Below are positions 1-38,419 of a stretch of DNA of 38,419 bases, piece by piece. The notes beneath the pieces were generated by a model that saw only the letters and a program-made list of their open reading frames with translations, was not told the origin of the DNA and did no database searches. A program made the translations under genes and the position numbers. Source of the DNA: Caulobacter sp. (GTDB lineage Bacteria > Pseudomonadota > Alphaproteobacteria > Caulobacterales > Caulobacteraceae); assembly GCA_017744495.1 (NCBI GenBank), contig JAGIBE010000210.1, positions 1 to 38,419 of the forward strand. The letters run 5' to 3'. Numbering within the stretch: position 1 is the stretch's first letter; the number at the start of each line of letters is the position of its first letter.

Positions 1-148
1 GGCCAGCGCCGTCCTCGTGGGCGTCACCTCGGCCGCCGAGCTGTCAGCCGTGGTCGCCGCCGCCTCCAGCCCGCCCCCGGACCTCGACTGGGACGACATG
101 GCCATCGACGATCCGGTGGCCCTGGACCCGCGACGTTGGGTCGCCTGA
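1..148 (+). CDS. C-terminal fragment of a probable aldo/keto reductase
   Basis: An open frame enters the window from the left, reads from base 2 and stops at a TGA at 146-148, giving 48 residues. The visible part contains VLVGVTSAAEL, then a Pro-rich stretch, and ends in LDPRRWVA. A 'vlvGv.s...l' strand near the end is typical of the last strand and helix of aldo/keto reductases, which reduce or oxidise carbonyl groups with NADPH. The gene lies 65 bp upstream of an SpsF-type nucleotidyltransferase, and such pairs occur in surface-sugar loci. The family call rests on a short tail only; the catalytic tetrad lies outside the window. Confidence 0.5.
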   Translation, partial: ASAVLVGVTSAAELSAVVAAASSPPPDLDWDDMAIDDPVALDPRRWVA

Positions 149-213
149 CGACCGGGCGAATCGAAGCTCAGCCTCAAGAAATGAGCTGAGACACAAAGAG
201 GGAGCCGAACGCC

Positions 214-918
214 ATGATCCTCGCCGTCGTCCAGGCCCGCATGGGCTCCAAGCGCCTGCCCGGCAAGGCCGTCGCCACCCTCCAGGGTCAGCCGATGATC
301 CTGCGCCAGCTGGAGCGGCTGCGCGCCGCCCGCCGCCTCAACAAGATCATCGTGGCCACCAGCAGCGACGAGGCCGACGACGGCCTGGCCGGCCTGGTCG
401 TCTCGCGAGGCTACGCCGTCCATCGCGGCTCGGGCAGCGACATCCTGGACCGCATCGCCCGCTGCGCCGAGGCCGCCGGCCCGGTCAGCCACATTGTCCG
501 CATCAAGGGCGACGCGCCGTTCGTCGATCCGGCCGTGGTCGACGAGGCCGTTCGCCTGGCTCAGGCCACCGGCGCGGCCTACACCTCCAACCGCGTCGAA
601 CGCAGCTATCCGGCCGGTCTCGAGGTCGAGGTGGTCACGGTCGAGGCCCTGCGCATCACCGCCGCCGAGGCCCGCGACCCGCTGGCCATGATCTCGCCGA
701 CCGCCGCCATCCGCGACCGGCCGGACCGCTTCCGCCAAGCGCAGCTGAAGGCGCACCGCGACTGGTCGCACTATGACTGGCGGGTGAAGACCCCGGCGGA
801 CCTCGCCTTCGCGCGGTCGATCTATGACGCGCTCTATCCGGCCGACCCGGGCTTCTCGATGCACGACGTGCTGGACCTGGTGGAGAGCCACCAGGATTTG
901 GGTCGGTTCGCGGCTTAA
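214..918 (+). CDS. SpsF/NeuA-like cytidylyltransferase family protein
   Basis: This 234-residue protein begins with the nucleotide-binding signature of the CTP_transf_3 family: ILAVVQARMGSKRLPGKAV at residues 2-20 (Q-A-R-M-x-S-x-R-L-P-G-K). The second family motif, IKGDAPFVDPAVVDEAV, follows at about residues 97-113, where the Asp would bind the metal-nucleotide. Families of this type (SpsF, acylneuraminate cytidylyltransferases) activate acidic or modified sugars with CTP for surface polysaccharides or flagellin glycosylation; the exact sugar cannot be read here. The ATG at 214 is preceded by a GAGGGAG ribosome-binding site near 199-205. The preceding aldo/keto reductase-like gene is probably cotranscribed. 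A perfect hairpin follows the stop. Confidence 0.8.
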   Translation: MILAVVQARMGSKRLPGKAVATLQGQPMILRQLERLRAARRLNKIIVATSSDEADDGLAGLVVSRGYAVHRGSGSDILDRIARCAEAAGPVSHIVRIKGDAPFVDPAVVDEAVRLAQATGAAYTSNRVERSYPAGLEVEVVTVEALRITAAEARDPLAMISPTAAIRDRPDRFRQAQLKAHRDWSHYDWRVKTPADLAFARSIYDALYPADPGFSMHDVLDLVESHQDLGRFAA

Positions 919-924
919 AAAGAA

Positions 925-947
925 ACCCTCTCCCAGAGGGAGAGGGT
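925..947. terminator. Bidirectional hairpin between convergent genes
   Basis: ACCCTCTCCC (925-934) pairs perfectly with GGGAGAGGGT (938-947) around a 3-nt AGA loop. It sits between the stop of the SpsF-like gene (918) and the stop of ald (956, minus strand). On the minus strand it is followed by TTTCTTTTTAA, a good U-rich tract, but that would lie downstream of ald and so suits ald termination. It could also be a copy of a dispersed short palindrome. Confidence 0.65.
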
Positions 948-955
948 GGCCTGAC

Positions 956-2068
956 CTACTTCCACACCCCGTAAGGATCCACCGACGCCTTCCCCAGCGC
1001 CTCGGCCACGGCCGGGTGCGTGAGCTGGCCGCCCAGGACGTTCAGGCCCCGAGCCAGATGGACGTTGGTCTTCAGCGCGTCCAGGCCGTGGTCGGCCAGG
1101 GCCAGGCCGAAGGGCAGGGTGGCGTTGCCGAGGGCTTCGGACGAGGTGCGCGGGGCGGCGCCCGGCATGTTGGCCACGCAGTAGTGGACGACGCCGTCGA
1201 CCGTGTAGGTCGGCTCGGCGTGGGTGGTCGGGTGGCTGGTCTCGAAACAGCCGCCCTGGTCAATCGACACGTCGACCAGCACCGAACCCGGCTTCATCTT
1301 CGACAGGTGCTCGCGCTTGACCAGCTTGGGCGCGGCGGCCCCGGCGGTCAGGACGGCGCCGATGATCACGTCGGCCTTGAGGATCTCCTCCTCGACGGCG
1401 GCGATGGTCGAATAGCGGGTCAGGATGCGGCCCTGGTAAAGGTCGTCCAGCTCGCGCATGCGGGGGATCGAGCGCTCCAGCACCACGACCTCGGCGCCGA
1501 GGCCGGCGGCCATGCGGGCGGCGTTGGAGCCGACCACGCCGCCGCCCAGCACGGCCACGCGGGCCGGGGGAACGCCGGGCACGCCGCAGAGCAGGAGGCC
1601 CATGCCGCCGTTGTGCTTGAGCAGGGTCTCCGCGGCGGAGAAGACGGCGATGCGGCCGGCCACTTCCGACATCGGGGCCAGCAACGGCAGGCCGCCCTTG
1701 GCGTCGGTCACGGTCTCATAGGCGATGGCCGCGCAGCCCGAGGCCAGCAGGCCCTCGGTCTGGGCCGGATCGGGCGCGAGATGGAGATAGGTGAAGAGGA
1801 TGTGGCGGGGCGTCAGGCGCTCCCATTCGACCTTCTGCGGTTCCTTGACCTTGATGATCAGCTCGCTGCCCGCGAACACCGCATCGGCGTCTGGCGCGAT
1901 CGTCGCGCCGGCCTTGACGTAGAGGTCGTCGCCGTAGCCGGCCCCGAGGCCCGCGCCGGTCTGGACCAGCACCGAGTGACCGTGACCCACATACTCGCGA
2001 ACGGCGGTAGGGGTGAGGCCGACCCGGTGTTCGCCCGGTTTGATCTCGGAAGGCACTCCAACGCGCAT
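956..2068 (-). CDS. ald: Alanine dehydrogenase
   Basis: The 370-residue product catalyses reversible NAD-dependent oxidative deamination of L-alanine to pyruvate and ammonia in the cytoplasm. The N-terminus MRVGVPSEIKPGEHRVG is the characteristic start of the family, with the substrate-binding Arg in the EHRVGLTP stretch. The Rossmann region VAVLGGGVVGSNAARMAAGLGA (NAD binding) lies in the middle, and DVSIDQGGCFETSHPTTH and VVHYCVANMPGAAPRTSS follow as conserved family motifs. Length agrees with bacterial Ald (about 370). The frame opens 5 codons upstream, but I take the Met at 2068 because the family begins with MRVGVP and GGAGACAAT just upstream can serve as Shine-Dalgarno. It is divergent from an Lrp/AsnC regulator, which is probably its alanine-responsive activator. 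Confidence 0.95.
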   Translation of the reverse strand: MRVGVPSEIKPGEHRVGLTPTAVREYVGHGHSVLVQTGAGLGAGYGDDLYVKAGATIAPDADAVFAGSELIIKVKEPQKVEWERLTPRHILFTYLHLAPDPAQTEGLLASGCAAIAYETVTDAKGGLPLLAPMSEVAGRIAVFSAAETLLKHNGGMGLLLCGVPGVPPARVAVLGGGVVGSNAARMAAGLGAEVVVLERSIPRMRELDDLYQGRILTRYSTIAAVEEEILKADVIIGAVLTAGAAAPKLVKREHLSKMKPGSVLVDVSIDQGGCFETSHPTTHAEPTYTVDGVVHYCVANMPGAAPRTSSEALGNATLPFGLALADHGLDALKTNVHLARGLNVLGGQLTHPAVAEALGKASVDPYGVWK

Positions 2069-2098
2069 GATTGTCTCCTCCAAAAGACGTTCGACGCT

Positions 2099-2151
2099 GG
2101 TTTACGCCTGACTGAACGCAGGTTCCCGGGGGATTTCGTTCAGCCGTAACC
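2099..2151. promoter_or_regulatory. Candidate Lrp-type operator between ald and its regulator
   Basis: The divergent intergenic region carries nested dyads. CTGAACG (2112-2118) pairs with CGTTCAG (2137-2143), and an outer GGTTTACG (2099-2106) matches CGTAACC (2145-2151) apart from one extra T. Lrp/AsnC proteins bind imperfect dyads of about this size, and the neighbouring regulator is the obvious ligand. This is inference; the promoter hexamers themselves are not clear. Confidence 0.45.
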
Positions 2152-2188
2152 GTGATATGCAGGAATCCATCGCCATGGAGCGCCTCCC

Positions 2189-2662
2189 GTGAAGAAACCT
2201 GCGGCCAACCTCGATGCTTTCGACCGAAAGCTGCTGACCCTGCTGCAGGCTCGCGGCCGGGCCAGCTATGTGGAAATGGCCGAGGCGGTGAATCTTTCCG
2301 AGTCCGCCTGTCTTCGCCGTGTAAAGGCGCTGGAGGAGGCTGGCGTCATCGGCCGCTACGCCGCCGTGATCGACGAGCGGGCGGTGGGCCTGCCGCTCAG
2401 CGTTTTCGTGACGGTCACCCTGTCTTCTCAGGCCGAGGCGACGCTCAGCGCGTTCGAGAAGGCCATCTCTCATGTCCGCGAGGTGGCCGAGTGCTATCTG
2501 ATGACCGGCGGCTCGGACTATCTGCTGCGGCTGGTGGTGGCCGACGTCGACGACCTGGAGCGGGTGCACGCCCGGGAGCTGACGCGCATCCCCGGCGTGG
2601 TGCGGGTTTCCTCGTCGATCGCCATGCGCACGGTGGTCAAACGTGTCGAATTGCCGCTCTGA
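2189..2662 (+). CDS. Lrp/AsnC-family transcriptional regulator (probable ald regulator)
   Basis: This 157-residue protein has the two-part Lrp/AsnC layout. The N-terminal winged HTH (about residues 7-60) contains LDAFDRKLLTLLQARGRASY and LSESACLRRVKALEEAGVI, followed by the YAAVIDERAVGLPLSVFV linker. The C-terminal RAM ligand-binding domain (about 70-150) contains AECYLMTGGSDYLLRLVV, where the Gly-rich turn binds amino-acid effectors in the family. The start is a GTG at 2189 with GGAG at 2177-2180, 8 nt upstream; an ATG at 2175 opens only a 5-codon frame. Being divergent from ald, it is best read as an alanine-responsive activator like AldR, but the effector is not proven by sequence. Confidence 0.9.
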   Translation: MKKPAANLDAFDRKLLTLLQARGRASYVEMAEAVNLSESACLRRVKALEEAGVIGRYAAVIDERAVGLPLSVFVTVTLSSQAEATLSAFEKAISHVREVAECYLMTGGSDYLLRLVVADVDDLERVHARELTRIPGVVRVSSSIAMRTVVKRVELPL

Positions 2663-2743
2663 GAGCCGATCAGCGTTGCCGCATGGTTAACCTTCCCCTG
2701 GCACAGGTATAGGCGACTGCCGCTTTGCTCGTCGGGGGATGAG

Positions 2744-3577
2744 ATGGTTTCGAGACGTCTGCTGCTGGGCGCCCTGGGTGTCGGCCTGGCCGCGCCCGCC
2801 CTCGCCTGGGCCGAGGGCGACAATCCCGTCGCCACGCCGTCGGTGCTGACCCGCAAGGGCCGCCGCACGCGCCGCGCCCTCAAGACCCAGGCTGTCGACA
2901 AGGCCGCGCTCGACAAGACCCTGGCCCAGGTCAAGCCGCTGGAAGACCCCAACGCCGTCGAGCCGGCCGAGGTCCACCCGCCCGCCGTCAGCCCGGATGA
3001 GGCCCTGGGCCGTCTGAAGCAAGGCAACGCGATCTTCGCGCGGGGCAACGCCAGCATCGCGCTGCCGACCACGGCCCGGATCGCCGAACTGGCCGCCGGC
3101 CAGCGGCCGTTCGCGGTGATCGTCGGCTGCAGCGACAGCCGCGTTGGTCCCGAGCTGATCTTCGACTGCAATCTGGGCGAACTGTTCGTGGTCCGCGTGG
3201 CCGGCTCGACCGTCAGCCAGGAAGGCCTGGGCTCGATCGTCTACGCCGTCGAGCACCTGGGCGCGCCGCTGGTGGTGGTGCTGGGCCATACCAAGTGCGG
3301 CGCCGTGGGCGCGGCGGTGGACGTGGTCACCAAGCACGCCGACCTGCACGGGGCCCTGCTGAACATGGTGCTGCCGATCCTGCCGGCCGTGAGCGAGGCC
3401 CAGGACAAGCATCCGGCCGACCTGCAGGACGCCGCCATCCGCCAGAACGTCCGCGACGTCGCCGCTCGCCTGAAGGTGGCCGACGGCACCCTGGCCGAGA
3501 GGCTGTCGGAGGGGAGCCTGAAGATCGTCTCGGCCACCTACGACCTGACCACCGGCCTAGTGGCGTTCGACGCGTAA
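2744..3577 (+). CDS. Exported beta-class carbonic anhydrase
   Basis: The 277-residue product should interconvert CO2 and bicarbonate using zinc. The beta-class ligands are present: Cys129, Asp131 and Arg133 in VGCSDSRVGPE, and His182 and Cys185 in LGHTKCGAV. Unlike cytoplasmic beta enzymes it starts with a signal peptide: VSRRLLLGALGVGLAAPALAWA has an SRRxLL twin-arginine-like motif, a hydrophobic core and an AxA cleavage site near residues 21-23. About 70 basic and Pro-rich residues (up to about residue 85) separate the signal from the catalytic domain, longer than usual. A periplasmic location is inferred. It stands alone between the Lrp regulator and the macroglobulin gene. A second, cytoplasmic beta enzyme lies at 14462-15088. 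Confidence 0.9.
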   Translation: MVSRRLLLGALGVGLAAPALAWAEGDNPVATPSVLTRKGRRTRRALKTQAVDKAALDKTLAQVKPLEDPNAVEPAEVHPPAVSPDEALGRLKQGNAIFARGNASIALPTTARIAELAAGQRPFAVIVGCSDSRVGPELIFDCNLGELFVVRVAGSTVSQEGLGSIVYAVEHLGAPLVVVLGHTKCGAVGAAVDVVTKHADLHGALLNMVLPILPAVSEAQDKHPADLQDAAIRQNVRDVAARLKVADGTLAERLSEGSLKIVSATYDLTTGLVAFDA

Positions 3578-3655
3578 CTTGTTCCGCCGATCCCGTTGAC
3601 CCCTTGCCCGGCTTAGGTTCATGTCTCCCGACACGCTAAGGTTGGGAGGCACGGG

Positions 3656-6600
3656 ATGTCGACGGACGAGACGCCGCCGGAAGGCGGGCGGGGGACTCTC
3701 GGCGACCGTCTGGCCTCGGCCTGGCAGGGTTTCAGAGACCGGATCCCGCCCCAGCTGAAATCACCGCTCGTCGCCGTGGGCGCGGCGGCCCTGGTCGTCG
3801 GCTTCGGCGGCGGCTTCGCCGTGGGCAAGGTCGCCGACCTCGGCTGGTTCGGCCACAAGTCGGCGGTCACCGCCGAGGCGCCCAAGGGTCAGGCCTGGTC
3901 GCTGTTCGGCAAGCCGCGCTCCGCGAACGCGCCCCGTCGCGGGATCCCTAAGCCCGAGGGTTTCGCCGTCTGGCAGAGCCGCATCGACAGTTCCGGCGCC
4001 GAGCCCATGGCCTGCGTGCGGATGAGCAAGCCGCTGGACCCGTCTAAGGCCTATGCCGACTTCGTGCTGATCTCGCCGGACCTGGGTCGCCAGCCGGCCG
4101 TGCGGGTCAAGGACGACGAGCTGTGCGTCGGCGGGATCGGCTTCACCGACCATCGCGTGACCCTGCTCAAGGGCCTGCCCGGCAAGAACGGCGAGACCCT
4201 AGCCGCCAACGCCGACGTCGACTTCACGTTCGGCGAGAAGCCGCCGTATGTCGGCTTCGCCGGCGACGGCGTGATCCTGCCGCGCGAGGAGTCCGACGGT
4301 GTGGCGATCGAGACCCTGAACGTCTCCAAGCTGGCCGTAGAGGTCTGGCGTGTCTCGGACCGCAACCTGGTGCGCAAATCGATCAGCGCCCCCGACCCGA
4401 CCGGCGAGGGCGACTGGAACAGCGACTATGGCGACGACAGCCCCAATGACGAGGGCCGCCAAGTCTGGAAGGGCGTGATCAACGTGGACGGCGCGGCCGG
4501 CCAGAAGGCCACGACCGTCTTCCCGCTGGGCGCGGTGCTCAAGGAGATGAAGCCGGGCGGCTATGTGATCAAGGCGCGCGACGCCTCGGGCGGCCGCGAT
4601 CCGGACGGCGAAGGCGAGCCGAGCCCGGCTCAGGCTCGGCGGTGGATCATGTTCACCGACATGGCTCTGATCGGCTACGACGGCGCGGAGTCACTGGACG
4701 TGGTGGTCCGCTCGCTGAAGACCGCCAAGACGATCGCCGGCGTGCGCGTGGCCCTGGTGGCCAAGGACGGCGAAGACCTGGCCGTGGCCAAGACCGACGC
4801 CGACGGCCGTGCCCGCTTCGCCCACGCCTTGCTCGAGGGCGACGGCGCGGCCCGGGCCAAGATGGTCATGGCCTATGGCGACCAGGGCGACCTGGCGGTG
4901 CTGGACCTGGACCGCTCGCCGGTCGACCTGTCCAAGCAGGGCGTCGGCGGCCGCACCGAGTCCGACGGCGGCCGGGCGCTCAGCACCGACATCGACGGCT
5001 ATCTCTACGCCGACCGCGGCATCTATCGTCCGGGCGAGACCGTGCACTTGACGGCCATGGTCCGCGACCGGCTGGCCAAGGCGGTCAATGACCGCAAGGG
5101 CTACATCCTCGTGAAGCGGCCGTCGGGCGTGGAGTTCAAGCGCTACGCCTTCAGCCGCGCCGACGCCGGCGCCGTGCTGGCCGACATCGCCCTGCCCCGC
5201 AGCGCCCCGCGCGGTCGCTGGACGGCGGTGCTGAAGATGGAGGGCGTCGAGGCCGATTCCGGTTCGCTGAGCTTCAGCGTCGAGGACTTCGCGCCGCAAA
5301 GGCTGGCGGTAACGGCGACGGGCCAGGAGTCCGTGCCGGTCGCGGCCGGCCAGGAGCGCAAGATCGACGTCTCGGCCCGCTTCCTCTACGGCGCGCCGGG
5401 CGCGGGCCTGCAGACCCAGGGCGAGGCGCGGCTGCGGCTCGACACCGATCCCTTCCCGCAGTTCAAGGACTACCAGTGGGGCGACGACCTGACGCCCTTC
5501 GACGAGAAGTTCATCGAGCTGGGCACCACCGTCACCGACGGCGATGGCCACGCGATCCTCAATCTCGGCACCACCGAAGCCGGCGACACCGTCCAGCCGC
5601 TGGTGGCGGCGGTGACCGCCTCGGTGTTCGAGCCCGGCGGTCGTCCGGTCCGCGAGGGGCTGGAGCTGAAGGTGCGCGGGAAGCCAGTCTATTATGGCGT
5701 CAAGGTCGAGCAGGGCGACGCCGGGCGCGGCGATCCGCCGGTCAGCCTGGAGATGATCGCGGTCAACGCCGCCGGGACCCGCATCGCCTCGACGGCGACC
5801 TACACCCTGATCAGCGAGAACTGGAACTACGACTGGTTCCAGCAGGACGGCCGCTGGCAATGGCGGCGCACCAGCCGTGACGCGGTGGTGGCCAAGGCCA
5901 CCGTGAACATCGGCGCTGGGACGCCCGCGCGCTTCAACCGGCGCCTGGGCTGGGGCGACTATCGTCTGGTCGTCGAGGGGCCGGACGGCGCCAAGACGGT
6001 GACCAAGTTCTCGTCGGGCTGGGGTTCGCCGGCCAAGGAAGGGGAGGCCCCCGACTTCGTCCGGGTCAGCGCCGGGACCAAGGCCTACGCCCAGGGCGAC
6101 ACGGTGGAGATCACCCTGAAGTCGCCCTATGCCGGCCAAGCCCAGGTGGCGGTGGCCACCGACCGGCTGATCGACTTCAAGACCCTCAGCGTCGGCGAGA
6201 ACGGCACGACCGTGCGCCTGAAGACCTCGGCCGCCTGGGGCGGCGGGGCCTATGTGATGGTCACGGTCATCCAGCCGCGCGACCCGGTCAGCTCGCCCAA
6301 GCCCAAGCGGGCGCTGGGCCTGACCTATGTCCCCCTGGACCCCAAGGGCCGCAAGCTGACGGTCGACATCGGCACGCCGCAGAAGCTGGACTCCAAGGCC
6401 CCGGTCGAGGTGCCGATCAAGGTCCAGGGCCTGGGCTTCGGCCAGAAGGCCAAGGTGACGATCGCGGCGGTGGACGAGGGCATCCTGCGCCTGACCCGCC
6501 AGGACAGCCCCGACCCGGCCAAGTGGTACTTCGGCAAGCGGGCCCTGACCCTGAACTATCGCGACGACTACGGTCGCCTGCTCGACCCGAACATGGGCGC

Positions 6601-8704
6601 GCCGGCCAACGTCAACTTCGGCGCCGACGAGCTGGGCGGCGAGGGACTGACGGTGACGCCGATCAAGACCGTGGCCCTGTGGTCCGGCGTGGTCGAAACG
6701 GGTCTGGACGGCAAGGCCGTGGTCAAGCTCCCGGCGGCCGACTTCAACGGCGAGCTGCGGATCATGGCCGTGGCCTGGACCGACAACGCCGTCGGCTCCG
6801 GCTCCAAGCCGTTGACCGTACGCCAGCCGGTGGTGGCCGACCTGAACCTGCCGCGCTTCCTCGCCCCAGGTGACAAGCCGATGGCGACGCTCGAGCTGCA
6901 CAATGTCGAGGGCAAGGCCGGGGCCTATACGGTGGAGGCCAACGCCAGCAACGGCATCGCCGTGGCCTTCAAGAAGGTCATCACCCTGGTGCTGGGCCAG
7001 CGGATCGCCGAGAAGATCCCGTTCCTGGCCCCGACCGTGACCGGGATCGGCAAGGTAGGCTTCAAGGTCGCCGGACCCGGCTTCCAGACGGCCAAGGACT
7101 ATCCGATCCAGACACGCCTGGGCTGGGGCGACGTGGTGCGCACGACCACCGAACTGCAGCAGCCGGGCATGAGCTACACGCCGAACGCCCAGCTGCTGTC
7201 GGGCCTGGCGGCGGGCGACGTGACCCTGCAGGTCAGCTACTCGCCGTTCCGGGGCTTCGACCCCTCGGCGGTCGCGGTGGCCCTGCAGCGCTACCCGTAC
7301 GGCTGCACCGAGCAGCTGGTCTCGACCGCCTATCCGCTGCTGTACGCCCAAAGCGTCTCCGGCGATCCCAAGCTCAAGCGCAATCCAGCCGTTCTGGCCG
7401 GGGCCGTGGGCAAGCTGCTGGATCGCCAGACCCTCGACGGCGCCTTCGGCCTGTGGCGAGTGGGCGACGGCGAGGCCGACGCCTGGCTCGGCGCCTACGC
7501 CACCGACTTCCTGGTCGAGGCCAAGGCGCAGGGGATCGCCGTGCCGGACGAGGCCATGGACAAGGCCTTGAACGCCATGCGCCAGATCAGCCGTCCCGAC
7601 GGCTGGAGCTCGGTGTCCTACCGCCTGGAATATCCGGAGTGGTGGGGCCGCACGCCCGACGACTCCAAGAAGGCCACCGAGCGCATGCGCCGGCGGGCCT
7701 CGGCCTACGCCCTCTATGTGATGGCCAAGGCCGGTCGCGGCGATCTGGCCCGCCTGCGCTGGTGGCACGACGTGCAGATGAAGGACGAGGACCAGCCCCT
7801 GGCCAAGGCCCAGGTCGCCGCCGGCCTGGCCCTGATGGGCGACCAGGCCCGGGCCCGCTCGGCCATGCGCCAGGCGGTCAAGTCGCTGGGCTGGCGCGAC
7901 GACAGCGACTGGTACCAGAGCCCGCTGCGCGACGTCGCGGCCGTGACCGCTCTCGCCGTCCAGGCCGGTCAGGGGGATGTCGCCCGCCAGCTGCAGGGCC
8001 GCCTGGAGAACGTGGTCAAGGATCCCGACGCCCTGAACACCCAGGAGCAGGCGGCGGTGCTGTCGGCGGCCTATCAGTTGCTGAAGGCGGCCGGTCCGAT
8101 CACCATCGACGTGCAGGGCGCCAACGCGCTTCCGCCGGCCGGCGGGACCCCGCGCTGGGCGGTGGGCAAGCTGTCGGACGCCCACTTCACCAACAAGGGC
8201 AAGGGCGCCCTGTGGCGGACGGTCAGCGTGCGCGGCACGCCGGTCGCCGCGCCCGGGGCGGAGGCCAACGGCATCTCGGTCAGCAAGCGGCTGTTCTCGA
8301 TGAACGGTGGAGCGATCGATACTAGCCAGATCCACCAGGGCGACCGGGTGATCGTGCTGGTGTCGGGCCGCTCGATGCAGGCCCGCTCGACGGCCCTGGT
8401 GGTCGACGACGCCCTGCCGGCCGGCTTCGAGATCGAGACCACGCTCGGCGCCGACGACGCCCAGAACGGGCCGTTCAAGTTCCTGGGCGAGCTGACCAAT
8501 CCCGACGTCCAGGAAAGCCGCGACGACCGCTACATCGCCGCGCTGGACCTGGCCGGCGAGAAGCCGTTCGCCATGGCCTATGTGGCGCGGGCGGTGACGC
8601 CGGGCGAGTTCTTCCTGCCTGGAGCCGTGGCCAAGGACATGTACCGGCCCAGCCTGAACGCCCGATCGGGGGCGGGGCGCGTGTCGATCTCACCGGGAGG
8701 ATAG
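3656..8704 (+). CDS. yfhM: Bacterial alpha-2-macroglobulin (YfhM-like), membrane-anchored
   Basis: This 1682-residue protein is a protease trap of the bacterial alpha-2-macroglobulin family, thought to guard the periplasm when the wall is damaged. The thioester motif is intact: Cys1217 and Gln1220 in YGCTEQ, followed by the alpha-helical thioester domain with repeated LDRQT, DGAFGLW and YATDFLVEA stretches. The N-terminal half is made of MG-type beta domains, with family motifs such as ADRGIYRPGETVHLTAMVRD (about residue 450) and VAVDEGILRLT. The E. coli protein is a lipoprotein; here residues about 37-57 form a single hydrophobic anchor after a 36-residue cytoplasmic segment, and no lipobox is visible. 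RBS GGGAGG precedes the ATG at 3656. It is followed by pbpC, the usual partner. Confidence 0.95.
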   Translation: MSTDETPPEGGRGTLGDRLASAWQGFRDRIPPQLKSPLVAVGAAALVVGFGGGFAVGKVADLGWFGHKSAVTAEAPKGQAWSLFGKPRSANAPRRGIPKPEGFAVWQSRIDSSGAEPMACVRMSKPLDPSKAYADFVLISPDLGRQPAVRVKDDELCVGGIGFTDHRVTLLKGLPGKNGETLAANADVDFTFGEKPPYVGFAGDGVILPREESDGVAIETLNVSKLAVEVWRVSDRNLVRKSISAPDPTGEGDWNSDYGDDSPNDEGRQVWKGVINVDGAAGQKATTVFPLGAVLKEMKPGGYVIKARDASGGRDPDGEGEPSPAQARRWIMFTDMALIGYDGAESLDVVVRSLKTAKTIAGVRVALVAKDGEDLAVAKTDADGRARFAHALLEGDGAARAKMVMAYGDQGDLAVLDLDRSPVDLSKQGVGGRTESDGGRALSTDIDGYLYADRGIYRPGETVHLTAMVRDRLAKAVNDRKGYILVKRPSGVEFKRYAFSRADAGAVLADIALPRSAPRGRWTAVLKMEGVEADSGSLSFSVEDFAPQRLAVTATGQESVPVAAGQERKIDVSARFLYGAPGAGLQTQGEARLRLDTDPFPQFKDYQWGDDLTPFDEKFIELGTTVTDGDGHAILNLGTTEAGDTVQPLVAAVTASVFEPGGRPVREGLELKVRGKPVYYGVKVEQGDAGRGDPPVSLEMIAVNAAGTRIASTATYTLISENWNYDWFQQDGRWQWRRTSRDAVVAKATVNIGAGTPARFNRRLGWGDYRLVVEGPDGAKTVTKFSSGWGSPAKEGEAPDFVRVSAGTKAYAQGDTVEITLKSPYAGQAQVAVATDRLIDFKTLSVGENGTTVRLKTSAAWGGGAYVMVTVIQPRDPVSSPKPKRALGLTYVPLDPKGRKLTVDIGTPQKLDSKAPVEVPIKVQGLGFGQKAKVTIAAVDEGILRLTRQDSPDPAKWYFGKRALTLNYRDDYGRLLDPNMGAPANVNFGADELGGEGLTVTPIKTVALWSGVVETGLDGKAVVKLPAADFNGELRIMAVAWTDNAVGSGSKPLTVRQPVVADLNLPRFLAPGDKPMATLELHNVEGKAGAYTVEANASNGIAVAFKKVITLVLGQRIAEKIPFLAPTVTGIGKVGFKVAGPGFQTAKDYPIQTRLGWGDVVRTTTELQQPGMSYTPNAQLLSGLAAGDVTLQVSYSPFRGFDPSAVAVALQRYPYGCTEQLVSTAYPLLYAQSVSGDPKLKRNPAVLAGAVGKLLDRQTLDGAFGLWRVGDGEADAWLGAYATDFLVEAKAQGIAVPDEAMDKALNAMRQISRPDGWSSVSYRLEYPEWWGRTPDDSKKATERMRRRASAYALYVMAKAGRGDLARLRWWHDVQMKDEDQPLAKAQVAAGLALMGDQARARSAMRQAVKSLGWRDDSDWYQSPLRDVAAVTALAVQAGQGDVARQLQGRLENVVKDPDALNTQEQAAVLSAAYQLLKAAGPITIDVQGANALPPAGGTPRWAVGKLSDAHFTNKGKGALWRTVSVRGTPVAAPGAEANGISVSKRLFSMNGGAIDTSQIHQGDRVIVLVSGRSMQARSTALVVDDALPAGFEIETTLGADDAQNGPFKFLGELTNPDVQESRDDRYIAALDLAGEKPFAMAYVARAVTPGEFFLPGAVAKDMYRPSLNARSGAGRVSISPGG

Positions 8705-8711
8705 GATCGAG

Positions 8712-8834
8712 ACTTGCCCCCTACGGATCGCTTCGCGATCGTCTTCCCCATAGGGGGAAGAGGCGCGCCGACGTTTCCGTCCTCCGCCCCCTATGGGGGC
8801 GGACAGGCGACGAAGTCGCCAGGTGGGGGCAAGT
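8712..8834. repeat. 123-bp compound palindromic element (four hairpins inside an inverted repeat)
   Basis: The gap between the macroglobulin gene and pbpC is almost entirely palindromic. An outer perfect inverted repeat, ACTTGCCCCC (8712-8721) and GGGGGCAAGT (8825-8834), encloses four hairpins. These are GATCGC/GCGATC (8726-8740), TCTTCCCC/GGGGAAGA (8742-8761), TCCGCCCCC/GGGGGCGGA (8783-8803) and GGCGAC/GTCGCC (8806-8820). All loops are 3-4 nt. It looks like a dispersed intergenic repeat or small MITE-like unit, and as RNA it would attenuate transcription between the two genes. Whether it recurs elsewhere in the genome cannot be seen here. Confidence 0.75.
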
Positions 8835-8855
8835 GTTCGCCGTAAAGCGCTTCCG

Positions 8856-10907
8856 ATGATCACCATCCCCCGCCTCACCCGCTTCCTGGTCGGCTTCCTC
8901 GCCGTGCAGGTCGTGCTCTTCGCGCTGAGCGCCGTGTTCCCGCCCGACATGGCCCGCGCCAAGCGTTCGTCGCCCGTGGTGCTGGACCATCGCGGCGCTT
9001 GGCTGCGCGCCCTGCCGGTCGAGGACGGGCGCTGGCGGGTGCGGGCCGACCTCCAGCGCACCGACAAGACCTTTCAAAAGCGCCTGATCGCCGTCGAGGA
9101 CGCCCGCTTCCGGCGGCACCTGGGCGTCGATCCTCTGGCCCTGGTCCGGGCGATCGGTTCGGCGGTGGTGCATGGCCACGCGACCTCGGGCGCCTCGACC
9201 CTGACCATGCAGACCGCCCGCTTGCTGGAGCCTAGGCCACGTAACCTTGCTTCCAAGGCGATTGAGATGGTCCGTGCGGTGCAGCTGGAGGCCCGGCTGA
9301 CCAAGGACGAGACCTTGGCCCTCTACCTGACCCTGGCCCCCTACGGCGGCAATCTGGAGGGGGTGCGGGCCGCCAGCCTCGCCTATTTCGGCCACGAGCC
9401 GACCAGCCTGACCGACGGCGAGCAGGCCCTGCTGATCGCCCTGCCGCAGTCGCCCGAGGCCCGCCGCCCCGACCGTCATCCCGAGGCCGCCCGCGCCGCC
9501 CGCCGCGCGGTGCTGGACAAGATGGTCCGCGCCCATGTCCTGACCGAAGCCGCCGCGTCGGAGGCCGACGCCGAGCCCCTGCCCAAGCGTTCGCCGTTCC
9601 CGACCCTGGCTTGGCACGCGGCCGGCGAGCTGGCCCTGGCCGCGCCGGCCGGCCAGCCCAGCGTGGTCTCGACCATCGACGCCGACCTCCAGACCCGGCT
9701 GGAGCCGATGGCCGCCGCCGTCGCCACCTCGCAGGGACCGGACGTCACCGCCGCCATCCTGGTGGTCGAGATCAAGGGCCGGGCGGTGCGGGCCCTGGTC
9801 GGCTCGGCCGGACGCGACCGGCCCGGCGGCTGGATCGACCTGACCCGCGCGGTGCGCTCGCCCGGTTCGGCCCTGAAGCCGTTCATCTACGCCTTCGCCT
9901 TCGACGATGGTGCGCTGGCGCCCGACACCCAGATCGACGACGCCGCCACCCGCTTCGCCGACTACCAGCCCGAGAACTTCGACCACGTCTTCCACGACAA
10001 GGTCACGGCCCGCGAGGCCCTGGCCTACTCCCTGAACGTGCCGGCCGTGGCCACCTTGGAGAAGATCGGCCCCGACGCCTTCGCCGCCCGGCTGGAGAGC
10101 GGCGGGGTGAAGCTGCTGCGGCCTGTCACGGCGCGTCGGGAGGGCTCGGGCCTGGCCCTGGCCCTGGGCGGGGCCGGGATCACCCCGCGCGACATGGCCG
10201 TGCTCTACGCGGCGCTCGGCGACGGCGGCGTGGCCAAGCCCCTGGCCTTCACAGAGGTCGAGGCCAGGCAGCGTGAGCACATGATCGGGACCCGCATCGT
10301 CCGGCCCGAGGCCGCCGCCCAGGTGCTGGACATCCTGCGCGAGGCGCCGGGCCCGCGCGGCCGCGCCCCTTCGGCCCTGACCAAGGGCGGGCCGACCATG
10401 GCCTTCAAGACCGGCACCTCGTACGGCTTCCGCGACGCCGTGGCGGCGGGGGTGGTCGGCGGCTACGCGATCATCGTCTGGACCGGCCGGGCCGACGGCG
10501 GCGCGCGGGGCGGTCTGACGGGACGCGAGGCGGCCCTGCCCCTGCTGTTCGACGTCGCCGACGTGATCGACGCCCCGACCATCGCGCCGAGGCCTATCGC
10601 CCCCAAGGCCGCCCCCGACGCCCTGCAGCGTCTGCAACAGGCGACCGAAGGCCCCCGCCTGATCTTCCCGCCCGACGGCGCCACGGTTCAGGTCGACAGC
10701 GTCGGCCCCGCCTCGCGCGGTCTGGTCATGGCGGCCGGCGGCGAGAACCTGACCTGGTACGTGGCCGGCGCGCCCCTGTCGGCCGACCCGGTCAGCGGCA
10801 AGGTGATCTGGCGCCCGGCCGCGCCGGGCTTCTACCGGCTGAAGGTCGTGGACAGTCAGGGGCGCGCGGCCTCGGCGAGGGTGCGGATCAAGGCTCCGGT
10901 CGGCTGA
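8856..10907 (+). CDS. pbpC: Penicillin-binding protein 1C (bifunctional transglycosylase/transpeptidase)
   Basis: The 683-residue class A PBP polymerises and cross-links peptidoglycan at the inner membrane. Residues about 10-28 are the single membrane anchor. The glycosyltransferase domain follows, with catalytic Glu81 in VEDARFRRHLGVD and the SGASTLTMQTARLLEPRPR motif. The transpeptidase motifs are Ser338-x-x-Lys341 (SALK), SLN (in AYSLNVPAV) and Lys518-Thr-Gly (KTGTSYG). A C-terminal beta domain typical of PBP1C (about residues 590-680) completes it. I choose the ATG at 8856; the longer frame from 8793 would translate through the palindromic repeat. pbpC next to an alpha-2-macroglobulin gene is a conserved arrangement, suggesting joint protection and repair of the wall. 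Confidence 0.95.
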   Translation: MITIPRLTRFLVGFLAVQVVLFALSAVFPPDMARAKRSSPVVLDHRGAWLRALPVEDGRWRVRADLQRTDKTFQKRLIAVEDARFRRHLGVDPLALVRAIGSAVVHGHATSGASTLTMQTARLLEPRPRNLASKAIEMVRAVQLEARLTKDETLALYLTLAPYGGNLEGVRAASLAYFGHEPTSLTDGEQALLIALPQSPEARRPDRHPEAARAARRAVLDKMVRAHVLTEAAASEADAEPLPKRSPFPTLAWHAAGELALAAPAGQPSVVSTIDADLQTRLEPMAAAVATSQGPDVTAAILVVEIKGRAVRALVGSAGRDRPGGWIDLTRAVRSPGSALKPFIYAFAFDDGALAPDTQIDDAATRFADYQPENFDHVFHDKVTAREALAYSLNVPAVATLEKIGPDAFAARLESGGVKLLRPVTARREGSGLALALGGAGITPRDMAVLYAALGDGGVAKPLAFTEVEARQREHMIGTRIVRPEAAAQVLDILREAPGPRGRAPSALTKGGPTMAFKTGTSYGFRDAVAAGVVGGYAIIVWTGRADGGARGGLTGREAALPLLFDVADVIDAPTIAPRPIAPKAAPDALQRLQQATEGPRLIFPPDGATVQVDSVGPASRGLVMAAGGENLTWYVAGAPLSADPVSGKVIWRPAAPGFYRLKVVDSQGRAASARVRIKAPVG

Positions 10908-10909
10908 AG

Positions 10910-10952
10910 TTGCCATTTGGCATCTTTTCTCATATATTCGGCCATATAGGAG
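10910..10952 (+). promoter_or_regulatory. Promoter, operator and RBS of the toxin-antitoxin operon
   Basis: A near-consensus sigma-70-type promoter starts 3 bp after the pbpC stop: TTGCCA (10910-10915), a 17-bp spacer, and TATATT (10933-10938). A palindrome TGCCA-TT-TGGCA (10911-10922) overlaps the -35 box and is a good candidate operator for the antitoxin. AGGAG at 10948-10952 is the ribosome-binding site for a GTG start at 10961. The stretch is strikingly AT-rich for this genome. Confidence 0.7.
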
Positions 10953-10960
10953 TGCAGCCT

Positions 10961-11374
10961 GTGACCCTCGTCACTCTGGTCGATACAGAGCCGAAAGCCT
11001 TTGCCCCCGAGCCGATCTCGGACGCGGAGGCCGTCGCGATGTTCCGCGCCGCGGTCAATCTGCTGAAGCTGTGGGGCGTGACCGACGACGAGGCCGCCGT
11101 GCTGCTGGACCAGCCGGTGCGGACCTATCGCCGCTGGAAGGCCGGCGACATCGGGCGGATCAATCGCGACGGCAAGGCGCGGCTGTCGAACCTGATGGGC
11201 ATCCACAAGGCCCTACGGCTGATCTTTCAGGAGCCCCAGCGCGGCTATGCCTGGATCCAGGCCCCGAACGCCGCGTTCGGGGGGCGGTCGGCATTGCAGG
11301 TGATGCTGGGCGGCGAGCTGACCGACCTGATGCGCGTGCGCCGCTATCTGGACGCCGAGCGCGGGGCCTGGTGA
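10961..11374 (+). CDS. MbcA/ParS/Xre-type antitoxin (DUF2384 family)
   Basis: The 137-residue product has the N-terminal Xre-like helical region (about residues 20-75, ending in RTYRRWKAGD) that binds operator DNA. The C-terminal DUF2384 toxin-binding segment carries the typical W-x-x-x-PN-x-x-FGG pattern (WIQAPNAAFGGRSALQVMLGG) and a final VRRYLDAERGAW. The family neutralises RES-domain toxins by blocking the active-site cleft. The frame opens at a TTG at 10910, but that lies in the -35 box. GTG 10961 has AGGAG 8 nt upstream and lies just downstream of the expected transcription start. The stop overlaps the toxin GTG (GTGA, 4 nt). Confidence 0.88.
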   Translation: MTLVTLVDTEPKAFAPEPISDAEAVAMFRAAVNLLKLWGVTDDEAAVLLDQPVRTYRRWKAGDIGRINRDGKARLSNLMGIHKALRLIFQEPQRGYAWIQAPNAAFGGRSALQVMLGGELTDLMRVRRYLDAERGAW

Positions 11375-12111
11375 TTGACCCGGCCTCAGTTCCGCGCGCG
11401 CCGATCAGCTGGCGCGGCGCGGTCCGGATCATCCGCAGCGCCTGGCCGCCGATCGACCTGTTCGAGGACATCGCCGACCCGGCCGACTGGCCGCTGCTGA
11501 TCGCCGCCGAGCAGAAGACCAATCCGCGCCTGATGGAGACCATCGGCGCGCTGGATCTCGTACCCCAGGACCGCTGGGTGGCGGGGGCGGGCGCCAGCTA
11601 CCTGATGGCGCCGTTCACCCACGTTAGCCCCGATCGTCCCAGCCGGTTCAGCGCTGGGGCCTACGGGGTGCTCTATGTCGCCGATCGGTTCGAGGTCGCC
11701 CTGTCGGAGACGATCCACCACCACGGACTGTTCATGGCCGCCACCGCCCAGGCGCCGGGCTGGACCTCGCAGTTCCGCGAGCTAGTTCTGGACGTGCGGG
11801 GCGCGCTGCACGACCTGCGCGGCGGCGACGCGGGCTTTGCGCCGGCGCTCGGTCCCGATGACTACGGTCCCGGCCAGGCCCTAGGGGCTAGACTGCGCGC
11901 GGCCGGGTCGGAAGGCGTGGTCTATCCCAGCCAGCGCCACCCCGGCGGCCAGTGCGTGGGGCTGTTCTATCCCGACCTGGCCTCGAACCTCGTCCAGGGC
12001 CGGCATCTGGACTATCACTGGGACGGCGACCGCGTGGACCTGATCCGCGAGCCGGCCACGGGCAAGGTGTTCCGGGTGGCGACGCCGACGATCGGCGACG
12101 AGGCGACCTGA
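11371..12111 (+). CDS. RES-domain toxin (MbcT/ParT-like)
   Basis: This 246-residue protein is a RES-domain toxin; characterised members consume NAD+ (phosphorolysis or hydrolysis) or ADP-ribosylate metabolic enzymes. Candidate active-site residues are Arg92 in SRFSAGAYGVLYVAD, Glu113 in ALSETIHHH, and Ser187 in VVYPSQRHPGGQCVGLFYPD. GTG 11371 overlaps the antitoxin stop by 4 nt, so translation is coupled. The N-terminal 80 residues before the core match the longer class of RES toxins with a WPPIDLFEDIADPADW-type lead. Its TGA overlaps the ATG of an AraC regulator (TGATG), which is unusual for this family. Confidence 0.88.
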   Translation: MIDPASVPRAPISWRGAVRIIRSAWPPIDLFEDIADPADWPLLIAAEQKTNPRLMETIGALDLVPQDRWVAGAGASYLMAPFTHVSPDRPSRFSAGAYGVLYVADRFEVALSETIHHHGLFMAATAQAPGWTSQFRELVLDVRGALHDLRGGDAGFAPALGPDDYGPGQALGARLRAAGSEGVVYPSQRHPGGQCVGLFYPDLASNLVQGRHLDYHWDGDRVDLIREPATGKVFRVATPTIGDEAT

Positions 12112-13061
12112 TGTCCGAAATCGATTGGCTGAGCCATCTCCTGAGAATGATCGCTGTCACGGGCCAGCTGGAGGTCCGCTGCGCCTACGGCGCGCCGTGG
12201 CGCGTGGCCTGGCCCCGGTCCGCGACGCACGAGATCCCCTACCACGTCGTGCTCCGGGGGCGCGCCATCCTCGAGGACCCGGAAACGAAGACGACCAGGG
12301 AGTTGGTGGGCGGAGACATCGTGCTGTTGCCGCACGGATCGGCGCACGTGCTTCACGACGGCAGCGGGATCGCGCCCGGGCCGACCCATAACCGCATGGG
12401 CTCGGCCGGATGGCTGCTCAGCGCGAATGACGGTCCGGGCGAGCGCCTGGACATGTTGTGCGGCCGTTTTTCCATCGGGCCGCCCCATGATCGGCTGATG
12501 CGCGGCTACCTGCCCACGAACCTGGTGGTCCGGGCCATGGACGGCGACGAGGGCGCGGGGTCCGCCTCGAACCAGCTGGCGAGCCTCGTGGGGCTGATGC
12601 GGATGGAGTCCGCCAACGACAAGTTGGGCGGCGCGGCCATGCTCAACGCGCTCTCCTCGGCGCTCTTCACCGTGGTGCTGCGCGCCGCGAGCGAAGTCGA
12701 CCAGGCGCCCGAAGGCTTGCTGGCCTTGGCCGGCCATCCCCGGTTGGCCCCGGCCATCTCGGCCATGTTCGCCGATCCGGCGCGGATCTGGACCCTGGCC
12801 GATCTGGCCGGTCTGTGCGGCATGTCCCGGGCCACCTTCATGCGGCGCTTCCAGGACACGCTGGGCCGGTCGGCCGCCGACCTCCTGACCGATATTCGGA
12901 TGAGCCTGGCCGCCAACGCACTGAGGAAGCCGGAGGCCGGCACGGAGGTCGTGGCCGAGACGGTCGGGTATCAGTCCGTCTCGGCGTTCCGCCGCGTGTT
13001 CACCGAGCGGATGGGAATGACGCCGGGGCAGTGGCGCCGCCTGGCGCGCGAAGCTGGATAG
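12111..13061 (+). CDS. AraC-family regulator with N-terminal cupin domain
   Basis: The 316-residue protein has an N-terminal cupin-type effector domain (about residues 1-180). Its motifs are IPYHVVLRGRAIL and GGDIVLLPHGSAHVLHDG, matching the Cupin_6 group of AraC regulators. A C-terminal double HTH (about 215-316) contains WTLADLAGLCGMSRATFMRRF, then VAETVGYQSVSAFRRVFTERMGMTPGQWRR, the classic second HTH. The ATG at 12111 shares its A with the toxin stop. Regulators of this group often control nearby oxidoreductases responding to electrophiles or quinones. The nitroreductase and AhpD-like genes downstream, separated by an inverted repeat, are the likely targets (inference). Confidence 0.9.
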   Translation: MSEIDWLSHLLRMIAVTGQLEVRCAYGAPWRVAWPRSATHEIPYHVVLRGRAILEDPETKTTRELVGGDIVLLPHGSAHVLHDGSGIAPGPTHNRMGSAGWLLSANDGPGERLDMLCGRFSIGPPHDRLMRGYLPTNLVVRAMDGDEGAGSASNQLASLVGLMRMESANDKLGGAAMLNALSSALFTVVLRAASEVDQAPEGLLALAGHPRLAPAISAMFADPARIWTLADLAGLCGMSRATFMRRFQDTLGRSAADLLTDIRMSLAANALRKPEAGTEVVAETVGYQSVSAFRRVFTERMGMTPGQWRRLAREAG

Positions 13062-13089
13062 GAGCCACCAGCCGCGCCAATCGCAAGGT

Positions 13090-13135
13090 GATCCTTTCGA
13101 GCATTTATTAGCGACAATCGCGTCTCGAAATCATC
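13090..13135. promoter_or_regulatory. Inverted repeat upstream of the nitroreductase, candidate AraC site
   Basis: GATccTTTCGAG (13090-13101) and CTCGAAAtcATC (13124-13135) form a 10-of-12 inverted repeat with a 22-bp spacer of lower GC content. The arms are centred two helical turns apart on one face. It lies between the AraC gene and the nitroreductase, so it may be the regulator's binding site, although many AraC proteins prefer direct repeats. Confidence 0.45.
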
Positions 13136-13183
13136 AGAGCGCGCGCCCAAAAGTGGGCTCGCAACCACCTGATGAGGGACGTC

Positions 13184-13801
13184 ATGACCAACCCCGTTAT
13201 TGAAACCATCCTGAGCCGCAGCGCGGCCAAGTATTACGACCCGTCCGCCCGCCTGAGCGACGACCAGATCCGCGAACTGGTGCGGATCGGCGCCAGCGCG
13301 CCGACGTCCTTCCACCTGCAGAACTGGCGGTTCATCGCCGTCCGCACGCCGGAAGCCAAGGCTCGCCTGCGCCCGATCGCCTGGGATCAGCCCGCGATCA
13401 CCGACGCGGCCGTCACCTTCGTCATGGTGGGCCAATTGGCCGACGCCAGCACGATCCCGGCCCGTCTGGCGCCGGTGGTGGAGGCGGGCATCATGCCGGC
13501 GCACCTAGTGCCCGAGTGGGAAACGCCGGCGCGCGGTCTGTATGACGGCCAGCCGCAGCGCCAGCGGGACGAGGCGGTGCGCTCGGCCACCTTTGGAACC
13601 GCGGCGATCATCTATGCCGCCCGCTCCCTGGGCCTGGGATCGACTCCGATGATCGGCTTCGACGCCGACGCGGTGCACCGCGAGTTCGGCCTGGCCGAGG
13701 ACGAGGTCCCGGTGATGCTGCTGTCGGTCGGCCCCGAACGTCCCGGCAACTGGCCGCAGAAGCCGCGCCTGCCGATCGCCGACGTCCTGCACTTCGCCTG
13801 A
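13184..13801 (+). CDS. Nitroreductase-family FMN oxidoreductase
   Basis: This 205-residue protein belongs to the FMN-dependent nitroreductase family, which reduces nitroaromatics, quinones or similar electrophiles with NAD(P)H. Its start, ETILSRSAAKYYDPSARLSDDQI, is the family's FMN-phosphate-binding 'RRSxR.f' region with a substitution. SAPTSFHLQNWRFIAV corresponds to the 'APSs.N.QpW' motif. The C-terminal GTAAIIYAARSLGLGSTPMIGFD matches the 'lmLaA.alGlgs..igg.d' helix. The frame has an earlier ATG at 13172, but 13184 has GAGGG at 13174-13178 and is preferred. The next gene, an AhpD-like peroxidase, follows at 36 bp, suggesting a two-gene detoxification operon. Confidence 0.88.
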   Translation: MTNPVIETILSRSAAKYYDPSARLSDDQIRELVRIGASAPTSFHLQNWRFIAVRTPEAKARLRPIAWDQPAITDAAVTFVMVGQLADASTIPARLAPVVEAGIMPAHLVPEWETPARGLYDGQPQRQRDEAVRSATFGTAAIIYAARSLGLGSTPMIGFDADAVHREFGLAEDEVPVMLLSVGPERPGNWPQKPRLPIADVLHFA

Positions 13802-13837
13802 CCACCCCAACGCTCAATCCCCCAAAGGAGACGATCC

Positions 13838-14383
13838 ATGTCGAGAACCATCGCCGTGACGCCGGAAACCGTGCCGGCCGCTTCGCAGCCGACGCTCGGA
13901 GCCTTCACCAAGAACATCGGGTTCACCCCCAACATGATGACGGCCTTCGCGCAGAGCCCGATCGCCTTCAACGCGTGGGCGACGCTGCTCGGCGGCCTCA
14001 GCAAGGCGCTGGACGTGAAGACCCGCGACAGCATCGGCCTGGCGGTTTCCGAGGTGAACGGCTGCGACTACTGCCTGACCGTTCACAGCTTCACGGCCGA
14101 GCACATGGCCAAGCTGCCCGCCGACGAAATCATCCTGGCGCGGAAGGGCCACGCCAGCGACCCCAAGCGCGACGCAGCCGTCCAGTTCGCGCGCAAGGTC
14201 ATCGTGACCCGAGGAAAGGTCAGCGACGCCGATCTAAAGGCCGTTCGCGATCTCGGCTATACGGACGCGAACATCATGGAGATCGTCGCGCTGGTGGCCA
14301 TGTACTCGCTGACGAACTTCTTCAACAACGTGTTCGATCCCGAGCAGGACTTCCCGGCCGTCACCCCGGCCGGCGCGATCTGA
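13838..14383 (+). CDS. AhpD-like / carboxymuconolactone decarboxylase-family peroxidase
   Basis: The 181-residue all-helical protein carries the AhpD redox signature Cys76-x-x-Cys79-x3-His83 (CDYCLTVH) preceded by a conserved Glu (SEVNGC). AhpD-type proteins are thiol hydroperoxidases or reductants; the longer, 'peroxidase-related' members such as this one are less well characterised. A strong RBS (AAAGGAGA) precedes the ATG at 13838. Its position behind a nitroreductase and an AraC regulator supports a role in redox or electrophile stress. A long hairpin terminator follows the stop. Confidence 0.88.
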   Translation: MSRTIAVTPETVPAASQPTLGAFTKNIGFTPNMMTAFAQSPIAFNAWATLLGGLSKALDVKTRDSIGLAVSEVNGCDYCLTVHSFTAEHMAKLPADEIILARKGHASDPKRDAAVQFARKVIVTRGKVSDADLKAVRDLGYTDANIMEIVALVAMYSLTNFFNNVFDPEQDFPAVTPAGAI

Positions 14384-14393
14384 GCGTGACGCG

Positions 14394-14438
14394 AAGGCCC
14401 AGATGCGCCCAGGAAGTCTGGGCATGCATCTGGGCCTT
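14394..14438 (+). terminator. Strong hairpin terminator between convergent genes
   Basis: AAGGCCCAGATGC (14394-14406) pairs with GCATCTGGGCCTT (14426-14438). The stem continues with GCCCAG/CTGGGC (14407-14412 and 14418-14423), with a 2-nt AT bulge and a 5-nt loop. It ends in TTTG on the plus strand and separates the AhpD-like gene from can on the other strand, so it may serve both. Confidence 0.8.
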
Positions 14439-14461
14439 TGTCTGTTTGGCGGTCCGCGGCC

Positions 14462-15088
14462 TCAGCAAGGCCCGGCGAGCGCCTTCTGATAGTCCTCGAG
14501 GCTCGAAATCCCGACCTCCAGGTCCGTCACCAGGCCGTTGGACAGCGAATAGACCCAGCCGTGCACCGACAGGCTTTGGCCGCGCGCCCAGGCGTCCTGG
14601 ACGAAGACGTCGGCGGCGACGTTGCGCACTTGGCGGGCCACGTTCAGCTCGCACAGGCGATTGAGCATCGCCTTCTCGTCGCCGATCGCCTCGAGCTCGT
14701 GCTTGTGCTCGGCATGGACCTCACGGATCGGGTGCAGCCAGTGATCGACCAGCCCACGCCGCTTGCCGTCGATGGCCGCCGCCACGCCGCCGCAGCCGTA
14801 GTGGCCGACGACCATGACATGCTTGACCTTCAGCACGTCGACCGCGAACTGGAGCACGCTGAGGTAGTTGGCGTCCTGCGGCGGGGCCAGGTTGGCGACG
14901 TTGCGGTGGACGAACAGCTCGCCCGGGTCCAGGCCGACGATCTCGTTGGCCGGCACGCGGCTGTCGCTGCAGCCGATCCACAGATATTCGGGGCTCTGCT
15001 GGCCTTCCAGGCGCTTGAAGAACTGGGGGTCGGCCTCGGTCTTGCGAATCGACCAGGCCAGATTGTTGCTCTTCAGGTCTTCAAGCAT
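14462..15088 (-). CDS. can: Cytoplasmic beta-carbonic anhydrase
   Basis: This 208-residue enzyme hydrates CO2 to bicarbonate in the cytoplasm. Zinc ligands Cys40 and Asp42/Arg44 lie in IGCSDSRVPANEI, with His96 and Cys99 in VVGHYGCGGV. GELFVHRNVAN and GWVYSLSNGLVTDLEV are typical of the E. coli Can type. No signal peptide is present, in contrast to the exported homologue at 2744. The ATG (15086-15088) overlaps the end of maiA by 8 nt, so it is translated as the third gene of an FAH-maiA-can operon. The functional link to aromatic catabolism may be CO2 handling or simply operon convenience. Confidence 0.95.
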   Translation of the reverse strand: MLEDLKSNNLAWSIRKTEADPQFFKRLEGQQSPEYLWIGCSDSRVPANEIVGLDPGELFVHRNVANLAPPQDANYLSVLQFAVDVLKVKHVMVVGHYGCGGVAAAIDGKRRGLVDHWLHPIREVHAEHKHELEAIGDEKAMLNRLCELNVARQVRNVAADVFVQDAWARGQSLSVHGWVYSLSNGLVTDLEVGISSLEDYQKALAGPC

Positions 15089-15722
15089 GGATGGCGTCCG
15101 GTTGTTGGTTGGGATGGGCCGCGGCGAAGGCCGGGTGCGCCAGGGCGCGGGCGGCTGCCGCGCGCAGGGCGGGGAACGGCGACAGGTCGGTCTTGAAACG
15201 CTCGGCGTTATAGACCTGTGGGACCAGGCAGCAATCCACCAGGCCGGGCGTGTCGCCGAAGGCGTAGTCGCCGCCGTGGGCGATGACCATCGCTTCCAAG
15301 GCCTCGAAGCCGTCGGTGATCCAGCGCTGAATCCAGGCCTCGCGGCCGGGCTCGTCGACGCCCAGGCCGGTCAGCGCCCTCAGGATGCGCAGGTTGTTCA
15401 CCGGGTGGATGTCGCAGGCGATGATCTGGGCCATGGCCCGCGCGTGGGCGCGCGGGAGCGGATCGGCCGGCAGCAGGGCGGGCTCGGGGTAGGCCTCGTC
15501 CACCCATTCCAGGATCGCCAGGCTCTGGGTCAGCACCCGGCCGTCGACCTCCAGGGCCGGCACCAGTTTCTGCGGATTCAGGGCGGCGAAGGTCGGCGCC
15601 TGGTGTTGGTTGTCGATAAGGCTCACCGGCGCGGTCTCGTAGGCCAGGCCCTTCAGGTTCAGGCCGATCCGCACCCGATAGGCGGCGCTGGAGCGCCAGG
15701 CGCCGTGCAGGACGAGCGTCAT
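15081..15722 (-). CDS. maiA: Maleylacetoacetate/maleylpyruvate isomerase (zeta-class GST)
   Basis: The 213-residue zeta-class glutathione transferase isomerises maleylacetoacetate (tyrosine/homogentisate route) or maleylpyruvate (gentisate route) to the fumaryl form using glutathione. The signature RSSAAYRVRIGLNLKGL near residue 12 carries the catalytic Ser region. NPQKLVPALEVDGRVLTQSLAILEW is the glutathione-binding part, and the helical C-terminal domain follows. The frame extends 26 codons upstream, but MTLVLHGAWRS at 15722 is the family start and lies 10 nt after the stop of the FAH-family gene. The pairing with an FAH hydrolase supports the ring-cleavage pathway. Confidence 0.9.
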   Translation of the reverse strand: MTLVLHGAWRSSAAYRVRIGLNLKGLAYETAPVSLIDNQHQAPTFAALNPQKLVPALEVDGRVLTQSLAILEWVDEAYPEPALLPADPLPRAHARAMAQIIACDIHPVNNLRILRALTGLGVDEPGREAWIQRWITDGFEALEAMVIAHGGDYAFGDTPGLVDCCLVPQVYNAERFKTDLSPFPALRAAAARALAHPAFAAAHPNQQPDAIHA

Positions 15723-15732
15723 CGCCGCGCTC

Positions 15733-16410
15733 CTAGGCCAGGGTGAAGGCCAGCGTGCCCACGCCCTCGACGGCGCCCTCGACGCGGTCGCCCCGGCCAA
15801 TGGCGCCGACGCCCTCGGGCGTGCCGGTGAAGATCAGGTCGCCCGCCGCCAGGGTCCAAAGCTTGGAGGCCTCGGCGATGATCTCGGGGATGGTCCAGAT
15901 CATGTCGGCGATCTGGCCGGCCTGGCGCGGCCGGCCGTTGACGGTCAGGGTGATCGCGCCGTCCGGCTTGGCGCGGTCGGCCGGGACGATGGCGCTGATC
16001 GGGGCGCTGGCGTCGAATCCCTTGGCCGCGTCCCAGGGATGGCTCTTGGCCTTGGCGACGGCCTGGAGGTCGCGGCGCGTCAGATCGACCCCGACGGCAT
16101 AGCCGAACACGTGGGACAGGGCCTCCTCGACGGCGATGTTGGCGCCGCCCGATTTCAGGGCGACCACCAGCTCGATCTCGTGGTGCAGGTCGTGGGTGGC
16201 GACCGGGTAGGGGACCTTGTCGCCCAGGACCACGGCGTCGGCCGGCTTGGCGAAGAAGAACGGCGGGTCGCGGGTGTCGGCCCCCATCTCGCGGGCGTGG
16301 GCGGCGTAGTTGCGGCCGACACAGAGGATCCGGCGGACGGGGAAGACCGAGTCGCCCCCTTCGACCGGAACCGTGGATTGGGCGGGCGGGGGGAAGGCGA
16401 AGTGCGTCAT
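15733..16410 (-). CDS. Fumarylacetoacetate hydrolase-family protein (probable fumarylpyruvate hydrolase)
   Basis: This 225-residue FAH-family enzyme has the metal-binding triad Glu78 and Glu80 in LHHEIELVVAL and Asp109 in GVDLTRRDLQ. It also has the family motifs VGRNYAAHAREMG, FFAKPADAVV, PWDAAKGFD and LIFTGTPEGVG. Short members of this length are often fumarylpyruvate or acylpyruvate hydrolases rather than the longer eukaryotic-type fumarylacetoacetase. Encoded just ahead of maiA, it would cleave the isomerised ring-fission product. The absence of a dioxygenase in the window leaves gentisate versus homogentisate undecided. It is the first gene of a three-gene minus-strand operon. Confidence 0.88.
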   Translation of the reverse strand: MTHFAFPPPAQSTVPVEGGDSVFPVRRILCVGRNYAAHAREMGADTRDPPFFFAKPADAVVLGDKVPYPVATHDLHHEIELVVALKSGGANIAVEEALSHVFGYAVGVDLTRRDLQAVAKAKSHPWDAAKGFDASAPISAIVPADRAKPDGAITLTVNGRPRQAGQIADMIWTIPEIIAEASKLWTLAAGDLIFTGTPEGVGAIGRGDRVEGAVEGVGTLAFTLA

Positions 16411-16600
16411 GCCGCCTGATTAGACCCAAATCCGCGCCGCCAAAAGTCACCTTCGTCAGGACATGATCCTGCAACACGTCGGCCACGCGGCGCGTCTAAA
16501 CGTTCTTTCACTTGCCCCGACCTGCGACGACAAGGCATGACGGGAAGGTAATTGTGGCGAAAACCCGCCACGTCGACGTCGAAGGGGCCTAGGACCGACG

Positions 16601-17479
16601 ATGCTGATCATCGAGAACCTGACTCACGTCTACGCCAACGGCGTGAAGGCGCTCGACGAGGTCAGCCTGACCATACCCGCCGGCATGTACGGCCTGCTGG
16701 GCCCGAACGGGGCCGGCAAGTCGACCCTGATGCGCACCATCGCCACCCTGCAGGCCCCGACCTCGGGCCATATCCGCTTCGGCGACATCGACGTGCTCAA
16801 GTCGCCCGACCTCTTACGGCGCACCCTGGGCTACCTGCCGCAGGACTTCGGCGTCTATCCGCGCGTGTCGGCCTACGACATGCTCGACCACATGGCCGTG
16901 CTGAAGGGGATCGCCGACGCCAAGGACCGCAAGGCGGTGGTCGAGAGCCTGCTCACCCAGGTCAATCTGTGGGACGTGCGCAAGAAGGCCATCGCCGGCT
17001 TCTCGGGCGGCATGCGCCAGCGGTTCGGCATCGCCCAGGCCCTGATCGGCGACCCGCGCCTGATCATCGTCGATGAACCCACCGCCGGCCTCGACCCCGA
17101 GGAGCGCAACCGTTTCCTCAACCTGCTGGCCGAGATCGGCGAGAACGTGGTGGTGATCCTGTCGACCCACATCGTCGAGGACGTCTCGGACCTGTGCCCG
17201 GCCATGGCGATCATCTGCAACGGCAAGATCGTCAAGGAAGGCGCGCCCGCCGACCTGGTGCGCCAGCTGGACGGCCGCATCTGGAAGAAGGTCATCGACA
17301 AGGCCGAGCTCGAGGCGGCCAAGGATCGCCACCAGGTGATCTCGACACGCCTGCTGGGCGGCCGCACGGTGATCCATGTCCTGGCCGATCAGGATCCGGG
17401 GACCGGCTTCACGCCGGTCGAGGGCGGGTTGGAGGACGTCTACTTCTCCACCCTCTCCAACACCCGTCGCGCGGCCTGA
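16601..17479 (+). CDS. ABC transporter ATP-binding protein
   Basis: The 292-residue ATPase has Walker A GPNGAGKST at residues 34-42, the Q-loop in YLPQDFGVYPRV, the signature FSGGMRQR starting at Phe134, Walker B with Asp158-Glu159 (IIVDEP), and the H-loop ILSTHIVED. Its C-terminal about 70 residues resemble the accessory tail of CcmA/NatA-type exporters. It energises the permease encoded 10 bp downstream. A small hairpin GTGGCG/CGCCAC (16554-16571) sits in the 5' leader. No alternative start was favoured; the ATG at 16601 begins the conserved MLIIENL strand. Confidence 0.95.
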   Translation: MLIIENLTHVYANGVKALDEVSLTIPAGMYGLLGPNGAGKSTLMRTIATLQAPTSGHIRFGDIDVLKSPDLLRRTLGYLPQDFGVYPRVSAYDMLDHMAVLKGIADAKDRKAVVESLLTQVNLWDVRKKAIAGFSGGMRQRFGIAQALIGDPRLIIVDEPTAGLDPEERNRFLNLLAEIGENVVVILSTHIVEDVSDLCPAMAIICNGKIVKEGAPADLVRQLDGRIWKKVIDKAELEAAKDRHQVISTRLLGGRTVIHVLADQDPGTGFTPVEGGLEDVYFSTLSNTRRAA

Positions 17480-17489
17480 GGGCGATCGA

Positions 17490-20400
17490 ATGTTCGGCAA
17501 GATCGCGGGTTTCGAACTCCGCTACCAGCTGAAGTCGCCGGTCTTCTGGGTGGTGGCGGTCATCTTCTTCCTGCTGGCCTTCGCCATCACGACGGTCAGC
17601 AACATCTCGATCGGCCTTGGCCCTACCGATCATCGCAACGGCCCGTTCGCCCTGGCCCAGGCGAGCATCGTCTTCTCCCTGTTCTACATGTTCGTGACCA
17701 CGGCCTTCGTGTCGAACGTGGTGGTGCGCGACGACGAAACGGGCTTTGGCCCTATCCTGCGGGCCACGCGCCTGACCAAGTTCGACTATCTGTACGGCCG
17801 CTTCACCGGCGCGCTGCTGGCGGCGGCGATCTCGTTCCTGGTCGTGCCGGCCGCCATCTGGATCGGCTCGCACATGCCCTGGGTCGACAGCGAGCTGCTG
17901 GGCCCCAACCGCTGGGACGCCTACCTCTTCGCCTACGTCGTGGTCGCCCTGCCCACCCTGATCCTGACCTCGACCATGTTCTTCGCCCTGGCCACGGTCA
18001 CCCGGTCGATGATGTGGACCTATGTCGGGGTGATCGCCTTCCTGGTGATCTGGGTGGTGGCGAACATCGCCCTGGGCAAGCCGGAGTTCGAGCATACTGT
18101 GGCCCTTTGGGAGCCGCTGGGCGGCTCGGCCTACGGCCTGGTCAGCAAGTACTGGACCGTCAGCGAGCGCAACACGATCGTCCCGCCCCTGAGCGGGGTG
18201 CTGCTGTTCAATCGCGTCTTCGTCCTGGCCCTGTCGGCCGCCTTCCTGGTGGCGGCTCATTTCGGTTTCCGCCTGCAGTCTCCTGCGTTGTCGGGCAAGG
18301 CGCGCAAGGCCCGTCGTCGGCAGAAGCGAGCGGAAGCGGCGGCTGAAGCCCCTCCGGCCATCCTGGCGGCTCCGGTCGAACCCCGCTTCGACGGAGGCTG
18401 GGCCTGGGCCCAGCTCGTCGCCCGCACCCGGCTGGACATGGGCCAGGTGTTCAAGAGCCCGGCCTATTTCGTGCTGCTGGCCCTGGGCCTGTTCAATGCC
18501 GCCGGCTCGTTGTGGTTCGCCACCGACGACACCGGCTACGGCGGCTCGATCTATCCGCTGACCCGGATGCTGCTGAACCCGCTGATCGGCTCTTTCACCC
18601 TGATCCCGGTGATCATCTCGATCTACTACGCCGGCGAGCTGGTCTGGCGCGAGCGCGACCGCAAGACCCACGAGATCATCGACTCCACGCCTGTCGCCGA
18701 CTGGGCGTTCGTGGCGCCCAAGGTGGCGGCGATCTCGCTGGTGCTGATCTCGACCCTGCTGGTCAGCGTACTGGCGGCCGTGATCAGCCAGATGGCCCAC
18801 GGCTATCTCGGCTTCGAGTTCGACAAGTACCTCTTGTGGTACGTCATGCCGATGTCGGTGAACCTGGTGCTGACAGCGGTGCTGGCAGTGTTCCTGCAGG
18901 TGCTGGCCCCGCACAAGTTCGTCGGCTGGGGCCTGATGGTGCTCTACATCGTCGCCGGCATGACGTTCTCCAATCTTGGCTTCGAGCACCGCCTCTACAA
19001 TTATGGCGGCGGCGGACTGGTGGGGCCGATGGTTCCGACGTCCGACATCAACCGCCTGGGCAAGTTCTGGATCGGCGCCTGGTGGGTGCGGCTCTACTGG
19101 AGCGCCTTCGCCACGGGGTTGGTGGTGCTGGCCTACGCCCTCTGGCGGCGCGGGACGGAGACCCGGCTGTGGCCGCGCCTGCGTCGCCTGCCCTCGCGCC
19201 TGACCGGCAAGGCGGGCCTGACCTTCACGCTCGCCGCCGTGGTCTTCGTGGCCGCCGGCGTCTTCATCTACGTCAACACCAACGTCTGGAACCCCTACCG
19301 GACCCGGATCGACAACGAGAAGTGGCAGGCCGACTACGAGAAGACCCTGCTGGGCTTTGAGAGCACGCCCCAGCCGAAGATCGTGGCGATGAAGCTGGAC
19401 GTGGATCTCTATCCTCACGATCCGCGCATCGACACCAAGGGCGTCTACACGCTGGAGAACCGCACCGGCCAGATCCTCAAGGAAATCCACGTCCGCTTCG
19501 ACCGCGACCTGAAGGTCAAGGGCTTGTCGATCGAGGGCGCCCGCTCCAAGCAGACCTTCGACCGCTTCAACTATCGGATCTTCGCCTTCGACACGCCGAT
19601 GAAGCCGGGCGAGCGGCGGATGATGAGCTTCATCACCGAGCGCGCCCAGAGGGGTTTCCGGAACCGGGGCGACGACACCCGCGTGGTCGATAATGGGACC
19701 TTCATCGACAACACCGAGATCGCGCCGATGCTGGGCATGAGCCGCGACGGCCTGCTGCAGGACCGCGCCAAGCGCCGCAAGTACGGCCTGCCGCCCGAAC
19801 GCCGCATCCCCAAGCTGGGCGACATCGCGAGCCAGCAGTTCAACGGCCTGCGCCACGACGCCGACTTCGTGTCCTCCGACATCACGGTGACCACCGAGGC
19901 TGACCAGACGCCGATCGCGCCGGGCTACCAGGTTTCTGATCAGGTGCACGGCGGCCGTCGCACGGCCCGCTTCGTCACCGAGGCGCCGATCCTGCCCTAC
20001 ATGTCGATCCAGTCGGCCCGCTACGCCGTGGCCCGCGACCGCTACAAGGGCGTGGACCTGGCGATCTATTACGATCCGCACCATCCGTGGAACATCGCGC
20101 GAATGAAGACGGGGATGAAGGCCTCGCTCGACTACTACCAGGCCAATTTCAGCCCCTACCAGTTCCGCCAGCTGCGGTTCCAGGAGTTCCCCGGCTACGC
20201 CGACTTCGCCCAGTCGTTCGCCAATACGATCCCGTGGTCGGAGAACCTGTTCTTCATCGCCAAGTACGACGATCCCGAGAAGATCGACATGGTCACCTAT
20301 GTCGGCGCCCACGAGATCGGCCACCAGTGGTGGGCCCACCAGGTGATCGGCGCCGATCAGCAGGGCGGCACCATGCTGAGCGAGACCTTCGCCCAGTACT

Positions 20401-21101
20401 CTGCCCTGATGGTGATGAAGCGGATGTACGGCGAGGCCCAGATCCGCAAGTTCCTGAAGTTCGAGCTGAACAGCTATCTGCGGGCCCGCGGCGGCGATCC
20501 TCTGGAGGAGCAGCCCCTGGCCCGCGTCGAGAACCAACCGTACATCCACTACCGCAAGGGCTCGCTGGTCATGTACCGGCTGCAGCACGAGGTGGGCGAG
20601 GAAACGGTCAACCGCGCCCTGCGCAAGCTGATCGCCGACCACGCCTTCAAGGGCGCGCCCTATCCCACCACCCTGGACTTCCTGGCCGCCCTGCGCGCCG
20701 AAGTCCCCGCCGACAAGCAGGCCCTGATCACCGACCTGTTCGAGAAGATCACGCTCTACGATCTCAAGACCAAGACCGCGACGACGCGCAAGCTGCCCGA
20801 CGGCCGCTTCGAGACCACCCTGACCATCGAGGCCAAGAAGCTCTATGCCCAGGGTCGGGGCCAGGAGACCGCCGCGCCGCTGGACGAGGTGATGGACGTC
20901 GGCCTGTTCGCGATGGAGCCGGGCAAGAAGGGCTTCGGCCCGGACAAGGTGCTGGCCTTCGAGCGCCGCCGGATCAAGTCGGGGACCCAGACCCTGACCT
21001 TCGTCACCAAGACCGCGCCCCGTAACGCCGGGATCGACCCTTACAACTTCGTCATCGACCGCAACGGCGACGACAACGTCGCCAAGGTCGAGATGCGGTG
21101 A
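17490..21101 (+). CDS. ABC permease fused to an M1-family metallopeptidase
   Basis: This 1203-residue protein combines an ABC-2 type permease (about residues 1-600, with many hydrophobic spans and a duplicated layout, the second half starting near GWAWAQLVARTRLDMGQVF) with a large extracytoplasmic M1 aminopeptidase domain. The gluzincin site is His941-Glu942-x-x-His945 (HEIGHQWW), with the third ligand Glu965 in LSETFAQYSALMVM. The spacing between the HExxH and the Glu is one residue longer than the canonical X18. An YIHYRKGSLVMYRL segment supplies the conserved Tyr region. Related fusion proteins are known beside ABC ATPases; the substrate is unknown. The upstream ATPase and downstream thioesterase (4-nt overlap) form one operon. 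Confidence 0.9.
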   Translation: MFGKIAGFELRYQLKSPVFWVVAVIFFLLAFAITTVSNISIGLGPTDHRNGPFALAQASIVFSLFYMFVTTAFVSNVVVRDDETGFGPILRATRLTKFDYLYGRFTGALLAAAISFLVVPAAIWIGSHMPWVDSELLGPNRWDAYLFAYVVVALPTLILTSTMFFALATVTRSMMWTYVGVIAFLVIWVVANIALGKPEFEHTVALWEPLGGSAYGLVSKYWTVSERNTIVPPLSGVLLFNRVFVLALSAAFLVAAHFGFRLQSPALSGKARKARRRQKRAEAAAEAPPAILAAPVEPRFDGGWAWAQLVARTRLDMGQVFKSPAYFVLLALGLFNAAGSLWFATDDTGYGGSIYPLTRMLLNPLIGSFTLIPVIISIYYAGELVWRERDRKTHEIIDSTPVADWAFVAPKVAAISLVLISTLLVSVLAAVISQMAHGYLGFEFDKYLLWYVMPMSVNLVLTAVLAVFLQVLAPHKFVGWGLMVLYIVAGMTFSNLGFEHRLYNYGGGGLVGPMVPTSDINRLGKFWIGAWWVRLYWSAFATGLVVLAYALWRRGTETRLWPRLRRLPSRLTGKAGLTFTLAAVVFVAAGVFIYVNTNVWNPYRTRIDNEKWQADYEKTLLGFESTPQPKIVAMKLDVDLYPHDPRIDTKGVYTLENRTGQILKEIHVRFDRDLKVKGLSIEGARSKQTFDRFNYRIFAFDTPMKPGERRMMSFITERAQRGFRNRGDDTRVVDNGTFIDNTEIAPMLGMSRDGLLQDRAKRRKYGLPPERRIPKLGDIASQQFNGLRHDADFVSSDITVTTEADQTPIAPGYQVSDQVHGGRRTARFVTEAPILPYMSIQSARYAVARDRYKGVDLAIYYDPHHPWNIARMKTGMKASLDYYQANFSPYQFRQLRFQEFPGYADFAQSFANTIPWSENLFFIAKYDDPEKIDMVTYVGAHEIGHQWWAHQVIGADQQGGTMLSETFAQYSALMVMKRMYGEAQIRKFLKFELNSYLRARGGDPLEEQPLARVENQPYIHYRKGSLVMYRLQHEVGEETVNRALRKLIADHAFKGAPYPTTLDFLAALRAEVPADKQALITDLFEKITLYDLKTKTATTRKLPDGRFETTLTIEAKKLYAQGRGQETAAPLDEVMDVGLFAMEPGKKGFGPDKVLAFERRRIKSGTQTLTFVTKTAPRNAGIDPYNFVIDRNGDDNVAKVEMR

Positions 21102-21535
21102 GCGGGGATGCACCAGCTGCTGAAGGCTTGAGGCTGGACGCCGCGGCGCTGAACGCCTTCCTGGCCAAGGCCTTCCCGGAGGCCGGTCCGTATCTCCCAG
21201 AGGTGCTGGAGGCCGAGCCGGGACGGGTGCTGATGCGCCAGGCTTTCGCCAGCCGGGGCCTGCGGCCAGGCGGTCTGATCTCGGGGCCCACCCAGATGGG
21301 CATGGCCGACTCGGGGGCCTATGCGGTGATTCTGGCCCATATCGGCGAGGTGGCCATGGCGGTGACCTCGTCCCTGACCATCCACTTCCTGCGCGGGGCC
21401 AAGCCGGGCGACCTCTACGCCGAGGCGACCCTGCTCAAGCTGGGCCGGCGGATCGCCACGGTCGATGTGCTGATCTGGTCGGAATCGCGCGAGCGAGCCG
21501 CCGCCAGGGCGACGGTCGCCTACGCGATCCCTTAG
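21098..21535 (+). CDS. PaaI-type hotdog thioesterase
   Basis: The 145-residue protein fits the 4HBT/PaaI thioesterase family, which hydrolyses acyl-CoA thioesters. GGLISGPTQMGMADSGAYAVI resembles the active-site helix (HGG...aDtA type), though the usual His is replaced by Ser-Gly-Pro context. VTSSLTIHFLRGAKPGDLYAEATLLKLGRR is the characteristic beta-sheet continuation. GTG 21098 overlaps the peptidase stop (GTGA), giving translational coupling. The stop is only 7 bp from the convergent DUF4142 gene stop. The substrate is unknown. Confidence 0.85.
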   Translation: MSGDAPAAEGLRLDAAALNAFLAKAFPEAGPYLPEVLEAEPGRVLMRQAFASRGLRPGGLISGPTQMGMADSGAYAVILAHIGEVAMAVTSSLTIHFLRGAKPGDLYAEATLLKLGRRIATVDVLIWSESRERAAARATVAYAIP

Positions 21536-21542
21536 ACCAAGC

Positions 21543-22187
21543 TTAGTGCTTCTCGGCGGCCTTTTCGTTGGCCTTGGCGGTGTCCTTGCCGCTGTCGAAG
21601 CCGTTCTTCAGGCCTTCCGCCATGTTCAGGTGCTCCTGCACGGCCGGGGCCGTGGCGGCGGCGAAGGCCTTGATGGCGGCGGTGTCGCCGTCCTGGGCGT
21701 AGCGCTGCAGCAGGTTCAGGGCGGCCTGGTGGGCGTCGACCTGGTCGTCGGCGTACTTCTTGTCGAAGTCCTTGGCGTCGGCCTTGGTCAGGTCATCCAG
21801 CTTGTCCTGCAGGTCGGCGGGCAGGGCGGTCGGCGGGGTGATGGCCGCGCCCGAGGCGGCGATGGCGGCCTTCAGGTCCTCGGTGGTCTTGGTGTGGGCC
21901 TTTTCCATCTTGGCGGCGAACGCCTTGATCTCGGGATTGGTCGAGCGCTTGGCGGCCAGCTTGGCGGCCTCGATCTCGAACATGTCGCTGGCGGCGGCCT
22001 TGGCGACGAACACGTCGGCCTTGGTCTCGTCCGACGGGGTCGGGACGGTGGCGGCGGGGTTGGCGTCCGGCGTGGCGGCCTGTTCGGCCGGGGTGGCGGC
22101 GCCCTTGGTCTCGTCGGGTTTTTGGTTGCAGGCCGCGACGCTGAGGGCGGCGAACGCTGCGCCGATGATGAGAAGCTTGCGGGTCAT
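21543..22187 (-). CDS. DUF4142-family lipoprotein
   Basis: The 214-residue protein begins with a lipoprotein signal, MTRKLLIIGAAFAALSVAAC, with lipobox SVAAC at Cys20. A low-complexity Ala/Thr/Pro linker leads to the DUF4142 four-helix ferritin-like domain (about residues 55-190). That domain contains FVAKAAASDMFEIEAAKLA, KAFAAKMEKAHTKTTEDL and KYADDQVDAHQAALNLL. DUF4142 proteins are periplasmic or outer-membrane associated, of unknown activity, and commonly stress-induced in alphaproteobacteria. A one-mismatch SigT-like promoter lies 75-98 bp upstream. A hyper-charged Lys/Ala tail ends the protein. Confidence 0.9.
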   Translation of the reverse strand: MTRKLLIIGAAFAALSVAACNQKPDETKGAATPAEQAATPDANPAATVPTPSDETKADVFVAKAAASDMFEIEAAKLAAKRSTNPEIKAFAAKMEKAHTKTTEDLKAAIAASGAAITPPTALPADLQDKLDDLTKADAKDFDKKYADDQVDAHQAALNLLQRYAQDGDTAAIKAFAAATAPAVQEHLNMAEGLKNGFDSGKDTAKANEKAAEKH

Positions 22188-22260
22188 GGCTTTCTTTCCC
22201 TGCGCGTTTTTCTAGAACGTTGATCGTCCGAGGCGCCGCGCTCGCGCCCGAGGTCTAGAA

Positions 22261-22285
22261 AACTTCACGTCGCCGTGATGGTTCC
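22261..22285 (-). promoter_or_regulatory. Weak SigT (EcfG)-type promoter for the DUF4142 gene
   Basis: On the minus strand GGAAC (22281-22285) is followed after 16 nt by AGTT (22261-22264), one base from the CGTT -10 element. It points at the DUF4142 lipoprotein gene, with a leader of about 65 nt. A 9-bp inverted repeat TTTTCTAGA (22208-22216) / TCTAGAAAA (22254-22262) lies within that leader. Confidence 0.45.
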
Positions 22286-22304
22286 GTGAGCACGGAGGGG
22301 CGAA

Positions 22305-23516
22305 ATGGAGAGGGTAGGCATGGGCCAAGCGCCGCTGAAGGACCTGCGGGTCATCGAGATGGGCTCCCTGATCGCCGGGCCCTTCTGCGGTCAGGTGCTG
22401 GGCGATTTCGGCGCCGAGGTGATCAAGCTGGAGGACCCCAAGGTCGGCGACCCGATGCGCCAATGGGGCCGCACCAAACCCAAGGGTCACTCGCCCTGGT
22501 GGCCGGTGATCGGCCGCAACAAGACCTCGGTGACCTTGGACCTGCGCACCCAGGAGGGCCGCGACATCGCCCGCGCCCTGATCGACACGGCCGACGTGGT
22601 GGTCGAGAACTTCCGCCCCGGGACGCTCGAGAAATGGGGCATGGGCTATGACGAACTCGCCAAGACCAATCCCGGCCTGGTGATGGCCCGGGTCTCCGGC
22701 TTCGGCCAGACCGGTCCCTATTCGCATCGCGCCGGCTACGCCCTGATCGGCGAGGCCATGGGCGGCCTTCGCCACATCACCGGCGAGGCCGACCGGCCGC
22801 CGGCCCGGGCGGGGATCTCGATCGGCGACAGCCTGGCCGGCCTCAACGCCGCGCTCGGGGTGATGATGGCCCTGCACGCTCGCGAGCGCACCGGCAAGGG
22901 CCAGGTGGTCGATGCGGCGATCTATGAGAGCGTGCTGACGGTGATGGAGAACCTGATCACCGAATACGACCTGTCGGGTTATGTCCGCGAGCGGTCAGGC
23001 GCGATCCTGCCCGGCATCGCCCCGTCCAACGTCTATCCCACCCGCGGCGGCGAGCTGATCCTGATCGGCGCCAACCAGGACACCCTGTTCAAGCGCCTGT
23101 GCGACGCCATGGGCCGGCCCGAACTGGCCACTGACGAACGCTACCGAGACCATGCGGCCCGGGGTGTCAACCAGGCCCAGCTGGACGCCACGATCGGCGG
23201 CTGGACCGTAGAACACGACATCGAGGAACTCCTGCCTTTGCTGGAGGACGCGGGCCTGGCCGTCGGCCGGGTCTATCGCGCGCCGGACATGCTGAAGGAT
23301 CCGCAGTTCGCCGCCCGCGAGTCGATCGTCGAGGTCGCCCACCCGGTGTTCGGCAAGGTGAAGATGCAGAATGCCTTCCCGAGGCTGTCCGAGACGCCGG
23401 GCGGCGTCCGCTGGCCGGGCCCGGCCCTGGGCGAGCACACCGAGGCGGTGTTGCGCGACGTGGCCAAGCTGTCGGACGAGGCGATCGCCGGCCTGCGGGC
23501 CAAAGGGGTGATCTGA
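22305..23516 (+). CDS. CaiB/BaiF-family CoA-transferase
   Basis: This 403-residue class III CoA-transferase moves CoA between carboxylic acids through an aspartyl-CoA intermediate. LKDLRVIEMGSLIAGPFCGQ and LGDFGAEVIKLEDP are the N-terminal CoA-binding signatures, and the catalytic Asp is Asp175 in GISIGDSLAGLNA. VVVENFRPGTLEKWGMGYDEL and YDLSGYVRERSG are further family motifs. Formyl-CoA, carnitine-CoA and racemase-type members share these, so the substrate is open. The ATG at 22305 has GGAGGGG upstream; ATG 22320 with GAGAGGG is an alternative that would remove 5 residues. Its TGA overlaps the ATG of the next gene by one base. Confidence 0.92.
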   Translation: MERVGMGQAPLKDLRVIEMGSLIAGPFCGQVLGDFGAEVIKLEDPKVGDPMRQWGRTKPKGHSPWWPVIGRNKTSVTLDLRTQEGRDIARALIDTADVVVENFRPGTLEKWGMGYDELAKTNPGLVMARVSGFGQTGPYSHRAGYALIGEAMGGLRHITGEADRPPARAGISIGDSLAGLNAALGVMMALHARERTGKGQVVDAAIYESVLTVMENLITEYDLSGYVRERSGAILPGIAPSNVYPTRGGELILIGANQDTLFKRLCDAMGRPELATDERYRDHAARGVNQAQLDATIGGWTVEHDIEELLPLLEDAGLAVGRVYRAPDMLKDPQFAARESIVEVAHPVFGKVKMQNAFPRLSETPGGVRWPGPALGEHTEAVLRDVAKLSDEAIAGLRAKGVI

Positions 23517-23923
23517 TGGCGACCTACACTGGCGGCTGCCTGTGCGGCGGTCTTCGCTATGAGGCGCGGGGCGCGCCGCTGTACATGGGCCACTGCTATT
23601 GCGGCGACTGCCGCAAGGCCTCGGGCTCGGGCTTCATTCCGTTCATGGCCTTCGCCGCCAGCGACCTGACCTTCAGTGGTCCGACTCGGACCTTCGAGTC
23701 CGTCTCGGCGCGCGGCACGCCCGCCATCCGCAACACCTGCCCGGTCTGCGCCAGCCTGGTGTTCGGCGGGCCGGTGGGCGAGACCGACTCCCACACGATC
23801 TATGCCGGCTCGCTGGACGATGCGACGACGTTCCGGCCGACCGTGGCGATCTTCGTCAAGGGCAGGCCGGACTGGGCGGTGGTTCCGGAAGGGCTGGAGC
23901 AGTTCGAGGGGCTGCCGGGGTAG
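23516..23923 (+). CDS. GFA-family (Mss4-like) zinc protein
   Basis: The 135-residue protein has the GFA/Mss4-like zinc-binding arrangement: GGCLCGGLRY (Cys8, Cys10), GHCYCGDCRKASGS (a Cys-x-Cys-x-x-Cys cluster), and TCPVCASLVF late in the chain. The founding member was annotated as glutathione-dependent formaldehyde-activating enzyme, but most of the family is uncharacterised. It is translationally coupled to the CoA-transferase through a TGATG overlap. Two REPIN-like units begin 5 bp after its stop. Confidence 0.9.
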   Translation: MATYTGGCLCGGLRYEARGAPLYMGHCYCGDCRKASGSGFIPFMAFAASDLTFSGPTRTFESVSARGTPAIRNTCPVCASLVFGGPVGETDSHTIYAGSLDDATTFRPTVAIFVKGRPDWAVVPEGLEQFEGLPG

Positions 23924-23927
23924 CGGC

Positions 23928-23994
23928 GGGGACATGCACTCATCCCCCTGTATTGGCGGCTTCGCGCTGAGTTCAGGGTGAGTGCGTGTCCCCC
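23928..23994. repeat. REPIN-like inverted repeat unit 1
   Basis: GGGGACATGCACTCATCCC (23928-23946) faces the reverse complement of the same motif, GGGTGAGTGCGTGTCCCC (23976-23993). The roughly 66-67 bp unit can fold into one long hairpin. The 19-bp motif with its GGGGACA head resembles short REP sequences mobilised by REP-associated tyrosine transposases. No such transposase gene lies in this window. Confidence 0.7.
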
Positions 23995-24044
23995 GTTTCG
24001 GCCGCTGAGTTCGGGGCTAGTTCTGTGGCGCTGTGGGTGAAGCA

Positions 24045-24111
24045 GGGGACACACACTCACCGCCAACTCCGCGGATCAGCCCGCAAAGCGGTGGAATGAG
24101 TGTGCGTCCCC
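24045..24111. repeat. REPIN-like inverted repeat unit 2
   Basis: GGGGACACACACTCACCGC (24045-24063) and, inverted, GGAATGAGTGTGCGTCCCC (24093-24111) flank a 29-bp core containing CCGC/GCGG arms. The unit has the same 67-bp length and orientation as unit 1 and lies 50 bp after it. The four motif copies agree at GGGGAC and CACTCA and vary between. Confidence 0.7.
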
Positions 24112-24641
24112 GTCACTGCGGCGGACAAGTCGCTGAAATCCTGACGCTAAATCTTTATTCCCCGCACCCATTCGCGGTGGCCCCATAGTCATCTCACCTC
24201 GTCGCGGGGAAAGGGCGCATGGCCAGCGACCGATGCGGCGGCGGGGGGCGATCGAGCGGGACTGGGCTGGAGAGGGTTACTTCAGCGTGTCCGGGGACTT
24301 CCATCGTTGGGAAGCCCGCCCGCCGTCGGCGTCGGTGGGGATCGGCGTGTGCGTCTTTATGATCCGCGTCCCCCATCGCCGGACCTCGCCGGAAACGGCG
24401 AACCGGTTTCCCGGCTAGGCCTCAATAGGGCCGCCTACCGGGTCGCTGGCGGATAACGACCGCGCGGAGCGATCGGGCTTCGTCGAAACGGTAACAACAT
24501 TCAGAACTCCGGACGTCGTCCGGCGCTCCGCAGCCCTTTCCACCAGCTCAGCGAGAGATCGCGTGAGGACAAGAGGTCGTGTCTGCCAAGCCCCCACTAG
24601 AGAAGGTAGTCCAAGGCCGGTGGGGAGTAATGATGCTCGAC
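24112..24641. other. 530-bp stretch without a recognisable gene
   Basis: Between the second REPIN-like unit and the end of the hybrid kinase I see no convincing gene. Short frames exist on both strands (for example 24233-24418 plus and 24415-24597 minus), but they lack good ribosome-binding sites and show no family motif. A small perfect hairpin CCGGAC-GTC-GTCCGG lies at 24509-24523. GGGGGACGCGGATCAT (minus strand, about 24358-24374) looks like a decayed REP motif. Codon-position GC bias is weaker than in the surrounding genes. An sRNA or remnant of a mobile unit is possible. Confidence 0.5.
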
Positions 24642-26558
24642 CTACCGCCCGGTCACCGACGCCAGCGCCCGGGCGATCTGGTGGACGTTGTAAGGCTTCC
24701 TCACGATCGGGGCGTCGAAGCCCATCGGGGCGGCCTTGTCGGCGTAGCCCGTGGCGAACACGAAGGGCCGGCCCTCGCGGCGCAGGACCTCCGCGACCGG
24801 AGCCACCGACTGGCCGTTGAGGTCGGCGTCCAGCACGGCGGCGTCGAAGGACAGCTCCAGCATCGACAGCGCTTCGGGCAATTCGGCGGCGCAGCCGACC
24901 ACCTCGACGCCGGAGTCCTCGAGCCCCGCCTCCAGCTCCATGGCCAGCAGCAGGGAGTCCTCGACGATCAGCACTTTCAGGCCCGCGATGTCGCCGGCCT
25001 TGAAGCTGTCGTCGCCGCCGCCCACCGTCTCGACGATCCGTTCGTCGGGCGCGGCCTCGGGCAGGTCGGGCTCGGGTTCGTCGACCAGGGCGTCAGCGGC
25101 GGCGTGGATGCGGGCGGTGACGCCGCTGCGCTTGTATTCGACGGTCGCCCGACCGCCCAGTTCGCGGCCGACCACGTCCTCGATCAGGGTCATGCCGAAG
25201 CCGCGCACCTCCGGCGGGGTCGTCATCGGCCCGCCGGTTTCCAGCCATTCCAGATTGAAGCCGCCGCCCGGCGCCGCGCGCCACACTACCTCGACCCGGC
25301 CGCTTTCCACCGACAGCGAGCCGTACTTGACCGCGTTGACGGCCAGTTCGTGTAGGGTCAGCGACAGGGCCGCCGCCGCACGGGGCGTCAGGAAGAGCTC
25401 CGGTCCGTCCCAGCGGGTCTGGTTGGGGGCGAGGCCCCCCAGCTCGGCCGCCGCGATCCGGGCCAGGGTGGCGCCGCGCCAGCGGGCGGCGCTGAGCAGG
25501 TCATGGGCCGAACTCATCGCCTTGAGCCGGCCGTTGAAAGCCTTGAGGAAGCCGTCCAGAGACGAGGCCTTGCGGGCCGACTGACCAGCCACCGACTGGA
25601 CGGCGGCCAAGATGTTCTTGATCCGGTGATCCAGCTCGATCACCAGGTTCTCGCGCTGCTCGTCGGCGTCGCGCCGTTCGGTGACGTCCTGGACCACGCC
25701 GATCAGTCGCAGCGGCTTGCCGGCCCCGTCCCGCACCAGCAGGCCGGCCACGCGGTTCCAGACCACCCGGTTGGGGTCCGACGACACGCGTCGGAACTCG
25801 ACCTCGTAACGGCCCTGGGCTCGCAGCTGCGCCTCGACCTCGCCGCGGATCTCCTCGCGCTCGTCGGGATGGACGAATTCGTACAGGGCCTCGCCGCCCT
25901 CGGCGGGCGTGACGCCTTCAGGCAGCTCGGTGATGCCGGCCATCCGCGCGCTGACCCGGACCGTGTCGGCCGCAATGTCCCACACGAACTCGCCGAGGTG
26001 GGCGGCGTGCAGGGCCAGGGCGATGCGTTCGCTGTCCAGGGCGCGCTCGGCGACATTGCGGGCGGTCTCGGCGTCGTGCAGCAGCTCTTCCATGGCCAGA
26101 GCCGCGAGGTCGGCCAGGGCGTCGGCGAGGCCGGGATCGACGGCCGCGCGCGGGGCGGAGTCCTCGACGGTGAGCAGGCCGACGATCTCGCCCGCCGGGG
26201 TCTTCAGCGGCGCGCAGGCGAAGAAGCGGCTGTCGGCGCACCAGGGACGCAGCGGCTGGTCGGGATCGTCCGTCAGATCGTGGCTGGAGACTACGCCGGT
26301 CTCGCGCAACCGTTCGGAAAGACCGGCGGGGCGGGGCTCCTCGGTGTGGTCGAAACCGACCTTGGCCTTCAGGAAGACCCGGTCCTTGCCGATCAGGCGG
26401 ATCGCCGCGCGGGGCGCGCCGAACAGTCGCGAGGCCAAGCGCACGATACGATCGAATCGCGGATCGTCGGGAGCGCCGTCGAAGGCGCGAAGGGCGTCGA
26501 GCGCGCGCAGGCGCCGCGCCTCCTGATCGTCCGCCAGCGTTCCGCCCGCATCGTCCAT
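24642..26558 (-). CDS. Hybrid HWE-type sensor histidine kinase with receiver domain
   Basis: The 638-residue cytoplasmic kinase has an N-terminal GAF domain (about 30-165; ACAPLKTPAGEIVGLLTVED), a PAS domain with PAC (about 185-300; EFRRVSSDPNRVVWNRVAGLL) and an HWE/HisKA_2 dimerisation box with phospho-acceptor His311 (ELDHRIKNILAAVQSVA). These are followed by a HATPase with N-box LHELAVNAVKYGSLS and G-box GFGMTLIEDVV, and a C-terminal receiver domain (about 520-638) with Asp577 (VLDADLNGQ) and Lys in VRKPYN. No membrane segment is seen. HWE/HisKA_2 kinases are the class that controls PhyR in alphaproteobacteria. Its position beside the stress island suggests it may feed PhyR, with the receiver acting as a local phosphate sink. 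That role is inference. Confidence 0.92.
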   Translation of the reverse strand: MDDAGGTLADDQEARRLRALDALRAFDGAPDDPRFDRIVRLASRLFGAPRAAIRLIGKDRVFLKAKVGFDHTEEPRPAGLSERLRETGVVSSHDLTDDPDQPLRPWCADSRFFACAPLKTPAGEIVGLLTVEDSAPRAAVDPGLADALADLAALAMEELLHDAETARNVAERALDSERIALALHAAHLGEFVWDIAADTVRVSARMAGITELPEGVTPAEGGEALYEFVHPDEREEIRGEVEAQLRAQGRYEVEFRRVSSDPNRVVWNRVAGLLVRDGAGKPLRLIGVVQDVTERRDADEQRENLVIELDHRIKNILAAVQSVAGQSARKASSLDGFLKAFNGRLKAMSSAHDLLSAARWRGATLARIAAAELGGLAPNQTRWDGPELFLTPRAAAALSLTLHELAVNAVKYGSLSVESGRVEVVWRAAPGGGFNLEWLETGGPMTTPPEVRGFGMTLIEDVVGRELGGRATVEYKRSGVTARIHAAADALVDEPEPDLPEAAPDERIVETVGGGDDSFKAGDIAGLKVLIVEDSLLLAMELEAGLEDSGVEVVGCAAELPEALSMLELSFDAAVLDADLNGQSVAPVAEVLRREGRPFVFATGYADKAAPMGFDAPIVRKPYNVHQIARALASVTGR

Positions 26559-26655
26559 GATTCGACCATAGACCGGGTTCGCGCAGGGCGCGAGATCGAT
26601 AAAGGCGAGGCTTCGGAGATCGCCTGTGGTGAAGCTCCAACCTTGAGGCTACAAT

Positions 26656-26681
26656 GGAACTTGTCGCCTCGGCTTCGCGTT
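26656..26681 (+). promoter_or_regulatory. SigT (EcfG) promoter for the DUF883-like gene
   Basis: GGAAC (26656-26660), a 17-nt spacer, then CGTT (26678-26681). It lies 64 bp upstream of the ATG at 26746 and points towards the DUF883-like, membrane-protein and possibly sodB genes. Confidence 0.65.
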
Positions 26682-26745
26682 GTGCGGGCGCAGCTTCGCG
26701 CTGCCCGCCCCGAACAAGAACCCGAGCCGCGAACCGGAGATTCTC

Positions 26746-27132
26746 ATGCCCGACAACAGCCTGAACCCCGCACTGAATGAAGCAAGCAAGGCGTCGTCGA
26801 ACGCCGGCGCGGCCTTCGATCACGCCGAGCGCAGCTTCGGTGAAGCCGCCAGCGCCGCTCGCGCCAATCTGAGCGAGGCCGCGGCCTCGGCCAAGGCCAA
26901 TCTGTCCGACGCCGCCAAGCGCATCGAGGCGTCGCTGACCCAGGGCCTGGAGACCCTGCGGGCCCAGACCCGCACCTACACCGACACGGCCAGCCAACAG
27001 GTCGATGAAGCCAGCCGCTATGTCAGCGAGCGCGTTCGCGAGCGCCCGATCACCGCCACCCTGGCCGGGCTCGGCGTCGGCGTCCTGCTGGGCCTGCTGC
27101 TGGCCGGAAACCGTAGCGGCCGCGACAAGTGA
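26746..27132 (+). CDS. DUF883/ElaB-YqjD-like membrane-anchored protein
   Basis: This 128-residue protein is an Ala/Glu/Lys-rich amphipathic helix (about residues 5-100) of near-heptad repeats (AASAARANLSEAAASAKANLSDAAKRIEAS). It is followed by RERPITATLAGLGVGVLLGLLLAG, a single C-terminal membrane span of the DUF883 type. E. coli relatives (ElaB, YqjD) are stationary-phase inner-membrane proteins, some associated with ribosomes; the role here is not known. ATG 26746 has GGAGA upstream. The stop overlaps the next gene by 4 nt. A SigT-type promoter precedes it, so it is probably a general stress gene. Confidence 0.8.
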   Translation: MPDNSLNPALNEASKASSNAGAAFDHAERSFGEAASAARANLSEAAASAKANLSDAAKRIEASLTQGLETLRAQTRTYTDTASQQVDEASRYVSERVRERPITATLAGLGVGVLLGLLLAGNRSGRDK

Positions 27133-27530
27133 TTTTTGGAAAGACTCTGACGACCCTGGCAGCGGCCGCGGCGATCGCCGCGGCCGCTGCTGTGAGCGTG
27201 GTCTCCGCCGCCTTCGCGCTGTTCGCGGTGCTGGCGCCGCATCTCGGCTCCGCCGGCGCGGCCGCCGTGGTCGCGGCCGTGGCCGCGGCGATCGTCGGGA
27301 TCGCCGGCTTAGTTGCCGCGCTCAAGGCCGAGGATAGGGTGCATCACCATCAGACCGCCGGACCTGACGGTTTCGCCTTCGCCGAGAAGGCCATCGAGAT
27401 GGTCAAGGAGCGTCCCATCCTGACAGTCAGCGCAGGCTTGGCGGCGGGGATCATCGCCTTCCGTAACCCGGCGTTGGCCGCGGTGGTGGCCAAGGCGCTT
27501 CTGGATTCGCAGAAGCCGCCGCCTCGCTAG
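27129..27530 (+). CDS. Small Ala-rich multi-span membrane protein
   Basis: The 133-residue product has an Ala-rich hydrophobic stretch (about residues 7-38), a second (about 40-65), and a C-terminal segment VKERPILTVSAGLAAGIIAFRNPAL that resembles the DUF883 tail of the upstream protein. I would group it with the YqjE/holin-like partners that follow YqjD-type genes, but no diagnostic motif is present. The GTG at 27129 overlaps the upstream stop (GTGA), so the two are translated together and should share the SigT promoter. Residues 10-20 are encoded by a perfect 32-bp palindrome. Confidence 0.7.
   Translation: MIFGKTLTTLAAAAAIAAAAAVSVVSAAFALFAVLAPHLGSAGAAAVVAAVAAAIVGIAGLVAALKAEDRVHHHQTAGPDGFAFAEKAIEMVKERPILTVSAGLAAGIIAFRNPALAAVVAKALLDSQKPPPR
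27159..27190. repeat. Perfect 32-bp palindrome inside a coding region
   Basis: Bases 27159-27174 are the exact reverse complement of 27175-27190, with no spacer. The sequence contains two GCGGCCGC octamers symmetric about a GCGATCGC core. It codes for an Ala-rich run (AAAAAIAAAAA) of the membrane protein. Confidence 0.9.
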
Positions 27531-27617
27531 CTGGTTTCGACAAGACGAGCTTTCCCCGCCTCTGGTTTTCTGGGCCTCCCCGCCCATCTTCCGGGGGCGT
27601 TTTGCCCTGGAGCGATC

Positions 27618-28235
27618 ATGTTCAAACTCCCCGACCTCCCCTACGCCTATGAAGCCCTGGAGCCGACCATCTCGGCCAACACGCTTCATTTCCATCATGA
27701 CAAGCATCACGCGGCCTATGTGAACGCGCTGAACGGCCTGCTGCCGGAAGGCGACGCGCGCTCGCTGGAAGCGATCATCAAGGAAGCCGGCCCCGGCAAG
27801 GTATTCAACAACGCCGCCCAGATCTGGAATCACCAGTTCTTCTGGGAGTGCATGAGCGCCGACAAGGCGGGTCCGGGCGCCGAGCTGTCGGCCGCCATCG
27901 CCGAAGCGTTCGGCGACCTGGCCGGCCTGAAGGAGAAGTTCGTCGCCGAGGGCGTCGGCCACTTCGGTTCGGGCTGGGTGTGGCTGGCCTATCAGGGCGG
28001 CAAGCTGGTGGTGCTCTCCACCCACGACGCCGACGACACCTTGACCAAGGACGGCACCACCCCGCTGCTGGTCTGCGACGTCTGGGAACACGCCTACTAC
28101 CTGGACCATCAGAACAACCGGAAAGGTTTCCTGGAAGCCTGGTTCGACGTCCTGCCCAACTGGGCGTTCGCCGACGCCCAGTTCGCCGCGGCCAAGGGCC
28201 ATGGGGCCGTCTGGACCTTTCCCCAATCCGCCTAA
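27618..28235 (+). CDS. sodB: Superoxide dismutase, iron type
   Basis: The 205-residue enzyme dismutates superoxide in the cytoplasm. The metal ligands are His26 in HFHHDKHHAAYV, the His of IWNHQFFW, and the Asp and last His of CDVWEHAYYLDH. The Gln in NNAAQIWN, before the second ligand, is the position that marks Fe-type enzymes. Length and the FKLPDLPYAYEALEP start match SodB. An RBS (CTGGAG) precedes the ATG at 27618. No separate SigT motif is visible in the 87-bp gap, so it may be read through from the upstream stress promoter. Its likely terminator lies within the 3' end of the opposing gene. Confidence 0.96.
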   Translation: MFKLPDLPYAYEALEPTISANTLHFHHDKHHAAYVNALNGLLPEGDARSLEAIIKEAGPGKVFNNAAQIWNHQFFWECMSADKAGPGAELSAAIAEAFGDLAGLKEKFVAEGVGHFGSGWVWLAYQGGKLVVLSTHDADDTLTKDGTTPLLVCDVWEHAYYLDHQNNRKGFLEAWFDVLPNWAFADAQFAAAKGHGAVWTFPQSA

Positions 28236-28250
28236 GCGGTCGGGAATCTC

Positions 28251-29102
28251 CTAGACCTTGAGCGGCGCGACTCCGGTCGCGCCGTTTTCATTTGGGCCTT
28301 TCGGAATGCAGCGTCGGGGCACGGACCAGGTCCGGAAGGTCACGAACTGGGTGCGCTCGAAGGCGAGAGCCGTGATGCGGATATCGACGTCGTCGACCTC
28401 GATCACGTTGAAGCTGGGCGGCACGCCTCGCTCGCGCACCGACAGAGTCCCCGATCCCACTGCCTGGGTGCAGCCGTCCGAGAACGGGTAGGGATGCACG
28501 AACGGCGCATGGATGTGGCCGGTCAGGACCAGGTCGACGCCCGCATGGGCGAAGGCCTGGGCGGCCGCCGTGCCGCCGTGCACCTTGGCCGTCATTGGGC
28601 CGCCGATCATCTCGATCAGGGGGTGGTGGCAGACCACGATCTTGAGGGCGTCGGGCGCCGCGCCCTTCAGGTCGGCGCAGACGTCCCGGACCTGACGACG
28701 CGACACCGCCCCCTTGGACCAGTTGGCTCGCAGCTGGAAGGCGCGGGCCGAGTTCAGGGTGACCACCGTGGCGCGGGGATCGTCCCAATCGCTGTTCATC
28801 CGCGCGCCGAACCGCTCCTCGTACCGCCGCCAGGGTGCGACCAGTCGGGTCAGGATCTCGCGCGGCCCGGCGAACGGCACATCGTGGTTGCCGGGCGAGA
28901 CCAGGCGTGGTCCGGGCAGCCGGTCGAGCCAGGCCAGGGCGGCGTCGAATTCCTCAATCTTGCCGTCCTTGGTCAGGTCGCCGGCGGCGATCACCAGGTC
29001 GGGCGCTTCGGCATGGATGCGTTCGACGGCCGCCTCGACGGCGGGCTTGTGCTCGCCGCCGAAATGGATGTCGGAAACCTGGACCAGCTTGAGCGGTTTC
29101 AT
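28251..29102 (-). CDS. Calcineurin-like metallophosphoesterase
   Basis: The 283-residue protein has the full metallophosphoesterase motif set: Asp11 and His13 in VSDIHFGG, GDLTKDG with Asp42, GNHD (Asn72, His73), VCHHPL and LTGHIHAPF. These bind two metal ions. Homologues include cyclic-nucleotide phosphodiesterases and lipid phosphatases such as UDP-diacylglucosamine hydrolases; the substrate is open. The frame extends upstream, but ATG 29102 overlaps the TGA of the lipid kinase gene (ATGA) and begins the conserved strand. Its 3' end forms the hairpin that probably terminates sodB. It is the second gene of a putative SigT-driven operon. Confidence 0.92.
   Translation of the reverse strand: MKPLKLVQVSDIHFGGEHKPAVEAAVERIHAEAPDLVIAAGDLTKDGKIEEFDAALAWLDRLPGPRLVSPGNHDVPFAGPREILTRLVAPWRRYEERFGARMNSDWDDPRATVVTLNSARAFQLRANWSKGAVSRRQVRDVCADLKGAAPDALKIVVCHHPLIEMIGGPMTAKVHGGTAAAQAFAHAGVDLVLTGHIHAPFVHPYPFSDGCTQAVGSGTLSVRERGVPPSFNVIEVDDVDIRITALAFERTQFVTFRTWSVPRRCIPKGPNENGATGVAPLKV
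28263..28288 (+). terminator. Intrinsic terminator of sodB, embedded in the opposing gene
   Basis: CGGCGCGAC (28263-28271), loop TCCG, GTCGCGCCG (28276-28284), then TTTT. It follows the sodB stop (28235) and lies inside the last 13 codons of the metallophosphoesterase on the other strand. Confidence 0.8.
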
Positions 29103-29962
29103 GGGGTGGACGATTGGGATGCCGGGACCAGGGCGCGGAAGGCCTTGGGGCGGAAGCGGATGCTGACGGTGTCGTCGAGCCGGGCCGGCTCGCCGTCGAA
29201 GATGGCGGGGATGCGGCCGCCGGCCCAGACCTTGCCGATCCGACACCGGCCGACACTGACCGAAGGGTCGTCGCGCCAGTCGCCCGTTACTGTCTTGACG
29301 CCCAGACGGAAGATGTCGAGGGCGCTGCTGGGGTCGAGGGCCGCGGCTTCCAGAGCCCGTTCGTCCTCATGAAGCGCCGTCGAGACCAGAGGGCACATCA
29401 GGGTCAAGGCCTCGGTCTTGCCCTTGGGGCGACCGTCCAGGACGTAGCGCAGCCGGCTTGAGAAGGCCCGGCGCAGGGCGCGGCGGGCCCGTAGCACGGC
29501 CAGGTCGGCTCGCCCGGCCCGCGCAGCCTCGCGAGCCTCGGCCCAGAGGGCTGGACTGCCGAGGATAGCGGCGACGAAGAATAGACGGCCATTGACCTCG
29601 CCCCCCGAGATCATCCGCTCCTGACCGCTCTTCAGGCAGTCAGCCATGGCGGTCTGCCATGGGACGACGCCGTACAGAGCGTGGGGCAGCATGTTCATCG
29701 TGCCGCCCGGCAGGGGGGCGACCATCGGGCCGTCAGGCCCGGCCATCTCGGCGGCGGCGCGAGCGGTGCCGTCGCCGGCCACCACCAGCAAGGCCTCGGG
29801 CTCGGCGTCGAGGGCCTCGCGCAGGCAGGTGTTCAGGTCCTTCTCGCCGGGCGCGTGCACCCGGCCCGTGACCCCGTGTTCGGCCAGGATGGCCTCGGCT
29901 TGGCCGGGGGCGTCCTTGCCCACCGAGCCGGACGCGATGTTGGTGACGACTTCCACACGCAT
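29099..29962 (-). CDS. Diacylglycerol/lipid kinase family protein
   Basis: This 287-residue protein has the DAGK catalytic fold: NIASGSVGK near the N-terminus, the GDGT motif at residues 63-66 in VVAGDGTARAAAEM, and PLPGGTMNMLP (84-92), the counterpart of 'PlGT.Ndfa'. The C-terminal half includes EVNGRLFFVAAILGSPA and IFDGEPARLDDTVSI, the DGE-type motif of this family. Members phosphorylate diacylglycerol, phosphatidylglycerol or sphingoid bases. It is coupled by 4 nt to a metallophosphoesterase, so the pair may interconvert lipid phosphates. A SigT-type promoter precedes it with a leader of about 40 nt. Confidence 0.92.
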   Translation of the reverse strand: MRVEVVTNIASGSVGKDAPGQAEAILAEHGVTGRVHAPGEKDLNTCLREALDAEPEALLVVAGDGTARAAAEMAGPDGPMVAPLPGGTMNMLPHALYGVVPWQTAMADCLKSGQERMISGGEVNGRLFFVAAILGSPALWAEAREAARAGRADLAVLRARRALRRAFSSRLRYVLDGRPKGKTEALTLMCPLVSTALHEDERALEAAALDPSSALDIFRLGVKTVTGDWRDDPSVSVGRCRIGKVWAGGRIPAIFDGEPARLDDTVSIRFRPKAFRALVPASQSSTP

Positions 29963-30009
29963 GCGAAATTCCGTTTGGCGCTAAGGGCGCGGGGAGGTTC
30001 GAGACCAGA

Positions 30010-30034
30010 AACGGCGGCGCTTGAGCGCGGTTCC
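30010..30034 (-). promoter_or_regulatory. SigT (EcfG) promoter for the lipid kinase operon
   Basis: On the minus strand GGAAC (30030-30034), N16, CGTT (30010-30013), an exact match to the EcfG consensus. It directs transcription to the kinase ATG at 29962. Confidence 0.72.
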
Positions 30035-30035
30035 C

Positions 30036-30061
30036 GGAACCGTTGTCGCGGCGAGCTCGTT
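30036..30061 (+). promoter_or_regulatory. SigT (EcfG) promoter for the glycine-zipper lipoprotein
   Basis: GGAAC (30036-30040), N17, CGTT (30058-30061), 36 bp before the ATG at 30097. Its -35 box and that of the divergent promoter meet in the palindrome GGTTCC-C-GGAACC (30029-30041). Confidence 0.7.
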
Positions 30062-30096
30062 TGCCTGCTTGGGACAAGCTCGAACGGAGAGCCACG

Positions 30097-30438
30097 ATGA
30101 ACAAGACTTTGATCGCCCTCTTGGGCGTCGGCGTGCTGGCCAGCGCTTGCACCGCCACGGGCAACACGGAACGTAACGCCGCGGGCGGCGCGGCCCTGGG
30201 CGCCCTGGCGGGCGCGGTGGTCGGCAACAATGTCGGCGGCGGCAGCGCCACGACCGGCGCTTTGGTCGGCGCGGCGCTGGGCGGCACCGTCGGCGCCGTG
30301 AAAGGCTGCCGCGAAGACGGCGGCTGCGGTTCCACCAACGTCAATCGCCGTCAGTACTATGACGAGCGCGCCGGACGGTATTACTACTATGACTCGCGCA
30401 GCGGTCGTTACTACTGGGAAGACGGCAGCCCCCGTTAA
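30097..30438 (+). CDS. Glycine-zipper outer-membrane lipoprotein
   Basis: The 113-residue product has a lipoprotein signal, MNKTLIALLGVGVLASAC (lipobox LASAC, Cys18). Next is a Gly-zipper segment, AAGGAALGALAGAVVGNNVGGG and TGALVGAALGGTVGAVKG (about residues 29-70), of the SlyB/YMGG type. It ends in a Tyr-rich tail with repeated RYYYYDSRSGRYYWEDG. Gly-zipper lipoproteins sit in or at the outer membrane and support envelope integrity. A SigT promoter lies just upstream and an intrinsic terminator just downstream, so it is probably monocistronic and stress-induced. Confidence 0.87.
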   Translation: MNKTLIALLGVGVLASACTATGNTERNAAGGAALGALAGAVVGNNVGGGSATTGALVGAALGGTVGAVKGCREDGGCGSTNVNRRQYYDERAGRYYYYDSRSGRYYWEDGSPR

Positions 30439-30466
30439 GTCGGGCCTGGCCTGAAATCTTCAGAAA

Positions 30467-30494
30467 GGCGGTCGGCTCGCGTCGGCCGCCTTTT
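30467..30494 (+). terminator. Intrinsic terminator after the glycine-zipper gene
   Basis: GGCGGTCGGC (30467-30476), loop TCGC, GTCGGCCGCC (30481-30490), followed by TTTT. The 10-bp stem has two G-U pairs. Confidence 0.75.
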
Positions 30495-30523
30495 GCGCGC
30501 CGTGACGTCAGAGAGGGCAAACG

Positions 30524-30988
30524 ATGAAGAAAGTCGGATTGGCGATCGTCGGCGTGGCGGTGCTGGGCGGTCTCGTGGCGGGATGCGCGACAAGCAATCC
30601 CTGGCCCAAGTCCAGGTCCCAGATCGTGAAGACGGCGCCCAGCTGCGAGGACTTCGCGGTGCAGATCTATTTCGAGGATAAGTCGGCCAAGCTGACCAAC
30701 GAGGCGCGTTCAGTGCTCAAGGGCGCTGACGCCCTGGCCACGGGCTGCAAGGTCGCCTCGGTTCGGGTGGTCGGCTTGGCGGACGCCAAGGGCTTGCCCG
30801 AGGCCAGCCTGGCGATTTCCAAGCAGCGCGCCGATGTCGTGACCCGGGCCCTGGCGAAGATGGGTTACGGCAATGTCGAGTTCGACGTGGGCGCGGCTGG
30901 TGACGCCGGCGCCACCACCAGCGACGGCGAAGCGCGGCCCCTGCGGCGCCGCGCCGACATCCGGTTCGACCTGGACGGCAAGCTCTAG
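30524..30988 (+). CDS. OmpA-domain lipoprotein
   Basis: The 154-residue protein has a lipoprotein signal with lipobox LVAGC (Cys21) and an OmpA C-like peptidoglycan-binding domain (about residues 45-150). The domain shows VQIYFEDKSAKLTNEARSVL, then VRVVGLADAKGLPEASLAISKQRADVV, the counterpart of 'G.tD..G....N..LS..RA..V', and ends in RPLRRRADIRF with the conserved Arg. It probably ties the outer membrane to the wall, like Pal. The RBS GAGAGGG precedes the ATG at 30524. No SigT motif is seen in its short leader. The 316 bp after it hold a minus-strand sRNA and two stress promoters, not a protein gene. Confidence 0.88.
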   Translation: MKKVGLAIVGVAVLGGLVAGCATSNPWPKSRSQIVKTAPSCEDFAVQIYFEDKSAKLTNEARSVLKGADALATGCKVASVRVVGLADAKGLPEASLAISKQRADVVTRALAKMGYGNVEFDVGAAGDAGATTSDGEARPLRRRADIRFDLDGKL

Positions 30989-31014
30989 TCGCGGTCCTCC
31001 GCCCTTCCGCGCAT

Positions 31015-31124
31015 CAAAAAAGGCGGATCCGCGAGGGTCCGCCTGAAGGGCAAAAGAGGGGGTGCGGAGGCGACAGGCTGGCTTTCACCAGCCTCAAGTC
31101 GGGGGGGCGTCGCCGCCTCCGCAA
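31015..31124 (-). ncRNA. gsrN: GsrN-like stress-induced small RNA
   Basis: A transcript of about 110 nt is defined on the minus strand by a perfect SigT promoter at 31131-31155 and an intrinsic terminator at 31016-31044. From its first bases (TGCGGAGGCGGCGAC, 31123-31109) it pairs with GTCGCCTCCGCA (31074-31063), a 12-bp stem with a 3-nt bulge. This encloses an unpaired run of seven C residues (31107-31101) and a 7-bp hairpin AGGCTGG/CCAGCCT (31094-31075). A CU-rich linker leads to the terminator stem. Caulobacter GsrN is a SigT-dependent sRNA of about this size whose C-rich 5' loop activates katG translation. Promoter, size, C-rich loop and location beside phyR-sigT agree; I had no sequence alignment, so identity is strong inference. 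Confidence 0.78.
31016..31044 (-). terminator. Intrinsic terminator of the GsrN-like sRNA
   Basis: On the minus strand AGGCGGA (31044-31038), a 10-nt loop, and TCCGCCT (31027-31021) run into six T residues (31021-31016). The hairpin is symmetric enough to slow plus-strand transcription from the OmpA-like gene too, but the T-run is on the minus strand. Confidence 0.85.
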
Positions 31125-31130
31125 ATCGAA

Positions 31131-31155
31131 AACGTGGCTCCCCCGACAGGGTTCC
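31131..31155 (-). promoter_or_regulatory. SigT (EcfG) promoter of the GsrN-like sRNA
   Basis: On the minus strand GGAAC (31151-31155), N16, CGTT (31131-31134), an exact consensus match. The predicted start (around 31124) coincides with the first base of the sRNA stem. Confidence 0.8.
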
Positions 31156-31235
31156 CGCCATCCGAAACTTTTTTCGCCTTTTCCGCGATTATTTTTTCGG
31201 GACTCTTGAGAAGCCCATTCAGGCGGGGCCCGCAC

Positions 31236-31260
31236 GGAACGTCGCCCGCGACGAGACGTT
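31236..31260 (+). promoter_or_regulatory. SigT (EcfG) promoter for two small membrane-protein genes
   Basis: GGAAC (31236-31240), N16, CGTT (31257-31260), an exact consensus match 45 bp upstream of the GTG at 31305. The preceding bases 31160-31205 are T-rich and contain no gene. Confidence 0.75.
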
Positions 31261-31304
31261 GATTTTCCAGGAGGCCGTATGGCCTCGAACTGGGGAGCAA
31301 CGTC

Positions 31305-31514
31305 GTGATCCGCACCTTTCAGACCGAACATGGTGGACTGGCCTTCGAAAGCGCGCCGACGCGGCGGCAGAAGGCTCGACGCAATCGCCTGACGGCGTTG
31401 GTGGTGATCGCCGCGGTGGCGGCGTCGGCGGGGCTTCTCCAGCACTTCAATGACAACCTGGCTCCAGGCGGTCCGGCGACGTCCGGCGCGGGAGCCTATT
31501 ACGCCGCCCGATAA
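31305..31514 (+). CDS. Small single-span membrane protein
   Basis: The 69-residue product has a cytoplasmic, Arg-rich start (about residues 1-28, ending RRQKARRNR), one membrane span LTALVVIAAVAASAGLL (about 29-46) and a short Gly/Ala/Tyr tail. I do not recognise a family. The GTG start at 31305 is supported by GGAGCAACGTC upstream. It is the first gene after a perfect SigT promoter and lies 11 bp before a second small membrane-protein gene, so it is probably a stress-induced envelope protein. Confidence 0.65.
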   Translation: MIRTFQTEHGGLAFESAPTRRQKARRNRLTALVVIAAVAASAGLLQHFNDNLAPGGPATSGAGAYYAAR

Positions 31515-31525
31515 GGAGGCTCCCA

Positions 31526-31777
31526 ATGCCCGCCGACCTCGAACAACATCATCCCGCCGTCAACGCCACCCGCGCTCGTCAAGGCCGTTGGGGCAAGCAC
31601 GTCTTCTGGGTCCTTATCATTTCGACCGTTCTGGCCGCCGCCGCCCTGTTCGGCGCATGGGGTATGCGCTCGGGTGACATCGCCAGCGTGGAGCATACGC
31701 GTGGCGCGACCACTCAGGGCGAAGCCCAGCAGTACTCGACCGAGCAGGCGCCGGTGAAGCAGACGCCGGCCGGCTGA
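31526..31777 (+). CDS. Small single-span membrane protein
   Basis: This 83-residue protein has a 22-residue hydrophilic start, a membrane span HVFWVLIISTVLAAAALFGAW (about residues 25-45) and a polar, Gln/Thr/Glu-rich tail that should face the periplasm. The family is not recognised. An excellent RBS, AAGGAGG at 31512-31518, overlaps the stop of the preceding gene. It shares that gene's SigT promoter. Confidence 0.72.
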   Translation: MPADLEQHHPAVNATRARQGRWGKHVFWVLIISTVLAAAALFGAWGMRSGDIASVEHTRGATTQGEAQQYSTEQAPVKQTPAG

Positions 31778-31811
31778 CCTGCTTCGAACGGGTGGCGCGA
31801 GGCGCCGCAAA

Positions 31812-31841
31812 GAAAAAGGCCCCGGTGAAAGCCGGGGCCTT
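31812..31841 (-). terminator. Intrinsic terminator of phyR
   Basis: AAGGCCCCGG (31816-31825), loop TGAAAG, CCGGGGCCTT (31832-31841). On the minus strand, downstream of the phyR stop (31865), the stem runs into CCTTTTTCTTTG. It may also end the plus-strand small-gene operon. Confidence 0.85.
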
Positions 31842-31864
31842 GATCGTTTGGAGCCTGACGAGGA

Positions 31865-32665
31865 TCAGGCCGCCTTCTGGGTCCGGCGCGGATGGAAGAA
31901 CAGCGCTTGGCCGATCGCCGCCTTCACGGTCTCCGGTTGGAAGGGCTTGGTGATCAGGAAAGTCGGCTCCGGACGCTCGCCGGTCAGCAGGCGCTCGGGG
32001 AATGCGGTGATGAAGATCACCGGGACATCCAGGCGAGCCAGGATGTCCTTGACCGCGTCGATACCCGACGAGCCGTCGGCCAACTGGATATCGGCCAGCA
32101 CCAGTCCGGGCGTGCGGCGGGACACCGCGTCGACCGCCTCGCCGCGGGTGGCGGCGATATCGATCACGTCATGGCCCAGTTCGCGGACCAGGGCTTCGAT
32201 GTCGGCGGCGATCACCGGCTCGTCCTCGATGATCAGGACCTCCGTGGCCAGTTCGGCGTCGATCTCGGCCTGGGCCTCGGCGATCAGCCGTTCGACCTCG
32301 GCGAAGTCGCAATCGAGAATCTGCGACGCCTCGGTTGGCGTGAAGCCTTCCAGGGCGGTCAGCAGGAACGCCTGGCGTGAACGCGGGGCGATGCGCATCA
32401 GCCGCTGCGAGGCGTCGTCGGCGGCGTTGGACTGGTCGTCGCGTCGCGCTTCCAGCTGGGCGCCCGAGGACAGCCAGATGGCGTGGAACACGCGATACAA
32501 GGCGACGCGCGGCGACAGGTTGGCGTCCAGCGACCGCTCGCCGGCCGCCAGGGCCTCGAGCGCGACGCGGACATAGTGGTCGCCTGTGGTCTGGTCGCCG
32601 GTCAGGGCGCGCGCGTAGCGACGAACGTAGGGCAGGTGCGGCGCCAGCCGGGCAAGAAGACTCAT
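31865..32665 (-). CDS. phyR: Anti-anti-sigma factor PhyR
   Basis: The 266-residue central regulator of the alphaproteobacterial general stress response has an N-terminal sigma-like domain (about residues 1-130; LLARLAPHLPYVRRYARALTGD, then a sigma4-like PTEASQILDCDFAEVERLI). A receiver domain (about 138-258) follows, with acidic pocket IIEDEP, phospho-acceptor Asp192 in LADIQLADGSSG, ITAFPERL and Lys in TKPFQP (the FATGUY-type motif). When phosphorylated it exposes the sigma-like domain and sequesters NepR, freeing SigT. An RBS GGGAGGGG precedes the ATG at 32665. It is divergent from nepR-sigT with an exact SigT promoter, so it is autoregulated. Confidence 0.97.
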   Translation of the reverse strand: MSLLARLAPHLPYVRRYARALTGDQTTGDHYVRVALEALAAGERSLDANLSPRVALYRVFHAIWLSSGAQLEARRDDQSNAADDASQRLMRIAPRSRQAFLLTALEGFTPTEASQILDCDFAEVERLIAEAQAEIDAELATEVLIIEDEPVIAADIEALVRELGHDVIDIAATRGEAVDAVSRRTPGLVLADIQLADGSSGIDAVKDILARLDVPVIFITAFPERLLTGERPEPTFLITKPFQPETVKAAIGQALFFHPRRTQKAA

Positions 32666-32745
32666 GACCCCTCCCGTGTGAGTGTCTTCGGGTACAAAAA
32701 AGCCGGGGGTGCGGTGAAGCTACGCCGTTCGGCCATCCGAACATA

Positions 32746-32770
32746 AACGCAACCCCCGGACCCCGGTTCC
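32746..32770 (-). promoter_or_regulatory. SigT (EcfG) promoter of phyR
   Basis: On the minus strand GGAAC (32766-32770), N16, CGTT (32746-32749), an exact match about 80 bp upstream of the phyR ATG. Confidence 0.85.
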
Positions 32771-32821
32771 ATGGCAGGTTCCGAAGTCAGAAGATTTTTG
32801 CCATCATACGCTCAAGCTTGT

Positions 32822-32846
32822 GGAACCCCATACGGAATCCGACGTT
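32822..32846 (+). promoter_or_regulatory. SigT (EcfG) promoter of nepR-sigT
   Basis: GGAAC (32822-32826), N16, CGTT (32843-32846). It shows that the long nepR frame opening at 32818 cannot all be translated from this transcript, and so favours the downstream start at 32911. Confidence 0.85.
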
Positions 32847-32910
32847 GTCATCGAGCGTACTCTCATTCGGCCAAAGGGGGCGGGCGCCGCGCATCGCCGG
32901 CGTCGAGGAC

Positions 32911-33096
32911 ATGATCGAACACGTACCCATGGAAGATCACCGCAAAGGGGCGGCCGCGCTGGACGAAGCGCGGCTCCGTCAGCAGGCTATCGGCGTCAAG
33001 CTTCGTCAGATGTTCGACGAGGTTGTGAACGAGCCGGTCCCCGACGAGTTTCTGGACATCCTGCGTAAGGCCGAGACGCCTTCGGGAGAGCGTTGA
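32911..33096 (+). CDS. nepR: Anti-sigma factor NepR
   Basis: This 61-residue protein matches NepR, the anti-sigma factor that holds SigT inactive and is bound by phosphorylated PhyR. The conserved helix pair is RLRQQAIGVKLRQMFDEVVNEPVPDEFLDILRKA (about residues 21-54), where the VPDEF stretch joins the two helices that wrap around the sigma factor or PhyR. The start is set at ATG 32911 because the SigT promoter covers the earlier part of the frame; ATG 32929 is an alternative, and GAGGA at 32905-32909 is rather close. It lies 2 bp before sigT in the same operon. Confidence 0.9.
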   Translation: MIEHVPMEDHRKGAAALDEARLRQQAIGVKLRQMFDEVVNEPVPDEFLDILRKAETPSGER

Positions 33097-33098
33097 GC

Positions 33099-33704
33099 AT
33101 GAGCGAAGCGCAAGTCGGCCGCTCGCCCTTCGACCCGGCCCGCGACGGGACCTTCAAGAAGGAACTCGTCACGCTCATTCCTCATTTGCGCGCCTTCGCC
33201 CGCACCTTGACGGGGGATCCCACCGCCGCTGACGACTTGGCGCAGGACGCCATGATGAAGGCTTGGGACGCCCGGGCCAGCTTCCAGCTGGGCACCAACA
33301 TGAAGGCGTGGACCTTCATGATCCTGCGCAACCAGTTCTATTCCGAGAAGCGCCGGTCCTGGCGCCAGAGCCAGCTCGACCAGGAAGCGGCCGAACGCAC
33401 TCTGGTGGCGGTCGATGACCCCGAGGCGCCGGTGGCCCTGGACGAGCTGCGGCTCAGCCTGGCGATGCTGCCGCCGGAACAGCGCGAAGCCTTGATCCTG
33501 GTTGGGGCCGGCGGCTTCGCCTACGAAGAGGCCGCCGAGATCTGCGGCTGCGCCGTGGGTACGGTGAAGAGCCGGGTCAGCCGCGCGCGGCGCGCCCTGC
33601 AGGCCATTCTCGAGGCCGGCGCCTATGACCGCGACGGCGCCGCCGCCGGCGACGCCATGTACGCCATCCTGGCCGACGCGGAGAGACTGAGCACCCTGCG
33701 GTGA
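33099..33704 (+). CDS. sigT: ECF sigma factor SigT (EcfG family)
   Basis: The 201-residue sigma factor drives the general stress regulon. Region 2 (about residues 20-90) has [33 protein letters not shown] and [20 protein letters not shown]. Region 4 (about 120-170) has [54 protein letters not shown] with the HTH. The EcfG type recognises GGAAC-N16/17-CGTT, which is found repeatedly in this window. ATG 33099 has GGAGAG at 33084-33089. The frame's upstream TTG at 33093 would overlap nepR and is less likely. Its stop overlaps the phyK start (GTGA). Confidence 0.96.
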
Positions 33705-35413
33705 AGCCTCTTCTCGGGCGAGGGGCCGGGGCGGTCGGATCCATCCGGGTCCGTCTGGCCGGCGCGCTGTTTCTCGCGCTCCTGCCTGTGCTGATCCTAG
33801 GCGTGCTGCAATCGGTGTTCGCCTTCAAGGCTGAGGCCGATTCGCGCCGTCAGAGCCTGGAACTGGCGGCCGGGCGCAGCGCCGCCATCGCTCGTGCTCG
33901 CATCGAGGCCGCCGGCGTCCTGCTCCAGACCCTGGGGCCGGGCTCGGTCGGGCTGGAATGCACCCAGCGGCTGGACACGGTGAGGGAGCGCCTGCCGGGC
34001 TACGCCAACCTGATCCGTTTCGACGCCTATGGCCGGGTGTCCTGCGCGGCCGGCACCACGCCGGCCGACCCCACCCGCGCCAACCGTCGCTGGTTCCAGC
34101 GCCTCGCCGCCGGCTCGCACATGGTGGTGGCCAGCATCCCGGGCGTGACCTATGCGGACGAGCCCGCGGTCCTGACGGCCGTACGGGCCGAGACGCGCGA
34201 TGGCCGTTTCGACGGCGCGATGGCCGCCGTCCTGACCCTGTCGACCATCCAGCCCGAAACCGCCAACCGCTATCTGCCGGGCGGAGCTGACGTGGCCCTG
34301 GCCGACTCCGAGGGCCATGTCTTCGCGGCCACCAATCCGCGGGCGTTCGGCACGCCGTCCACGGCCTGGCGCGACCAGGCGGTCAAGAACGGCTCGGCCC
34401 TGTGGTCGGGCCGCGACGCCGACGATCGCTCGCGCGACTTTTCGGCCGCGCCCCTGGTCGGTCAGGAGGTGTTCGTCATCCTGTCGGCCAAGGCGCCTGG
34501 CATCGCCTCCTGGGCCTGGCTGAATCCGATGCTCCGCCTGTTGGCGCCGCTGCTGGCCTTCATCCTGGCCCTGGCGGCCGTGCTCTACGCCACCGAGCAG
34601 GCGGTCATCCGCTGGATCGTCTATCTGCGCCGGGTCGCGGCCATCTACGCGCGGGGTCGCTTCACCGTGCGTCCGCTGCAGGCCGAGCGCGCGCCGCCGG
34701 AGATCCGCGAACTGGCGGCCACCCTCGACGACATGGCCGCCGGCATCGTGGCTCGCGACGCCTCTCTGCGCGACAGCCTGGGCGAGAAGGACGCGCTGAT
34801 GCGCGAGATCCATCATCGGGTGAAGAACAACCTGCAGATCATCTCCAGTCTGCTGAACATGCAGCAGCGAGCCTTGACCGATCCGGCCGCCCGCACGGCC
34901 CTGAACGACACCCGCCAGCGGATCACCGCCCTGGCCCAGATCTATCGCGCGCTCTACCAGGGTCCCGACCTCAAGCGCGTGGATCTGCGCCCGTTCCTGG
35001 AGGAGCTGACGGCCCTGCTGCTGGCTGGCGACATGTCGACCGGCGGTCCGATCCGCACCGAGGTCCACGCCGATCCGCTGGTCATCGATCCCGACCGCCT
35101 GGCGCCCCTGGCTCTGTTCGCGGTCGAGGCGATCACCAACGCCCAGAAGCACGCCCTGGCCGAGCGCGGCGGCACGCTGACGGTCGACTTCTTCGTGCGC
35201 GGGGAAGAGGCCGAGCTGGCCATCGGCGATGACGGTCCCGGCGCGCCCAAGGGGCCGGTCGAGGGGGTGGGCCGAACCCTGATGACGGCCTTCGCACGCC
35301 AGCTGCGCGGCAAACTCCTGTTCGAGGAGTCGCCGGCCGGCGGTCTGCTGGTGCGCCTGGTTTTCCCGACGCCGCAGGCCCCTTCGGTCGAGCCTGCGAC
35401 GCCCGGAACCTAG
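33701..35413 (+). CDS. phyK: Membrane sensor histidine kinase PhyK
   Basis: The 570-residue kinase has two membrane spans (about residues 18-42 and 270-300) around a periplasmic sensor domain of about 225 residues containing Cys87 and Cys115. A HAMP-like linker follows, then the HisKA_2 box [23 protein letters not shown] with phospho-acceptor His372, and a HATPase with [14 protein letters not shown] (N-box) and IGDDGPGAP (G1). It would phosphorylate PhyR. In Caulobacter a periplasmic Cys of PhyK has been reported as essential; Cys87 or Cys115 may correspond. GTG 33701 overlaps the sigT stop by 4 nt, so the kinase is cotranscribed with its target sigma factor. Confidence 0.94.
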
Positions 35414-35429
35414 CTGGGCCATCTACGTT
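35405..35429 (+). promoter_or_regulatory. SigT (EcfG) promoter of the entericidin-like gene
   Basis: GGAAC (35405-35409), N16, CGTT (35426-35429), an exact consensus match that overlaps the phyK stop codon (35411-35413) and lies 52 bp before the ATG at 35481. Confidence 0.8.
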
Positions 35430-35480
35430 CTTGTGGGGCAACAGCTCAGACGCCCTTTGGGCGATCACCGGAGAAGACCC

Positions 35481-35615
35481 ATGCGTAAGTTCATCGTTCT
35501 GGCCGCGATCGCCGCCAGCCTCACCGTCGCCGCCTGCAACACCGTGGAAGGCGCCGGCAAGGACGTCTCGTCGGCCGGCCAGGCCGTCAGCGACACCGCC
35601 AAGGACGCCAAGTAG
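35481..35615 (+). CDS. Entericidin-like small lipoprotein
   Basis: This 44-residue lipoprotein has a signal MRKFIVLAAIAASLTVAAC with lipobox TVAAC (Cys19), followed by NTVEGAGKDVSSAGQAVSDTAKDAK, the amphipathic pattern of the entericidin A/B family (EcnAB). Entericidins form a small antidote/toxin lipoprotein pair in E. coli; in alphaproteobacteria single copies of this family are common general stress genes of unclear function. GGAGA lies upstream of the ATG at 35481. A SigT promoter precedes it and a terminator follows, so it is a monocistronic stress gene. Confidence 0.88.
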   Translation: MRKFIVLAAIAASLTVAACNTVEGAGKDVSSAGQAVSDTAKDAK

Positions 35616-35660
35616 CGCTCTGACGGAAGGGCTGGAGTCGGTTCGGCCGGCTCCAGGGCG

Positions 35661-35692
35661 AAGCCCGCCGGTCCCGTGATCGGCGGGCTTTT
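35661..35692 (+). terminator. Intrinsic terminator of the entericidin-like gene
   Basis: AAGCCCGCCG (35661-35670), a 10-nt loop, CGGCGGGCTT (35681-35690), then TT. From 35700 to 35873 the sequence is unusually AT-rich for this window. Confidence 0.85.
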
Positions 35693-35873
35693 CCGTGCCG
35701 ATGCGATCGCGATTTTCTATTCTAGATTTTATTTCTTCAGTGCAACTTCAAGACGATTTCGCAACGTAGAACTATGCTTCGTGACAATCGGTTCGAACTG
35801 TTGCCACGGCGGTTACAAATCTCTTCGGAAACGAGGTTGAACCGATATTCGCCAGCCAAGCTGGGACTTCACC

Positions 35874-36968
35874 TTGGGAGCCTCCTTCCACGGATATGAC
35901 TCCAACTTGCCGCGTCCGTCCTCAGCGCCGATCTTCGTCCACAGCGGCTGGCGGTGTTCCAGCACCTATGTTTGGCGCCGCTTCCGCGCCGTTCCCGGGG
36001 TGACCGCCTATTACGAGCCCTGGCATGAACAGCTCGCCACGCTGACGCCCGAACGGATCGCCAGCGAGCGACCTGAAACCAGCGGCCTACGCCACCCCAC
36101 GGACGGCTTGCCCTATCTGTCGGAATTCTCCGACCTGCTGAAGCCCGGGGGCGGCGTCCACGGCTTTGAGACGCGCCTGGCCCTAGACGACTATCTGCTG
36201 TCGCCCGACCAGGAGGACGCCGGCCAGGCCGCCTATGTCGAGACCTTGATCGAAGCGGCGCGGCGCGAAGGCCGCACCCCGTTGCTGGCCTGCTGCCGGA
36301 CCCTGGGGCGGATCGGCTGGTTGCGCCGGCGGTTCGGCGGCACCCACATCGTGCTGATCCGCGATCCCGTGCAGCAGTGGCGGTCGTTCTATTCGCTGCG
36401 CAAACGGCCCCGGCCGACCTATTTCGAGCTGTGCCAGTACGTGATCCTGTCCGAGATCGCCGGCGGCGAGGCCGGGGCGCGGCGGCTGGGCCTGACGGCG
36501 GGCAAAGGCGACCTGTTCGAGCGCATCCAGGCCGTGCGCAAACGCTTGAAGCAAGCTCCCGCTCGGACCTCGTTCGCCGCCTTCCTGGCCGTCTACGTGC
36601 TGTCCTACGTGTCGGCCCTGCCGCGCGCCGATTTGGTCATCGATGTTGACCGCCTGGGCGACGACCCGCAGTACGCCAAGACCATGGCCACCGCGATCGA
36701 GGTTCTGACCGGGGTGAAGCTGGATTTCAGCGATTGCCGCACGCCGCCGCCGCATGCCGGCAAGCTGGCGGTCGACTATCGCAAGGAAGCCGTGGAGATG
36801 ATCGAGGCGCTGGACCTGAGCGCGGCGATCACGGCGCCGGGGCCGGTCCAGACCCTCTATCGCAAGCTGGCCAAGGCGCTGCCCGATCGCGAGCCGGAGA
36901 CGGTCTGGGCGCGGATGCTGGCCTTCTGGCGCGAGCGGGGCGCCAAGCTGGGCATGGTCGAGGCCTGA
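35874..36968 (+). CDS. Sulfotransferase-like protein
   Basis: The 364-residue product resembles bacterial sulfotransferase-family proteins that use PAPS. APIFVHSGWRCSSTYVWRRF (about residues 18-37) is the P-loop-like 5'-phosphosulfate-binding site, and HIVLIRDPVQQWRSFYSLRK (about residues 158-177) corresponds to the 3'-phosphate-binding strand and helix with its Arg-Asp and Ser. The middle and C-terminal regions are not familiar. The frame opens with a TTG at 35874 and no in-frame ATG precedes the P-loop; a TGA at 35838 blocks a longer start, and the ribosome-binding site is weak. A TCGGTTC/GAACCGA repeat (35788-35845) precedes it. The substrate (glycan or peptide) is unknown. Confidence 0.72.
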   Translation: MGASFHGYDSNLPRPSSAPIFVHSGWRCSSTYVWRRFRAVPGVTAYYEPWHEQLATLTPERIASERPETSGLRHPTDGLPYLSEFSDLLKPGGGVHGFETRLALDDYLLSPDQEDAGQAAYVETLIEAARREGRTPLLACCRTLGRIGWLRRRFGGTHIVLIRDPVQQWRSFYSLRKRPRPTYFELCQYVILSEIAGGEAGARRLGLTAGKGDLFERIQAVRKRLKQAPARTSFAAFLAVYVLSYVSALPRADLVIDVDRLGDDPQYAKTMATAIEVLTGVKLDFSDCRTPPPHAGKLAVDYRKEAVEMIEALDLSAAITAPGPVQTLYRKLAKALPDREPETVWARMLAFWRERGAKLGMVEA

Positions 36969-36987
36969 CGACCTGAGAGGGCCGGCC

Positions 36988-37800
36988 TCAGGCCGCGGCG
37001 CGGGTGAACAGTCCCACGCGGCCGGCGATCGCCCGCACCGACCCGCTGACGCCTTCGAGGGACTCGCCGCTGCCGACCAGCAGCACGCCGTCGTCCTCCA
37101 GCCGGGCGGCCAGGCTGTCGATCACCCGGCCGTGCAGGCTGGGGTCCAGGCCCGGCAGGACGTTGCGCAGCAGGATGACGTCGAACTTGCCCATCGAGGA
37201 CAGGTCGGCAAGCAGATTGATCCGCCGCCAGCGCACCGCCTGGCGGATGCGCGGGCTGATGGCCCACATCTCGTCCTGATTGTCGAAATGCTTGACCAGC
37301 AGGCGGATCGGCAGGCCGCGCTGGACCTCGAACTGGGTGTAGAGGCCGCTCTGGGCCTTTTCCAGGCAGCGGTCGGAGAGGTCCGAGCCGAAGAACTCGA
37401 ACCGCGCGCCCGGTTCCAGATCGACCGATTCGGCGGCGGTCATGGCCAGGGAATAGACCTCCTGGCCGGTCGAGCAGGCCGCGCTCCAGATGCGGATCGG
37501 CCGCTTGCGGACCAGTTTGGACAGGGTCGGCAGCAGTTCGTCGCGCAGCTGGGCGAAGACCTCGCGGTCGCGGAAGAAGGCGGTCTCGTTCAGGGTCAGG
37601 GCCTCGACGACGGCCCAGATCAGCCGCTCGTCCCGGGTGGCGCGCAGGGCCGCGATCATCGCCTCGATCGAGTCGAAACCCTCGCGGCGGGCCAGCGGAT
37701 TGAGCCGGCTCTCGACCAGATAGGCCTTGTCGCTCTCGATGCGCAGGCCGGCGCGCTGGCGGGCCAGGGCGGCCAGCAGGTCCATGTCCTCGGGCGTCAC
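36988..37800 (-). CDS. cheR: Chemotaxis methyltransferase CheR
   Basis: The 270-residue protein methylates glutamates of chemoreceptors with S-adenosylmethionine. The N-terminal helical domain (about residues 1-75; GLRIESDKAYLVESRLNPLARREGF) binds the receptor. The catalytic domain has NETAFFRD, the SAM-binding IWSAACSTGQEVYSLAM, FFGSDLSDRCLEKAQSGLYTQFEV and FDVILLRNVL. GTG 37800 overlaps the cheY TGA by 4 nt (GTGA); an internal ATG at 37785 is a weaker alternative. The two-gene cheY-cheR unit has no receptor or CheA here, so it probably works with components encoded elsewhere. Confidence 0.93.
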   Translation of the reverse strand: MTPEDMDLLAALARQRAGLRIESDKAYLVESRLNPLARREGFDSIEAMIAALRATRDERLIWAVVEALTLNETAFFRDREVFAQLRDELLPTLSKLVRKRPIRIWSAACSTGQEVYSLAMTAAESVDLEPGARFEFFGSDLSDRCLEKAQSGLYTQFEVQRGLPIRLLVKHFDNQDEMWAISPRIRQAVRWRRINLLADLSSMGKFDVILLRNVLPGLDPSLHGRVIDSLAARLEDDGVLLVGSGESLEGVSGSVRAIAGRVGLFTRAAA

Positions 37801-38174
37801 AGCAGACCCGCCTCGGCGAACTTCGCCGCGATGATGTCGCCGTCGAACGGCTTCATGATGTACTCGTCCGCGCCGGCGTCCAGCGCCTCGCGGATGGCCT
37901 CGATCCTGTTCTCGACGGTGCAGAAGACCACGGTCGGACCCTTGCCGCCCGGTTCCTGGCGCAGATGGCGCAGGAACTCGATCCCGTTCATCACCGGCAT
38001 GTTCCAATCCAGGAGCACGGCGTCAGGCATCGCCGCCCGACACCAGGCCAGGGCTTCCACGCCATCGGCGGCCTCGGCGATCTCGAAGCCTATGTCTTCC
38101 AGGACGCGCCGGGCGACTTTGCGGATCACCCGGCTGTCGTCGACGACGAGACAGGTCTTCACGGCACGCTCCAC
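37797..38174 (-). CDS. cheY: CheY-like response regulator
   Basis: This 125-residue protein is a single receiver domain: acidic pair Asp12-Asp13 in LVVDDSRVIRKV, phospho-acceptor Asp56 in VLLDWNMPVMNG, Thr86 in VVFCTVENR, and Lys108 in YIMKPFDGD. It resembles CheY proteins that signal to the flagellar motor, but Caulobacter-type genomes hold many CheY paralogues and some act on adhesion or development instead. It is the first gene of a cheY-cheR operon with a 4-nt overlap. A long leader separates it from the next gene on the same strand. Confidence 0.92.
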   Translation of the reverse strand: MERAVKTCLVVDDSRVIRKVARRVLEDIGFEIAEAADGVEALAWCRAAMPDAVLLDWNMPVMNGIEFLRHLRQEPGGKGPTVVFCTVENRIEAIREALDAGADEYIMKPFDGDIIAAKFAEAGLL

Positions 38175-38304
38175 TCCAATCCCCGCAGCTTGCGGCCCAG
38201 GATGTTAAGGAGCGGTGACGGCGGCCGTGATCTTGGGCGTTTTGTCGCGGGAAAAGCGCTGGAGGTCGGGGAACTCCGTTGTCGCCCGTGGCGGGCAAAA
38301 GAAA

Positions 38305-38332
38305 ACGGCGGCCGGATCGCTCCGGCCGCCGT
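38305..38332 (-). terminator. Intrinsic terminator of the gene at the right edge
   Basis: ACGGCGGCCGGA (38305-38316), loop TCGC, TCCGGCCGCCGT (38321-38332): a perfect 12-bp stem. On the minus strand it is followed by TTTTCTTTTG, downstream of the stop at 38366. Confidence 0.9.
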
Positions 38333-38365
38333 CTCTAAGCTCTAATCTTCGCTATGCGGCGAAGC

Positions 38366-38419
38366 TTAGTCCTTGGTGGCCCGCTCGCGCAGGGCCGCGC
38401 CCAGGATGTCGCCCAGCGA
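38366..38419 (-). CDS. C-terminal end of a protein, possibly ribosomal protein S1
   Basis: Only 17 residues and the TAA stop (38366-38368) are inside the window, ending SLGDILGAALRERATKD. Alphaproteobacterial ribosomal protein S1 often ends in a similar 'SLGDILG.AL' tail, which suggests rpsA, but the fragment is too short to be sure. A strong terminator follows. Confidence 0.4.
   Translation of the reverse strand, partial: SLGDILGAALRERATKD

Follow-up and report, generated by a model that had tools for sequence, protein, structure and literature searches.

Sequence Analysis of a gsrN-Family Small RNA Gene next to phyR in Caulobacter sp. and of Its Candidate Targets

Introduction

The closest described relative of the RNA treated here is GsrN (ccna_R0081) of Caulobacter crescentus, a small RNA that promotes the survival of Caulobacter under stress. 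In C. crescentus, the GsrN loop pairs with the seven nucleotides at the 5' end of the katG mRNA (Tien et al. 2018, PMC5869019), and a table of that paper gives the katG interacting sequence as GUCGGGG. The paper also reports GsrN ends at C53, T54, and T64, and a nucleotide 37 that tolerates a tag. Furthermore, C-rich GsrN-like RNAs predicted in the Rhizobiaceae are described there as also having an EcfG promoter, proximity to GSR genes, and an exposed C-rich loop, and they were not found by BLASTn with GsrN.

In the present study, a 38,419-nt stretch of Caulobacter sp. DNA (contig JAGIBE010000210.1 of assembly GCA_017744495.1, forward strand), called the window below, was analyzed around a minus-strand RNA gene that had been predicted from the letters alone. 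The window's RNA and C. crescentus GsrN, as described by Tien et al. (PMC5869019), share the SigT promoter, the 5' stem, the C-rich loop, the terminator, and a size of about 100 nt. They differ in four respects: the window's RNA has seven C instead of six, its linker is without GAUG whereas C. vibrioides-like copies have GATGCG, its gene lies beside phyR-nepR-sigT whereas the C. crescentus gene is distal to them, and the pairing site in katG is missing from its usual position.

Features of the gsrN Locus

The features of the window are as follows, with the basis of each in brackets.

31131–31155, minus strand: SigT (EcfG) promoter GGAAC-N16-CGTT (sequence and pattern scan)
31015–31122, minus strand: gsrN, small RNA of about 108 nt with the predicted +1 at the G at 31122 (RF01529 match, published GsrN positions)
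31112–31122, minus strand: 5' arm of the 11-bp long stem (fold, pair counts)
31101–31107, minus strand: run of seven C (C7) exposed in the 5' loop, where mRNAs are presumably recognized (sequence, published GsrN targets)
31075–31094, minus strand: inner 8-bp hairpin with a GAAA tetraloop (fold; both-side changes in six of eight pairs)
31064–31074, minus strand: 3' arm of the long stem (fold)
31045–31063, minus strand: single-stranded linker without the GAUG motif of most homologues (alignment, motif count)
31016–31044, minus strand: intrinsic terminator, hairpin and U6 (fold, sequence)
31865–32665, minus strand: phyR, general stress response regulator (Pfam PhyR_sigma2, PhyR_sigma-like, Response_reg)
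32830–33096, plus strand: nepR, anti-sigma factor, start codon uncertain (Pfam NepR, 2.1e-15)
33093–33704, plus strand: sigT/ecfG sigma factor (Pfam Sigma70_r2, Sigma70_r4_2)
33701–35413, plus strand: HisKA_2/HWE sensor kinase, phyK-like by position only (Pfam HisKA_2, 3.1e-26)
30524–30988, plus strand: OmpA-family gene, convergent with gsrN (Pfam OmpA, 2e-9)
26656–35429: eight strict SigT-type promoters (pattern scan)

The gsrN gene sits between the OmpA-family gene and phyR. About 0.7 kb separates the gsrN promoter from the 3' end of phyR, the nearer of the two phyR ends, which bears out the original prediction that the two genes are less than 1 kb apart. In the comparison of loci, an OmpA-family homologue was found at the same side of gsrN in many related loci, and the most similar PhyR (99%) belonged to the locus of Caulobacter sp. 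UNC358MFTsu5.1 (L129/L198), in which the 5' domain of the RNA is identical to that of the window.

Two further genes with SigT-type promoters were observed. An entericidin-family small protein gene (35405–35615, plus strand) lies 3' of the sensor kinase gene, and a glycine-zipper protein gene (30036–30438, plus strand) with its own promoter lies about 0.6 kb past gsrN. Inspection of the leader of the latter by eye revealed no G tract. The published GsrN target osrP encodes a glycine-zipper protein; no paper joining osrP with GsrN was found in a literature search.

Promoter, Transcript Start and Predicted Fold

The SigT promoter had been predicted as GGAAC-N16-CGTT, and the pattern scan recovered exactly this arrangement at 31155–31131 on the minus strand, followed by 8 nt and then by the RNA start. 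Upstream of gsrN, 34 of 38 Caulobacter loci carried GGAAC and CGTT separated by 16 or 17 nt, the 38 being the loci with the loop pattern among 40 fetched by place. By analogy with C. crescentus, expression of the gene in the window's species would depend on SigT.

The minimum free energy (MFE) of positions 31015–31122 on the minus strand was −51.8 kcal/mol, against −36.4 kcal/mol for shuffled sequences (z = −4.3), and none of 200 shuffles was as good. The 2-nt-longer sequence 31015–31124 gave −52.4 kcal/mol, and its shuffles averaged −36.3 kcal/mol (z = −4.7; 0 of 200 as good). In the predicted fold, an 11-bp stem closes the C7 loop and an 8-bp inner hairpin, and the linker and the terminator follow. 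The MFE fold has a 2-bp pairing within the C loop, and the centroid fold is without it. The C7 run beside an inner hairpin, as first described, is present both in the sequence and in the predicted folds. The terminator with six U residues was likewise recovered: its hairpin occurs in the fold and in the Rfam structure, and TTTTTT (U6) follows it on the minus strand. The gsrN hairpin was not among the matches of a simple terminator scan.

The transcript start had originally been placed at 31124, on the first base of a 12-bp stem, with a length of 110 nt. It is likely the G at 31122 instead, because the positions published for GsrN are reproduced in the C. vibrioides-like homologues only if the corresponding G is counted as +1. 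When the landmarks C53, T54, T64, and tag site 37 were placed on two such homologues (L184 and L191), only one of the five starts tried was in agreement with them. This start, the G of GCGAAGG, gives C, T, and T at the three ends, puts position 37 in the tetraloop, and corresponds to window position 31122. Counted from there, the stem has 11 pairs, or 12 if the U at 31123 is counted. The corrected size is about 107–108 nt, and the features of the predicted compact RNA were otherwise confirmed in the sequence.

The 5' half of the RNA would be a stem presenting the C-rich loop. This loop would pair with G-rich stretches of other RNAs, for example mRNA leaders, and the pairing would raise or lower the expression of the RNAs concerned. 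The 3' half carries the terminator and would be cut away, leaving a stable 5' form; this processing, the stabilization by Hfq, and the pairing with mRNAs are expected in the window's species by analogy with C. crescentus.

A strict GAUG pattern was found in the linker of 119 of 150 distinct homologues (98 in one form and 21 in another). Seven of the other 31 hold GATG in another setting, and 24 are without it. The window's linker lacks GAUG according to both the alignment and the strict pattern, and the motif is also absent in eight close loci (L134, L185, L189, L198, L201, L206, L207, and L221). The window's RNA would therefore rely on its 5' loop.

Identity of the RNA Family

A search of all Rfam gave a single match in the whole window, namely RF01529 (CC3552) at 31022–31120. 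The match was full length (model positions 1–106) and scored 78.7 bits, compared with a gathering score of 50. Relative to the model, the window lacks seven positions; six of these belong to the linker, and the seventh belongs to the C run. No second RF01529 copy was found in the window's genome, an 85% complete assembly. Three other genomes, all of one genus (G151, G155, and G159), each contain an additional, weak RF01529 match; it is 117 nt long and, with 35–37 bits, below the cut-off.

The main text of Tien et al. 2018 (PMC5869019) uses neither CC3552 nor Rfam, and a literature search found no paper joining Caulobacter with CC3552. Two agreements at the level of sequence indicate that RF01529 is GsrN. 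Firstly, the predicted GsrN-interacting sequences in Table 1 of Tien et al. (PMC5869019) include GUCGGGGGGCGUC and UCAAGUCGGGG. Taken together, these two read as the reverse complement of the RF01529 loop, GACGCCCCCCGACUUGA; the window loop is GACGCCCCCCGACUUGA plus one C. Secondly, the published nucleotide positions agree with one transcript start, as described above.

It is therefore highly probable that the window's RNA is GsrN, a SigT-type stress small RNA with the loop, stem, and terminator explained above. The original identification as GsrN was in agreement with the full-length RF01529 match, the loop, the promoter, the size, the stem, the phyR neighborhood, and the covariation. A second model, R1, covering the 5' domain, matched 31064–31122; it was built from 115 aligned 5' domains, and since the window is itself one of its rows, this match is not independent evidence.

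SigT-Made mRNAs and the sod Leader as Candidate Targets

A 2018 J Bacteriol paper is said to treat GsrN in osmotic stress, and coherent feed-forward regulation by SigT and GsrN has reportedly been published. The RNA might be GsrN with other main targets in this lineage, namely SigT mRNAs starting with UCGGGGG, in a coherent feed-forward arrangement; we regard this as possible but consider it somewhat short of an even chance. A SigT promoter followed within 5–35 nt by TCGGGGG was matched 44 times in 33 of 75 Caulobacter genomes, compared with 13 matches of a reversed control pattern, although matches shared by descent were counted repeatedly and part of the matches are probably within genes. 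Among the 30 loci inspected, many had the tract 8–13 nt downstream of CGTT, close to where the transcript would be expected to begin. The downstream genes included those for small membrane proteins and a PAS-like protein, both assigned by reading the sequence. Moreover, a HAMP-domain protein gene had promoter and tract in three genomes (G164, G215, and G173), two of which (G164 and G173) are near the window's species when judged by the kinase gene (95–96%); in near relatives, one such mRNA would encode this HAMP-domain protein. In the window's genome, however, the HAMP leader was unreadable because the gene runs off the contig start. The single SigT-TCGGGGG match of this genome recurs letter for letter in two other genomes, but it probably lies inside a coding region and has no good downstream start. 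The SigT-made G-tract mRNAs are a lead as GsrN targets.

A wider reading is that the loop is near-frozen while its partners change: in this lineage, both the katG site and a second pairing region on the 3' side would have been lost, and GsrN would act mainly on SigT-made mRNAs with a G tract at their start. This combination appears rather unlikely as a whole.

Another sequence complementary to the GsrN loop, GGGGGCGT, is located at 27593–27600 on the plus strand, 25 nt before the start codon of sod (27618–28235). A start-codon pattern yielded 38 distinct related sod leaders, and 11 of them contained it. On visual inspection, several Caulobacter sod leaders have GGGGGCGT as an arm of a hairpin, and the C. 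vibrioides-like leaders keep a hairpin without a GGGGGCGT match. For this reason, the sod leader is kept as a mere lead.

katG as a Target

It was also considered whether GsrN works here exactly as in C. crescentus, with the C loop on the katG leader switching on KatG translation. The analysis covered 31 katG loci, the window's own and the best-scoring 30, of which 19 have a KatG at least 81% identical to the window's. The window's genome has one katG match, and its leader holds GGGGGGC, a perfect 7-nt match 69 to 63 nt before the start codon and the sole match of at least 6 nt. When the katG leaders were aligned, however, this tract fell where the relatives have promoter sequence, and about 0.2 seven-nucleotide matches per 120 nt are expected by chance.

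Among the 19 close loci, seven carried a match of 7–8 nt at −39 to −49 (L163, L164, L171–L174, and L178). These include L171 and L172, whose genomes have a C. vibrioides-like gsrN and which carry at −39 the same GTCGGGG as the published katG sequence. Three further loci had 6 nt at this place (L157, L166, and L180). In contrast, seven of the 19 loci showed no match of at least 6 nt (L158, L159, L161, L162, L170, L175, and L181), the last being the nearest KatG relative (90%), and L177 had only 6 nt, at −118. In the 12 loci of other katG types, where start codons were picked by a script and some are doubtful (L155 and L176), one 7-nt match was found (L154, −15). Duplex energies were obtained for seven of the 19 katG leaders. 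The share of shuffles that were as good ranged from 0.10 to 0.775, with 0.26 for the window's own leader, and none was significant.

Given the displaced katG match, the number of matches expected by chance, and the non-significant duplexes, katG control in the window's species is unproven, and a mode of action exactly like that in C. crescentus is considered unlikely. The original prediction had pointed to GsrN as an activator of katG translation. Its GsrN part is supported, and its katG part may not carry over here, the GUCGGGG site not being at the matching position.

Distribution and Covariation

RF01529 was present in 208 of 299 Caulobacteraceae genomes, in 201 of them above the cut-off, and in 17 of 22 genera. 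Of the 14 control genomes, Caulobacter vibrioides was the only one in which it was detected. In a sample of 299 genomes from the order, RF01529 and R1 each found 52 genomes, and all matches listed belonged to Caulobacteraceae. gsrN homologues outside this family were looked for with both models in that sample, and none was seen among the matches listed. The result was in line with the BLASTn survey of 2018, as given in the available passages of Tien et al. (PMC5869019).

Compensatory changes in the stems had been proposed as a check on the RNA. In the alignment of 115 sequences, the two helices were paired in 99.4% of cells. The number of compensated cells was 135, compared with 28.5 in shuffles that leave relatedness in (0 of 500 as high), in an alignment whose every row holds the loop pattern, in which part of the 5' arm is fixed by the pattern, and whose rows, collected by pattern or Rfam model, favor sameness in the loop and the 5' arm. 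As a control, sliding the partner by 1–3 columns left at most 16 compensated cells. Both-side changes occurred in eight of 19 pairs (shuffle mean 4.9; 3 of 500 as high). One of the five covariation measures, that of further pair types, was unremarkable (19 vs. 17.7 in shuffles; 114 of 500 as high). The clearest covariation came from pairs outside the fixed part, namely the pair of columns 4 and 64 (G-C in 96 and A-U in 19) and the inner hairpin. These results support a stem conserved as RNA.

A reading without any RNA gene, in which the region would be just a terminator or repeat that ends the OmpA gene or a piece of a coding sequence, is scarcely credible and was dropped on account of the covariation, the Rfam match, and the conserved promoter pointing into the region: the region does adjoin the OmpA-like gene, and mechanical open reading frames overlap it on both strands, but the T run after the hairpin is on the minus strand.

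Genomic Place and SigT-Type Sites

Sixty loci were selected by the position of their Rfam matches, and the loop pattern is present in 57 of them. In 48 of the 57, phyR lies within 4 kb of gsrN, and one of the nine others stops at a contig end. The neighborhood of phyR is thus the usual arrangement and not special to the window. The window holds a known family in its known place; gsrN homologues beside phyR-nepR-sigT were already reported in the passages of Tien et al. 2018 (PMC5869019), which are silent on whether gsrN or the other genes moved in C. crescentus.

In five of the 38 Caulobacter loci, phyR is missing nearby (L184, L186, L191, L192, and L213). The opposite side of gsrN still has sod in all five, and in three of them it has ompA as well. 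Therefore, in the genomes with a separate gsrN, it seems that the GSR genes left while gsrN stayed.

The strict SigT pattern, GGAACN{15,17}CGTT, was found eight times in the window against 0.9 expected, and none of 100 shuffles reached eight. Around gsrN in 40 Caulobacter loci (about 8 kb each), there were 280 such sites, or 7.0 per locus, and the window's own 8.1 kb held six. In 30 katG loci (152 kb), no SigT site was detected. In addition, 36 of the 38 Caulobacter loci have an opposite-facing SigT site at most 350 bp upstream of gsrN. In the window, a second SigT-type promoter (31236–31260, plus strand) points away from the gsrN promoter and toward a small open reading frame (31305–31514, plus strand), for which a Pfam search gave no match.

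Conclusions

The present study adds a well-supported gsrN to the family and indicates that the structure of the 5' domain is kept across Caulobacteraceae. The further points concern a possible turnover of targets, the side of the locus that stays constant, and how densely SigT sites occur there. To judge from the leaders compared, katG, the best-studied target, may not be constant even within Caulobacter. If the reading with SigT-made G-tract mRNAs is true, GsrN would be a dedicated feed-forward arm of the SigT regulon.
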